Positions 1 to 43,203 of a stretch of 43,203 nucleotides of DNA are shown piece after piece. This DNA comes from a virus. Each line of letters begins with the position of its first letter. Positions within the stretch are counted from its first letter, which is position 1. The notes below the pieces were generated by a model. The model did not search any database. It was not told the origin of the DNA and saw only the letters and a program-made list of their open reading frames with translations. The position numbers were made by a program, and so were the translations under genes. The DNA lies in IMG/VR virus record IMGVR_UViG_3300028864_000041, positions 1 through 43,203 of that record. The stretch is one strand, 5' to 3'.

Positions 1-282
1 AAACTTTAGAAGAGTTTGGAGAGGTATTAAAAACTGAGATGAACTATTCACCTTTTATTTATGATAAAAATTATAGATTAGAGATTAATAGTATTTTGGA
101 AGAGTGCAATACGATCATGCTAGATTTTGATGATGGATTGACAATCGAAGAGGCAAGAGAGTTATTTAAAGATTATACGCATATAATTGCTACGACCAAG
201 AGTCACCAAAAAGAAAAAAACAATCATGTATGCGATAGATTTAGATTAATATTACCACTGAAAAAGCCATTAAATACTACTA
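1..282 (+). repeat. Left copy of the diverged terminal duplication
   Basis: Positions 1-282 align without gaps to 42922-43203, with about 26 mismatches (roughly 91% identity). The first 120 or so bases differ at one position only (G41 versus T). The rest differ at about 25 positions, mostly third codon positions. This suggests that the two contig ends overlap on a circular or permuted molecule but come from two strain variants. A real tandem copy of the primase gene is the alternative. Confidence 0.9.
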
Positions 283-776
283 TTGACGAGTATAAGGAAA
301 CAATGACTTTTATCATTTTAAAATACGGTAATGATAAAGCGTGTAAAGACATTGCACGATTTTATTATGGCTTTAAAGATAGCGAAATTACAATCAATAA
401 AACTAAACACTTTTTTGATTATGACGTAGTACAAAAACAAGCTAAGCTATATTTTAAGATACAAAAAGACAAAGAAAAACAAGTTCACGCAATTACGCCA
501 GTTTATAAACCAACGTATAACACAGACATTCCAAAGATTGATTATTTAAGATCAATTCTATACACCGATAAACTTTTAGAAGTATTAAAATTTTATGAGC
601 GTTTCGGAGCAGGGGGTCGCAATACTTATTTATTTAGTTGTGCTAAATATTTGCAAGATGAGGGGCTAAGCAGCGAAGAGATAAAGAGTGCTATTCTGTG
701 GGTTAATAGCCAAGGCGATGGACTTAAAGAAAAAGAAATTGAGGGCACGATTTTTCGTAGCTTAAAATTATTATAA
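3..776 (+). CDS. AEP-type DNA primase with PriCT domain, 3' part (5'-truncated by contig start)
   Basis: The reading frame is already open at position 3, before the first ATG at 39, so this is the body of a gene that starts outside the window. The gene at 42864-43203 supplies the missing N-terminus. An LDFDDG acidic motif, a TTKSHQK motif with a histidine, and DRFRLILPL match the catalytic core of archaeo-eukaryotic-type phage and plasmid primases. The C-terminal region (GRNTYLF, then NSQGDGLKEKEIEGT) matches the PriCT-1 primase C-terminal domain. The inferred role is primer synthesis for phage replication, next to the RepA-like helicase that ends at 42862. The full protein would be about 277 aa. 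The ATG at 39 is probably not the real start, because the other copy has ATT there. Confidence 0.8.
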   Translation, partial: TLEEFGEVLKTEMNYSPFIYDKNYRLEINSILEECNTIMLDFDDGLTIEEARELFKDYTHIIATTKSHQKEKNNHVCDRFRLILPLKKPLNTTIDEYKETMTFIILKYGNDKACKDIARFYYGFKDSEITINKTKHFFDYDVVQKQAKLYFKIQKDKEKQVHAITPVYKPTYNTDIPKIDYLRSILYTDKLLEVLKFYERFGAGGRNTYLFSCAKYLQDEGLSSEEIKSAILWVNSQGDGLKEKEIEGTIFRSLKLL

Positions 777-790
777 AAAGGAATAAAAAA

Positions 791-895
791 ATGAAAATAT
801 TAAATTTGTATGCAGGCATTGGCGGTAATCGCAAATTGTAGGGGGATGAGCATAAACTGGGAAAAGAGATATTAATTCAAGGCGGTTTATTTTGA
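791..895 (+). pseudogene. Remnant of a phage DNA methyltransferase gene (internal deletion plus stop)
   Basis: The first 16 codons read MKILNLYAGIGGNRKL. This is the typical N-terminus of phage DNA methyltransferases, with the GIGG-type AdoMet-binding loop. A TAG then stands where tryptophan is expected, and the same frame continues GDEHKLGKEILIQGGLF before TGA. The ending resembles the C-terminal tail of such enzymes, so nearly the whole catalytic body seems to be deleted and the two ends joined. A good ribosome-binding site (AAAGGAAT) remains upstream. The remnant cannot encode an active enzyme. The family assignment is from memory of the N-terminal motif. Confidence 0.6.
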
Positions 896-1071
896 TAGAC
901 ACTTTAAATATTAATACCATGGAATACGATTTTATACGTGAGAAAATGATTTTTAATTTAAAAGAGTATGTCATACATAATTCAAAACGTACTAAAAAAA
1001 TAGAGATAAATACAACATACAACTATTTTAAAGAAATTGTAGCTCAATGGTCTAAAGATATTAGAATTTAA
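892..1071 (+). CDS. Small hypothetical protein (59 aa, or 50 aa from an inner ATG)
   Basis: The open frame begins at a TTG overlapping the TGA of the methyltransferase remnant, with an alternative ATG at 919. The product is lysine/isoleucine-rich without transmembrane segments. I do not recognise it. Its place directly behind the decayed gene suggests it was once translationally coupled to it. Confidence 0.4.
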   Translation: MIDTLNINTMEYDFIREKMIFNLKEYVIHNSKRTKKIEINTTYNYFKEIVAQWSKDIRI

Positions 1072-1094
1072 TAAAACTTTAATAATTATTAGAT

Positions 1095-1100
1095 TATAAT
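1095..1100 (+). promoter_or_regulatory. Possible -10 element (TATAAT) upstream of the repeat-protein gene
   Basis: A perfect TATAAT lies 28 bp upstream of the start codon at 1129, in a very AT-rich stretch. There is no recognisable -35 at 17 bp. A missing -35 is known for sigma-70 promoters of Campylobacter-type bacteria, but in such AT-rich DNA the match could be chance. Confidence 0.35.
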
Positions 1101-1128
1101 ACATTTATAATTTAAGAAAGGGGATAAG

Positions 1129-1719
1129 ATGAAAAAGTATGAGTTAGCTGGTGAATTTGAGTTTTATGGAAGAAAGTTTTTTCAAGTAAAGGCATTAGTT
1201 TCTTTTGGAAATGTAAACGCTGGTGAGCTTGGGGGATATGTAGAAAAAGAAGATAATTTAAATCAGTCTGGCAATGCTTGGGTGTCTGGTGATGCTAGGG
1301 TATCTGGCAATGCTTTGGTATCTGGCAATGCTTTGGTATCTGGCAATGCTTTGGTGTCTGGTGATGCTAGGGTATCTGGCAATGCTTTGGTATCTGGCAA
1401 TGCTTTGGTATCTGGTGATGCTTGGGTGTCTGGCAATGCTTGGGTGTCTGGTGATGCTAGGGTGTCTGGTGATGCTGAGGTGTCTGGTGATGCTGAGGTG
1501 TTGTGGATATCAAAAATAGGTTCTCGTTTAGCGACTTTGACAATTTTTAGAACTAAAAATGGTTTTAGTCTTACAACTGGATGTTTTTTAGGGACTTTTG
1601 AGCAATTTAAAAAAGCTGTTTCTAATAAACAAGAAAATGAAGAGTATAGAATAGAGTATGAGGCATTATATTTTTTTATTGAGCTTAGGTTTAATAAATA
1701 TTTAAAAGGAGAAAAATAA
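1129..1719 (+). CDS. Hexapeptide-repeat (YdcK-like) protein
   Basis: The 196-aa product has an N-terminal module (ELAGEF...FGNVNAGELGGYVEKEDNLNQ) like that of YdcK-type phage and enterobacterial proteins. Thirteen perfect hexapeptide repeats of the form SG(N/D)A(W/R/L/E)V follow at residues 47-124, then a 70-residue non-repetitive tail. Such repeats normally form a beta-helical solenoid; the function of the family is unknown. The start is supported by AAAGGGG eight bases upstream. The repeat number can change in 18-bp steps without breaking the frame, so length variation between relatives is likely. Confidence 0.75.
   Translation: MKKYELAGEFEFYGRKFFQVKALVSFGNVNAGELGGYVEKEDNLNQSGNAWVSGDARVSGNALVSGNALVSGNALVSGDARVSGNALVSGNALVSGDAWVSGNAWVSGDARVSGDAEVSGDAEVLWISKIGSRLATLTIFRTKNGFSLTTGCFLGTFEQFKKAVSNKQENEEYRIEYEALYFFIELRFNKYLKGEK
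1267..1500 (+). repeat. 13-unit, 18-bp in-gene minisatellite
   Basis: Thirteen contiguous 18-bp units run through the gene, varying as tctggcaatgctttggta and tctggtgatgctagggta. They encode the hexapeptides SGNALV, SGDARV, SGNAWV, SGDAWV and SGDAEV. Because the period is a multiple of three, a second frame is also open across it, but that frame is a shadow. There are no spacers, so this is not a CRISPR array. Confidence 0.95.
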
Positions 1720-1720
1720 G

Positions 1721-1870
1721 ATGACGAATGAGTTTACTTTGGTTTTGATTGAAAGATCAACTCAAAAGAAAGTAAAAGAAATAGCAAAAGCAAATAAATT
1801 AAAAATTTATGCTTTGCTTGCTGAAATGTTAAAATTGTATGAAGAGAAAGAGGCACAAAATGTTAAATGA
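1721..1870 (+). CDS. Small ribbon-helix-helix-like protein (49 aa)
   Basis: The start ATG follows AAAAGGAGAAAAATAAG, a strong ribosome-binding site. The pattern of a short beta strand (FTLVLIER) followed by two helices (STQKKVKEIAKANK and IYALLAEMLKLYEEKE) fits an Arc/CopG-type DNA-binding fold. It would be a dimeric operator-binding regulator, but no target is visible. It overlaps the next gene by 11 nt, so the two are probably co-translated. Confidence 0.5.
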   Translation: MTNEFTLVLIERSTQKKVKEIAKANKLKIYALLAEMLKLYEEKEAQNVK

Positions 1871-2606
1871 CATTCTTAGCACACCAAAGGTAAAAAGACC
1901 TTTAATTATTACGATTTGTGGCGAGGGTGGCATCGGTAAAACTACTTTAGCTAGTACGTTTCCAAACCCTATTATTTTACGAACAGAGGACGGGACACTA
2001 TCACTTAATGATCGTGACGATGTTGCATTGTTTCCAGTGGCTAAAACAGTAGAAGAGTGTTTTAAGTATGTTGAAATGCTAGGCACGGAAGAGCATGAAT
2101 TTCAAACGCTTGTAATTGACAGCATTACACAACTTAATACGCTCATTGAAAAAGAGGTGTTGGAGTCAGACCCAAAGGCGAAATCACTTAACCAAGCAAT
2201 GGGTGGCTATGGGGCAGGGTATAGCGCAGTAAGCGAAGTTCATAGAAAGTTTCGTGAATGGTGCGGAATTTTAAGCGAAGATAAAAATATGAACATTGTT
2301 TTTATTAGTCACAGCGAAGTTGAAACGTTAGAGTTACCTGATTCTGATATGTACCAACGTTACACAATCCGTATGCACAAAAAAAGCGTATCTCATTATA
2401 GCGATAATGTTGATGTTATTGCATATCTAAAACTTAAATCATTCACTAAAAAAGGTGGTGGCGATAAGTTAAAAGCAATCAGCGATGGTACAAGGATTTT
2501 GACGTGTTATCCTATTGCTAACCATATTAGCAAAAACCGTTTAGGAATTAGTGAAGATATTATCGTGGCGAATGGATTTAATCCATTTTTACAATACTTA
2601 AATTAA
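1860..2606 (+). CDS. Sak4-like RecA-fold ATPase (AAA_24), recombination
   Basis: The product has 248 aa. Walker A is GEGGIGKTT at residues 21-29 and a Walker B-type LVIDS lies at 84-88. This layout, including the early ILRTEDG segment, matches AAA_24 phage nucleotide-binding proteins, the Sak4 group of single-strand annealing/recombination ATPases. I chose ATG 1860 because AAGAGG lies about 8 nt upstream; the in-frame ATG at 1839 lies inside the previous gene and has no better site. The DUF669 and Gp157 genes directly behind are the usual neighbours. It probably works with the SSB-like protein in recombination-dependent replication. Confidence 0.8.
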   Translation: MLNDILSTPKVKRPLIITICGEGGIGKTTLASTFPNPIILRTEDGTLSLNDRDDVALFPVAKTVEECFKYVEMLGTEEHEFQTLVIDSITQLNTLIEKEVLESDPKAKSLNQAMGGYGAGYSAVSEVHRKFREWCGILSEDKNMNIVFISHSEVETLELPDSDMYQRYTIRMHKKSVSHYSDNVDVIAYLKLKSFTKKGGGDKLKAISDGTRILTCYPIANHISKNRLGISEDIIVANGFNPFLQYLN

Positions 2607-2618
2607 AAAGGAAATACA

Positions 2619-3083
2619 ATGGCTTTACTACAATTTGACTCATCAAAAATCGAAATTAAAAACGATTTTGAATTATTACCAAGTGGCGATTATATTGCTA
2701 TTATTGCAGATAGCGAGTGGAAAGAAACAAAAAATAAAGACGGACAATTTTTAAGTCTAAAAGCTGAAATCATTGATGGCAAGTACAAAGGTCGCTTTAT
2801 ATTTGACAACTTAAACCTTGATAATAAAAACGAAAAAGCGGTGCAAATTGCACAACAAACTTTGGCAAGTATTTGTTTAGCTACAAATAAAGTTAATGTC
2901 AACGATAGTTCAGAGTTGCACGATATTCCTTTAATCATTAAGGTAGGAATTCAACCAGCGCAAGGCGGATACGATGAAAGTAATCGTATTAAGGGATATA
3001 AACCTAATACTGGCGCAGTATCTCAACTTACGGCACAAGCACCAACAGCTAGTGCAAATACTCGTCCTTGGGCTAAAAAATGA
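2619..3083 (+). CDS. DUF669 family single-strand DNA-binding-like protein
   Basis: The 154-aa product begins MALLQFDSSKIE and has LPSGDYIAII and LKAEIIDGKYKGRFIFDNLNL segments, typical of DUF669 phage proteins. These accompany recombinases and behave as SSB-like proteins. The C-terminus is short and basic (RPWAKK) rather than an acidic SSB tail. AAGGA sits 8 nt before the ATG. It follows the Sak4-like gene after 12 nt and overlaps the next gene by 4 nt. Confidence 0.75.
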   Translation: MALLQFDSSKIEIKNDFELLPSGDYIAIIADSEWKETKNKDGQFLSLKAEIIDGKYKGRFIFDNLNLDNKNEKAVQIAQQTLASICLATNKVNVNDSSELHDIPLIIKVGIQPAQGGYDESNRIKGYKPNTGAVSQLTAQAPTASANTRPWAKK

Positions 3084-3577
3084 CAACATTTCAAATCTTA
3101 GAAGAGATTAGGGCATTATACGCTCTAATGGTTGAATGTGACGAAAATGGCGAATTACTGCATAATGAAGATGATTTAAAAGATTTTGTGCGAGAGATCA
3201 AACAAAACAAAGAAGTTAAATTAAATTCTATGCAAGATTTAAAAATTGAACTACAGCACTCAATTAATGCTTATGATGAAAAGATAGCAAAATTAAGCGC
3301 ACGTAAACAAGCGTTAAGCAATGACATTGATCGCATTAAACAGCTTCAATTAATGTTGCTTGATGGCGAAAAATGCAAGACAGACGAGTACAATTTTTAC
3401 TTTATGACTACTAAAGCAATTAATATTTCTGACAATGTTAGTCCAACAGATTTAGAAGAAAAGTACCAAAGGGTATCTGTATCTTTTGATAAAACAGCCA
3501 TTAAAAAAGATTTGCAAGATGGCGTTTATGTCATGGGTGCTGAAATTGTAGAAAACAAAAGTTTGGTTATTAAGTAA
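3080..3577 (+). CDS. Gp157 family (Sipho_Gp157) protein
   Basis: The 165-aa protein has a long central helix with ARKQALSNDIDRIKQLQ, preceded by an acidic N-terminal segment. Its end reads FDKTAIKKDLQDGVYVMGAEIVENKSLVIK in pieces, which is the hallmark of the Gp157 family (DK.AIK..L..G..V.GAE.VE..SL.IK). The family is linked to phage replication/recombination gene blocks and its biochemical role is unsettled. The start and stop codons overlap both neighbours (ATGA, TAATG), so it is translated as part of this operon. Confidence 0.85.
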   Translation: MTTFQILEEIRALYALMVECDENGELLHNEDDLKDFVREIKQNKEVKLNSMQDLKIELQHSINAYDEKIAKLSARKQALSNDIDRIKQLQLMLLDGEKCKTDEYNFYFMTTKAINISDNVSPTDLEEKYQRVSVSFDKTAIKKDLQDGVYVMGAEIVENKSLVIK

Positions 3578-5325
3578 TGCTAGAACTACGCCCTTATCAA
3601 AAAGAAGCTATACAAGCTACTTACGACTATTGGAACAATAATATAGGGATTAACCCCGTTGTTGTATGCCCAACTGGCGCAGGTAAAAGCCTTCTAATAG
3701 CCCAAATTTGTGAGGACGTAGTTAAGAGCGATGATTATTCAAGAGTGCTAATGTTGACACATTCTTCGGAGCTAATCGACCAAAATTTTAAAGAGTTAAA
3801 AGGAATATGGAACGAAGCGCCCGCAGGAATTTACAGTGCTTCTTTGAAAAAAAGAGAGTTAAAACACAGAATTATATTTGCAGGTGTGCAAAGTTTTGTT
3901 AATGTCGTGGAAAAAAGTGAACCGTTTGACCTAATCATTATTGATGAAGCTCACCTTGTAAATAATAAAGCAGAAACACGTTATAAAAAAGTGTTTGATA
4001 TATTACTACAAAAAAATGAGATTGCTAAAATAGTCGGTTTTAGTGCTACTCCTTACCGATTGAGTGGCGGTAATATTTACGGTAAAAATAAGATATTTTG
4101 TGGCGTGAGTTATGAAATTACATTAAAATATCTTATTGACAATGGCTTTTTGTGTATGCCTATAACCAAGGGGGCATTAAAACAATATGACTTATCAAAC
4201 GTAAGCATTAAGTCAAACGGTGAGTATAACGACATTGAACTCGCTAGAGTAGTTGAAACAAGTGAATTAGTCGAAGCGGTTGTAAATGAAACTTTAGAAA
4301 TGGGAAAAGATCGCAAAGCATGGTTAGTATTTGCAAGTTCTATAAATCACGCTGAGAAAATAAAAGAGTGTTTTAATAATAAAGGATTTAATAGTGTTGA
4401 GATTGTAACGGGTGAAACGCCAAAAGACAAAAGAGCCAAACTATTACAAGACTTTAAAAAAAATACTCTTAAATGTATCATAAATGTAAATGTACTTACA
4501 ACGGGATTTAACGCTCCTATTTGCGACATGGTAGTTATTGCGAGAGCTACTCAATCAACGTCACTTTATGTTCAAATGATAGGCCGCGGGCTACGTACAT
4601 ATCCAGACAAAGAAAACTGTTTAATAATAGACTTTGGGCGTAACACTTTAACACACGGAACGCTTGATAATATTGTACCCGTAGTTATTGGTAATGGAAC
4701 GAAGAAAAAAGATAAAAATTTAAAAGAAAAGATAAAAGCCAAAGAATGTTTTAAGTGCCATAGACTCAATGAAAAAAGTGTGACGCATTGTATTGAATGT
4801 GGTGAAGAGTTTCCGATAAGAAAAGTTACGCACAGCGAAAAAGCATATGATGGCAATATGTTTGGAGATGGTGAGCTAATAGAGTGGGAAGTTAAAAGCG
4901 TTAGATATGAGGCTTATACGTCTAAAAATGGGAATGAATGTCTAAAAATATCTCACGTTTGCGGACTGCATTTAGTCAATGAGTTTATTGTTTTAAATAG
5001 CTATTTCGGAAGAAAACAGTTACGAGAAATTAAGTGCAATTATACTAATATTGAAGATATTTTACCCCATGTTGAAGAGTTTGAAGTTCCTATAAAACTA
5101 CGATTAAAAAAGGATGGCAAGTATATGAAGATAGAAGAAAAGATTTTAAAAAAAGAAGTGGTAGAACATAGTTGTTTAGGGTGTATTAATATGTCGTATC
5201 GCACTGAAAAAATAGGTTATAAATCTATTGAAAAATATCGTTGCGATGAGTTACAATGTGATTTAGAGTATGAATGGCTTAATGAAAAAAACGAGTGTGA
5301 AAAACATGACTGCCTTACATTCTGA
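3577..5325 (+). CDS. DEAD/DEAH-box SF2 helicase with zinc finger
   Basis: In the 582-aa product the helicase motifs occur in order: Walker A PTGAGKS (32-38), DEAH (123-126), SAT (156-158), TTGFNAP (308-314) and QMIGRGLR (333-340). A CxxC-10-CxxC zinc finger follows at 391-408, then a roughly 170-residue C-terminal domain with more cysteines (SCLGC, CDELQC). This is the common phage helicase of recombination/replication modules; it would unwind DNA for Sak4-mediated repair or replication restart. Its ATG overlaps the TAA of the Gp157 gene, and its 3' end overlaps the nuclease gene by 20 nt. Confidence 0.92.
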   Translation: MLELRPYQKEAIQATYDYWNNNIGINPVVVCPTGAGKSLLIAQICEDVVKSDDYSRVLMLTHSSELIDQNFKELKGIWNEAPAGIYSASLKKRELKHRIIFAGVQSFVNVVEKSEPFDLIIIDEAHLVNNKAETRYKKVFDILLQKNEIAKIVGFSATPYRLSGGNIYGKNKIFCGVSYEITLKYLIDNGFLCMPITKGALKQYDLSNVSIKSNGEYNDIELARVVETSELVEAVVNETLEMGKDRKAWLVFASSINHAEKIKECFNNKGFNSVEIVTGETPKDKRAKLLQDFKKNTLKCIINVNVLTTGFNAPICDMVVIARATQSTSLYVQMIGRGLRTYPDKENCLIIDFGRNTLTHGTLDNIVPVVIGNGTKKKDKNLKEKIKAKECFKCHRLNEKSVTHCIECGEEFPIRKVTHSEKAYDGNMFGDGELIEWEVKSVRYEAYTSKNGNECLKISHVCGLHLVNEFIVLNSYFGRKQLREIKCNYTNIEDILPHVEEFEVPIKLRLKKDGKYMKIEEKILKKEVVEHSCLGCINMSYRTEKIGYKSIEKYRCDELQCDLEYEWLNEKNECEKHDCLTF

Positions 5326-5668
5326 ACACGAAGAGCAAGTAGCACTTATTAACTGGTTTAGTGATAACTTTAAAGAGCCTGATTATATGATCTTTGCGGT
5401 TCCTAATGGTGGAACACGAGGAGCAAGAGAGGCGAGCAGTTTGAAAGCAGAAGGAGTTAAGGCAGGGGCTAGCGATCTAATAATCCTAACTCATGGCAGA
5501 ACACTATTTTTAGAGATGAAAAAGTTAGACGGTAAAGTTTCAAAAGTGCAAGAAGAGTTTAGTAAAAATGTGGAGTATTTAGGATTTGACTATATTGTGG
5601 GATATGGTGCAACAGATGCAAGTTGTAAGGTGCTAGATTGGCTCAAAAATCAACAAACGACAGTTTAA
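5306..5668 (+). CDS. VRR-NUC domain nuclease
   Basis: The product has about 120 aa from ATG 5306. An ATG at 5270 is in frame but lies deeper in the helicase gene, and the family normally begins just before SEHEEQVALINWF. The VRR-NUC signature is complete: VPNGGTRGAREASSLKAEGV, then GASDLII (D57) and LFLEMKK (E70, K72), which form the PD-(D/E)XK active site. It is expected to cut branched or single-strand/double-strand junction DNA and commonly sits beside SF2 helicases in phages. Confidence 0.88.
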   Translation: MTALHSEHEEQVALINWFSDNFKEPDYMIFAVPNGGTRGAREASSLKAEGVKAGASDLIILTHGRTLFLEMKKLDGKVSKVQEEFSKNVEYLGFDYIVGYGATDASCKVLDWLKNQQTTV

Positions 5669-5724
5669 ACGATAAAACGGTCACGTCACTTGTTAATGTG
5701 GCTTTAAAGGGGAGGGGGTAGGAA

Positions 5725-6414
5725 ATGTTTACAGATGAAGAAATGAAAGATAAATTAAATAAAATACATTGTATGGACTGTTTAGAGTTTATGAAGAGCA
5801 TGCCTGACAATTATTTTGATTTAGTACTTACTGACCCGCCTTTTGGTATAAGCTTTAAAAGTAATTATAGAACTGAAGAACATAAGGTAATAGCAAACGA
5901 TAATAATTTAGATTGGTTGCCTAATTTTGCAAAAGAGCTTCATAGAATTACAAAAGATGATGCACACTTATATTTATTCTGTAGTCACCATTTTGTAGAA
6001 GTTTTTAAAACTGAAATTCAAAAGTATAGGCAAGTTAAAAATATTCTTATATGGGAAAAGAACAATACTGGCATGGGTGACTTAGAGGGTGATTATGCGC
6101 CTAAATATGAAATGATTTTATTATGCAGTAATGGTGATAGAAAGTTAAATAATGGACGAGACCCAAACATTATAAAATCAACTAGAACTCAAAATGAACT
6201 ACACCCAACGCAAAAACCAGTTCCATTGATTGAATTCTTGGCAAAGAAATCATCAAAAATGAGAGACATTGTATTTGACCCTTTTATGGGAAGCGGAACT
6301 ACTGCAGTCGCGTGTAAAGGTTTGGGTCTTGACTTCGTAGGTTGCGAGCTAGATCATGACTATGTAGAAATAGCCAACAAAAGACTATCACAAGTGCAAG
6401 GAAGTTTATTTTAA
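5725..6414 (+). CDS. DNA (adenine-N6 or cytosine-N4) methyltransferase
   Basis: In the 229-aa product, catalytic motif IV DPPF (37-40) comes before the AdoMet-binding motif FDPFMGSGTT (184-193). HPTQKP (160-165) just before it is motif X-like. This order is the beta class of amino-methyltransferases. The target sequence cannot be read from the protein. No cognate restriction enzyme is visible, so it is an orphan enzyme, probably protecting phage DNA from host restriction or marking it. A purine-rich site (GGAGGGGGTAGGAA) precedes the ATG. The stop overlaps the next start (TAATG). Confidence 0.88.
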   Translation: MFTDEEMKDKLNKIHCMDCLEFMKSMPDNYFDLVLTDPPFGISFKSNYRTEEHKVIANDNNLDWLPNFAKELHRITKDDAHLYLFCSHHFVEVFKTEIQKYRQVKNILIWEKNNTGMGDLEGDYAPKYEMILLCSNGDRKLNNGRDPNIIKSTRTQNELHPTQKPVPLIEFLAKKSSKMRDIVFDPFMGSGTTAVACKGLGLDFVGCELDHDYVEIANKRLSQVQGSLF

Positions 6415-6619
6415 TGCAAACTAAAACACACTCACTTATGGAAAGCCTTAGCAACGTAGTATTGGTTACGTTGTGGCACTTTTAAGTCAAATATTAGTCT
6501 TTCCAATGTTTAACATTTACGTGCCACTTGGTGACAATTTGCTGATCGGTTTATGGTTTACAGTTATAAGTATTTTTAGATCGTATGTAGTTAGAAGATA
6601 TTTTAATAAAAAATACTAA
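6414..6619 (+). pseudogene. Frameshifted small two-helix membrane protein (DUF7220-like)
   Basis: Frame 1 runs from ATG 6414 as MQTKTHSLMESLSNVV and hits TAA at 6483. From 6464 another frame reads GYVVALLSQILVFPMF, continues through a second hydrophobic segment, and ends SYVVRRYFNKKY at 6619. Together they give the common small phage membrane protein with this N-terminus and a C-terminal SYVVRR motif. One base is missing around 6462-6465. The sequence TTGGT where TTGGGT would restore the frame points to a G3-to-G2 contraction, real or a sequencing error. The family name is from memory. Confidence 0.7.
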
Positions 6620-6625
6620 AACATC

Positions 6626-6654
6626 TTGACATTAACAAAATATTGTTATATAAT
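6626..6654 (+). promoter_or_regulatory. Consensus sigma-70 promoter
   Basis: A perfect -35 TTGACA (6626-6631) and a perfect -10 TATAAT (6649-6654) are separated by exactly 17 bp. The expected transcript start is near 6661. The 15 bases TTGTTATATAATTAC are identical to the promoter at 31587-31615. No coding start follows for about 200 bp. Confidence 0.85.
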
Positions 6655-6660
6655 TACACC

Positions 6661-6821
6661 ATAAGAACGAAAAGAGATAAAAGCTAAAACTTTTACTCTT
6701 TGAGTTTTTTATACGCGCCCTACTGCGTTAAGGTCTGGGATGGGACAACGTAATGTTCAGTAAATTACGGTTACTATAAACGTTACTTGCATACTAACGA
6801 TTGGGAAATGTATGCATATTT
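6661..6821 (+). ncRNA. Candidate structured small RNA or leader
   Basis: This 160-base stretch lies between a consensus promoter and the next RBS and has no convincing ORF. It contains an A/U-rich stem (AAAGAG at 6671 with CTCTTT) followed by GAGTTTTTTA. A CGTAAT/ATTACG inverted repeat follows around 6750-6770, with two GTTACT copies 12 bases apart. A TGCATAC/GTATGCA stem then precedes ATATTTTTAA, which looks like an intrinsic terminator. It could be an independent small RNA or an attenuating leader of the downstream genes. No known RNA family is recognised. Confidence 0.35.
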
Positions 6822-6868
6822 TTAAGGGCTTATTGAAGCTTTTAAATCAAAAAAACGAGGTGGAGAAG

Positions 6869-7332
6869 ATGGAAGATAAAAAAAATAACACTGGCGACTG
6901 GAACACTGGCGACTGGAACACTGGTACAGTAACACTATTACGCCCAAAGTTACGATATTTAATAAAGAAAGCAATATTTGTTTTTATACAGATTTGTATT
7001 ACAAAATTTATAACGTTTTTGATAAATATTCAAAACCGTTATGCGAGTGGATTTCAGCAAATAACATGACCGATGAAGAAAAACAAAATAATAAAAAATG
7101 GAAAACTACACAAGGTTATTTAAAAGTTAATGAAGAAAAAAATAATGGGTTGGAAGTCGTGCCAGAAGATGAAGAATTTATCAGAGGATTACCTAATTTT
7201 GATGAACAAATTTTGCTTGAATGTACTGGTATTGATTTAACAAAAAAGAAAGTCAAAATTAGCATAGATGGAAAAGATATTTTAATTTCTAAAGAAGAAT
7301 TTGAAAACATCAAAAAACAATTTATGCAATAA
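6869..7332 (+). pseudogene. Frameshifted NTGDW-repeat protein
   Basis: ATG 6869 (GAGGTGGAGAAG upstream) reads MEDKKNN and then NTGDW repeats. One base is missing near 6924, because the continuation NTITPKVTIFNKES...KIYNVFDKYSKPLCEWIS...KWKTTQGYLK lies in the next frame and runs to 7332. Both parts together resemble a phage family with N-terminal (D/N)WNTG repeats. GGTAC where GGGTAC restores the frame is again a G3-to-G2 contraction. The 3' frame is intact for more than 330 nt, so the loss is recent or an error. An in-frame ATG at 6812 also exists but lacks a ribosome-binding site. Confidence 0.65.
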
Positions 7333-7337
7333 ATAAA

Positions 7338-7366
7338 GCCCTATTAGTATAGGGCAATTTTAATAA
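7338..7366 (+). terminator. Rho-independent terminator
   Basis: GCCCTAT (7338-7344) and ATAGGGC (7349-7355) form a 7-bp stem with a TAGT loop, followed by AATTTTAATAATCTTTT. It lies 6 nt after the stop of the NTGDW-repeat gene, so it ends the transcript that begins at the 6626 promoter or further upstream. Confidence 0.75.
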
Positions 7367-7380
7367 TCTTTTAATATAAC

Positions 7381-7400
7381 TAACGGTAAACTTTACGTTA
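7381..7400. promoter_or_regulatory. Inverted repeat, possible operator
   Basis: TAACgGTAAA c TTTACGTTA is a nearly perfect inverted repeat with 9-bp arms and one bulged base. It sits 20 bp upstream of the small ribbon-helix-helix gene at 7422 and just after a terminator. Autoregulation by that protein is a reasonable guess, without further evidence. Confidence 0.35.
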
Positions 7401-7421
7401 TAAAAAAAGGAGTTTACCGTG

Positions 7422-7541
7422 ATGGTTAAAATTACAAAAGAAATTCATGCAAAGCTAAAACTTATGAAAGAAAAGTTAAATATGCCTATGTCGCAATGTA
7501 TTAATATGCTTGTTACCCAGTGGTTAAAGGATAATAAATGA
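7422..7541 (+). CDS. Small ribbon-helix-helix-like protein (39 aa)
   Basis: The protein reads MVKITKEIHAKLKLMKEKL, then NMPMSQCINMLVTQWLK: a short strand and two helices as in minimal CopG/Arc-type DNA-binding proteins. AAAAAGGAG lies upstream; GTG 7419 directly before the ATG is an alternative start. The stop overlaps the start of the AP2/HNH gene (ATGA), which suggests coupled translation. Confidence 0.5.
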   Translation: MVKITKEIHAKLKLMKEKLNMPMSQCINMLVTQWLKDNK

Positions 7542-8047
7542 TATATAGAAAAAGTAAACATAATATGACTGGGACTAATATATATAGAGTTTGGGGAAAT
7601 ATAAAAACTAGATGTTTTAATAAAAACAATATTAATTATAAAAACTATGGTAGTCGTGGAATTACTATTTGTGACGAATGGCGTAATGATTTTATGTCTT
7701 TTTATAATTGGGCTATTACTAATGGTTATAACAATAACTTATCTATTGATAGAATAAACAATGACGGAAATTATGAGCCTAATAATTGTAGGTGGGCTAA
7801 TAAAAATACACAATTGCAAAATACAAGAAAAATAAGAATAAATAATACAAGTGGGTATAGAGGTGCTTCTTTTGATAAAAATAAAAAGAAATTTACATCA
7901 AGAATAATGGTAAACTCAAAAAGTATAAAATTAGGTTCTTTTAATACTTTAATTGAAGCAGGATACGCATATGATAAATATGTTATAGATAACAATCTAA
8001 AACATACAACAAATGGTTTATGTGTTAAGCATTTAATGAGTGTTTAG
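7538..8047 (+). CDS. AP2/HNH-like homing endonuclease (copy 1, without N-terminal zinc ribbon)
   Basis: Two domains are visible in the 169-aa product. First comes the HNH-like module YGSRGITICDEW...SIDRINNDGNYEPNNCRW; then a C-terminal AP2 DNA-binding domain with NTSGYRGASFD and GSFNTLIEAGYAYDKYVIDN. Proteins of this kind are mobile endonucleases of phages. It is clearly related to the genes at 9932 and 33841 but lacks the roughly 45-residue N-terminal cysteine region (CxxC...CxxC) that they carry. Its start overlaps the preceding RHH gene, so either it arrived truncated or its N-terminus was lost. Confidence 0.82.
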   Translation: MIYRKSKHNMTGTNIYRVWGNIKTRCFNKNNINYKNYGSRGITICDEWRNDFMSFYNWAITNGYNNNLSIDRINNDGNYEPNNCRWANKNTQLQNTRKIRINNTSGYRGASFDKNKKKFTSRIMVNSKSIKLGSFNTLIEAGYAYDKYVIDNNLKHTTNGLCVKHLMSV

Positions 8048-8071
8048 TAAATTTTATTAAAGGGGTTAAAG

Positions 8072-8326
8072 ATGAAAGCAAGTTTTAATGGGATGAGAAA
8101 AAATGCAACCGCAAATATGAATAAGTTGCATTCAGTTTTAAAAGAAGTATTAAGTGATATGGATAATGATTCCTTAGAAAATGAAATCATTGAAGCATTC
8201 AACAATTCAGCCCAAAGCGTTGATGTGATGAATTGTCTTTATGACCCAAATGTTAAAGATGATATGGACGATTTATCTGATTTTATTAGCGTTAATAGGC
8301 TTATTTTCTCAGATGAAAAAGAATAA
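8072..8326 (+). CDS. Hypothetical protein (84 aa)
   Basis: AAAGGGGTTAAAG precedes the ATG. The protein is largely helical and acidic in its second half (NVKDDMDDLSDF). N-terminal MRKNATANMNKL is a pattern I associate with a small phage early protein of unknown role. It is part of the short accessory gene string. Confidence 0.6.
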   Translation: MKASFNGMRKNATANMNKLHSVLKEVLSDMDNDSLENEIIEAFNNSAQSVDVMNCLYDPNVKDDMDDLSDFISVNRLIFSDEKE

Positions 8327-8329
8327 ATA

Positions 8330-8566
8330 ATGTATGACACACAAAGAGAATACGACACAGACAAAGCAATTACAGAAATGTTTGCAAAGCCACCAACTTT
8401 TTTAGAAAAATGTTTAACGTGCAAATTATATGCGGGGTGCGATAAAGACGTAGGCGATCAGCTATGCGGTGCGGATAAAGACAACATTGTAACGTGTTTG
8501 TCCGTTGATATTGAAATGCAAATCGCAGAACTTGGCGGTTGCGTAATGTTTGAGGAGATGAGATGA
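8330..8566 (+). CDS. Cysteine-rich hypothetical protein (78 aa)
   Basis: Six cysteines occur in CLTCKLYAGCDKDVGDQLCG, TCLSV and GGCVMF, which could bind a metal. No known fold is recognised. It starts 3 nt after the previous stop and overlaps the next start by 4 nt, so it belongs to a tightly packed operon. Confidence 0.6.
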   Translation: MYDTQREYDTDKAITEMFAKPPTFLEKCLTCKLYAGCDKDVGDQLCGADKDNIVTCLSVDIEMQIAELGGCVMFEEMR

Positions 8567-8805
8567 ATTTAAAAATAGGAAGACATAATTACGAAATTAC
8601 AGAAAAAGATTTGTTTTTAGATAATGGATGTTGCGTGCAATTATTATCACAATCAAAAGAAAATCCATCAATGTGGAGTAGTTCTTCACCAAAACCAACA
8701 TTGTCAAAAAAAACAATAAAGCAAATTTTACCATTTAAAAAAGTTATAAAAACTGACGGTCGTTTAATATATTTTAAATTACAAAATATGGAGCAAACAA
8801 AATGA
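8563..8805 (+). CDS. Hypothetical protein (80 aa)
   Basis: GAGGAGATGAG before the ATG is a strong ribosome-binding site lying inside the end of the previous gene. The basic protein has a beta-rich pattern (LKIGRHNYEITEKDLFLDNG) and no recognised domain. The stop overlaps the next small ORF. Confidence 0.6.
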   Translation: MNLKIGRHNYEITEKDLFLDNGCCVQLLSQSKENPSMWSSSSPKPTLSKKTIKQILPFKKVIKTDGRLIYFKLQNMEQTK

Positions 8806-8873
8806 CCTACTTAACAGCAAAATACTTACAACGGTTGCAAATTGTTATTTTAAAAAGAAGAGGTGCAAAATGA
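8802..8873 (+). CDS. Very small basic ORF (23 aa)
   Basis: It is linked by 4-nt overlaps to both neighbours and reads MTYLTAKYLQRLQIVILKRRGAK. It may be a real micro-protein or only a coupling leader, since the RBS of the next gene (AAGAGGTGC) lies in its last codons. Confidence 0.4.
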   Translation: MTYLTAKYLQRLQIVILKRRGAK

Positions 8874-9088
8874 AAACAACACTAGACGGCACACAACTAT
8901 GGGGCGTAGATGAAATAGCAAAAAGCGATCTTTATGCGTTAGATACTTTTACGGTAACAGTTGGCGCAGTACGTGATTTTTACAGTCGCTACATGAAGCT
9001 TAAAATTGAACTACAAAACGAAAAACTTAAAACTGCTTCTTTAGAAGATAAAGTTAAAAGCCAAAACCGTTTTGTAGTGTTTGCATAA
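8870..9088 (+). CDS. Hypothetical protein with C-terminal coiled coil (72 aa)
   Basis: AGAGGTGCAAA precedes the ATG. The last 35 residues (RYMKLKIELQNEKLKTASLEDKVKSQ) have heptad-like leucine spacing, which suggests oligomerisation. I do not recognise the family. Confidence 0.6.
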   Translation: MKTTLDGTQLWGVDEIAKSDLYALDTFTVTVGAVRDFYSRYMKLKIELQNEKLKTASLEDKVKSQNRFVVFA

Positions 9089-9099
9089 AAGACCGACCA

Positions 9100-9159
9100 A
9101 TGAGTAAAGCACTAAAAGACATTGAACTATACATGCACGAGCTAAAGGCTACCAAATGA
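9100..9159 (+). pseudogene. Probable deletion remnant of the 32110-type gene (19 aa)
   Basis: The short ORF MSKALKDIELYMHELKATK shares its leader (gaccgaccaATGAG) and both ends with the 102-aa gene at 32110, which begins MSKAKEI and ends EPKATK. The zinc-binding middle part is absent. An internal deletion of a second copy explains this best; a real micro-gene cannot be excluded. Confidence 0.4.
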
Positions 9160-9257
9160 GCTTAAAACAAAAGATAGACATAGTAAGTTTACTCCTTGGG
9201 GTATGCTTTTTAGGCGCATTTATGGCTATTGGTATTTCTTACCATTGGTGGAATTAG
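9156..9257 (+). CDS. Small single-span membrane protein (33 aa)
   Basis: After the polar start MSLKQKIDIV, one hydrophobic segment (SLLLGVCFLGAFMAIGI) would span the inner membrane. It overlaps the preceding short ORF by 4 nt. Its function is unknown; such micro-proteins are frequent in phage early operons. Confidence 0.45.
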   Translation: MSLKQKIDIVSLLLGVCFLGAFMAIGISYHWWN

Positions 9258-9258
9258 T

Positions 9259-9477
9259 ATGAGCGAAAGTGACACAAAACAATTAAACGTACTGTATGCC
9301 TACATAAAAAAGAAAAAGAAAAGATTAAGTCTGTCAATTGCGTGTAACGTGTGTAAAGAAAAGTTTAATAAATCTGAATTTTACACAAGTACGCACGTTT
9401 GCAAATCATGTTGGATTGAATACGTTAGCATGACAAGATTAGAAAAAAAGGATTTGCAAGATGAAAAAGTGGGTTAA
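9259..9477 (+). CDS. Small zinc-ribbon-like protein (72 aa)
   Basis: ATG 9259 follows the previous stop immediately, and 9229 upstream is only an in-frame TTG-type codon. CNVC and CKSC, separated by 19 residues, form a plausible zinc site, preceded by the basic stretch KKKKKRLS. A nucleic-acid-binding role is an inference. Confidence 0.55.
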   Translation: MSESDTKQLNVLYAYIKKKKKRLSLSIACNVCKEKFNKSEFYTSTHVCKSCWIEYVSMTRLEKKDLQDEKVG

Positions 9478-9847
9478 GCTTGGTGGTTTTTCTTATTATT
9501 CCAGAATGCTTGGCAAATCTGATAATTTTTTATTAATGCTTAACAAAAATAGAGGCTTAGGGCTAGACCCTAAACAATGCCTTGATTATTATGTCGCAAC
9601 TATTAACAAGCAAAACGATTTTAAAAGTAAATTGCAAGAAATTTGTTACTGGTTGGAAGATCATAAACTTGTTTTTGAGTTTGGTAAATTGACCGTAGAA
9701 CATAAAATATACAAAAATGAGAGATCAATTTATGTGTATTTAACTCGCTGGTTTGGGTATAAACAAAATTTAGTTGATAAAGGTACATTCCAAAGATGGG
9801 CTAATGTCATAGAGTTGTTTGATAAATTTAAAAAGGAGAGACAATGA
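9461..9847 (+). CDS. Hypothetical protein (128 aa)
   Basis: AAGGATTTGCAAG precedes the ATG, inside the end of the previous gene. The product is soluble and aromatic-rich (CYWLEDHKLVFEFGKL, YVYLTRWFGYKQN). No motif is recognised. Confidence 0.65.
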   Translation: MKKWVKLGGFSYYSRMLGKSDNFLLMLNKNRGLGLDPKQCLDYYVATINKQNDFKSKLQEICYWLEDHKLVFEFGKLTVEHKIYKNERSIYVYLTRWFGYKQNLVDKGTFQRWANVIELFDKFKKERQ

Positions 9848-9906
9848 CAAGAGAAGATTATGAAGCACGTTTTAAGACTAAAACAGATATAATACACCAT
9901 CTTTAA
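9844..9906 (+). CDS. Very short ORF before the AP2/HNH gene (20 aa)
   Basis: MTREDYEARFKTKTDIIHHL follows AAAGGAGAGACA, a strong ribosome-binding site. The frame stops shortly before the endonuclease gene begins. It may be the 5' stub of a gene disrupted when the endonuclease gene arrived; I found no matching 3' part after 10582. Confidence 0.3.
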   Translation: MTREDYEARFKTKTDIIHHL

Positions 9907-9931
9907 AAATATTTATGGGGCGGTGCAAAAT

Positions 9932-10582
9932 ATGACATTATTAAAAGATTTGGGTACAAAAAAAATAAATGATAGATTTATAAGGTTTGGGCTGTACAAA
10001 TGCCCTATATGTAAAAATGATTTTGAAACAAGAGTACAAAGCGTAAAAACTGGGGATACAACAAAATGCAAAAGTTGTTCAACCAAAATAAAATTAACTA
10101 CTCATGGGTTAACAAATAACAAAATTTATCAAGCATGGTATAACATAAAAAAAAGATGTTATGACGAAAAACATAAAAATTTTAATAGATATGGGGCTAT
10201 TGGAATAAATATGTGTGATGAATGGCTAACTAATCCTAAAAAATTTATAGAATGGTCTTTAAAAAATGGGTACAAAATTGGGCTTGAAATTGATAGAATT
10301 AATCCAATGGGGGGCTATAAACCTAATAACTGTCGTTGGGCTACTAGAACATTACAAGCAAGAAATACAAGAATGACAGATAGAAACACATCTGGGTTTA
10401 GAGGGGTTTCTTTTTCAAAAGCTTGTAATTTATGGACTGTTCAGATAGGGGTAAATAAAAAAAGAATTCATCTTGGTTATTTTAAAAATGCTATAGATGG
10501 AGCGTTAGCTTACGATAAATATGTTATTGATAACAATTTAGAACATAGTACTAACAAAAAGCTAGGAAATATTAATTTTTAA
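9932..10582 (+). CDS. AP2/HNH-like homing endonuclease (copy 2)
   Basis: The 216-aa product begins with a zinc ribbon (CPIC...CKSC). The HNH-like module (YGAIGINMCDEW...EIDRINPMGGYKPNNCRW) follows, and then the AP2 domain (NTSGFRGVSFSK...HLGYFKNAIDGALAYDKYVIDN). It is a close relative of the genes at 7538 and 33841. ATG 9932 is preferred over the GTG at 9923; GGGGCGGTG is the likely ribosome-binding site. The gene lies between a tiny ORF and the dUTPase gene. Confidence 0.85.
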   Translation: MTLLKDLGTKKINDRFIRFGLYKCPICKNDFETRVQSVKTGDTTKCKSCSTKIKLTTHGLTNNKIYQAWYNIKKRCYDEKHKNFNRYGAIGINMCDEWLTNPKKFIEWSLKNGYKIGLEIDRINPMGGYKPNNCRWATRTLQARNTRMTDRNTSGFRGVSFSKACNLWTVQIGVNKKRIHLGYFKNAIDGALAYDKYVIDNNLEHSTNKKLGNINF

Positions 10583-10592
10583 AAGGTAAATA

Positions 10593-11120
10593 ATGTTCAA
10601 AGTATTAGAAGGTGCAACTGCACCAACAAGAGCGACAAAATATTCGGCAATGGTTGACCTATACGCTAACGCTGATGTGGTCATAGGGGCGGGAGAAACA
10701 AAGATTATTCCTTTAGGGGTGAAGATTGATTTATCAGACATTGATGATATGTTAAATGGTGATAACTACCCACTAGGCGCGTGTGAAAAAGCATTTAAAA
10801 GCACACACTATTTATCGCTTTACCCACGAAGTAGCTTAAGAGCTAAAGGGCTTATCATTGGAGTTGGTGTTATCGACCTTGATTACCCTGATGAGTTGGG
10901 GTTAATTGTGCATAATCCGTTAAACGAATTTCATATTGACGTAATTTCAAATGATGTATATAGAAAAGGAGATGGTCTTCATATTAAAACAAATATGCCA
11001 TATGCAATCAACAAAGGTGACAAAATAGCTCAATGCACACTTGTAGAGCATAAAGGGTACTTAATGGGCATTGAAAGCGAAACAGAGCGTACTGGTGGCT
11101 TCGGGAGCAGTAATAAATGA
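10593..11120 (+). CDS. dut: dUTPase (deoxyuridine 5'-triphosphate nucleotidohydrolase)
   Basis: All five motifs of the trimeric dUTPase family are present in 175 aa: AMVDLYA (19-25), PRSSLRAKG (78-86), GVIDLDYPDELGLIV (92-106), KGDKIAQ (141-147) and RTGGFGSS (166-173). The enzyme hydrolyses dUTP to dUMP and keeps uracil out of phage DNA. An insertion of about 20 residues between motifs 1 and 2 is common in phage forms. AAAAGG lies upstream, and the 3' end overlaps the next ORF by 4 nt. Confidence 0.95.
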   Translation: MFKVLEGATAPTRATKYSAMVDLYANADVVIGAGETKIIPLGVKIDLSDIDDMLNGDNYPLGACEKAFKSTHYLSLYPRSSLRAKGLIIGVGVIDLDYPDELGLIVHNPLNEFHIDVISNDVYRKGDGLHIKTNMPYAINKGDKIAQCTLVEHKGYLMGIESETERTGGFGSSNK

Positions 11121-11257
11121 CCCCACGAGAAGAAGCAAAATTAAAACAGCTTGACGCAAAGATCAAAAATGTTGACGAAAATATTAAAAAGTTAGAGATT
11201 GTTAAAGCAAATTTGCAGTCTCAAAAAAATACAATAATTCAAGGAGTTTATAAATGA
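11117..11257 (+). CDS. Small coiled-coil protein (46 aa)
   Basis: Almost the entire sequence (KLKQLDAKIKNVDENIKKLE...) is heptad-patterned and would form a coiled coil. It is linked by 4-nt overlaps to the dUTPase gene and to the next gene. Its function is unknown. Confidence 0.5.
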   Translation: MTPREEAKLKQLDAKIKNVDENIKKLEIVKANLQSQKNTIIQGVYK

Positions 11258-11442
11258 CATTTAAAAAATATGTACCGTTTGGAATTAGAGAGATTAAAGC
11301 TGAAACTAAAAAAACAAACGCTTATGTGTCTTTTTATATTAACGATCAATGCTATAATGATTTAATAAAATTTTTTACTAGAAGCATAAATGTAAAATGC
11401 TCGATTGAAGTTGAGCAAGAAGAAAAAAAGGTAGAACTATGA
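11254..11442 (+). CDS. Hypothetical protein (62 aa)
   Basis: CAAGGAGTTTATAA precedes the ATG. The sequence has a beta-rich middle (TNAYVSFYINDQCYNDLIKFF) and an acidic end. No family is recognised; it overlaps the next ORF. Confidence 0.55.
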   Translation: MTFKKYVPFGIREIKAETKKTNAYVSFYINDQCYNDLIKFFTRSINVKCSIEVEQEEKKVEL

Positions 11443-11618
11443 AAATATGTAACGACTGCGAAGCTATTTTTAGCGATCACTATACGGAGTGTCCTAGTTG
11501 CAAAGGCAAAAACACGAAGCGATATTTACTATCTGTTAAACAAGCTGAAGAGATTGAAGAAGTTGAGCCTATTACGGCTTATGTAGAGTTTACAGAATTA
11601 ACAGATTTTGAAAGTTAA
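11439..11618 (+). CDS. Small zinc-ribbon protein (59 aa)
   Basis: MKICNDC followed 12 residues later by CPSC is a classical rubredoxin-like zinc knuckle pair, with an acidic C-terminal half. It overlaps the previous stop by 4 nt. It probably binds nucleic acid or protein; the precise role is unknown. Confidence 0.6.
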   Translation: MKICNDCEAIFSDHYTECPSCKGKNTKRYLLSVKQAEEIEEVEPITAYVEFTELTDFES

Positions 11619-11621
11619 CGC

Positions 11622-11846
11622 ATGAAGTACAGCACAAAATACCTTTACGGCATAGACCCTCGTACGTTAGTAAGCATGAATTACTACGAAGCGCTACAAA
11701 AGTGTAAACAAGGGGCAATCGCACATAAGCAACGGATTATTAATAATAAGCCACTACACGAGTTTACAAGCGAAGAGCAAGCGATGGTTACATACCTAGA
11801 AAAGACGATCAAAGGTCGTGAATTTTTAATTAATGAAATGGAGTGA
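11622..11846 (+). CDS. Hypothetical protein (74 aa)
   Basis: The protein is helical and basic (EALQKCKQGAIAHKQRI). It starts 3 nt behind the previous stop and contains the ribosome-binding site of the next gene (GGAG) at its end. I do not recognise it. Confidence 0.55.
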   Translation: MKYSTKYLYGIDPRTLVSMNYYEALQKCKQGAIAHKQRIINNKPLHEFTSEEQAMVTYLEKTIKGREFLINEME

Positions 11847-11848
11847 AA

Positions 11849-12304
11849 ATGGAAAAGTTTGAATACCCTATGTGGTTTAAAGAAAATGGCGGTACGGTGG
11901 TAGTTAAGTTTAATAGTTTGCACGGAGGAGAAATAATTATTAATGATGATCATTTTTATAATTATATTGGAAAAATTATAAATGAACAAGACGTTGTTAG
12001 ATTTGAAACACATACAAATAAAAACTTTTGGATAGATGTAACAGACCAATACAAACACTTTGATAAAAAAATGGAAGCAACTAGAAAAGATGGAAGATGG
12101 AGTGCCGTTCGATCTACTATGCCATCATGTGCACATGGAATCCCCCTTGATATGGATTGTACAGAATGTGGGAAAGAAGCGCAAAAAAACAAAAAGCCTT
12201 TTAGCGTTAAAGAAGGAAAGCATCCTAAAAACGATAACCCCAAAGCACTTAGAGAGCTTATTAAAGAAATTGTCAAGGAAGAGTTAAGGGATATGTTAAA
12301 ATAA
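11849..12304 (+). CDS. Hypothetical protein with zinc knuckle (151 aa), last gene of the rightward operon
   Basis: ATG 11849 has GGAG 5-8 nt upstream; the GTG at 11843 overlapping the previous stop is the alternative. The N-terminal half is beta-rich. CAHGIPLDMDCTECGKE supplies C, H, C, C for a metal site, and a charged helical end (ELIKEIVKEELRDML) follows. The function is unknown. Its stop lies directly in front of the leftward terminator of the late operon, so the two operons converge here. Confidence 0.65.
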   Translation: MEKFEYPMWFKENGGTVVVKFNSLHGGEIIINDDHFYNYIGKIINEQDVVRFETHTNKNFWIDVTDQYKHFDKKMEATRKDGRWSAVRSTMPSCAHGIPLDMDCTECGKEAQKNKKPFSVKEGKHPKNDNPKALRELIKEIVKEELRDMLK

Positions 12305-12329
12305 AAAAGCCCTCCTATTAAAGAGGGCT
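12303..12329 (-). terminator. Terminator of the leftward late operon
   Basis: Read leftward, AGCCCTC (12329-12323) and GAGGGCT (12314-12308) form a 7-bp stem with an 8-nt loop, followed by TTTTTTATTTTA. The U-run exists only in the leftward direction, so it terminates transcription of the lysis/tail genes. It overlaps the stop codon of the opposing gene. Confidence 0.8.
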
Positions 12330-12378
12330 AAAAGGGTAAAGATGTGAAAGATTGAGGTAGGATTGTATTATATCACAA

Positions 12379-12639
12379 TTATTGACAAATTTGTATATCA
12401 CCTTGCAATAACTCGCTAAACTCTTTCATTTTTAAGAAATTTCTGTAAAGTTGTTTTACTTGTTCTAATTCTTGTCCCTTTGGAAATTGTTGCTTTTCAA
12501 GCGCAGGAGCTTCACGAGGTAGAATAATGCACTTAACGGGAACATTAACGATCTGATCTATACATGGTTGTTTATCTGCACACCCGCTAATAAGAAACGC
12601 TATTAAGAAAACTATTAGCATTTTGGCAAGAGCTAACAT
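12379..12639 (-). CDS. Outer-membrane spanin lipoprotein (Rz1-like)
   Basis: The 86-aa product has a lipoprotein signal (MLALAKMLIVFLIAFLISGC) with the lipobox LISGC, and the mature part is short and proline-containing. AAGGAG lies 7 nt before the ATG. It overlaps the 3' end of the Rz-like gene by 53 nt in another frame, the classical overlapping Rz/Rz1 arrangement. It would sit in the outer membrane and bridge to the inner-membrane spanin in the last lysis step. Confidence 0.8.
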   Translation of the reverse strand: MLALAKMLIVFLIAFLISGCADKQPCIDQIVNVPVKCIILPREAPALEKQQFPKGQELEQVKQLYRNFLKMKEFSELLQGDIQICQ

Positions 12640-12991
12640 TCTGATCTCCTTTGAAGCTATTAATTTGTTCTATTATTAAACGATATTTTTCTTTAATTAT
12701 AATGCTAGATTTTTTTTGTTTTTCTAAGTTATTGGCGTAGTCTGTTTTTTGAGATTGTATCGTTGCATTCTGCACATTAATTTCCGCTTTTTTATCGGCT
12801 ACCGTTTGCCTTAATTCTTTTATATCGGTTAATTGTTTTGTAATCGTATCCCCTTGCGCAGATATAACGTGTTTTAAATCAGCAACGTACAATCCAAGGG
12901 CTAATGCTACTCCAGCGGCTGAAATACATACCCACCCCCATAAACTACTGCCAGTAAAGAAGCTTAGCGTAGTTTTAAATAATGTTCCCAT
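12587..12991 (-). CDS. Inner-membrane spanin (Rz-like)
   Basis: ATG 12991 is preferred because GGAGG lies 9 nt upstream and the stop of the endolysin gene ends at 12993; an earlier in-frame ATG at 13024 exists. One N-terminal transmembrane helix (WVCISAAGVALALGLYVA) is followed by a long periplasmic coiled coil (ITKQLTDIKELRQTVADKK...). Its 3' end contains the start of the Rz1-like gene. Confidence 0.78.
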   Translation of the reverse strand: MGTLFKTTLSFFTGSSLWGWVCISAAGVALALGLYVADLKHVISAQGDTITKQLTDIKELRQTVADKKAEINVQNATIQSQKTDYANNLEKQKKSSIIIKEKYRLIIEQINSFKGDQNVSSCQNANSFLNSVSY

Positions 12992-12992
12992 C

Positions 12993-13553
12993 TTAAACCG
13001 CCTCCGCTCTATTAATCCAACCATTTAAAAATATACTTTTTTTAGGGTTAGCCTGTACCAATGATTTGTAGTATTCAATCTCTTTATCATCAAACTCTTT
13101 ATCGAATAAACTATAATCAAAATCGTTTATTGCTTGAATTGTTTGGCTTCCTATAATGCCGTCTACTGTTACGCCCACTAAATCTTGCGCACACTTAATA
13201 GCTCTCTTCATGCCAGCGTTACACCCAAAGACAAATAGTTCGTCTGCTTTGTGTTGGGCTTCTATTTCGCTTAATCGGTATGGTTTCCAAAACATAGCAA
13301 AATAAAAATCGTATACTTTTTCTGTAAGATCATTTATTGCGTAAAGTTTTTTTGAAATGTCGCGTAATGGCTCTCCATCATTATTCGCCATGAATTGATT
13401 GATAATATCCCAACCATCCCACGATGGATTGGCAGTTTGATAAATGCCCATGTAAGTATAGCCGTTTTCCGTATCATTTTTTTCTAAAGCATTTGATGAA
13501 CTGCTAAATTCAAGACCCATTAAAATATTCATGCTATTTTCAAATATTGCCAT
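12993..13553 (-). CDS. Endolysin, GH108-like muramidase with PG-binding domain
   Basis: The 186-aa product matches GH108 phage lysozymes in layout: N-terminal catalytic domain with E15 in MGLEFSSSS and YTYMGIYQTANPSW, then ELFVFGCNAGMKRAIKCAQDLVGVTVDGIIGSQTI. The latter is the PG_binding_3 region with DGIIG. It would cleave peptidoglycan glycan strands. There is no signal peptide, so release depends on the holin. The usual EGG motif around the catalytic glutamate is altered (LEF), a common variation; it lowers certainty about the exact family. Confidence 0.75.
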   Translation of the reverse strand: MAIFENSMNILMGLEFSSSSNALEKNDTENGYTYMGIYQTANPSWDGWDIINQFMANNDGEPLRDISKKLYAINDLTEKVYDFYFAMFWKPYRLSEIEAQHKADELFVFGCNAGMKRAIKCAQDLVGVTVDGIIGSQTIQAINDFDYSLFDKEFDDKEIEYYKSLVQANPKKSIFLNGWINRAEAV

Positions 13554-13556
13554 ATG

Positions 13557-13799
13557 TTACTCCTGATCTCTATTTCTTGTTGATTTAAATTTCTCCATGT
13601 CCACATTTGCGCGGGTATCTGTGTATTTAGAAATTGCGCTTAAGCCACCGTATGTAACCATATATGCCATTGCTAAATCTACGCTAACACCACTATGAAA
13701 ATTTTGCCAAATTAAAATAAGGCTGATAATAATAAAGCTTATCGTATGCGGTGTTTTTGTTGAGCTAAGTTGACCGTTTCTAAAGAAAAGCTCTTTCAT
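13557..13799 (-). CDS. Putative holin (two transmembrane segments)
   Basis: The 80-aa protein starts MKELFFRNGQLSSTKTPH. Two hydrophobic helices follow (about residues 20-32 and 40-58, SFIIISLILIWQNF and VDLAMAYMVTYGGLSA), then a charged tail. Size, topology and position directly upstream of the endolysin gene argue for a class II-like holin. No experimental homologue is visible. Confidence 0.6.
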   Translation of the reverse strand: MKELFFRNGQLSSTKTPHTISFIIISLILIWQNFHSGVSVDLAMAYMVTYGGLSAISKYTDTRANVDMEKFKSTRNRDQE

Positions 13800-14114
13800 T
13801 TACCCTCTTCTATTACAAATTTGTAAACATTGATCTTGTTTATTTTTAATATCATGTAGATCGCGTTGAATAATTTCTTTGTGAAATTGAATCATTTCGC
13901 GCGTTAACAAATTGTTATTTTCCGAGGAAGTGGCAATTCTTTCAAGCGCATCGTTAAGTTTTTCTCTATCTTCATTCATGAGATCATCTTGTTTTTTTCT
14001 TACAGTAACAACATATGACAAAATTACAATAATGATAAACATAACCCCAACGATGCTTAACTTCTCAAAGCTTGCGCTTGCCTGAACGGCTGTGTTGATT
14101 GCTTCTACTTCCAT
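13800..14114 (-). CDS. Single-span membrane protein with coiled coil, lysis cassette
   Basis: One transmembrane helix (LSIVGVMFIIIVILSYVVTV, about residues 19-38) is followed by a charged coiled-coil region and two cysteines near the end. It lies next to the putative holin with no gap. It could be a second holin or a holin regulator; which one cannot be decided from sequence. Confidence 0.55.
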   Translation of the reverse strand: MEVEAINTAVQASASFEKLSIVGVMFIIIVILSYVVTVRKKQDDLMNEDREKLNDALERIATSSENNNLLTREMIQFHKEIIQRDLHDIKNKQDQCLQICNRRG

Positions 14115-14135
14115 TTTAAACCTTTACTTTAGAAA

Positions 14136-15038
14136 TCATTGTGAAATAATTCCGTCTGCCAAAATAGTATTGGCAGGAATATTTAAAATAGGGACAGTAG
14201 AGCCATAAGTTATAAGGCTAAACGCTTCTACAAAAGAGCCCCCTATGCATACAACACAAGCACCTCCGACTGTTTGGTTTCTTATAATTGCACCATGAGC
14301 ACATAATAAAGAATTTCTTACAGAATATATCCCAGTATATCCACAAGAATCTGCGATAGCAGAAGCCCCATTTATAAGCCCAGTTTCACTTGCGTATAGC
14401 CCGAACTGACCTGCGTTGCTTACATTTGCACTCCCTGCATTTATAGAAGAAGCGCCTATTGCATAAGCTCCCGCCACCCCTGCATTTGTTACAGTAGCCC
14501 CACCGACATCTATAGTTGCAGCTCTTAGTGCATATGCCCCATATTCTTTTGCTCCAGACAAATCTGCAAAAGAAGCATCAATACTCGCTGTTCTATATGC
14601 AAATATTGCATCTCCATGGACATTCTTTAACCCACCAGAAATATTTGCGCTAGAGCCAGCCCCAAATGCCAAAATTCCGTGTTTATTATTTACTGCAGAC
14701 GTTCCAACATAATTAAATGTTGCGTGAATTGTTGGTAATGTACCGCCATTGTCTACACCAAATAGCGGATAAAATCCATGAAATTCTGTTGTTAGGAAAC
14801 TTGCATCAACGGTTATTTCAGATTCGGCAGTTATTTTTACTCCGCCCAAATTTAAACCGCTTACCAAAATTTGCTCTGCCATAACAAAACCGCTTAATAG
14901 TTTTATTTCTCTGTTTATTCCACCTTTTTTATAAATAGGGTAAAAGTCACTTACATAAGCTAAGGCATCATTTATATTTTGATAGTCCCCATTTGTCCCT
15001 ACTGTTACTATCATATCTTGTGTTATAGGGCTATTCAT
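14136..15038 (-). CDS. Tail spike/fibre with right-handed beta-helix
   Basis: The 300-aa protein begins with ITQDMIVTVGTNGDYQNINDALAYVS, typical of the entry to pectate-lyase-like folds. Many short strand-turn repeats rich in A, G, N and S follow (ASSINAGSANVSNAGQFG and similar). It probably binds or degrades a surface polysaccharide of the host. It is the last structural gene before the lysis cassette, where adhesins usually lie. Catalytic residues cannot be assigned. Confidence 0.65.
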   Translation of the reverse strand: MNSPITQDMIVTVGTNGDYQNINDALAYVSDFYPIYKKGGINREIKLLSGFVMAEQILVSGLNLGGVKITAESEITVDASFLTTEFHGFYPLFGVDNGGTLPTIHATFNYVGTSAVNNKHGILAFGAGSSANISGGLKNVHGDAIFAYRTASIDASFADLSGAKEYGAYALRAATIDVGGATVTNAGVAGAYAIGASSINAGSANVSNAGQFGLYASETGLINGASAIADSCGYTGIYSVRNSLLCAHGAIIRNQTVGGACVVCIGGSFVEAFSLITYGSTVPILNIPANTILADGIISQ

Positions 15039-15204
15039 TATTTTTTCCTATTTTCATTTTTTTTGGTAATGGTTGATCGTAATTCCATTCTTTAATATAA
15101 TCTCCTTTATCATCGCTATCGTTTTGTAAAACAATAGTTCCGTCAATAAATTTGTTATCGTCCATATTTGGAAAAGTTTGTTTTATTTGTTCATATAAAG
15201 TCAT
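15031..15204 (-). CDS. Small tail-fibre-linked protein (57 aa)
   Basis: The ORF reads MTLYEQIKQTFPNMDDNKF, followed by DGTIVLQNDSDDKGDYIKEW and a proline/lysine-rich end. It overlaps the stop of the fibre gene (TAATG) and the start of the spike gene. Its location suggests a fibre assembly or trimerisation helper; no function is established. Confidence 0.6.
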   Translation of the reverse strand: MTLYEQIKQTFPNMDDNKFIDGTIVLQNDSDDKGDYIKEWNYDQPLPKKMKIGKNNE

Positions 15205-15983
15205 TATATCTCCTCAACAAGAGCAATGGAAAATCTAGTAAATCCTGTTGCAACAGTTGTCGCTCCAGTAAATATATATATTTCAACGTAATCTCCAACA
15301 GACAGCGGAACAACATCCGAAATATCCAAAGTAGTACTTGTCCCAGTAGAAAAAGTCATTCCTTGGGAGTAATTAGTACCATTTTTATATATTGCTAATG
15401 TTCCAGAAGCTTGCGCAGCTGTCCCAACTAAAGAAATAATATTGTAATACCCAGCAACAGTTGCTGTAAATCTAGATGATGCGAAATTGCTTGTTGTGTC
15501 AAATATAACGCCTGAAAAAACAACTTTTGTCCATGTTGAAGGAGAAACGGTTTGATTTGTTGAACTAATAGCCCTTGCACATGGGTTTCCTCTTCCATAT
15601 TTTTGTAATGCCCAATCGGCTATAACTGTTGGCAAGGAAGTATTACTATTTTTTAAACTTCTATAAACAGATACATTAGTTCCGTTGTCATATCGTACCA
15701 TGGCATTTAATGAATATGAATATGCCGTTCCTCCATTTTGTGCAGAAGTAATAAAATCTGGAAAACCATTTCCTTGGTATTGTTGCAACACTCCAGTAAT
15801 ATCATTTAGCGCACCATTTAATTTGGTACGTTCTATCGCTTTATAACCAGTGCTTCCATAAGCTATTGAATAAGGGGCTCCATATCCAGTTTGATATGAA
15901 ACACTACCATCGCCTTGCGTGGCATCTGGCACGGCTACCACATCACCGCTAGATGCCCATTGATATTTTATATATTTTGCCAT
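15204..15983 (-). CDS. Tail fibre with C1q/TNF-like receptor-binding domain
   Basis: The N-terminal 60 residues contain YKAIERTKLNGALNDITGVL, an attachment-type segment. The last 125 residues form a jelly-roll of the C1q/TNF type (VVFSGVIFDTTSNF, RFTATVAGYYNIISLVG, LAIYKNGTNYSQG). This suits a trimeric adhesin that recognises the host. It sits between the baseplate genes and the spike gene. Confidence 0.65.
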   Translation of the reverse strand: MAKYIKYQWASSGDVVAVPDATQGDGSVSYQTGYGAPYSIAYGSTGYKAIERTKLNGALNDITGVLQQYQGNGFPDFITSAQNGGTAYSYSLNAMVRYDNGTNVSVYRSLKNSNTSLPTVIADWALQKYGRGNPCARAISSTNQTVSPSTWTKVVFSGVIFDTTSNFASSRFTATVAGYYNIISLVGTAAQASGTLAIYKNGTNYSQGMTFSTGTSTTLDISDVVPLSVGDYVEIYIFTGATTVATGFTRFSIALVEEI

Positions 15984-15986
15984 TTA

Positions 15987-16619
15987 TTAAGCTCCAAAAT
16001 TTGAATTATCGAAATTATTACCAAGACTCCCATCAAAGCCAAACCACCTGCTATATCCTAAAGCGTACTTTAATTCTACGCCAGCGGGGCGTGGGATTAC
16101 ATTATAATTATCTAAAATAAACTTAGTATAAAAGTCTGGATAATTTGCCATTGCTACGGTCAAGGTCATGTCTAAATTATCGTATACCATCGCGGTATTA
16201 CCTAGTATTGCTTTAACTGCTGAATCTATTTTATCTATTGTCGCGTTTGTAGTCAAATAAAGATAACGAAATTTTAAAATAGTTCTTCGTTGCTCTATGG
16301 TAAGAGACGTGCCATTTTCGGGCGCAAAAGTTGATGTGTCAAAAGTTCCGTTATGATCGAAGCCAAAAGCTTGTGTGATGGTTACCGTTGCAAGATCAAA
16401 TTTAACCCCGAGTATAATTGCCCAAACTTGCAATCCAAATTCATTGGTTGTATTTAAATTATAGACATTGTCATACCAATCATTAATAAATTGCGTAACA
16501 TTTTGGTCTGTCCACTCTTGTTTTTTTTCAAGCAAAGATTGAATATTTGCAGCTTCGTTATATTGCCATAAAAGAACTTGTAATAAGTTGCTTTCAAAAT
16601 CAAAAGTTTCTACGGTCAT
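15987..16619 (-). CDS. Baseplate protein, DUF2612 family
   Basis: The 210-aa protein has QFINDWYDNVYNLNTTNEFGLQVWAIILGV and SLTIEQRRTILKFRYLYLT, followed by VIPRPAGVEL. This matches DUF2612 proteins, which follow gpJ in Mu- and Pam3-like contractile tails and act like gpI at the baseplate edge. It overlaps the J-like gene by 4 nt. Confidence 0.75.
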   Translation of the reverse strand: MTVETFDFESNLLQVLLWQYNEAANIQSLLEKKQEWTDQNVTQFINDWYDNVYNLNTTNEFGLQVWAIILGVKFDLATVTITQAFGFDHNGTFDTSTFAPENGTSLTIEQRRTILKFRYLYLTTNATIDKIDSAVKAILGNTAMVYDNLDMTLTVAMANYPDFYTKFILDNYNVIPRPAGVELKYALGYSRWFGFDGSLGNNFDNSNFGA

Positions 16620-17800
16620 AATAATATAACCTGAACGGCTGTTGCGCTTTGGATAAGGGCTATCTGATTAAGCGCTATTGCGTATTCGGTGCTTTGATAA
16701 GTTCCAGTACTAGCTGGTGCAATTTCTACTAATTTAACATAAACGCCAGCAGATGAAGCAACATAAGCACCCAATTCAAACGGTGACACGTTTGCACCAA
16801 CCGTCAACCCAGCTTCTCCATCTATTAAACCGTTTGCATAATTGTAAACTATGTTTTCTATTTGAGTAGCTGATACACTAGAATTTGATGAAAGCTTAAC
16901 AGTGATGCGAACTAAAAATGGAATAGTTGTTGGACGATCAAAAAGAACATTAATTACTTGCCCGCTTGAAGCTGTAACGGCTACGCTTTGTGCTCCATTA
17001 AAGTTACACCCAGCCGATCTATTTCCTAATATTGCCTTGGCTATGTCAGCATTAGCACCACCGTAAATACACGCCCAAATACTATTCGCTACTAAGCTTA
17101 TTCCGTCTATCGTAGCTGTTGCATGAGTATAGTTTTCTCTAAATGTAAGCGATTTAACACCATCAACAAGATATAGAGCCGATTGAACTGCGTCCGTAGT
17201 TTGCACGGCTTGATTTGCTAGTGTATTGCTTCGGTATAATCTTAAACTTGAATCTGTTTGCTCGTTTATGCCTACAGTTCCATCCGTTGCGTTAGTAATT
17301 CCAGTCCACCCAACTATTCCGCTTTGAATAGTGTTTAAAGTACCAGCTAAGCATTTAACAGAGCCGATTGTTACGGCTTGGAAGATTGCATCAATAGTGC
17401 CACCGCTCGGAATGGTAACTGTGCTTAAAAGTTGAAAATTGTCTCCATTAGTATTGCTTGCCAAGCTACCGCTAGGAATAATAGTACCGCTAGTTCCCGT
17501 TAATGTTGCAGTTACTATGGTATAAGTCGCTTGAACACGTTGCACATTAAATAGAGAACACATTGCATCTAAAAATACACCGCCTGAGTAATTAGGGTTA
17601 AATTGATTAACTACTTGTACCATTGAGTTTTGAATGTCACTATTTCTTAATGTTTCTGCACTTATCATTAAGCCTTGTGGACCTGAGGCGGTTAAGTCTA
17701 AATCTGGAAATGTGTCAGTCCATTGTGCTTGGACTTCTGATAATATGTTTGAAGTATCGGCTACTACTATGCCTGTCGTTGTTACAAAATCATACGCCAA
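16616..17800 (-). CDS. Baseplate J-like protein
   Basis: The 394-aa protein has an N-terminal QAQWTDTFPDLDLTASGPQGLMI segment and AMCSLFNVQRV. Beta-sandwich regions and ADIAKAILGNRSAGCNFNG follow, as in baseplate J (gp47) proteins. It builds the wedge that links the central hub with the fibres. The order gp25-like, J, DUF2612 is the standard one in contractile tails. Confidence 0.85.
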   Translation of the reverse strand: MAYDFVTTTGIVVADTSNILSEVQAQWTDTFPDLDLTASGPQGLMISAETLRNSDIQNSMVQVVNQFNPNYSGGVFLDAMCSLFNVQRVQATYTIVTATLTGTSGTIIPSGSLASNTNGDNFQLLSTVTIPSGGTIDAIFQAVTIGSVKCLAGTLNTIQSGIVGWTGITNATDGTVGINEQTDSSLRLYRSNTLANQAVQTTDAVQSALYLVDGVKSLTFRENYTHATATIDGISLVANSIWACIYGGANADIAKAILGNRSAGCNFNGAQSVAVTASSGQVINVLFDRPTTIPFLVRITVKLSSNSSVSATQIENIVYNYANGLIDGEAGLTVGANVSPFELGAYVASSAGVYVKLVEIAPASTGTYQSTEYAIALNQIALIQSATAVQVILL

Positions 17801-18131
17801 GTTTAGCCTCCCCGTAAATAGTTTCTATAACGGCAGTATAAGAAAAATTATCACTTTGCGCAAATACTGTAAGGCTTTGAATGTTGGTTACTCCGTCAGT
17901 ATTTAGTATTTGAGTTCTGATGTAGTTTTCAAGCTGAGTTACGTTTGGCTTTCCGTTCCATGCTACGCCAAAATAATCGACCCCAGCCGTAGTATCAAAA
18001 ACTAATTCACCGAGCAAAGTTTTCACGTTTTGTTCAGCTGTGTTTGCTAAAGCTCTTAACCCGTCCGACATTACTATACTGCCATTAGAAATATGAATAT
18101 CGTTATTTGAATTTACTGATAAAGTTTTCAT
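17790..18131 (-). CDS. Baseplate wedge protein, gp25/W-like
   Basis: The 113-aa protein matches the family in length and pattern: IVMSDGLRALANTAEQNVKTLLGELVFDTTAGVDYF, a helical middle with LENYIRTQIL, and a beta end. gp25-like proteins form part of the inner baseplate and nucleate the sheath. It overlaps the J gene by 11 nt. Confidence 0.78.
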   Translation of the reverse strand: MKTLSVNSNNDIHISNGSIVMSDGLRALANTAEQNVKTLLGELVFDTTAGVDYFGVAWNGKPNVTQLENYIRTQILNTDGVTNIQSLTVFAQSDNFSYTAVIETIYGEAKLGV

Positions 18132-18133
18132 TT

Positions 18134-18727
18134 TTACCCCGTGATATAATTTGGTGCTGTAACCGCACCAGTAACTCTTAAAGTTCCGTCAATTATTGTG
18201 TCCCCATTTAATGTAATTAATGGAGAAGTAATTTTTACTCCACTTGCGCCTATGGAAATACGCACATTTCCGTTAAGAGTTTGTATGACAGCGTTGTCCG
18301 TATCTTCTCCAGCTATAGTCCAACCCTTCATCGCGTCAGGAATAAACACGCCATCGCTAAAAGAATACGTGCGTAACGTGTTGGGTTGTGCTTCCTCGAA
18401 TGATTGTAAAAATACACTTATGTCTCTATCGCTTGCTTTTATCCATCCAAGATCGCCAGATTTGAAAGGGAAATTAAAAACAAAACCACCGCCCCCAAAC
18501 TGCATTACTGGGATACTTGCAAGCTGTGATCTACTTGCTACAAACCCGCTGGTTGTTAAATTCTTAATCAATGGCTGAACGGTAGCCCTATTTTTGGCAC
18601 GATCATACGCTACAATACGAGCGGGTAACATTCCATCAACTTGCGATTGAAGTTTTCCAAAAATATATTTTAATATCCCCGAAAAGTTTCCAACGTCCGA
18701 GGGGTCAATGTCTGGGTAGTTTGTCAT
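18134..18727 (-). CDS. Tail spike/baseplate puncturing protein (gpV/gp138-like)
   Basis: The 197-aa protein has an OB-fold region (MLPARIVAYDRAKNRATVQPLI, FGGGGFVFNFPFKSGDLGWIKASDRD). The C-terminal part is repetitive and beta-prism-like (GNVRISIGASGVKITSPLITLNGDTIIDGTLRVTGAV in pieces), as expected of the central membrane-puncturing spike. It lies next to the hub gene. Confidence 0.8.
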   Translation of the reverse strand: MTNYPDIDPSDVGNFSGILKYIFGKLQSQVDGMLPARIVAYDRAKNRATVQPLIKNLTTSGFVASRSQLASIPVMQFGGGGFVFNFPFKSGDLGWIKASDRDISVFLQSFEEAQPNTLRTYSFSDGVFIPDAMKGWTIAGEDTDNAVIQTLNGNVRISIGASGVKITSPLITLNGDTIIDGTLRVTGAVTAPNYITG

Positions 18728-19533
18728 TATAGTTTCCTCATTGCTTCAACAGTATAATAAAAAGGTGTATCACGATTTGATAAGTCAAACGTCAAACGAT
18801 AAACCGTGTAAGTTCCGTTTACTGCTGGGTTTAAAATACTTTGAACGGTAATGGCACAACCTACTTTTATATTGTTATCAAATAAGCATTTAACACGCAC
18901 ACCAAACTCTGTTATTTCAGGTATTCCAATCATTCCCGTAGTTTGGCTTAAAAAAGGAGTTGCACCGCTTAAGGGCTTTCCTTTGTCTTTTATAACTAAT
19001 TTATCATCATCAATGTACACGTTATAATCACCTAGTTTGTTCAGCTCCCCAACTTCTTTAAATGCTGAACCGTTATAGCTATAATTTGCTATTTTTTTAT
19101 CAGTTGATTCATTAACAAGTTTTAGCCCTAGATTACTTGCGGCTTTTGTCACTATAGCACTTACTTGTGTTTCTTCACCTTGCGGGTTAGAAACCATAAC
19201 GCCTTGACTAGAAAAGCCAGTCATGCACTTAATTGTTAATCCAATGTCTGGAGGCTGTGAAATAGTTGAACGAAATACATCGCCAACAAATACAACCGCA
19301 TAGCCAGTTGACTTTCGACCAGCTGACACAATCACTTTTTGATTAACCATTCCTTGCCTAAATGGAGTTGATTCGGTAAGGATAAAATCACGCGTTGCAC
19401 GATCTAAGTTTGTGATCTTAACTGTGGCATCATTTGCAATAGAGTTGTCGTACTTGCTACCACTTACGTCAATCTTTAAGCCCTCGTATTCTTTTGAACC
19501 TACGGAGACTTTTAATAGTCTATCATCAAACAC
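18727..19533 (-). CDS. Baseplate hub protein (gp44/late-control-D-like)
   Basis: In the 268-aa protein the motif SIANDATVKITNLDRATRDFIL and the long beta-domain pattern (VFVGDVFRSTISQPPDIGLTIKC) agree with hub subunits of Mu-like and Pam3-like tails. The hub connects tube and spike. The gene touches the spike gene and overlaps the plug gene by 8 nt. Confidence 0.75.
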   Translation of the reverse strand: MFDDRLLKVSVGSKEYEGLKIDVSGSKYDNSIANDATVKITNLDRATRDFILTESTPFRQGMVNQKVIVSAGRKSTGYAVVFVGDVFRSTISQPPDIGLTIKCMTGFSSQGVMVSNPQGEETQVSAIVTKAASNLGLKLVNESTDKKIANYSYNGSAFKEVGELNKLGDYNVYIDDDKLVIKDKGKPLSGATPFLSQTTGMIGIPEITEFGVRVKCLFDNNIKVGCAITVQSILNPAVNGTYTVYRLTFDLSNRDTPFYYTVEAMRKL

Positions 19534-19840
19534 GAGCTTCCACCAATTCCGATACAGTTACATAATAAAGAAACTGTGATACGTTAAATTGTGTATAGTC
19601 TGGCATGTTATCGTCATTCGTTGCAATAATAAAATTTCCATATTCTAAATGACGATAAGGAATAATAGGCATATTGCCTATAAGCTCAAAACCTGAAATA
19701 ATTGCTACGTTATCACGTAAAATAGTAATGCACATTTTATTGTTTGCATCAATTGTTTTTATAGTAATATCATAATTCTTGTTTTCTAATTGAATAGTAA
19801 AGTTTTGGTTAGGAATTGCTTGTAAGTCTATTTGTATCAT
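19526..19840 (-). CDS. Baseplate central plug protein (Pam3 gp18-like)
   Basis: The 104-aa protein has IPNQNFTIQLENKNYDITI and NMPIIPYRHLEYGNFIIATNDD. The same pattern is known in small plug proteins that close the hub of short contractile tails. The assignment is from memory of the motif plus the position between the Dit-like and hub genes. Confidence 0.65.
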   Translation of the reverse strand: MIQIDLQAIPNQNFTIQLENKNYDITIKTIDANNKMCITILRDNVAIISGFELIGNMPIIPYRHLEYGNFIIATNDDNMPDYTQFNVSQFLYYVTVSELVEARV

Positions 19841-20343
19841 CCGAATACCTTTTTTTTGCCAATCCAGCTGCCTTTTGGGGCTTCTTTGCCTTGTTGTGTT
19901 CCGCTTTTTTTAGTGTCTCCGTTTGTTGCACTTTTTGGATTACTAATACCCCTTGAGCCAACTATAAACACTTCTTTTAAATTAATCATCATTATTAGAG
20001 CATTGTAAACGTTTGCATTTTCTTCGTGAGGGATAGCTTGCAAAACCATGTTTTTATAAGCCCCACTATTTGTCTGAACAATCAAAAACGATGAGTTTGC
20101 ATAGGCTTTTTTAATAGAAGCATACACCGATCTATAATCTGAACTTGATATGATTACTTGAAAACTAATCTCAATAGGCATCAATATTTTATGATCAGTG
20201 ATAATAGAACCGCTTTCAATAGGGTGTTCCATCATTCTCGCGTTTTCTCTAACTCGTGCGCTTGTTATTTTTGCATTTTCAAATAATAACTTAGTACCGT
20301 TGTAAATACCAACGATTGTTATTTTTTGTGAATTATCTGCCAT
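19837..20343 (-). CDS. Dit-like tail/baseplate protein
   Basis: The 168-aa protein has an N-terminal domain with ITSARVRENARMMEHPIESGSIITDHKI and VLQAIPHEENANVYNALIMMINLKEV. This is characteristic of the Dit-like N-terminal domain (tail side of the baseplate). It directly follows the tape measure gene, as in other contractile tails of this type. Confidence 0.75.
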   Translation of the reverse strand: MADNSQKITIVGIYNGTKLLFENAKITSARVRENARMMEHPIESGSIITDHKILMPIEISFQVIISSSDYRSVYASIKKAYANSSFLIVQTNSGAYKNMVLQAIPHEENANVYNALIMMINLKEVFIVGSRGISNPKSATNGDTKKSGTQQGKEAPKGSWIGKKKVFG

Positions 20344-22004
20344 TATTGTATCCCGTCACTAAATTGCATAGCCGCTGTTTGGAGATGATCTTGTAAAGCA
20401 TTGCCAACATGCAAAGCCATTCCTTCTGCATCAGTCGCTTGTGTATGCACTTCAATTTTATCAATTTGAATATTTGAATTAGTATCTCCGCGCATGTTAG
20501 AGATTGCATTGCTACTCATTTGATTAATTGGTGCGCTGTTTGCGTTTGCTATTTGTTCTTTAGCTGGCATAATAACACTTTCTAATCCTAAAATATCTTT
20601 AGGTATTGGCGCTTCTTTGGCTATTTCTTTTTTAGCTTCTTTTGCCACTTCTGTTAAGTTTTCTTTTTTATCTTCTTTTCTGTCGCTATCAACACCTAGA
20701 AATTCCATAGTACCAGCCCATGCACTTTTAGCACCTTTCGTTAACGGGTTGTTTTCAACTTTGTCTTTCATGTCGTCAAAAAACCTAAACAATTCTTTGA
20801 AACGATCTTTCAATCCATCAATAGAAACGCCTATATTATTAAAAAAATTATCAAATGCTTTGCTTGGGGCAAAAAGAGCATCTACTAAAAACCCTAAAAC
20901 AGAGCCGACAACATTTTTAAGAAATGTAAATGCGCTTGCTAAATCTTTTACTGTTTCCCCCACAATAGGATATTTCTCCGATATTTGACCTATTAAGCTA
21001 TCGTTTCCGTCCATAAAGTTGGTTATATCATCATATAGTAAGGCAAACGCCACAGCTACCGCAACCACAGCCGCGCCTACTGCAACAAAAGGTGCTATTA
21101 ATGCCCATAGTGCTGTAGAAGCAGCTATTAATGGAGGAACTAAAAACACCGCTACGGCTGTTCCTATTGCAATAAAAAAGCCTTCTGCAAATTCTTTATT
21201 TTCTCTAAAGAATTGGATAATGCTTTCTATCTTTTCCATAAACCAAGTCATAACTGGGAGTATAGAGGTAGATATTTCTAAGTTTGCTCCACGTAATGCA
21301 AAATTAACTTCGTCCATTGCTTTTTGAAAACTAGCCGAAGCCTTAGCGTTCTCTTTGGTAATCCCGTCCAAGGACTTCATCTTTTCGATTTGCTCTTCAA
21401 CGGCTTTACGACCTTTTTGAAGTAACATAATTGTGCCTTCATCTAGTCCTAGGTTTTTACCATAAGTCATTGCCATAGATTTGTCTTCCATTTTTGCAAA
21501 TTTATCGGCTAATTCAGGAAGTAAATCAATAGCTTTTCGTATGTGTCCATTGGAATTTTGAATATTAATCCCCAAGCGAGCAAAGAACGGCATAGTGGAA
21601 CTAACTCCAGCCATACCTAATTGGTTAAAGTCGTTCGTCATGGATTTAATAGTTCCTTGAAAGCCTTCTGCACTACCGCCATTGATCTTGACAGCTTCAC
21701 CCCACGCACCCATGTCTTTAATGTTAACATCGATAGCGTTGCTCATTTTGCCGAGTTTGTCGCTGAATGAGATAGCCTCGTTAAATTCGCTTATGATTTT
21801 TTGAACAGATAGCCCAGCGACTGCGATAGCTCCTAACTCAATTACCATTTTATTAAATGATTCGGTTAGAACTTTTGATATGCTATCGGTGTCGGATAAA
21901 GTAGCTGTTAAATCTTTGGAGCTTTTATCCGCATCTTTCATTCCTTTATCGAGCTTTGAGGTATCAGCTTCGAACATGATGAAGAATGTGTCTAAAAGTG
22001 CCAT
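20343..22004 (-). CDS. Tail tape measure protein
   Basis: The 553-aa protein has a helical N-terminus with DTSKLDKGMKDADKSSKDL and two strongly hydrophobic stretches (about residues 270-325, FIAIGTAVAVFLVPPLIAAS and onward). Lysine-rich helices follow. Length, hydrophobic core and place between chaperone and baseplate genes identify the ruler that sets tail length and exits during DNA injection. It is short for the class, so the tail should be short. Confidence 0.85.
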   Translation of the reverse strand: MALLDTFFIMFEADTSKLDKGMKDADKSSKDLTATLSDTDSISKVLTESFNKMVIELGAIAVAGLSVQKIISEFNEAISFSDKLGKMSNAIDVNIKDMGAWGEAVKINGGSAEGFQGTIKSMTNDFNQLGMAGVSSTMPFFARLGINIQNSNGHIRKAIDLLPELADKFAKMEDKSMAMTYGKNLGLDEGTIMLLQKGRKAVEEQIEKMKSLDGITKENAKASASFQKAMDEVNFALRGANLEISTSILPVMTWFMEKIESIIQFFRENKEFAEGFFIAIGTAVAVFLVPPLIAASTALWALIAPFVAVGAAVVAVAVAFALLYDDITNFMDGNDSLIGQISEKYPIVGETVKDLASAFTFLKNVVGSVLGFLVDALFAPSKAFDNFFNNIGVSIDGLKDRFKELFRFFDDMKDKVENNPLTKGAKSAWAGTMEFLGVDSDRKEDKKENLTEVAKEAKKEIAKEAPIPKDILGLESVIMPAKEQIANANSAPINQMSSNAISNMRGDTNSNIQIDKIEVHTQATDAEGMALHVGNALQDHLQTAAMQFSDGIQ

Positions 22005-22055
22005 TGGTTTACCTTTTTTGTTTTAATTTTACAACAATATTAAAAAATTGCCAAA

Positions 22056-22799
22056 TTAAAGAAGTTTACCTAAACTATTTGCAAACTCAATAGGGTCTTT
22101 TGAGCTTTTTAACTGATTGCACTTACTACAACTCATTACTAAATTACTTAATGTATGTTTTCCACGTTTAGATAATGGTATATAATGGTCTAAATGTTTT
22201 TTAACATTTTTTAAATTACACCCACACCAATAGCAAACTTTAGTGTTTTGTTGTAATTCCATTAGTTGTGCAGTGGTAACATCTCCTTTTTTTTCTATAG
22301 CTCTACGTTTGTGCCTTGTATTCTTTTTTATCATTTTTCCAATAAACGTATGATTGTATTCTTTTTGTTTTGCGTATAGTGCATCATAATTTTTTTGATG
22401 ATATTTTTTATGAGCAAGAGATATTTTCTCTTTATTCAGTTGGTAATATTCTTTTCTTCGCAGAGATATTTTTTCTTTATTGTTTTTGTCGTATTCTTTT
22501 TTTTGTAAAGATATTTTTTCTTTGTTTTGTTCATAATATTTTTTTTGTTTTAATGATAGTTTTTCTATATTTTTGTTTCTATATTTTTTATCTCTAATCG
22601 CTATTATTTCTTTATTATTTTTCCTATATTCACTATTGGCAATTTGTAGCATTTCTTTATTTTCTAATTGCCATATTTTACAGCAATCTTTGCACCATGC
22701 GACAACCCCATGTTTTCCTAATTTTGCTTTATGAAAAAAAGATATTTCTTTTTCTTCCCCACATTTTGTGCATATTTTTGTTTGTATTATTTTGTTCAT
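22056..22799 (-). CDS. HNH homing endonuclease with charged repeats
   Basis: The 247-aa protein starts with a zinc ribbon (CTKCGEEKEISFF...CKDCCK). About six repeats of 16-17 residues follow, built around NKEKISL(R/Q)KKEYY. It ends with a classical HNH module: CYWCG, HLDHYIPLSKRGKHTLSNLVMSC and SKCNQLK. H-DH and N are the expected catalytic positions. It lies between the tail chaperone and tape measure genes and is probably an inserted mobile gene. A hairpin directly upstream covers its ribosome-binding site. Confidence 0.88.
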   Translation of the reverse strand: MNKIIQTKICTKCGEEKEISFFHKAKLGKHGVVAWCKDCCKIWQLENKEMLQIANSEYRKNNKEIIAIRDKKYRNKNIEKLSLKQKKYYEQNKEKISLQKKEYDKNNKEKISLRRKEYYQLNKEKISLAHKKYHQKNYDALYAKQKEYNHTFIGKMIKKNTRHKRRAIEKKGDVTTAQLMELQQNTKVCYWCGCNLKNVKKHLDHYIPLSKRGKHTLSNLVMSCSKCNQLKSSKDPIEFANSLGKLL

Positions 22800-22808
22800 A
22801 TTGAGCTT

Positions 22809-22849
22809 CCTAGGGCTAAAATTTTAAAAAGATGATTAGAAGCCCTAGG
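22809..22849 (-). promoter_or_regulatory. RBS-sequestering hairpin before the HNH gene
   Basis: On the leftward strand, CCTAGGGCT (22849-22841) pairs perfectly with AGCCCTAGG (22817-22809). The second arm contains the AGGA-type ribosome-binding site, 8-9 nt before the start codon at 22799. Folding would block translation from long late transcripts. Confidence 0.65.
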
Positions 22850-22911
22850 ATAGACCCAATCACCTATTTAAACTTTTGTATTATTATAATACAAAAAGGT
22901 CAAAAAGAAAA

Positions 22912-23456
22912 TTAATTCTTTCTTTTTGACCTTTGAATAGCTTTATACTCATTATATTTTGTTATTGCGGTAATCTCCCACATTAAAAAAGCATCTTCTA
23001 ACGTGTAAATGGTTCTTAACTCGTTTAGCGTCGCTTGTTTGGCTTCGATAATGCTTCCAATAAACGGGTCAATATTGATTGTGCTACGGACGGGATTTTC
23101 TCCATTAATCGAGTTAAGGAACTGGAGACTATCCCGTTTTGAAAAAAACTGAAATTGTACTCAATGATCTCTTTCATTAATTTAATTGCTGTTTCAGCGT
23201 CGTTAGTGTGATTGTCGATAAGTGCTTTAGTACTTAAGACAATTTCACCTAGTTCTGTTTTGACTGCGATAAATTTAAAAATGTCATCTCGTACCGCTTT
23301 GAGAGTTTCAAAATCTCCGATCTTTGGCATTGCGCTCATTGGCAGTTTAACTAATATTTCCATACCGTCCGTTGCAGGAAAACGAGAGATTAAAAATAAT
23401 CTTTCTACCCCGTCAAGGTCGATTATTGTAATTTCTTTTGGTTTAAGGAGTGCCAT
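22912..23456 (-). CDS. Tail assembly chaperone, -1 frameshift fusion product (about 181 aa)
   Basis: From ATG 23456 translation follows the short chaperone for 105 residues to FSFF. At the T TTT TTT heptamer (23148-23142) it slips back by one base and continues SKRDSLQFLNSINGENPV and on to TAA at 22914-22912, with 76 extra residues. The extension contains LNELRTIYTLEDAFLMWEI, typical of the second tail chaperone half. That frame has a TGA just upstream of the slip site and no start codon, so it is reachable only by frameshifting or if the T-run is mis-sequenced. This is the G/GT arrangement known from phages such as lambda. Confidence 0.75.
23025..23456 (-). CDS. Tail assembly chaperone, short product (143 aa)
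   Basis: ATG 23456 overlaps the stop of the upstream gene (TAATG), and GAGGAACAAG lies in front. An in-frame start at 23492 would only extend into that gene. Segments such as LISRFPATDGMEILVKLP, MPKIGDF, STKALIDNH and LMKEIIEYNFSFFQNG match chaperones between tube and tape measure genes of contractile tails. The protein would coat the tape measure during tail assembly. Confidence 0.75.
   Translation of the reverse strand: MALLKPKEITIIDLDGVERLFLISRFPATDGMEILVKLPMSAMPKIGDFETLKAVRDDIFKFIAVKTELGEIVLSTKALIDNHTNDAETAIKLMKEIIEYNFSFFQNGIVSSSLTRLMEKIPSVAQSILTRLLEALSKPNKRR
23091..23148 (-). promoter_or_regulatory. Programmed -1 ribosomal frameshift signal
   Basis: Three parts lie in the canonical order on the leftward strand. 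T TTT TTT (23148-23142) is in zero frame after AG. A 5-nt spacer CAAAA follows. The stem-loop consists of CGGGAT (23136-23131) with ATCCCG (23096-23091) and CTCCA (23127-23123) with TGGAG (23104-23100), separated by a symmetric 3-nt internal loop and closed by an 18-nt loop. Confidence 0.85.
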
Positions 23457-23809
23457 TATTCTTGTTCCTCTTCTCTTGACCACCAAAGGCAACGCTCTCC
23501 TATCTTATTATTAACAAGAATTGAAACGATGTTATTTTCTGGTGATAAAGAACCATCGCCATTTAATGCTTGTAAGTCTTCATTAAAAAGAGATAGGCTT
23601 ACCATTACATTGCCATCATAAAGAATATAATCTTTAAAGAATAGATCGTAATTTTCTTCTTTAATCATAGGATAATTTTTAAAAAAAGGGTCTTCTCCTT
23701 CCGCGCTTTCAAACCAATTACCATAAAGAGAATCTTTAATTACCGTGCCTAATCCATAAAGAGAATTGTTATTAATTAACATTCCTGTTTTTAAGTCACT
23801 TTTTTGCAT
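23456..23809 (-). CDS. Hypothetical protein (117 aa) between tube and chaperone genes
   Basis: The start MQKSDLKTGMLINNNSLYGLG resembles small phage proteins with KSDLKTGM starts, often encoded as accessory ORFs. The product is acidic and aromatic-rich. Its stop overlaps the chaperone start, so it belongs to the late operon. The function is unknown. Confidence 0.6.
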   Translation of the reverse strand: MQKSDLKTGMLINNNSLYGLGTVIKDSLYGNWFESAEGEDPFFKNYPMIKEENYDLFFKDYILYDGNVMVSLSLFNEDLQALNGDGSLSPENNIVSILVNNKIGERCLWWSREEEQE

Positions 23810-23836
23810 ATCATTTTCCTTTTTTTATGCGTTTAA

Positions 23837-24277
23837 CTAAAATCTATTTTCAAAAACAAAACCGTATGTTTTAGTTTTTAAACGTCCGCTACTTCCAACT
23901 CCAGTACCTACTGGTGCGCTTACCATAATACCGTTAGAGTAAACTTCGATTGAACCGTCAGGAAAAATCTTAGTCAATGTGATTTCGTCTTGAACTGGAA
24001 ATTTTCCTTTTCCTACTCTGTTATTGTCGGCAATAATGCTAAGATTAACATCATCATCACTTCCAGTAATAACCGAAATGCTAAGCTTTAGAGGCTCAGC
24101 TTTTTGCCATGTGATAAGATCACCGTTCAATCCCATAGTCGCATCACCGATATTGACTGGTTCGCTTGTTACTGGGTCTGCATCGTCCGCAAATTGCGTG
24201 ATCACAAAACCACTAGGAAAAGTATAAGAAGCCGCCAAACTCATAATAAAACCGTATCCGCTTACATTGTTAGCCAT
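23837..24277 (-). CDS. Tail tube protein, DUF3277 family
   Basis: The 146-aa protein contains LKLSISVITGSDDDVNLSI, NNRVGKGKFPVQDEITLTKIFPDG and SGRLKTKTYGFVFEN, which are the DUF3277 signature. It forms the inner tube of the contractile tail. It follows the sheath gene, as expected. Confidence 0.85.
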   Translation of the reverse strand: MANNVSGYGFIMSLAASYTFPSGFVITQFADDADPVTSEPVNIGDATMGLNGDLITWQKAEPLKLSISVITGSDDDVNLSIIADNNRVGKGKFPVQDEITLTKIFPDGSIEVYSNGIMVSAPVGTGVGSSGRLKTKTYGFVFENRF

Positions 24278-24288
24278 TTTTTAGCTCC

Positions 24289-25440
24289 TTAAATTAATAC
24301 GTGTGAACCGCTGATTGAGCGTACACAGTCGTCTTTTGAATAAATAATCGTATAAACCGCTTTATATTCAGTCGCACCGCTTGCGCCAGTATAACTCTGA
24401 ATTGAAACGGTGACCCAATAACCAATAGATTGAACTTTCTGCCAAGCGTTGTTATCTCCGCTTTGGTTGGTAACGTAAAGAATTTGTGTATCCGTTAAAG
24501 TTTTACCGACTGAAATAGTGCCGTTATTGACAGCAAGATTAATAGCACCTTGCAACACAGTCATAATTTGTGCTTTTCCTCTTGTATTTGCTGATACTTT
24601 AGGAAGTGCAAGCAATAATTGCATAAGCTTAGAGGTAAGCGCATCTTTAAACCACATCTCATTCGCGTACACGTTCATTGCGATCGGTGCAGTAGAGCCA
24701 CCCATTAGGTCTCCACGTTGGAAAAACGCTAAGTATTGCCCAGCAGTTTGAGTTTGTCCTAGGTAATTAATTCTTTCTGTATCGTATGTATTTGACAATG
24801 TCGTAGTCGTGACCGTAGGGGTTAGGCTATCAAATTGTTGAAACATATAATTTTGAGTACCATTGACTGCATTGTAATCGGTAGCCGCTAAAACAACAGA
24901 AGGCATAAGTTCTGGGTATTGGTGCGTTGCGCCAGCAGTCAAGATAAGCGCAGTTCCAGCAAAACCGATTAGTGCTGTGCTCCATGCCGAAGCGTTTGCC
25001 GCTGTTACAGATTGACAGAACATAAACATTACATTTTGAGCCGCGTTCCATGTTGCGATCTCTTCGACTTGTGTTAATGTCAATGCTAGACTATCAATAA
25101 ACGCAAAAGAACCAAAGTTGTTGCTAAGTTGAGCTGATTTGGTTAAACAGTCTGTTAACGTTTCGCTACCTGCATGATCCCACGCAAAGAAACTAATTTT
25201 TTGAGGTGTTTGAATTGATTTGCTAACAAACCCAAAATATTGTAAAGCTCTATAGTATTCTTCTGAAGTAGTAGTGAAATATGTTCCAACGTCTTCGAGT
25301 GTTGTGAATTCTACTAAAGTATCTACGGGTAAAGTTGCGTTTGTTGTAAACATTCTCAAACCTAGAGAACGCTGTGCAACAGAAGCACCACCACCGACAC
25401 CGCTAGTAATGTCAACGTATTTTTTGATATTAATTGCCAT
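24289..25440 (-). CDS. Tail sheath protein, DUF3383 family
   Basis: The 383-aa protein has an N-terminal KKYVDITSGVGGGASVAQRSLG region, EFTTLEDVGTYF with TTSEEYYRALQYFGF, and a C-terminal QSYTGASGATEYKAVYTIIY with KDDCVRSISGSHVLI. This is the DUF3383 sheath pattern and the key evidence for a contractile (myovirus) tail. A region of about 57 bp without genes separates it from the terminator gene upstream. Confidence 0.88.
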   Translation of the reverse strand: MAINIKKYVDITSGVGGGASVAQRSLGLRMFTTNATLPVDTLVEFTTLEDVGTYFTTTSEEYYRALQYFGFVSKSIQTPQKISFFAWDHAGSETLTDCLTKSAQLSNNFGSFAFIDSLALTLTQVEEIATWNAAQNVMFMFCQSVTAANASAWSTALIGFAGTALILTAGATHQYPELMPSVVLAATDYNAVNGTQNYMFQQFDSLTPTVTTTTLSNTYDTERINYLGQTQTAGQYLAFFQRGDLMGGSTAPIAMNVYANEMWFKDALTSKLMQLLLALPKVSANTRGKAQIMTVLQGAINLAVNNGTISVGKTLTDTQILYVTNQSGDNNAWQKVQSIGYWVTVSIQSYTGASGATEYKAVYTIIYSKDDCVRSISGSHVLI

Positions 25441-25497
25441 TTATCTGCTCCTATTTATATTATTAAGATTGTAAGATTAATTTACGAAAAGCGCAAA

Positions 25498-26034
25498 TTA
25501 AACACGCTTTAAACCCACTTCAAAATCACTAAAGATTTTACCCTTAATGGTAATTACTCGATCATAAACTAGCGTAAAGTCAAAAGATGGACTAGCCTCG
25601 TATTGCCCTTTATCATCTTCAAAATAAGGATTACGAACATTTGTTACTCTTAGCATGCCTATGCCGTGATTTGTAAGTATTTCGATACTATAAGTTGAAC
25701 ATAAAATTTGTTGTACAATATTTGCCAAGTCACTTGCGGTAATGCTTTCGGCTGAGGCGTTTTGCTTTACCAATGCACCAATTTGCCATGTACTCTCCAC
25801 ACGTTGATAATCTATGTCATCAGTTGTACCAGTTAATGCGTTATAAACGCTTGTACGCTTTGGAGTTCCTATAATTTTATCAGGTAATATTTTGCCAAAG
25901 AATACAGTTTTACCATTAGGCACACCTTGCTTGCTAGGTTGGTATGAACTAATTACCTCAGCGGTTATAAGCTGGTCTGCTAAACCATTGTCAATAATGG
26001 GCATAAATATTTTAATTAAGTCATTATCAGTCAA
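25498..26034 (-). CDS. Neck/tail terminator protein
   Basis: The 178-aa protein has GKTVFFGKILPDKIIGTPKR and YQRVESTWQIGALVKQN, as well as SPSFDFTLVYDRVI. It matches gp12-like neck terminators located directly before the sheath gene. It would cap the tail tube and join it to the head. It overlaps the collar gene by 8 nt. Confidence 0.72.
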   Translation of the reverse strand: MTDNDLIKIFMPIIDNGLADQLITAEVISSYQPSKQGVPNGKTVFFGKILPDKIIGTPKRTSVYNALTGTTDDIDYQRVESTWQIGALVKQNASAESITASDLANIVQQILCSTYSIEILTNHGIGMLRVTNVRNPYFEDDKGQYEASPSFDFTLVYDRVITIKGKIFSDFEVGLKRV

Positions 26035-26380
26035 TTTGAATTCCTATCATGGTAATAAATCCTCGTTGATAATACCAATCTTGTTGTTTTGACAACCCTT
26101 GATATGTATGCCCATTATAGATAATTTCATCGCCCGATGTGTCACGTCCTATGTCGTCGATGTCTACTTCTGAAATATGAAACATCGCGTAGGTTTTTTG
26201 AAAATCTAAACCAAGTTGCTCATAAATAGTTTTATTAATTGGTTGGATATTTCCGCTTATAGTTGATGATGTAAAAGTAGGGATATATTGCCCTATACTG
26301 TTTTTTGTCCTACTTGTAAATTTATTATAAGTAAAATTTTGTTTCTTAATTACTTTTTGCGCCATCTTCAATACATTCAT
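26027..26380 (-). CDS. Collar/head-tail joining protein
   Basis: The 117-aa protein has NSIGQYIPTFTSSTISGNIQPINKTIYEQLGLDFQK and DEIIYNGHTYQGLSKQQDWYYQRGF in pieces. This fits collar proteins of E217/Pam3-like phages, which occupy the same place between the gp10-like and terminator genes. The family call is from pattern and position. Confidence 0.62.
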   Translation of the reverse strand: MNVLKMAQKVIKKQNFTYNKFTSRTKNSIGQYIPTFTSSTISGNIQPINKTIYEQLGLDFQKTYAMFHISEVDIDDIGRDTSGDEIIYNGHTYQGLSKQQDWYYQRGFITMIGIQID

Positions 26381-26856
26381 TTTGTGACCTCACTCGTAAG
26401 TGTATTAAACATAACGGCAGAATCAATTAATGGTTTATCTATTGTGGTTGATACGCCTTTTCCGTTTGCCATCTTTCTACGTCTTGCTTGAATAGTTGAA
26501 GCCTTAAGAGGTGGGCTGGTTACTTCACTAATAGTTTTACGAATATCACCCGCAACCACATCACCGAATAATTCCATCGCGCTATTCGGTGTCATTGCGC
26601 CTTTAATAACTTGCTTGGATACCACGTTCATTTTGTCGCTCCATTGCGCACTATATTCTGAAATAGTTGGACGCATAAATGGACGTGCAGGAATATTTTT
26701 AGCAGGATTTCCAAACTCATTTTGAGCGGCTATGCCTGCAACATGCCCACCTTTTTCATATTGTGCGCTTTCGTTCCAACCTACTTTTAACTGTTTTCCG
26801 TTCATTGCTTCAATAGCATTCTTTAAAGCTAAGTTTGGAATGTGTTTAATTGTCAA
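26377..26856 (-). CDS. HK97 gp10-like / virion morphogenesis neck protein
   Basis: The 159-aa protein contains [27 protein letters not shown] and PARPFMRPT. This pattern is typical of gp10-like/Mu gpG-like neck proteins. It overlaps both neighbours by 4 nt in the order adaptor, gp10-like, collar. Confidence 0.7.
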
Positions 26857-27287
26857 AATATGCCACCAAATTTACGAAATGCTGAATTTTCAGGTAATCC
26901 GCCAACGGAAATACCTCCAACAGCTTTTAAGCTTAATAGCACGTTTAGTTGTTGCCCGTAAATGGTAAGATTTAACCACCATTGAAATTGGCTTTTTAAC
27001 GGAGGCGGTACGAGAGTAACACTCTCGCCACCAATCGTTGCTCCACTAATCATGTTCGGTACTTCATTGCTTGCTATATTCTCACCTAGTTTAATTAAGT
27101 GAGCCATAAACAAATAAATCGCTCTTTGTCGTGAAGCTCCACTAAGCAAACCATAATCGCCATTACTTACGTATAGAATTGAAGTATCCCAGTACATTGT
27201 AATCGTGCTATCGGGATACGTTGTGGTGCTTGCAAACTCTGCAAATTGCGCTCTAAAGTCCGTTATGCTTAGTGATAATTGAGCCAT
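26853..27287 (-). CDS. Head-tail adaptor, DUF4054 family
   Basis: The 144-aa protein reads [24 protein letters not shown] near its start and [15 protein letters not shown] in the middle, as DUF4054 adaptors do. A glycine-rich C-terminus ([19 protein letters not shown]) is also typical. It docks on the portal after packaging. Confidence 0.75.
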
Positions 27288-27288
27288 T

Positions 27289-27648
27289 TTAAATTTCTTG
27301 TTTTAGGGTTGTATCTGTTTCAGGGGTTAAAGGTGCGCTTTTGTCTTTGTCTTGCATATCTAAGACAGCAACCTCGACATCTTTTTTTACTTTATCAATT
27401 GTGATAAAACCGTTTTTGATGTGCAATTGAAAATCAAAATTTTTCTGTAAAAATTCTAAATCTTCGGCTGATACTAAAGTTCTGCTACCGTATGGCGTAT
27501 AAAGTTGTTTGTTTGCAACGTTTGCACCACCATCAACATGAATAGTTTTGACTAGCACTGGTGTACTGTTTGGAACTGTCTCATAGATCGCGTAGTCTTG
27601 CGCTGATGTCAATGTAGAATAAACATAAATTTCATCTGATTTTGCCAT
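27289..27648 (-). CDS. Conserved small structural-region protein (119 aa)
   Basis: N-terminal [18 protein letters not shown], the central [20 protein letters not shown], and the end with [22 protein letters not shown] recall a protein found between capsid and adaptor genes of related phages. The function is unknown; a minor head protein is possible. Confidence 0.6.
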
Positions 27649-27684
27649 TTTATTTTTCCTTTTTTAAAATATGGGTGGGGATTA

Positions 27685-28779
27685 TTAAATCCCCGAATAT
27701 CTTACCACAGCGTAAGCACGTTTACAAATTACACCCGCTGTTGCGTTGCTATAATCTTCTTTATATCCTTTTGCTAGTCGCTCAACACCAATAGTACGTA
27801 AACGAGTTTGAACCATTTGTTCAAATACACGCCCACCGTCTGTACCGCTTTCGTTTACTTTGTCAGCAAAGAGATAAAATACATTTGCGCCACCGTTGGC
27901 CGCGTCGAATTGTGGAACAGCTACTACTCTAACTTTGCCGTCAAAAGTATCTCTAATCCATTGTTTAACGGAAATACCGAAATCGGTAGTTGTAGAAAGT
28001 CTTGAATAAGCCGCTAGTGAAACCGCTAAAGTAGTTTCATCTTTATAGGCATCAACACGTCCGCCAGATTGAGTAAGAAGTTTAGATACAGCGGTCAAAA
28101 TATCGCCAGTGATCTCTTTAAACGTTTTGTTTACCCAAAGCGTAGACGTAGCCGCGGCATTTGTCGCAACAGTAACATAAGCACCGATGTATGGGTCGTT
28201 AAGAATACCATAAGTATTTGTGTTACCTGAGTTGTAACCAACGAAACCAATTTGATTACGTCTAATGTCAAGGATACTAGATACTGCATCACGTTTAGCT
28301 TGTGCCGCACTTACTCTAACTTTAGCCGCTCTCTCTTCTTCACGTACACCAACCATAAAGCCAAGCTCACCGACGTTGATTGATCTACGAGCAAACTCTA
28401 AGTTCCATGAAGCCAAAGGGATATTTGTGTTATCGCCATAGTCTACAGCTGAACCAGTAGGCTCTAATGTAGTCATAATGACTTCGCTATCAGCCCAATC
28501 ACCGATAATTGTCATACCTACTAGATCGTCGATAACTCTTACGGTTGTAACAGTCTCAACGAATCCGGGCATCCATGCTTGCCCAAATTGAGCTGGCATA
28601 GTAATTGAACCAGCGGTAATCGTTGGTGTTAAACTATCCATTCCGTAAAGTTGTTCGATCTTTCCCGCATCTACGCTGATACCCAACTTATAAAGTGAGT
28701 CCATAGAGTTCATGTCTTTCATTAAGAAAGGTTTAATATTTCTTGCCGCAATACGGCTAAGTACTTTTGATTCTTGCAT
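27685..28779 (-). CDS. Major capsid protein, DUF2184 family
   Basis: The 364-aa protein carries the family patterns MPAQFGQAWMPGFVETVTT, DDLVGMTIIGDWADSEVIM, RRSINVGELGFMVGVREEERAA and IRRNQIGFVGYNSG. DUF2184 proteins have the HK97 fold and build the capsid shell. The preceding cement and protease/scaffold genes complete the head module. Confidence 0.88.
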   Translation of the reverse strand: MQESKVLSRIAARNIKPFLMKDMNSMDSLYKLGISVDAGKIEQLYGMDSLTPTITAGSITMPAQFGQAWMPGFVETVTTVRVIDDLVGMTIIGDWADSEVIMTTLEPTGSAVDYGDNTNIPLASWNLEFARRSINVGELGFMVGVREEERAAKVRVSAAQAKRDAVSSILDIRRNQIGFVGYNSGNTNTYGILNDPYIGAYVTVATNAAATSTLWVNKTFKEITGDILTAVSKLLTQSGGRVDAYKDETTLAVSLAAYSRLSTTTDFGISVKQWIRDTFDGKVRVVAVPQFDAANGGANVFYLFADKVNESGTDGGRVFEQMVQTRLRTIGVERLAKGYKEDYSNATAGVICKRAYAVVRYSGI

Positions 28780-28793
28780 TCTCTATTGTCTCC

Positions 28794-29489
28794 TTAGTTT
28801 GTTAATCTGATAACGCAGATACCAGCGCCAGACAAATTAAAATCAATTACGGTAGCGTTTGGAACAAGTGCATAGCCAGAAGCTGGTGCGTTTTTAGCTG
28901 TGATCGTTGCGCTTGCCGCTGTTTGAGAAACAGATACGGTATAAGTACCAGTTCCCCCAGTTCCAGTGCCTAATGCTGTTATGACAGTACCGGGGACAAC
29001 GTTTACACCGCTAATAACTTGACCGACTGAAAGAGTCCCAGCGCCAACGGCTGTTACAGTCAATGTAGTAGTTGCAATACTGCCAGTTACTGAAGTAAGC
29101 TGAGGGATAGCACTTAGTGCGCCAGTAGTTGTATCGTATTGAACTTGATCGCCTTGTGTTGCGGCAGTTGCAAGATTAACGATCATTTCACCGAAATATA
29201 CAAGTTGACCGATTGAGTTCTCAGGCATATTTAATGTAGGGGCAAGAGTTCCGCCAGCACTTGTGCCATAAAGGACGTATTCTTTAGGAAAGCCTAAAAT
29301 ACCAGCAAAAAAACCAGTGCCACCGACTGTTGCAACTCCTTCAGATGAATACGTAAACGCATTACCAATAGTATTAGGATTTGTGCCGCCTGATGTGAGC
29401 GTCCAGTTTCTAACTCTAATTGCGCTATCGTTGTATCTTTCGCCAACGACACCAAAGCCACGATATAAGCCGACTGTAGATTGTGACAT
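28794..29489 (-). CDS. Capsid cement/decoration protein with inserted beta module
   Basis: The 231-aa protein has a start and end ([21 protein letters not shown] and [16 protein letters not shown]) typical of gp24-like cement proteins next to DUF2184 capsids. Residues about 134-198 form an extra beta domain rich in T, V and G ([21 protein letters not shown]). This resembles residues 124-178 of the protein at 30664. The insert is probably surface exposed on the head. Confidence 0.68.
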
Positions 29490-30664
29490 TATTTGCCTCC
29501 GTTTAAATATGCTGAAATTTCATCTGTTACTAATGGAGTTTTACTATCCATAGAAACAGATGATTTTTTGACTGAACTAGCCGCCAAGTAACCGTTAAGT
29601 GTTGCGATCTCTTGACCTTTTGGAGCCTGCAAGCCTAGTTTTTTAACACCATATTGTGCTACTTCATCAAGCCCCATGCTTGAACTATCAAAAGTTCCAA
29701 TGACTGGAGATAGACGTTTTGCAAGGTTGTCGCGATCTGAAATTTCTTTAATGACTTGTTTACGGATTAAAGCCGCATCCATGCCATCTTTTTTTTCTTC
29801 TTTCTTTTCGTCATCTTTTTTCTCAACGACTTCTTCGTCTTCTGCTTTCTCTTCGCTTTTATCTTCGTCTAAACTTTTACCATGTTCTGCTTCTTCAAGC
29901 GGTTTAAGTTTATTCATAAAGTCCATAAGCACTTTAATATTTCCTGCCAATTCTTCCAATGTTGGAGTTTTAGCGACTTCTTCTTGTTCTTCGTTTTCTT
30001 CCATAAAAAGCTCCTTTGCATCAAATGTGATTTTGTGGTCTAAGACTTTAACGTCTTTTCCCATTCTTCCCTCTTGCACTAAAGCAAGATGATTTCCTCT
30101 TAAATTTCTCTGGATTACATCATAATGCTCACCATTAAAATCACCGCTTGTAAAATCGTAGTCACACGAATAACCACAGCTTAACTCTTGCTTCCCTGCT
30201 TCAATGAGATTTTTTAAAGCGTTTGAGAATATTCTAAGATTACTATAAAGAACGCCATCTTGCAAATATACGTCCTCGCCAGTAGTACCATGCACTCCTT
30301 TCTCTTCTGCTGGTTTGCCATTGTCTCCGAGCATTGTATGTTCATCAACAAAAGGAATTAATTTGAAAGAGTTGATTGTCTCTTCACTTCCAAGTTCCTC
30401 GGCTGGGCGATAGACCTTATAAATCTTATCTGGGGTTTCTTTGTCGCCTACTTGCATACCTGAATAATCAAATATCCCTACTTTTGAAATAGGGTTAGCT
30501 TTAATCTCTACAAAGCCGTTTTGATCGACAATGCGATTGCTTTCTGTATCTTTAGCAACACTGTACGCAATAGCCGCGGCTTGTTTAGGGTCTTTGCCTG
30601 CATTAATTTCAGTTTCAATATTGTGTGAGATAGTTTTTTGAGATGAGCCTTTTTCTAATGGCAT
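29489..30664 (-). CDS. Head maturation protease/scaffold, DUF2213 family
   Basis: The 391-aa protein starts with a small helical module ([31 protein letters not shown] in pieces). The protease-like DUF2213 part follows, with [38 protein letters not shown] and [14 protein letters not shown] strongly acidic/lysine-rich scaffold region (about 220-300) comes next. H and S of FVDEHTML and ELSCGYS are candidate catalytic residues. It would guide and process the prohead. Confidence 0.78.
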
Positions 30665-31512
30665 TATAATTCACTCCATTCTATAGCCAAGCTATAAGCT
30701 GTTTTTGTAGTGCCGTAGTTAGTTAGGATAGCCATGAAGTCGTCTTGTGGGCGCAGAATATTAATCGGTGAATCAGGAAGTGAGCTAGGTTGCTTCATCT
30801 CATATTCAATCGTATTAAATACTTGATCGACAGCATTGTCAGCATAGGCAACAGCCGCTCCTAAAACAGTTGGATTTTGAAACCAAGTTTTTAAGCTTGC
30901 AAAATTAGTTAATGCGAAGTTAGTATTAAGATTCCTAGCTGGAAGAGTAGCCAATGAAACGATAAGATTTTGTAATCCGCTTGCAGTTGCAACTAAGCTC
31001 ATAGTAATTTGTGAATTAGTGGCTGCCCCCACTAAAGCTTTATATGGAATTCCATTACCAGTTATAGACATTCCTACTTTTATTTTTGCAGTATCAAACG
31101 TACCCGTAATATACGGACTTCCGATTGCGATTGTTCCGCTTACTTGCATATCGCAATAATCAGCTGGATTATACACTGTTCCGCCCAAAGTAAAGCTACC
31201 ATTTTTTACAATTCTGATTAAAGTTTGCCCGCTATCAGAATTAAACGAAATAGGGCGTAACCATATACTTTTAGTTGCGCTTGTATTTTTTACGTAGTAA
31301 ATATAGCTTACTCCAGCAGTAATGCCAGTTGTGTCGGCAAAACTTGCCTTATACGCGTTCCCTTGAACGATTGCGGCTCGGTATGAATCTACAGACACAT
31401 GAGCAGATACGCCCGCCTTAATTGGAAGAATAGCATCGGCTTCGTTAACAAACGTTCCATCTTCTTTTACTTCTCTACCACTACGTAAATCCATGTTATT
31501 AATATCGGGCAT
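30664..31512 (-). CDS. Head-associated structural protein (282 aa), unknown
   Basis: It is the first gene of the late block left of the opposite-strand cassette. GAGGTGTTTA precedes the ATG. The N-terminal half is beta-rich (AHVSVDSYRAAIVQ). Residues 124-178 carry a beta module (SGTIAIGSPYITGTF, KVGMSITGNGIP) like that in the cement protein. The C-terminus reads FNTIEYEMKQPSSLPDSPINILRPQDD. It is likely a decoration or fibre-like head protein; no family is recognised. Confidence 0.55.
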   Translation of the reverse strand: MPDINNMDLRSGREVKEDGTFVNEADAILPIKAGVSAHVSVDSYRAAIVQGNAYKASFADTTGITAGVSYIYYVKNTSATKSIWLRPISFNSDSGQTLIRIVKNGSFTLGGTVYNPADYCDMQVSGTIAIGSPYITGTFDTAKIKVGMSITGNGIPYKALVGAATNSQITMSLVATASGLQNLIVSLATLPARNLNTNFALTNFASLKTWFQNPTVLGAAVAYADNAVDQVFNTIEYEMKQPSSLPDSPINILRPQDDFMAILTNYGTTKTAYSLAIEWSEL

Positions 31513-31540
31513 TAAACACCTCGTTTATAAAAATTACGTA

Positions 31541-31569
31541 ATTATCACTTATTTTATTTATTTACGCAA
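31541..31569 (-). promoter_or_regulatory. Probable leftward promoter of the capsid-tail block
   Basis: On the leftward strand TTGCGT (31569-31564), 17 bp and GATAAT (31546-31541) lie about 29 bp upstream of the start at 31512. The -35 is weak. A promoter is needed here because the opposite-strand cassette separates this block from the terminase and portal genes. Confidence 0.4.
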
Positions 31570-31586
31570 ATTTGTGTTAAAAGGTA

Positions 31587-31615
31587 TTGACATTACTATT
31601 ATTTTGTTATATAAT
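31587..31615 (+). promoter_or_regulatory. Consensus sigma-70 promoter of the inserted cassette
   Basis: TTGACA (31587-31592), exactly 17 bp, and TATAAT (31610-31615) form a perfect consensus. TTGTTATATAATTAC is shared with the promoter at 6626. Transcription would begin near 31622 and enter the gene at 31679. Confidence 0.85.
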
Positions 31616-31678
31616 TACGGTATTAAAGCGTGTTATTAATTTGCGCGTGCCATCAAGTTTAAAAAATAGGAGGTTGTG

Positions 31679-32044
31679 ATGATAAGTAAAGAGCTATTGA
31701 GCAAAGTGTTGGGTTTTGAATGTAGCAGTTATAAAGAATTAGGAGGGGATGATAATATTATTTATCCTTTGGTGCATTATGGGTGGGTTAAAGGTATTGA
31801 GCAGATTAGTAATGCAAAGCAATATCCAAAAGGTATTAATATCTACGAACTAGCTCATAAGTGTAAAGAGTGGGCACTTGGTAAAGATTTTGTTTTATAC
31901 AGCGGTAGCACACATAGAACAAAAAAGTACAGATGTGACATATATACCAAAGATGGTGATGTTGATGAAGATTTTGTAAGTGACACAGAACCCAAAGCGA
32001 TATTTAAAGCTTGCGAATGGATAAGAACACAAATAGCTTCTTAA
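31679..32044 (+). CDS. Hypothetical protein, paralogue of the gene at 40735
   Basis: ATG 31679 follows AGGAGG by 5 nt; GTG 31676 just upstream is also in frame, but the paralogue begins MISK as well. It shares MISK.LL..VLG, INIYEL.HK, WAL.K and KACEWI with the 121-aa protein at 40735, so this family occurs twice in the genome. The function is unknown. It is the first gene of the opposite-strand cassette and directly follows the consensus promoter. Confidence 0.7.
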   Translation: MISKELLSKVLGFECSSYKELGGDDNIIYPLVHYGWVKGIEQISNAKQYPKGINIYELAHKCKEWALGKDFVLYSGSTHRTKKYRCDIYTKDGDVDEDFVSDTEPKAIFKACEWIRTQIAS

Positions 32045-32109
32045 TGGGGCTAAGTTTTTCTAAACCATTTTAAGAGTGGTTTTGAAAGATTAAAAAGGAG
32101 ACCGACCAA

Positions 32110-32418
32110 ATGAGCAAAGCAAAAGAGATATTGCTGTCACTTTCTTATAATTGCGACAGTAGCGAAGAAAGAATGATTGCAGATTATGATGTTACTCCAA
32201 AACGTGTTAAAGAAGCCATAGCCGAGCTTGAAGCACAAGAAAACAATAATTGTTGGGAATGCAAACATTGTCTTGAAGATAGCAATGAAACTAGTGTTTG
32301 GCTTGAATGTAGATGCCCTGATTGCCCTATGGAGCACAACACAGTAATAACTGACCAATATGGAGAGGTAGATACTGATTTTTGCTGCAATAGATTTGAG
32401 CCAAAGGCTACCAAATGA
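32110..32418 (+). CDS. Cysteine-rich zinc-binding-like protein (102 aa)
   Basis: GGAGACCGACCAA precedes the ATG. The N-terminal half is helical (KAKEILLSLSY, VKEAIAELEAQ). The second half has CWECKHC, LECRCPDCPMEH and FCCNRFEPK: nine cysteines and one histidine, enough for two metal sites. A shortened relative is the ORF at 9100. The role is unknown. Confidence 0.65.
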   Translation: MSKAKEILLSLSYNCDSSEERMIADYDVTPKRVKEAIAELEAQENNNCWECKHCLEDSNETSVWLECRCPDCPMEHNTVITDQYGEVDTDFCCNRFEPKATK

Positions 32419-32440
32419 GTACCGAAAAAGAACTAAAGAA

Positions 32441-32527
32441 ATGACAACTAAAATTTTTATGATTATTTTATCATTTATAAGTGTTGGATGTGTGTTAGTT
32501 TTTGGCTTAATGCCATTTGTTAGATAA
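32441..32527 (+). CDS. Micro membrane protein (28 aa)
   Basis: MTTKIFMIILSFISVGCVLV plus FGLMPFVR is one hydrophobic span. AAAGAA upstream is only a weak ribosome-binding site. It is possibly real given its context in the cassette, but short. Confidence 0.35.
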   Translation: MTTKIFMIILSFISVGCVLVFGLMPFVR

Positions 32528-32540
32528 ATTAAAAGGGGAT

Positions 32541-32671
32541 ATGATATAGAAGAATACGACTGGATAAAAGAATATGATCATTTAAAAATTAATAGTAAAG
32601 ATTATTATTTCAGGTGCTCATGGTGTTGGGATAAAAAACACCAAACAAAACCAACCCATCAATGCAATTAG
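32541..32671 (+). pseudogene. Small zinc-knuckle gene with damaged start
   Basis: AAAGGGGAT precedes ATG 32541, but that frame stops after two codons (ATG ATA TAG). One frame over, from 32546, it reads IEEYDWIKEYDHLKINSKDY, then FRCSWCWDKKHQTKPTHQCN to a stop at 32671, with no start codon of its own. Adding one base after ATGAT would restore a 43-residue zinc-knuckle protein. It is either a pseudogene or a single-base error. Confidence 0.4.
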
Positions 32672-32847
32672 TTTTTACAATATGGAATGATACAGATAAA
32701 TGCATAATTGATTGGGATAATTTTAGAGGCTCATATCTTGCTGAAAAATTAACGGATTATGTTAAAAATACTCTTAACGGTCAAAGACGTGTTTATTGGG
32801 ATAATGATTATAATCGTGATTTTAGTTTTGTAAATAATAAAATTTAA
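32662..32847 (+). CDS. Hypothetical protein (61 aa)
   Basis: It overlaps the end of the damaged upstream gene and has no clear ribosome-binding site, so it would depend on coupled translation. The sequence is aromatic and acidic (WNDTDKCIIDWDNFRGSYLAEKL in pieces). Not recognised. Confidence 0.45.
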   Translation: MQLVFTIWNDTDKCIIDWDNFRGSYLAEKLTDYVKNTLNGQRRVYWDNDYNRDFSFVNNKI

Positions 32848-32860
32848 GGAGACAATTAAA

Positions 32861-33118
32861 ATGAAAACACTACTATGCACACTATTACTTTTAAGTAGCG
32901 TTTACGCTGAACACAACGAACGCCACAACGACAACGCCCGTGATTTATTTATAGGGCTTGAAACTGCTATCTTAGTTGATAAATTAATCAATCGTGAGCC
33001 ACAATATGCGCCACGCTATATTGAACCACGTCAAGAGGTTATTATTATTGATAGACGTCCAATGCCACCGAGATATTATCGTGATGAATTTGGCGTGTTA
33101 AGGGAGATTAGAAGATGA
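32861..33118 (+). CDS. Secreted/periplasmic small protein (85 aa)
   Basis: The ATG follows AAGGAGACAATTAAA. MKTLLCTLLLLSSVYA is a clear signal peptide with cleavage after VYA. The mature part is rich in H, R, P and Y (PRYIEPRQ, RRPMPPRYYRDEFG). An exported basic protein made from a separate promoter fits a moron-type gene acting on the host envelope; the target is unknown. Confidence 0.65.
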   Translation: MKTLLCTLLLLSSVYAEHNERHNDNARDLFIGLETAILVDKLINREPQYAPRYIEPRQEVIIIDRRPMPPRYYRDEFGVLREIRR

Positions 33119-33441
33119 AAATAATTAAACTAGACGATTTTAAAATAACAACGGATGAAACACTAAGGTTAATTTATGAGGTTCAGGCTTATATCGACAG
33201 CACTAAAATTAGATAAAATACAGATATCGATATTGAATATTTTTGTAAAAACTTTAACGCTGTAATTGGTTCTGTTGCTTTTAAACAAATAAAACACAAA
33301 GAGCTTGTTATAATAGAAGATAACAATAAATTATGTTTGTCAGTTGGTCTTTGTACTGGGTATGATATAACTTTTCTAGTAAGCATAAGGTTAAACAATG
33401 AAGAATATACAAATTATAAAGCAGGGCAAAATGAAAATTAA
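33115..33441 (+). pseudogene. Small gene with in-frame stop (108 codons)
   Basis: ATG 33115 overlaps the previous stop (ATGA) and reads 33 residues (MKIIKLDDFKITTDETL...) to TAA at 33214-33216. The same frame stays open for another 74 codons (NTDIDIEYFCKNFNAVIGSV ... YTNYKAGQNEN) to TAA at 33441, which meets the next gene by overlap. The downstream part has no ATG near its start. A single substitution to TAA is the simplest explanation. Confidence 0.5.
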
Positions 33442-33703
33442 ACACACAAAGATTTTAGACGATGTAACAGTAAAAATAGAGGTTAAATTTGATAAAATTG
33501 ATGACGATTTATTTAAGTTGTTGTCTTTTTTGGATTTTTCTACACGCTATGAAAAAGTGTTGAAAAAAGAGTTTAAAAATGATGACCCATGTTGTGCAGA
33601 AGAAAATAATCCTAGAGAAGGGTATAATCCACCATCAAAGAATGCGAGACCAACTCCTCCGCCATTACCTCCACGCCCGTATAAAGAACTTATAAAACAG
33701 TAG
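33431..33703 (+). CDS. Hypothetical protein with proline-rich tail (90 aa)
   Basis: ATG 33431 overlaps the frame of the upstream interrupted gene; ATG 33398 is an in-frame alternative giving 101 aa. It is beta-rich at first (ILDDVTVKIEVKFDKIDDD). The C-terminus is PTPPPLPPRP, a polyproline stretch of the kind that binds other proteins. The function is unknown. Confidence 0.55.
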   Translation: MKIKHTKILDDVTVKIEVKFDKIDDDLFKLLSFLDFSTRYEKVLKKEFKNDDPCCAEENNPREGYNPPSKNARPTPPPLPPRPYKELIKQ

Positions 33704-33746
33704 GGGCTTCATTATTAAAAACTAATCACTGGGCGCATAATTATGC

Positions 33747-33752
33747 TATAAT
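33747..33752 (+). promoter_or_regulatory. Possible -10 element before the AP2/HNH leader
   Basis: TATAATTAC, the -10 and downstream bases shared with the two strong promoters of this genome, lies 89 bp before the endonuclease start. The -35 region is poor (AATCAC), so it is weaker or needs an activator. Confidence 0.45.
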
Positions 33753-33776
33753 TACAATGTAAAAAGTTTTTGCGAG

Positions 33777-33838
33777 AGGTTGTTACAAGCCTCCTCAGCT
33801 ACAACCTTTCACAAAAATTTATAAGTCTGAGGAGGCTT
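33777..33838 (+). promoter_or_regulatory. Two mutually exclusive RNA hairpins that control an endonuclease RBS
   Basis: AAGCCTCCTCAG (33787-33798) pairs perfectly with CTGAGGAGGCTT (33827-33838), which holds the strong GAGGAGG ribosome-binding site 5 nt before ATG 33841. AGGTTGT (33777-33783) pairs with ACAACCT (33801-33807), which would enclose the anti-RBS strand in its loop. The two folds compete or form a pseudoknot, a switch-like layout. Confidence 0.75.
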
Positions 33839-33840
33839 AA

Positions 33841-34485
33841 ATGAAAATAATTAAAATTATAGGTGCTAGAAAAGTAGGGACAAAAAACGCAACATTAACT
33901 TTTGTTCTCGTGGAGTGCGAGTGTTGCCATATTTTATTTGAAAGACCGTTATCTGTAATTAATAAAAATCCATATGCAAAATGTAGAAAATGCTCAAAAA
34001 TAAATCATGGAGATAGTAAGCACAATAAAATTTATTCCGCTTGGATAAATATGAAAACTCGCATATATAATAAAAAATATGTACTGTTTGAATCATACGG
34101 GGGTAGAGGAATTACCATATGTGATGAATGGGTAAATAGTTATGTTAATTTTAAAAAATGGTCTATTAATAACGGGTTTGATGTAAATTTAACACTTGAT
34201 AGAATTAATGTAAATGAAAATTACGAACCCAATAATTGCAGATGGACTACAAATGCTATCCAAGCTAGAAATACTAGGTTATTGTGTAAAGTGAACACTA
34301 GTGGATATAGAGGTGTTAGATTTAGAAAAGATAATAAAAAATGGCAAGCTAGAATAATGGTAAATTATAAATCAATTAGCATAGGTCATTTTAAATCAGA
34401 TATTGAAGCCGCCAAAGCTTATGACAAATACGTTATTGACAATGAATTAGAGCACCCTATAAATTTTCCTAATCAAATTCTATAA
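33841..34485 (+). CDS. AP2/HNH-like homing endonuclease (copy 3)
   Basis: The 214-aa protein has a zinc ribbon (CECCHILF...CRKCSK). The HNH-like module (YGGRGITICDEW...TLDRINVNENYEPNNCRW) follows, and an AP2 domain (NTSGYRGVRFRK...GHFKSDIEAAKAYDKYVIDN) closes it. It ends the opposite-strand cassette and overlaps the 3' end of the converging Mu F-like head gene by 17 nt. Translation is probably limited by the upstream hairpin. Confidence 0.87.
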   Translation: MKIIKIIGARKVGTKNATLTFVLVECECCHILFERPLSVINKNPYAKCRKCSKINHGDSKHNKIYSAWINMKTRIYNKKYVLFESYGGRGITICDEWVNSYVNFKKWSINNGFDVNLTLDRINVNENYEPNNCRWTTNAIQARNTRLLCKVNTSGYRGVRFRKDNKKWQARIMVNYKSISIGHFKSDIEAAKAYDKYVIDNELEHPINFPNQIL

Positions 34486-35323
34486 CTGGTCTAAAGCTAC
34501 ATTTACAATTAATTGCTTGCCCTGGTATTCCTCGAGCCCCCGTTTTTTCATCAATAATAGGGGGCTCATCAAAACTAAATATCTGACCATCGTAACTTAC
34601 ATGAAGAGGGCGGGCATGAAGTCCAGAATGACTGTGAATCCATTCGTACTTTTTGATTCCGTTTGATTCCATTCTTATTTTATTAATTGAGTTATAAATA
34701 GATCGCGTCTGATCTAATGCTATATTCTTAGCCCTTCTATGCGTAACGCCACCAATGTTTTCAATCTGTGGTATTAAATCTTTAAGTCCTTGCCCAGTAG
34801 TGATTGAGCGGTTAACTGCCCCCTCAACGTCTTTCAAATACTCTTCGCTAATTGAAGTAATAAGATTCACGTTCTCATTGATAGAGGCTTTAATAGTCTC
34901 GTTGAGTGGAGAGGTACTAAAGTCCGTATTAATACCCATACCACCCGTTAAGTCTTTGTAGCTTTCAGCTAGGCTTGACTTGCTTTGGTTGTCAATTTGG
35001 TAAATAGTTTGCGTTGACACTTTAACTGCGAAGTCTTTAAACATTTTATCAAAACGCTTATTGAGATCATTAAATAATATTTTAGTTTGGCTTGCGATAC
35101 TAGCGTCCATAGCAAAATGGCTTTGCGCGTAATCTGTTTTATAAAGTGCTTTGACTTCTCGCATAGTGACCGCTTGCATATGCTCGATTACTTTGGTTAA
35201 GCGTTGCTTATATCGTTCACCGATTGCGAAATTATGATTGAGTGGCTTGCCTTTCAGGATTGTCTTCTTTCTCTGTGCTACCCATTTTGCTCGTATTGGT
35301 GTTAATGTCACTTTCTTCTTCAT
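34469..35323 (-). CDS. Minor head protein, Mu F-like (SPP1 gp7-like)
   Basis: The 284-aa protein has C-terminal RRAKNIALDQTRSIYNSINKIR, then YEWIHSHSGLHARPLHVSYDGQIF and GIPGQAINCKCSFRPV in pieces: the Phage_Mu_F pattern, with conserved H and CxC residues. It is needed for prohead assembly or DNA ejection. AGAGGACGATT precedes the start, which lies 92 nt inside the portal gene; the overlap seems real because the site is strong. Confidence 0.85.
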   Translation of the reverse strand: MKKKVTLTPIRAKWVAQRKKTILKGKPLNHNFAIGERYKQRLTKVIEHMQAVTMREVKALYKTDYAQSHFAMDASIASQTKILFNDLNKRFDKMFKDFAVKVSTQTIYQIDNQSKSSLAESYKDLTGGMGINTDFSTSPLNETIKASINENVNLITSISEEYLKDVEGAVNRSITTGQGLKDLIPQIENIGGVTHRRAKNIALDQTRSIYNSINKIRMESNGIKKYEWIHSHSGLHARPLHVSYDGQIFSFDEPPIIDEKTGARGIPGQAINCKCSFRPVIEFD

Positions 35324-36737
35324 AATCGTCCTCTGCTGTTAATCCATTGTAACCGCTTTTTTCATCGGTAATTAATCTTTCGTGCACCATCCCCGCATCT
35401 ATCGCACCCATGTTTACATAATTTTGATCTGATTGAGACTTTTTAAGGTTAATGTCTGCTTGTTCATTTTCTGTTAATGCATCTAGAGGGTTCCATGTAA
35501 TATCCACTTCAAATTCTTTTTTTAAATCAGAACGAATACAAATAGCGTAATGACGTTCTAATAATGGCTCTAAGTCGTGAGTTTGGATACTCTCGAGTTC
35601 TTCGTGGTAGCTTGCTTCTTCATACTCACCCGTACTGTTAAATCCTTTAGGGGTAGTTCCTAAAAGTTTGGTAACTGGTACGTTTGCCGCGCTCGCTACA
35701 AGTTGGTACTGGGTCATTGTGACGTTGTCAAAATCTCCAAGCGCTGTGTCGAACTGTTGCATATCTTCATCAATACCTACTACTTTAACACCAAAGTTAT
35801 CGCGATATTCAATCCATTTAAGCAATGTTTGCTCAAACGCTTGTTGGTCGGACATTACTTTATCCATGTCAACTTTTAACATAGTGGTACGCTTGCTCAT
35901 TGCTAACGCTGGAGCTTCGTTTGCTGTGCGCTCTGCATTATACACTCGTTCGCAAATCTTTTGCGGAACTGACAACCCACCGTATAAGTAAGTCGGTTTT
36001 AAAATGTCTGGAACTTCATCGCCTCTAAAAATGACTAAATGCGACTTATGTATTCTTTGCCCTGCTACAATCCAATAAGTAGGCTCATAAAAGCTAATTG
36101 CCGAAGGGTCGCCTGCTGATTCTGTGTCAAGTTCAGGCGCACACCAATACGGGTCAATTTGGGAAATGCCTTTATAGCTGTTTGGATTAATGCCGTCTAT
36201 GTTAAAAGGGTTTTCGTAATACTTAGGGTCTGTGCTTTCCACTTTAAACATAGCAATACGAATACCAAACACGCGACCCATTTTAACAAACTCTGTCATG
36301 TTCTTGGTGAGCTTGTATTTCTTTTCTAGTTTGCGAAGTTGCGCTACTAATTCAATGTCAACCTCATTTCCATCGTTTACGGTAACTTCCCACCCTTTGC
36401 GGACTGCTTCGCGCGCTGGAACATTACACGCTTTTTGAATAAGCCAATGCTGAGACAACATAGCGCATGTTTGATAACCTATAAATGATTGAGAGCCGTA
36501 CCACATTAAAAGGTTATCTGGTAACGTTCCTCTGTCGATCTGCTTAAGAGATAATGTGCTGTCTATGCTATCCATTGCAACAGTTGGTGCAAAGTGTTGC
36601 TCTGCTGTGCGCTGAAAGTTATTTTTATAAACCGCATTAATTGCTTCTTTATTATCTACTTGAAAGTTTTGATCTAAAAGACCTTTTTTTATTTTAACTA
36701 GCACTACTTCATCTTTCTTTTTCCAAAAATCAAACAT
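35232..36737 (-). CDS. Portal protein, DUF1073 family
   Basis: The 501-aa protein has MWYGSQSFIGYQTCAMLSQHWLIQKACNVPAREAVRKGW in pieces, FRGDEVPDILKPTYLYGG and KLLGTTPKGFNSTGEYEEASYHE, as DUF1073 portals do. It forms the dodecameric DNA gate at a capsid vertex. I chose ATG 36737 because AAGGAG stands 6 nt before it; a TTG at 36743 is in frame. Confidence 0.88.
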   Translation of the reverse strand: MFDFWKKKDEVVLVKIKKGLLDQNFQVDNKEAINAVYKNNFQRTAEQHFAPTVAMDSIDSTLSLKQIDRGTLPDNLLMWYGSQSFIGYQTCAMLSQHWLIQKACNVPAREAVRKGWEVTVNDGNEVDIELVAQLRKLEKKYKLTKNMTEFVKMGRVFGIRIAMFKVESTDPKYYENPFNIDGINPNSYKGISQIDPYWCAPELDTESAGDPSAISFYEPTYWIVAGQRIHKSHLVIFRGDEVPDILKPTYLYGGLSVPQKICERVYNAERTANEAPALAMSKRTTMLKVDMDKVMSDQQAFEQTLLKWIEYRDNFGVKVVGIDEDMQQFDTALGDFDNVTMTQYQLVASAANVPVTKLLGTTPKGFNSTGEYEEASYHEELESIQTHDLEPLLERHYAICIRSDLKKEFEVDITWNPLDALTENEQADINLKKSQSDQNYVNMGAIDAGMVHERLITDEKSGYNGLTAEDDYEEESDINTNTSKMGSTEKEDNPERQATQS

Positions 36738-36776
36738 GGGCAACTCCTTGGTATAATCATAGCAAAAAATAAAAGA

Positions 36777-38156
36777 TTAGAAAAATGAGTTGCGTCTAGT
36801 AACTATTCCTTTTTCAATAGCATCAAATAATGGGTCTAGGGTATCGTCATGTTTCCCAAATGGGAACGCAGAAGCCTCGGCAATTAAATCTCCTACTTGA
36901 TCTATCTCTTCATTAAGATAAACGCGCCCTGCTTCAATATTTGGGCTGTCATCATCGCACCTTAAAACTTTATCCACATTACGCTGTACGGCTTCAATTT
37001 TCATTTTTTCTAATTTAAAATCTTGTAATAAACTGCTACCACTGGACTTATCTTCAATGTACATTTTGCGAAGTGAGGCTATTTCATTATTGTTATGCTT
37101 GTTATAGAATAGTTTTAGCCTTTTGCGAAGCTCTGGGGCTTCAAATTTGCCTCTTAACATATCAATTAAGTAAATGTCCTTATCAACGCTTACTGCCCAA
37201 CACTGAGCTACGCTGTAATCGTTTTGCTCTTTAGTCTTTTGTGCTGTATCTACCGTGATAAATAAATGAGATATTTTAGGTAATACTTTCCACCACTTAA
37301 ACCAATCAATCTTAATTCTATTACCACCTTTAATGATCGGCTCTTGCTGGAACTGTGAATAATAATAAGAGGTATTTGATTCTTTCATTTTTGCAAGATT
37401 ATCAAGGGGGTAGAAGTCCTCCCAAAACGAGACGTTATTAACTTCGTCTACAGCTTTGATCTTTAGTATTTCCCATTCTTTTAAATCTTTAAATGCGTTT
37501 TGTTCTATACACCCGACAAGATCGTCCGTGTGTAAACGTTGCATAATGATAATGATAGGAACGTCAGGGTTATTGATACGGTTTGATAGCGTAGTTTCGT
37601 ACCATTCCCGAACTTTACCAAGCTTTAAAAGACTGTTCGCATCGTCAGGCTTTAGCGGGTCATCAATTACAATACAGCCACCCCACTCGTCTTTGGTCTT
37701 AAGTCCCGCACCATGCCCAGTAATCTGCCCAAAGCTCGACACAGCATAAACACCTCCATTCTCTGACGTCTTCCATAGCTTTTTACTTTGCGTATCTTTT
37801 TTTGTCTCGATATTAAACATCGCTTTATGTTCTAATGAGTTAAACATATCGCGTATTTGTTGAGAACTGTTTGCGACAAGAACATCTGAGTAAGACGTCA
37901 TAATGTATTTAGCTTTAGGGTGCTTAGTTAAAGTCCATTCGATAAAAGTGTTTACAATTTCAGTCTTTCCGCTACGCGGGGGCATATTAACGATAAGCTT
38001 TTTGATTTCTCCAAGGTAAACTCGTATAAGAACTTGGCATACTTCAATATGACTGTCGGTAAGAATAAATTTAGAGTTATATTTTGTTTTAAACGACCAT
38101 CGAAGGTAGTATATAAAATCTTCTAATAATACTTCTTTTAAAACATCAATATTCAT
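36777..38156 (-). CDS. terL: Terminase large subunit
   Basis: The 459-aa protein has Walker A MPPRSGKTE (58-66), Walker B CIVIDDP (161-167), and the RNase H-like nuclease acids in FITVDTAQ (D303), YIEDKSS (E368/D369) and GKHDDTLDP (436-438). It is the ATP-driven DNA packaging motor and cutter. It overlaps the small subunit gene by 11 nt. A gap of about 39 nt separates it from the portal gene. Confidence 0.95.
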   Translation of the reverse strand: MNIDVLKEVLLEDFIYYLRWSFKTKYNSKFILTDSHIEVCQVLIRVYLGEIKKLIVNMPPRSGKTEIVNTFIEWTLTKHPKAKYIMTSYSDVLVANSSQQIRDMFNSLEHKAMFNIETKKDTQSKKLWKTSENGGVYAVSSFGQITGHGAGLKTKDEWGGCIVIDDPLKPDDANSLLKLGKVREWYETTLSNRINNPDVPIIIIMQRLHTDDLVGCIEQNAFKDLKEWEILKIKAVDEVNNVSFWEDFYPLDNLAKMKESNTSYYYSQFQQEPIIKGGNRIKIDWFKWWKVLPKISHLFITVDTAQKTKEQNDYSVAQCWAVSVDKDIYLIDMLRGKFEAPELRKRLKLFYNKHNNNEIASLRKMYIEDKSSGSSLLQDFKLEKMKIEAVQRNVDKVLRCDDDSPNIEAGRVYLNEEIDQVGDLIAEASAFPFGKHDDTLDPLFDAIEKGIVTRRNSFF

Positions 38157-38700
38157 TATTAAATTCTAATAGTGTTTCTTTTATTAAATCTTTAGTAATG
38201 TTATTCACTTGTGTGTTTGTTTGTGTATTAACGTTTATTTGTTGGTTTGCGTGACGTGGGGCAAGTTCTAGGGTGATAGCAAGCTTGTCGTTAGCCTCTG
38301 CAAGTTCTTTGATTGTTTTGGCTTCTAAAGCATACAGCTCTTCTTCTTCGCCAGTTTCTGCGTTGATCTGTTTAGTTATAAAAGAATTCACTACTTTTGG
38401 AATATGGCTTGCCAATAGCTCAGCATTTGAGTTTATTAGCGACCTATGTTTGATTACGTCTGTTGCAATGTCATCGAGAATATTTATTGCTGTTGAATTT
38501 AGTGTTGACTTTTTTACAGCTATAATTTCTTTAGCTTCTATATAATCGGCATTAGCTCCATTTTTCCACTGTTGATTTTTTGCCATTTTGGAGATAGCTG
38601 ATTTTCCTATTCCGCTTTTAGCTTCATTTTGACTAAGGGAGTATTGTCCACTTTCATAATAAGCTTTTGCACGTTCCCATTGCTCTGGACTATATGCCAT
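38146..38700 (-). CDS. terS: Terminase small subunit
   Basis: The 184-aa protein has an N-terminal HTH-like region (YSPEQWERAKAYYESGQ, IGKSAISKMAKNQQW). A long helical middle and a polar end with repeated N and Q follow. It recognises the packaging site of phage DNA and loads TerL. The location directly upstream of terL and the domain layout support the call. Confidence 0.82.
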   Translation of the reverse strand: MAYSPEQWERAKAYYESGQYSLSQNEAKSGIGKSAISKMAKNQQWKNGANADYIEAKEIIAVKKSTLNSTAINILDDIATDVIKHRSLINSNAELLASHIPKVVNSFITKQINAETGEEEELYALEAKTIKELAEANDKLAITLELAPRHANQQINVNTQTNTQVNNITKDLIKETLLEFNNEY

Positions 38701-38893
38701 GCTCAGCCTTTATATTTATATTTCCACAAAAACAACTCAATCTAGGCTTTAAAGAACAGTTAAACGATACATGTGCATGTGTTTTACATATTGGGCAGAA
38801 ATATTTATCTTTTACGTTTAGGTTTTCTAATTTTGGTATTTTGTGACCTTGCAAGCATTTTTTAGCTCTGAAATCTTCTTGTACTTGTTTCAT
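38690..38893 (-). CDS. Small zinc-ribbon protein (67 aa)
   Basis: Cysteines are in CLQGH, CPICKTHAH, FNC and SCFCG, fitting one or two zinc knuckles. The start overlaps the stop of the upstream 32-aa ORF (TAATG), and the end overlaps terS. It may be a DNA-binding helper or regulator; unproven. Confidence 0.6.
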   Translation of the reverse strand: MKQVQEDFRAKKCLQGHKIPKLENLNVKDKYFCPICKTHAHVSFNCSLKPRLSCFCGNINIKAEHGI

Positions 38894-38991
38894 TACTTAA
38901 TTCCTCTGATATGATTAAAACTTTCCATTTTGCTTACTGCTCTTTTATGCTCAAACTTCATAAATTTTTCATAAAATTTTTTAATCATCAT
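38893..38991 (-). CDS. Small basic ORF (32 aa)
   Basis: MMIKKFYEKFMKFEHKRAV and onwards is a basic helical peptide. It is coupled by overlaps to the 22-aa ORF before it and the zinc-ribbon gene behind it. Confidence 0.4.
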   Translation of the reverse strand: MMIKKFYEKFMKFEHKRAVSKMESFNHIRGIK

Positions 38992-39056
38992 CTACATATC
39001 CACAAAGCAATAAAAGAAAATGCTATTATTCCTGATAAAGCTATACCCAACACCAT
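38988..39056 (-). CDS. Micro membrane protein (22 aa)
   Basis: MVLGIALSGIIAFSFIALWI is one hydrophobic span followed by CR. It overlaps the next ORF by 4 nt. Such tiny membrane peptides are hard to prove from sequence. Confidence 0.35.
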   Translation of the reverse strand: MVLGIALSGIIAFSFIALWICR

Positions 39057-39069
39057 TGTAAGATCGTTT

Positions 39070-39297
39070 TTAAATTTGAGTATGAAGTTTTTTATTGTCA
39101 AATCCTTCTGCAAATTCTTTTAAAGACTTTTTTAATTCTTCTGGCAATTCATCTTTGTATTTTTCAAATAAGCTAACAAGTTCTTTTATTTCTTCAATAT
39201 CTTTCACAGATACTATAACTTCTAATTTTTTAATTTTCTTTTGTTCGAACCAACCACCCCTTTTTAGTTTTGAAGTAACAAAGTTTGCAAATCTCAT
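39070..39297 (-). CDS. Hypothetical protein (75 aa), helical
   Basis: GGGGAGATA precedes the ATG. After a basic start (RFANFVTSKLKRGGWFEQKK) it is a charged helical protein (IKELVSLFEKYKDELPEELKKSL). No family is recognised. Confidence 0.6.
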   Translation of the reverse strand: MRFANFVTSKLKRGGWFEQKKIKKLEVIVSVKDIEEIKELVSLFEKYKDELPEELKKSLKEFAEGFDNKKLHTQI

Positions 39298-39309
39298 TAT
39301 CTCCCCAAT

Positions 39310-39399
39310 CTAAAACAAAGTAATATTTTTGGCATGAAGCACAATTTTAACGACCATAATAATAAACTCGATTATTACAAAATCCATTCTGTAAACCAT
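39310..39399 (-). CDS. Micro protein (29 aa), hydrophobic
   Basis: MVYRMDFVIIEFIIMVVKIV contains one hydrophobic stretch. It starts 2 nt after the previous stop, with GGAAGAATGAA upstream. Low certainty because of its size. Confidence 0.35.
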   Translation of the reverse strand: MVYRMDFVIIEFIIMVVKIVLHAKNITLF

Positions 39400-39400
39400 T

Positions 39401-39718
39401 TCATTCTTCCATCTCCTCATTTGCTTGGAATATCCAAACACCTTTTTGAATAGCCATGCTATCGCCACAACTCCAAAAGTTATCTCTCATCATATCTAAT
39501 TTAAATGTTGTTTCATTAATCCATTCGGTTAAGTCATTTGTTTTTATGATCTTTTCTAAAATAGGCGTCCAATGTCTAACTTTTACAGCTAATAAGTCTT
39601 TATAAATGTTACACGTTGGAGTCTGATCTTTTGCAAAAATAGTTATGGCGTGAGCGGCTATTCTGTCATCATCGTTGAAGTGTTCCATCACTACGTAAAA
39701 ACGACTTAATAAATCCAT
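39401..39718 (-). CDS. Hypothetical protein (105 aa)
   Basis: It is acidic and tryptophan-containing (RHWTPILEKII, NDLTEWINETTFKLDMMRDNFW). The AGAGGG that would serve as ribosome-binding site lies about 11 nt upstream, within a small inverted repeat (AGCCC/GGGCT). Not recognised. Confidence 0.6.
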   Translation of the reverse strand: MDLLSRFYVVMEHFNDDDRIAAHAITIFAKDQTPTCNIYKDLLAVKVRHWTPILEKIIKTNDLTEWINETTFKLDMMRDNFWSCGDSMAIQKGVWIFQANEEMEE

Positions 39719-39744
39719 CAGTTTAAGCCCTCTATTGCTAAGGG

Positions 39745-39776
39745 GCTATTCTGAAAAGGAATAAAAACAGAATAGC
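39745..39776. promoter_or_regulatory. 9-bp inverted repeat between the FmdB-like and 39401 genes
   Basis: GCTATTCTG and CAGAATAGC with a 14-nt loop form a perfect hairpin in an 90-bp gap. There is no U-run behind it, so it is more likely a leader structure or processing site than a terminator. Confidence 0.4.
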
Positions 39777-39808
39777 ATATCATAACCATAATTTAACCTT
39801 TTGTAAAA

Positions 39809-39967
39809 TCATTTTTTAGTGCCGTCCCCAGTCTTAATACTAGGCGCACTATATACTTTTCCCATCTCTCTACCACACTTGCAATACTCGTGTCGTGAAG
39901 CTTCACTCATAGGTTTAATGATCTCAACGGTTACGTTACAACGTGAGCAATGATATGTGTACGACAT
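39809..39967 (-). CDS. FmdB-like zinc-ribbon protein (52 aa)
   Basis: CSRC and CKCG, together with IIKPMSEASRHEYCKCG and MGKVYSAPSIKTGDG, match the small FmdB-type zinc-ribbon proteins that occur in phage genomes. AAGGGGATATA precedes the ATG. A possible 11-residue ORF (40002-39967) overlaps its start. It is presumed to be regulatory. Confidence 0.7.
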   Translation of the reverse strand: MSYTYHCSRCNVTVEIIKPMSEASRHEYCKCGREMGKVYSAPSIKTGDGTKK

Positions 39968-40013
39968 TATATCCCCTTTATCCAAATACCATCTTTAATC
40001 ATTCTTAACAAAC

Positions 40014-40280
40014 TTATCTCCCATTGTCGTCTACTTCCCTCTTATTCTTATCAATCCAATCGCACAAGCGACACAAGTGCTGATACCCTAAGTTATGTTC
40101 AGCTTTCTCAAAAGCATACATGGTGTTAGAGCTAATCTTTGCTTCCTTGCATAGCTTTTGACGTGTAGCAATAATTGAGCCATGCACCCACTTACCGTCT
40201 TTATATCCTCGCTCACTCTTTGCGTAAATTTCTTTTAACTCCGCTCTAAGTTGTGCATCTGTTTTTTGTACTGCGTTCAA
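40014..40280 (-). CDS. Helix-turn-helix regulator (Cro/CI-like), TTG start
   Basis: In the 88-aa protein, IATRQKLCKEAKISSNTMYAFEKAEHNLGYQHLCRLCDWI (read in pieces) is an XRE-type HTH. The only good start is TTG 40280, with AAGGA 7 nt before it. It is the first larger gene of the leftward operon beside a divergent control region, the position of a phage repressor or Cro. Its operators may be the repeats at 40490-40520. Confidence 0.7.
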   Translation of the reverse strand: MNAVQKTDAQLRAELKEIYAKSERGYKDGKWVHGSIIATRQKLCKEAKISSNTMYAFEKAEHNLGYQHLCRLCDWIDKNKREVDDNGR

Positions 40281-40290
40281 TTAATTGTCC

Positions 40291-40404
40291 TTAGTTTGAT
40301 GTAACAACAATATAAAGTAAAATTAAAGAAATAATATTATCGCACAAAAGAAACAAATTAGTACGCTCTTGTTTTGTGAATAGCCATTTTTTAATATTTT
40401 GCAT
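40291..40404 (-). CDS. Small membrane protein (37 aa), first leftward gene
   Basis: GAGGAAATAAA precedes the ATG. MQNIKKWLFTKQERTN is followed by a hydrophobic helix (IISLILLYIVVTS). It lies between the leftward promoter and the HTH gene. Confidence 0.5.
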   Translation of the reverse strand: MQNIKKWLFTKQERTNLFLLCDNIISLILLYIVVTSN

Positions 40405-40429
40405 TTTATTTCCTCGCTTCTTTTCCGTT

Positions 40430-40458
40430 ATTATACTATTTTTTTATAAATAAGTAAA
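40430..40458 (-). promoter_or_regulatory. Leftward promoter of the regulator/late operon
   Basis: On the leftward strand TTTACT (40458-40453), 17 bp, and TATAAT (40435-40430). The following AACGG is identical to the bases behind the rightward -10 at 40550. The start of 40404 lies 26 bp downstream of the -10. Confidence 0.65.
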
Positions 40459-40489
40459 GGGGTGACGCTAAAATAAATTAATATCGCAT

Positions 40490-40520
40490 AATCAATCAAG
40501 TTTGATTTAAAATCAATCAA
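40490..40520. promoter_or_regulatory. Operator-like repeats between divergent promoters
   Basis: AATCAATCAA occurs at 40490-40499 and again at 40511-40520, exactly 21 bp (two helical turns) apart. TTTGATTT between them makes inverted repeats with both (AATCAA/TTGATT, and TTGATTT a AAATCAA). This is a good candidate for the binding site of the HTH protein at 40014. Confidence 0.55.
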
Positions 40521-40549
40521 AATTAAGCTGTATTAAAGTTATATGGGTA

Positions 40550-40555
40550 TATAAT
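40550..40555 (+). promoter_or_regulatory. Rightward early promoter (-10 element)
   Basis: TGGGTATATAATAACGG contains a perfect TATAAT 28 bp before ATG 40583. The -35 position (GCTGTA) is poor. It directly adjoins the operator-like repeats, so it is likely repressible. Confidence 0.5.
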
Positions 40556-40582
40556 AACGGTATCAAAACAAAAGGGGATACG

Positions 40583-40738
40583 ATGAAAGAGTTAAATAAA
40601 AAAGAAATCGTTTCAAAAATAGTTAAAGAGTTATCAGAATATTTTAAAGTATCAGAATTTATGGTACTTAACGGAATTGCCAAAGGAAACATAACAATGA
40701 GAAATATGTTAAATAAAAGATTAAGTGAGTCATTATGA
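40583..40738 (+). CDS. Small putative regulator (51 aa)
   Basis: AAAAGGGGATACG precedes the ATG. The helical protein (KKEIVSKIVKELSEYFKVSEFMVLNGIAKG in pieces) looks like a minimal HTH, with SEYFKVSEFMVLNGI as the turn region. As the first rightward gene opposite the repressor-like gene, it could be a Cro-type switch protein. It overlaps the next gene by 4 nt. Confidence 0.5.
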   Translation: MKELNKKEIVSKIVKELSEYFKVSEFMVLNGIAKGNITMRNMLNKRLSESL

Positions 40739-41100
40739 TTAGTAAGCAACTATTACAAGAGGTATTGGGAGTTAATATCTCTTCTGTTGGTAATATAAAC
40801 GAAGGATATTTAAACTACTCTCCAGTTGAAAACGATTATAGCCTATATCATCAAATAAATATTTATGAATTGGTGCATAAATATTGTATTGATTGGGCTT
40901 TAAATAAAGGATATGATATTTGTTCAAAAGAAGTTGACGGAAAATATTGTTTGCTTACAGATGAAAAAATTTTAGGAATAAAAGTTGGAGATGTATTTGT
41001 AATATCTGACACATTTACGCCTTTTGTTTCAAGAATAGAAGCTGTTATAAAAGCGTGCGAATGGATATTAAAAAAATTAAAGGAGACGCATGAGTCGTAA
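40735..41100 (+). CDS. Hypothetical protein, paralogue of the gene at 31679
   Basis: The 121-aa protein shares MISKQLLQEVLG, INIYELVHKYCIDWAL and VIKACEWILKK with the protein at 31679. One copy is in the early operon and the other opens the opposite-strand cassette, so one is probably derived from the other or from a related phage. The function is unknown. Confidence 0.7.
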   Translation: MISKQLLQEVLGVNISSVGNINEGYLNYSPVENDYSLYHQINIYELVHKYCIDWALNKGYDICSKEVDGKYCLLTDEKILGIKVGDVFVISDTFTPFVSRIEAVIKACEWILKKLKETHES

Positions 41101-41251
41101 GCAATCCCCCTCTATGCTATTGCTAGACCAACATCGGCAAGAGATAGAGGCATTACTAAACAACAAGGCAAGTGTAGCGTTACTGGTACGGACGTTTGGA
41201 ACTTCTGCTAACACAATGAAGAAGTATATTAAAAGTTTAAAAGGTATTTAA
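41090..41251 (+). CDS. Small HTH protein (53 aa)
   Basis: AAAGGAGACGC precedes the ATG. EIEALLNNKASVALLVRTFGTSANTMKKYIKSL (in pieces) is a resolvase/HTH_7-like helix-turn-helix. It overlaps the previous gene by 11 nt and lies directly before the candidate origin, to which it might bind. Confidence 0.6.
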   Translation: MSRKQSPSMLLLDQHRQEIEALLNNKASVALLVRTFGTSANTMKKYIKSLKGI

Positions 41252-41583
41252 TTTCTTATATGGCGTTGGATTGGCGTAAGCCAAAAGCCAACGCCTATGA
41301 TATCTATCTATCTTCTATCATTCTATCTATCACTTAGGATATCCATAGATATCTATACTGTAGTATGGTGCACCATAATTTATAAAAAAGTATTATTTGT
41401 GTTAAAGTTTGTTTTAAATATTTAAAAGATATAGTTTTGGAAAGTTTAAATCTTTTATCGGTTCTCAAACCAAAAGGTTATCTTAATTGATAACCGATAA
41501 GAGAGTTTATAATTTTTATTATGAACGTGATGGTTTGAGAACCCCTCACATTCCTCTCTATAAAATATCTCGAGAGATAAATA
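41252..41583. other. Gene-free, repeat-rich region: candidate origin of replication
   Basis: There is no ORF in 330 bp. It contains GGCGTTGG/CCAACGCC around an inner TTGGC/GCCAA hairpin near 41264-41297, a run of TATC/TCTATC motifs with GATATC sites (41300-41360), and the palindrome ATGGTGCACCAT. A perfect 13-bp inverted repeat GGTTCTCAAACCA (41460-41472) / TGGTTTGAGAACC (41531-41543) encloses GGTTATC/GATAACC and TTATCGGTT/AACCGATAA. TATCTC GA GAGATA lies just before ATG 41584. Position before the helicase and primase genes supports an origin; a regulatory leader is the alternative. Confidence 0.5.
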
Positions 41584-41994
41584 ATGGAAGATAAAGCAAA
41601 ACAAAAAGAAGGTTTTTTCTTAAAGAAAAACTATTACTCATTGATAAAGTTTTTATCAAATGAGGAAAAGGGTTTATTATTTGAGGCTATTTTTTTACAT
41701 GAAATAGAAGACAAAAAATATAATCTATCAAACACTCCTATATTAATTCCACTATACGAATTCATAACTAACGAATTAAAAAATAATAATGTTAAATACA
41801 ATTTAGCATGTGAGAAAAAAAGTATCTCTGCAAAAAAGAACTGGACTAATAAAACAAAAAAAGAAACAGTACCCCAAAAAGAAGAAACAAAAGAAGAAAA
41901 AGAAAAAAGAGAACTCTATGAACTTGATATGTTGCAAAGAGAGCAATTAAAAGATGCTCAATTAGCACATACTAAGAAGTCAAAAAATGCTTAG
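41584..41994 (+). CDS. DUF6291-like replication-associated protein
   Basis: The 136-aa protein reads FFLKKNYYSLIKFLSNEEKGLLFEAIFLHEIE near the start and ACEKKSISAKKNW in the middle, as DUF6291 proteins do. A charged helical end (KEEKEKRELYELDML) follows. Such proteins precede helicase/primase genes in phages and may be initiator-like. The family name is from memory. It overlaps the helicase gene by 8 nt. Confidence 0.6.
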   Translation: MEDKAKQKEGFFLKKNYYSLIKFLSNEEKGLLFEAIFLHEIEDKKYNLSNTPILIPLYEFITNELKNNNVKYNLACEKKSISAKKNWTNKTKKETVPQKEETKEEKEKRELYELDMLQREQLKDAQLAHTKKSKNA

Positions 41995-42862
41995 TTTCCA
42001 AACAATGCACGAAAGTGTGGAAGTAGAACAAAAATTTATTTTAAATCACTTCATGCCTTTTCCTCAAAATACTCTTTGCATGGTAAGTGCACGTGGTGGT
42101 ATAGGTAAGACCAATTTATCTATCAAGTTGGCGGCTGAATATTGTATTAATCATGTTGGTAACGTAGCGATGTGGCTCACGGAAGATGATGCAGGGAATG
42201 TTAAAAACAGAAGTGAGACTCTTAAAACTTTTGGGATTATAAACGAATATGACGAAAAAAGAGTTCTATTAATTACGGACGACCCTATTCATTTTGCACA
42301 TTCAAAAGGGCATGATTTTGCCTTTGATAATGACAAATTAAATGAGTTAAAAGAGTTTTGTTGCATGTACGATGTGCGACTATTAATTATTGACCCACTG
42401 CTGGCGTTCTTTAGCGGAAATGAGAACGATAATAGCCAAGCACGTGTATTTATGCAACCTTTCATTAATTGGTGCAAAGAAGTCGATATAACGATCATTA
42501 TTATTCATCATGCTTCGAAAACTGACGGAAATACTAGGGGGGCAGGTGCTTTTGTTGATGCGGTGCGATGTTGTTATAATATAAGCATACCATTGCAGGA
42601 AACTAAAAGCGAAAAAGGGATAAGAATAGAAGAAGATGAGTTTAAAAAGTCGCAGGGAATAAGACTTGTAACATGCACAAAAGATAATCGTGGGGCTACT
42701 CCTATTCTTTATAAACTGTACAATAACGATGCGTTTGAGACAACTATTATTCCTAAAATTACAATTGATAAAATTATAGGCGGTATTATGAATAGTAAGC
42801 CTATTAGATGCGAAGAAATAGAATATAGTGACGAAAAAATTAGCGATTTATTTGGACTATGA
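41987..42862 (+). CDS. RepA/DnaB-like replicative helicase (AAA_25)
   Basis: The 291-aa protein has Walker A SARGGIGKT (34-42), Walker B RLLIIDP (131-137) and a polar IIIIHHASK (170-178), followed by NTRGAGAFVDAVR. This is the RepA-type hexameric helicase fold of plasmids such as RSF1010 and of many phages. It would unwind the origin for the primase encoded immediately downstream. Confidence 0.85.
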   Translation: MLSFQTMHESVEVEQKFILNHFMPFPQNTLCMVSARGGIGKTNLSIKLAAEYCINHVGNVAMWLTEDDAGNVKNRSETLKTFGIINEYDEKRVLLITDDPIHFAHSKGHDFAFDNDKLNELKEFCCMYDVRLLIIDPLLAFFSGNENDNSQARVFMQPFINWCKEVDITIIIIHHASKTDGNTRGAGAFVDAVRCCYNISIPLQETKSEKGIRIEEDEFKKSQGIRLVTCTKDNRGATPILYKLYNNDAFETTIIPKITIDKIIGGIMNSKPIRCEEIEYSDEKISDLFGL

Positions 42863-42863
42863 C

Positions 42864-43203
42864 ATGATAAATTTTTCATATTCTAATCATTTAAGCGAAG
42901 GATTTATAGGCTATACCGTTCAAACTTTAGAAGAGTTTGGAGAGGTATTAAAAACTGAGATTAACTATTCACCTTTTATTTATGATAAAAATTATAGATT
43001 AGAGATTAATAGTATTTTGGAAGAGTGCAATACGATCATGCTTGACTTTGACGATGGTCTAACGATAGCAGAGGCAAGAGAGTTGTTTAAAGATTACATA
43101 CATATTATTGCTACAACAAAGAGCCACCAAAAAGAAAAAAACAATCATGTATGCGATAGATTTAGATTAATATTGCCACTTGAAAAACCGCTCAATACTA
43201 CGA
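42864..43203 (+). CDS. AEP-type DNA primase, 5' part (truncated by contig end)
   Basis: ATG 42864 lies 2 nt after the helicase stop. The first 32 residues (MINFSYSNHLSEGFIGYTVQ and onwards) are missing from the copy at the window start, then both copies agree. The catalytic LDFDDG and TTKSHQK are included before the contig ends at codon 113. Joined with positions 1-776 it would give a protein of about 277 aa. Confidence 0.85.
   Translation, partial: MINFSYSNHLSEGFIGYTVQTLEEFGEVLKTEINYSPFIYDKNYRLEINSILEECNTIMLDFDDGLTIAEARELFKDYIHIIATTKSHQKEKNNHVCDRFRLILPLEKPLNTT
42922..43203 (+). repeat. Right copy of the diverged terminal duplication
   Basis: It aligns without gaps to positions 1-282. At the place of ATG 39 it has ATT, which shows that the real start is the upstream ATG at 42864. 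Most differences are synonymous, so both versions encode working protein. Confidence 0.9.

Follow-up and report, generated by a model that had tools for sequence, protein, structure and literature searches.

A probable programmed -1 frameshift in the tail assembly chaperone gene of a small contractile-tailed phage and its relatives

The tail assembly chaperone gene of a small contractile-tailed phage very probably gives rise to two proteins, the short TAC-N and a minority of the longer TAC-NC, by programmed -1 ribosomal frameshifting at the heptamer T_TTT_TTT, in the manner of the lambda G/GT genes. According to the model proposed here, the majority of ribosomes would translate TAC-N up to its stop at 23025 (143 aa), while some of them, stalled by a hairpin that begins 5 nt downstream of the heptamer, would slip back one base, after which Phe-Phe would re-pair perfectly and reading would continue to 22912 to yield a TAC-NC of 181 aa. 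If the parallel with lambda gpG/gpGT holds, coating of the tape measure protein would fall to TAC-N and recruitment of tail tube subunits to the rarer TAC-NC. From the sequences and from this likeness we infer the occurrence of the slippage, its rate, the boost provided by the hairpin and how the two products share the work of tail assembly. A missed second product is identified in this way in a large and mostly uncultured group of contractile-tailed phages.

The chaperone locus and its recoding signal

The window, as the whole stretch of DNA analysed is called here, is a virus record of 43,203 bases with a GC content of 35%, and its genes are ordered as in a small contractile-tailed phage (Table 1). 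The chaperone gene sits between the tail tube and tape measure genes, as in the lambda G/GT type, and this position, together with matches of TAC-N to the PHROG families phrog_20369 (E 2.1e-9) and phrog_1613 (E 4.2e-6), backs its first-pass annotation as a tail assembly chaperone gene; the Pfam family Phage_TAC_15 was found just under its cut-off. The AlphaFold model of TAC-N (pLDDT 82) has as its top fold match in the PDB the HK97 tail assembly chaperone 2ob9, a weak match (E 0.085, TM 0.39-0.48), and PDB sequence searches with TAC-N, either as a single sequence or as a profile, returned no meaningful match. A fold search with the model of the C-terminal domain found nothing, and the locus had no match in phage records at the DNA level.

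Table 1. Features of the chaperone locus and its surroundings, with the uninterrupted homologues found in other phages
Feature	Coordinates	Strand	Basis or remark
Hub gene	18727-19533	minus	gene order
Tape measure gene, 3' of the chaperone gene	20343..22004	minus	phrog_34923, E 1.6e-65
-1 frame ORF; the part after the putative slip is the 76-residue C-terminal domain of TAC-NC	22912..23160	minus	sequence
TAC-N, zero-frame tail assembly chaperone, 143 aa	23025..23456	minus	phrog_20369, phrog_1613
Two-tier hairpin (predicted)	23091..23136	minus	MFE -18.2 kcal/mol; z -3.7
5-nt spacer CAAAA	23137..23141	minus	sequence and fold
Slippery heptamer T_TTT_TTT, zero frame	23142..23148	minus	sequence; 115 of 120 distinct loci have an in-frame heptamer
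Tail tube gene, 5' of the chaperone gene	23837..24277	minus	E217_Gp32 family, E 5.9e-53; Pa193 gp33 tail tube 9b42, E 9.4e-34
Sheath gene	24289-25440	minus	gene order
Uninterrupted homologues of the fusion or of its C-terminal part	L106:1177-1698, L105:2755-3201, L203:8095-8628		PB1/E217-type and related phages; phrog_4774; after the hub gene

Close to its 3' end, the chaperone gene has the zero-frame sequence ..AAT TTC AGT TTT TTT CAA AAC GGG.. on the minus strand. The heptamer, the 5-nt spacer and the nested stem with a symmetric internal loop are all present in sequence and predicted fold as first described. The outer stem pairs CGGGAT (23136-23131) with ATCCCG (23096-23091) and the inner stem pairs TCTCCA (23128-23123) with TGGAGA (23104-23099), these two tiers of 6 bp flanking a 2x2 internal loop. 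The predicted fold, computed on 52 nt, is more stable than those of all 200 shuffled versions, and inclusion of the heptamer gives -20.0 kcal/mol with a z of -3.6. Folds as good were found in 20 of 8,631 sampled 52-nt stretches of the minus strand, which places this one among the best 0.25%. The hairpin is identical in L003, a related contig in which the surrounding DNA is 92% identical. With regard to other signals, nothing convincing in the way of a Shine-Dalgarno-like stimulator was seen 10-14 nt upstream of the heptamer, where the check was made by eye only, and an Rfam scan of the window matched no family and called no known recoding element or intron.

A heptamer by itself is not evidence of frameshifting, since this AT-rich phage contains five in-frame copies of TTTTTTT in 23 kb of minus-strand genes. 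Among the five, only the copy in the chaperone gene has a stable hairpin after it and a long -1 ORF that extends beyond the zero-frame stop; at the other four, the -1 frame remains open for 2-9 codons and the MFE lies between -4.0 and -8.6.

The -1 frame begins after a TGA at 23163-23161 and runs through 82 open codons, 76 of them after the putative slip, to a stop ending at 22912, about 110 nt beyond the zero-frame stop. Both the TGA shortly upstream of the heptamer and the 76 open codons had been reported in the first-pass annotation and are confirmed, while its further statement that this frame lacks any start codon stands for ATG, GTG and TTG before codon 60 of the 82 and has to be amended for a single late ATG at 22983, at codon 60. 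Joining of the frames at the heptamer produces the 181-aa TAC-NC, made up of 105 residues of TAC-N and the 76-residue C-terminal domain. This fusion matches phrog_20369 end to end with 57.8 bits, compared with 38.7 and 24.6 bits for its parts alone. In the pairs examined, the region coded only by the -1 ORF shows amino-acid changes less often than silent changes (for instance, pN 0.136 and pS 0.75 with L003), and this part is, judging from these substitutions, under purifying selection. Protein conservation starts at the heptamer, where the residues F1 and F2 are invariant. No further copy of the C-terminal domain was found in the rest of the window at E values up to 10.

Several features of the surroundings deserve description in their own right. 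The interval from the -1 ORF stop to the tape measure gene (22010-22910) contains an HNH endonuclease gene (22056-22799, minus strand) that has a leader of its own. This gene is missing from L003, L004, L012 and other relatives, in which the start of the tape measure gene is at most about 10 nt away from the -1 ORF, and it is a recent mobile insertion adjoining the chaperone gene. Over the last codons and the stop of the -1 ORF there is a perfect, AT-rich 16-bp hairpin followed by T residues (22895-22935, minus strand; z -6.4), which looks like a terminator brought in with the HNH unit and makes one ask how transcription then reaches the tape measure gene. On the other side, the tube gene is followed by an ORF of 117 aa without a family match (23456-23809, minus strand), which overlaps the start of the chaperone gene and is absent in L003 and L004, where the chaperone gene comes directly after the tube gene. 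The sheath protein has 383 aa, compared with 504 in E217 and Pa193 and about 500 in most relatives, and its alignment skips roughly 115 residues, which points to an internal domain missing in the window phage, L003 and L004. Additionally, L002 and L003, which come from different metagenomes and differ in identity, both end at window position 25542, between the sheath gene and the next gene upstream, possibly as a result of a shared assembly break.

Conservation of the frame relation and the signal in relatives

Viral contigs, phage records and bacterial genomes were scanned for loci with profiles of both parts of the fusion. The second domain lies in the -1 frame in each of the 71 distinct loci of the first set and, once later loci are included, in 120 of 120. 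An in-frame heptamer is present within the overlap in 115 of these 120 loci, as TTTTTTT (57), TTTTTTC (51), TTTTTTG (4), TTTTTTA (2) or AAAAAAG (1), so that in one relative the T heptamer is replaced by A_AAA_AAG. Among the 50 loci fetched after the pattern was known, TTTTTTN was found in 49. The five loci without a canonical heptamer still have the -1 ORF: two of them, Erwinia RF1 and Yersinia P744, have no T run, with A_AAG in almost the same position, and in Shewanella phage 1/41 the run of six T residues is out of phase (CTT TTT TCA). Beyond the profile set, the same layout occurs in Pseudomonas phage Orisa03 with GGT TTT TTA, and in Acetobacter phiAO1 the second domain is likewise in the -1 phase. 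Relatives with two genes and no signal, which the first-pass annotation had held to speak against its reading, do not occur among the close relatives; separate uninterrupted genes are found only in distant phages of the PB1/E217 type, with genomes of 65-68 kb.

The hairpin appears to be a family feature of variable form. Of 47 non-redundant loci, 31 have a predicted stem of at least 5 bp that starts 5-9 nt past the heptamer; shuffled sequences give 8.4 on average and neighbouring segments 4-9, and in a larger set the count was 68 of 99, against about 17 for shuffled sequences. Furthermore, the mean folding energy across loci dips exactly at the position of the stem. About a third of the relatives have no such stem in their minimum-energy fold. 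The 5' arm (GGG..) is constant and its 3' partner differs between lineages: in the commonest register it pairs with positions +34 to +39, counted from zero after the heptamer, and the partner lies at +44 to +49, 10 nt further on, in the window and its close relatives. A single helix common to the whole family was considered and rejected, given these two positions of the 3' arm and the other registers seen elsewhere. In the commoner register, at least five of the six pairs are Watson-Crick in 13 of 47 loci, against 3.6 when the arms are exchanged between loci, a control in which relatedness remains. With regard to the stem of the window type, the helix described above is paired in 75.8% of cells across seven loci, compared with 34-56% for slid versions, and three pairs have changed on both sides, which suggests modest covariation in these seven sequences. 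The exact stem, to which the first-pass annotation had lent a wider generality, therefore varies across the family in the position of its 3' arm, while the enrichment of a stem at the same spacing is retained. On this comparative evidence, the putative stimulator is real as a feature of the family, with a form that is turning over.

Alternative readings and the uninterrupted homologues

An error of sequencing or assembly, in which the true run would have six or eight T residues and the locus would be one gene, or a downstream frame that is a decayed remnant, would account for the two overlapping frames, and some technologies are prone to errors in homopolymer runs. The T7 run is nevertheless kept exactly in two other contigs, one 99.9% identical over 7.5 kb and the other 81-92% identical, and many relatives that share the frame relation have TTTTTTC; the count of seven, singled out for checking in the first-pass annotation, thus holds, a sequencing slip is excluded, and the shift does not depend on the homopolymer count. 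With the purifying selection on the -1 ORF and an in-frame fusion in none of the 120 loci, the probability left to such an error or to decay is negligible. Slippage of the RNA polymerase, which would add or drop a U on the T7 run so that part of the mRNA encodes the fusion directly, could in principle be allowed to some extent by seven T residues. It is unlikely because the site is nearly always in the zero-frame phase and six T residues suffice: in many relatives the run stops at six T residues before a C, G or A, one has A6G, and the X_XXY_YYZ phase found in 115 of 120 loci is required by ribosomal and not by polymerase slippage. The predicted hairpin at the ribosomal spacing also argues against it, and we consider this route very improbable, if slightly less so than an error.

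A further reading, in which the downstream ORF is translated separately as a small protein through re-initiation or coupling, draws some plausibility from the fact that in distant phages the C-terminal domain has a gene context unlike that of TAC-N. The scarcity of starts in the -1 ORF (no ATG, GTG or TTG before codon 60) and the onset of protein conservation at the heptamer, with its invariant F1 and F2, stand against it. The distant homologues themselves weigh in the same direction, as they carry in a single ORF residues from both sides of the junction; since they span it, the conserved unit appears to be the fusion, and separate translation seems scarcely conceivable.

In the 65-68 kb phages of the PB1/E217 type, the chaperone gene (E217 gp39, Pluto_00050) abuts the tape measure gene without a usable -1 extension, and the C-terminal domain belongs to a single unbroken gene located three genes further along (E217 gp42, Pluto_00020; phrog_4774, more than 350 phage records). 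A profile built from two sequences of this protein aligns with the fusion nearly end to end and across the junction (hhalign probability 99.3, E 6.7e-21). The continuous homologue supports the junction of the proposed TAC-NC and suggests a split-gene alternative to frameshifting. We lean slightly towards the view that in these phages frameshifting has been replaced by two genes, gp39 being a lone TAC-N and gp42 taking the role of TAC-NC. The tail and baseplate proteins modelled in the Pa193 virion are gp32-35, 37-39, 41, 42 and 44-47 (PMC11042391). The numberings of Pa193 and E217 were matched through the lengths of the hub (287 aa), tape measure (858 aa) and tip (221 aa) proteins; Pa193 gp40 and gp43 then correspond to E217 gp39 and gp42, and both are absent from the modelled virion, as is the low-complexity protein gp36. 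Such an absence is what non-virion chaperones would show, and the support is indirect. No solved chains matching Pluto_00020 were found. If the split-gene reading is true, one homologous chaperone system exists in frameshifted and split forms, and tail assembly could be tested with and without frameshifting. The unbroken homologue also offers a way to ask why phages keep frameshifting, as two genes may supply both proteins.

Comparison with known systems

Frameshifting of the -1 type is widely conserved in the tail chaperone genes of long-tailed phages (PMC5009743), and the lambda G/GT type reported here is already known in kind and annotated for one relative, Shewanella phage 1/41. In lambda, the N part attaches to the tape measure protein and the C part to the tube protein (PMC5009743). 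The window gene shares with lambda gpG/gpGT its place before the tape measure gene, the -1 shift close to where the N product ends and a short major and a long minor product (PMC5009743), the minor share being proposed here by analogy; it differs in the slippery site and in the tail type, which is contractile in the window phage. P2, with its E/E' genes, is likewise a contractile-tailed phage with a -1 shift in the tail chaperone gene, and its frameshift efficiency is 2-3 fold above that of lambda according to a review (PMC5009743). The gene neighbourhood in the window is E217/PB1-like and not P2-like.

Shewanella phage 1/41 (NC_025458.1) is closer, with a homologous TAC-N and C-terminal domain in the -1 relation and a joined CDS in the public record, and it differs in having its T6 run out of phase with a canonical heptamer. 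Among the nine isolate records examined with the overlapping pair, it is the only one with a joined CDS; the other eight (Bordetella IFTN2, KLEP17-4, Stenotrophomonas B2, Erwinia RF1, Yersinia P744, Lbo240-yong2, Vibrio PGA and V039C) annotate the short product only, in agreement with the first-pass remark that the second product is invisible to gene callers. In the Vandenendeviridae and Andersonviridae, other families with contractile tails, the sections of the source cited here report TAC-N and TAC-NC, a poly-T motif GTTTTT and a -1 frame that is always open, and a frameshift has been proposed there for these families with their poly-T motifs (PMC12846349); those sections describe no stem. 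The group to which the window phage belongs, with its nearly fixed heptamer, a 5' arm that is kept and a 3' partner that switches, is thus a good natural data set for frameshift signals.

Follow-up and report, generated by a model that had tools for sequence, protein, structure and literature searches.

Upstream of an AP2/HNH endonuclease gene in a viral genome lies a leader in which the strand complementary to the gene's Shine-Dalgarno sequence (SD) is held in the loop of a second hairpin, an arrangement that is conserved, carries compensatory changes and recurs in front of other endonuclease genes. The gene lies in a stretch of 43,203 nt (IMG/VR record IMGVR_UViG_3300028864_000041, positions 1 to 43,203), referred to here as the window. 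Our preferred reading of these data, which we regard as probable on balance, is that the leader would repress translation in cis and adopt either of two competing folds, serving a homing-type endonuclease under its own promoter. The parts of this reading differ in firmness. Judged from its sequence, we hold with good confidence that the leader is an RNA that represses the SD, and we consider the case for genuine two-state behaviour to be evenly poised.

Architecture of the leader

The SD GAGGAGG is separated from the ATG at 33841 by a 5-nt spacer (CTTAA) and falls within one arm of a perfect 12-bp inverted repeat, AAGCCTCCTCAG/CTGAGGAGGCTT, whose arms are exact complements placed 28 nt apart (Table 1). 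We refer to the helix that this repeat would form as S2. An earlier note on this DNA had described both the repeat and the position of the SD, and both descriptions proved correct. It had also pointed to a second stem, AGGTTGT (33777-33783) with ACAACCT (33801-33807), which is real but represents only the apical part of P1, a 19-bp hairpin with one mismatch whose loop carries the anti-SD strand. The 5' arm of P1 can be divided into an outer A/U-rich half (33764-33772) and an inner half (33774-33783). The element TGCTATAAT, which matches the consensus of an extended -10, is found 11 nt upstream of P1, and the predicted transcript would begin about 4 nt before the hairpin.

When the SD arm was kept fixed and the upstream leader was dinucleotide-shuffled, a 12-bp partner for the SD arose in 0 of 2000 trials, the longest SD-covering repeat being 10, and a 141-nt fold around the leader gave a z of -3.2. 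Among the 56 window genes tabulated, no other had an SD-covering repeat of more than 5 bp, but this table used narrow SD definitions and a later scan revealed a second such leader at 22797-22888. The degree to which the SD is hidden differs between folds. In the nested fold the SD is split, with GAGG in the loop of a local hairpin (P2), AGG in its stem and the AUG free, and the opening cost of the SD ranks 10th of the 56 genes. On these models strong burial of the SD needs the long-range helix S2, nested folding alone predicting ordinary accessibility. The claim that the ribosome-binding site is buried would consequently hold by way of S2 but not in the plain nested fold, where the SD is just half buried.

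Only 6 nt link the end of P1 (33820) to the start of the S2 arm (33827), and the corresponding linker is 0-8 nt long in all of the leaders analysed. Since 6 nt cannot span some 19 bp, about 50 angstrom, the complete forms of P1 and S2 should be mutually exclusive; for molecules in solution this is a geometric expectation from linker length, under which only the upper part of P1 could coexist with S2. Since only 0-8 nt separate P1 from the SD arm and the two complete helices would exclude each other, two competing RNA states are to be expected. The competing or pseudoknotted fold that had been proposed is therefore supported, in the form of an anti-SD strand displayed in the P1 loop and a choice between P1 and S2. 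The GAGG of the P2 loop is, in addition, complementary to CCUC of the P1 loop in the register of S2.

Table 1. Positions of the elements of the two leaders in the window and of the genes that follow them
Feature	Positions	Strand	Basis or remarks
Putative extended -10 promoter element TGCTATAAT	33744..33752	+	Sequence; start predicted at about 33759-33761
P1 5' arm	33764..33783	+	MFE fold; compensatory changes in homologues
Anti-SD strand (S2 5' arm), inside P1 loop	33787..33798	+	Perfect complement of 33827-33838
P1 3' arm	33801..33820	+	MFE fold; compensatory changes in homologues
P2, local SD hairpin UAAGUCU-GAGG-AGGCUUA	33822..33839	+	MFE, -6.6 kcal/mol
S2 3' arm, with SD GAGGAGG at 33829-33835	33827..33838	+	Sequence, repeat search, folding
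AP2/HNH endonuclease gene, 214 aa	33841..34485	+	Pfam AP2 4e-9; PHROG 374 HNH endonuclease 1.2e-49
Second leader: terminator-like perfect 16-bp inverted repeat, then TTTTTG	22895..22934	-	Repeat search; upstream of the leader
Second leader: TATAAT, -10-like element	22883..22888	-	Sequence
Second leader: P1, 21 bp, arms 22855-22877 and 22818-22840	22818..22877	-	Descriptor scan
Second leader: S2, TCCTAGGGCT (22841-22850) with AGCCCTAGGA (22808-22817)	22808..22850	-	Covers SD AGGAAG
HNH endonuclease gene, 247 aa, PF01844/HNH_5, without AP2	22056..22799	-	Pfam HNH 5.9e-9; PHROG 1035 3.4e-23

Conservation and recurrence before endonuclease genes

Two contigs (L004 and L005) are identical to the main leader region. 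In L006 the endonuclease is 93% identical and the region upstream has diverged by roughly a quarter or more, while the leader shows no difference across 99 nt (33742-33840); with the gene differing at 7%, the probability of zero changes in 99 bases is about 8e-4. A pattern search on the 10-bp repeat returned L074, L122, L267, L268 and L269, which carry the same leader before AP2/HNH endonucleases of 39-47% protein identity. Between groups the leaders are 74-83% identical, compared with 49-54% for the coding sequences (main gene against the others). Compensatory changes in homologues, a test set in advance by the earlier note, were found: four P1 pairs are altered on both sides, in 4 distinct rows. 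P1 cells are paired in 95% of cases, compared with 39-53% when the partner is slid by 1-3 columns, and 3 of 500 shuffles scored as high. Two of the double changes (columns 24/74 and 27/71) fall in the outer half of P1, and G-U pairs are retained at columns 23/75, 28/70 and 33/65. The S2 core GCCTCCTCAG is invariant in close homologues, such that its support within this group is one of conservation, with no variation there. Since outer P1 could not coexist with S2 in cis and yet has undergone double changes, both states look to be selected. Both of two mutually exclusive helices may be maintained by selection, the observations that bear on this being covariation of outer P1, the retention of S2 with different letters across families and the exclusion expected from the 0-8 nt linker. 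L006, L122 and the L267 group have the TGCTATAAT element at the equivalent position. Two close protein relatives, L297 and L306, lack the clear leader motif. On the reverse strand of L018 (about 420-770) there is a decayed endonuclease cassette in which the leader and the 5' part of the gene are missing, the remnant being fused to the reading frame upstream, close to a short stretch of similarity (GATARAAT).

The same architecture recurs within the window on the minus strand, before a different HNH nuclease (z -5.9 to -7.0 across separate descriptor runs). The S2 letters of this second leader, UCCUAGGGCU/AGCCCUAGGA, are unlike those of the main leader and are still complementary. The descriptor used looks for a helix of 7 bp or more that covers the SD and has its 5' arm within an enclosing hairpin, and is scored against shuffles. 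It was applied to 384 loci totalling 2.76 Mb, where the cut-off of z<=-3 left seven distinct leaders, all with z<=-4.4 and all seven before endonuclease genes, a proportion that overstates specificity because the loci were largely fetched through endonucleases. Cleaner evidence for the link comes from the second window leader, L120 and L301. The last of these was fetched by protein similarity alone, and the other two were not fetched as relatives of the main endonuclease; L120 was recovered through an SD/anti-SD DNA pattern, and only its hairpin and gene count as independent evidence. An SD-arm helix was found for 9 of 130 AP2/HNH genes versus 5 of 848 other ORFs (Fisher 1e-5, with related sequences included in the counts). 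One weaker match, L393 (z -3.1), precedes a non-endonuclease gene; at 8230-8383 (+) it has an SD-complementary loop before a short-protein gene with a linker of 20 nt, and may be a further candidate or chance. For the two further AP2/HNH genes of the window (7538-8047 and 9923-10582), the descriptor scan gave no such leader; both overlap or directly follow upstream reading frames.

L301 presents the full layout, with TATAAT, a 20-bp P1, the loop CCCCCGUC facing the SD GACGGGGG, and P2 as UAAGAC-GGGG-GUCUUA. In L120 S2 is built from letters of its own (CCUCCUCAGGU/ACCUGAGGAGG, again complementary), the P2 equivalent is UACCU-GAGG-AGGUA, and the gene encodes a DUF723-like endonuclease (PHROG 681, 5e-72), the DUF723 assignment being weak in Pfam (E 0.07, first 60 residues). 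In all leaders S2 is perfectly complementary and P1 is nearly perfect, at 18-21 bp; the S2 letters differ in L301, L120 and the second window leader, and the arms have no sequence in common across families. By nested energy, the two states are no more than 1 kcal/mol apart in L267 and L120; in L074 and the second window leader the best nested structure is the one with S2, and in W1, L122 and L301 P1 is clearly favoured, so that the energy balance is not uniform across leaders. Pseudoknot energies are estimates only. A covariance model built from the close group alone placed L120 (25.8 bits), L301 (23.8 bits) and the second window leader (22.1 bits) as its next matches over the whole leader, but its specificity is only moderate, as the hairpin read in antisense reaches 21-24 bits, and the model is therefore supporting evidence only.

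Run on eight regions of cultured phages (144 kb), the descriptor gave no match, and a search of 395+398 (793) bacterial genomes with the RNA model, a weak test, was likewise negative; the element accordingly appears to be rare or restricted. A blastn search of the leader against cultured phages and plasmids returned chance pieces only, and a relaxed S2 pattern search gave no further families. Other matches to the loop-stem pattern in viral contigs had no SD partner and were mostly repeats of a few sequences, and Rfam gave no gathering-level match in the window, sub-threshold matches being at chance level. Among rejected candidates, L133 (22.5 bits) has a simple SD hairpin of different architecture before another gene, L189, L220 and L340 scored in a relaxed scan with a weak or multi-loop enclosing stem and were left out of the count, and the GC-rich matches of a first descriptor run were lost after shuffling. 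The leader in L220 (2870-2991) also precedes an endonuclease and has an anti-SD helix of at least 10 bp together with CAGCGGAG, a possible competitor for the anti-SD, making it another possible switch design.

Mode of action and alternative explanations

A TATAAT-like hexamer lies 0-12 nt before P1 in L301, L120 and the second window leader, and every homologue has a putative -10 element, recognised by sequence only, ahead of its entire leader. Terminator-like hairpins directly precede the promoters of L120 and the second window leader. The cassettes occupy varied sites. The main one is convergent with a MuF-like head gene, those of the second window leader and L122 lie upstream of tape measure genes, that of L268 is upstream of a primase, that of L301 is antisense between tail sheath and virion structural genes, and that of L120 adjoins a terminase gene. 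Because these insertion sites differ, the leader belongs to the endonuclease cassette and not to its neighbourhood. At the main locus the 3' ends of the endonuclease and MuF-like genes overlap on opposite strands (34469-34485), and minus-strand late transcription would cross the endonuclease and its leader antisense. A TTG-started 14-codon frame at 33780 was considered as a leader peptide and set aside, as its SD would abut the start codon.

If transcription begins a few bases upstream of P1, this hairpin would form first and be complete before the SD is synthesised, displaying the anti-SD strand in its loop. The emerging SD would then have two options: local P2, with the SD half open and the AUG free, which might be weakly or transiently translatable, or S2, in which 8-12 bp with the P1 loop would lock it. 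Contact between GAGG of the P2 loop and CCUC of the P1 loop could nucleate the rearrangement to S2. Fresh transcripts would thus pass through a brief translation window before locking, giving a low endonuclease dose even with a good promoter. We consider this specific mode possible but rather doubtful. The MS2 maturation-gene leader is an example of kinetically limited translation of nascent RNA, and the analogy is one of mechanism only, as structure, gene and virus all differ.

The same leader could instead be a static lock that holds endonuclease translation constantly low, with P1 as a scaffold or 5' stabiliser and no switching. Every fold hides part of the SD, and some 4 nt separate the predicted 5' end from P1, a placement shared with 5' stabiliser hairpins. 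A low endonuclease dose is also a known theme in T4 (PMC2988022). Such a lock would need S2 only, however, and outer P1 has been kept by compensatory changes despite excluding S2, which leads us to regard this explanation as unlikely, if far from negligible.

Read-through silencing as described for I-TevI, segB and mobE (PMC2988022) would have long transcripts carrying the 5' arm kept silent and a short active mRNA produced from TATAAG at 33820-33825, and TTTATAAG is indeed conserved in the close group. Against this, TATAAG has no -35, is not enriched as a motif in the window and would place the start inside the SD, and we rejected it as an internal promoter. The -10-like element that precedes the entire leader in each homologue also speaks against it, and the terminator-like hairpins before the L120 and second-leader promoters (the latter at 22895-22934) make read-through silencing unlikely as the main role. 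For the same reasons transcript start, which had been suggested as a trigger in the manner of T4, is not the likeliest one, and we judge this explanation improbable. Activation by RNase III, in which cutting the ~20-bp P1 would remove the anti-SD loop and free the SD, seems to us similarly improbable: phage messages activated by processing are known in general, and in every leader P1 approaches two helical turns with almost perfect pairing, but 18-21 bp with mismatches would be a marginal substrate. Lastly, the repeats might be protein-binding sites in DNA, as I-TevI also represses by binding its own promoter region (PMC2988022) and dyad symmetry can covary in DNA, but the G-U pairs kept in P1, the constant placement of S2 over the SD and the lack of shared arm sequence across families render this very improbable.

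Relation to known leaders and significance

Hairpins that bury the ribosome-binding site are known for T4 I-TevI, I-TevII, I-TevIII and segB and for Aeh1 mobE, where a single hairpin is present in read-through transcripts and lost from late transcripts of a gene-proximal promoter (PMC2988022, PMC3014915). In outcome the leader described here would work like this class, with a phage homing endonuclease whose SD is covered by a leader helix and whose dose is presumably low. It shares with that class a downstream gene of homing type (AP2 4e-9, HNH PHROGs, homing being predicted) and an SD that can pair with a strand upstream of it in a stable helix (12-bp repeat, 0/2000 shuffles). It differs in that a second hairpin competes and displays the anti-SD strand in its loop, and in that -10-like elements precede the leader in place of a promoter yielding a transcript that lacks the 5' arm. 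The proposed analogy with I-TevI is thus apt inasmuch as the leader may bury the endonuclease ribosome-binding site, but does not extend to the promoter, which would lie upstream of the whole leader. A design closer to mobE is seen in L336 (about 1890-2001), where the promoter of an AP2/HNH-type endonuclease reads TTGACA/TACAAT and the hairpin over its SD, CTCCTATACA/TGTATAGGAG, is simple and nested.

In Aeromonas phage 25, seg43(25) has a very stable hairpin with its base immediately upstream of the endonuclease ribosome-binding site (PMC2988022); unlike in the present leader, complementarity between loop and SD is not described there. The T4 gene 32 leader likewise contains a pseudoknot associated with translational control, which lies upstream of the ribosome-binding site and acts by binding gp32 (PMC3014915), whereas here the SD itself would be inside the pseudoknot. 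The open papers searched, which like Rfam are a limited source, do not describe an endonuclease leader in which a hairpin loop competes for the SD in this way.

Taking the evidence further, we tentatively suggest, as one joint proposal whose chances we put at somewhat below even, that this is a portable and previously undescribed two-state switch, carried with its own promoter by free-standing cassettes of at least three nuclease types that sometimes sit behind a terminator, and in which competition between the complete P1 and a loop-SD pseudoknot would time or condition endonuclease synthesis. The control of selfish endonucleases in a way that spares the phage is known mainly from T4-like phages. 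If the proposal is true, a portable promoter-plus-RNA module across unrelated endonuclease families would represent a general solution to this problem, its trigger would be directly testable, and it would offer a handle for spotting active endonuclease cassettes in unknown phages.
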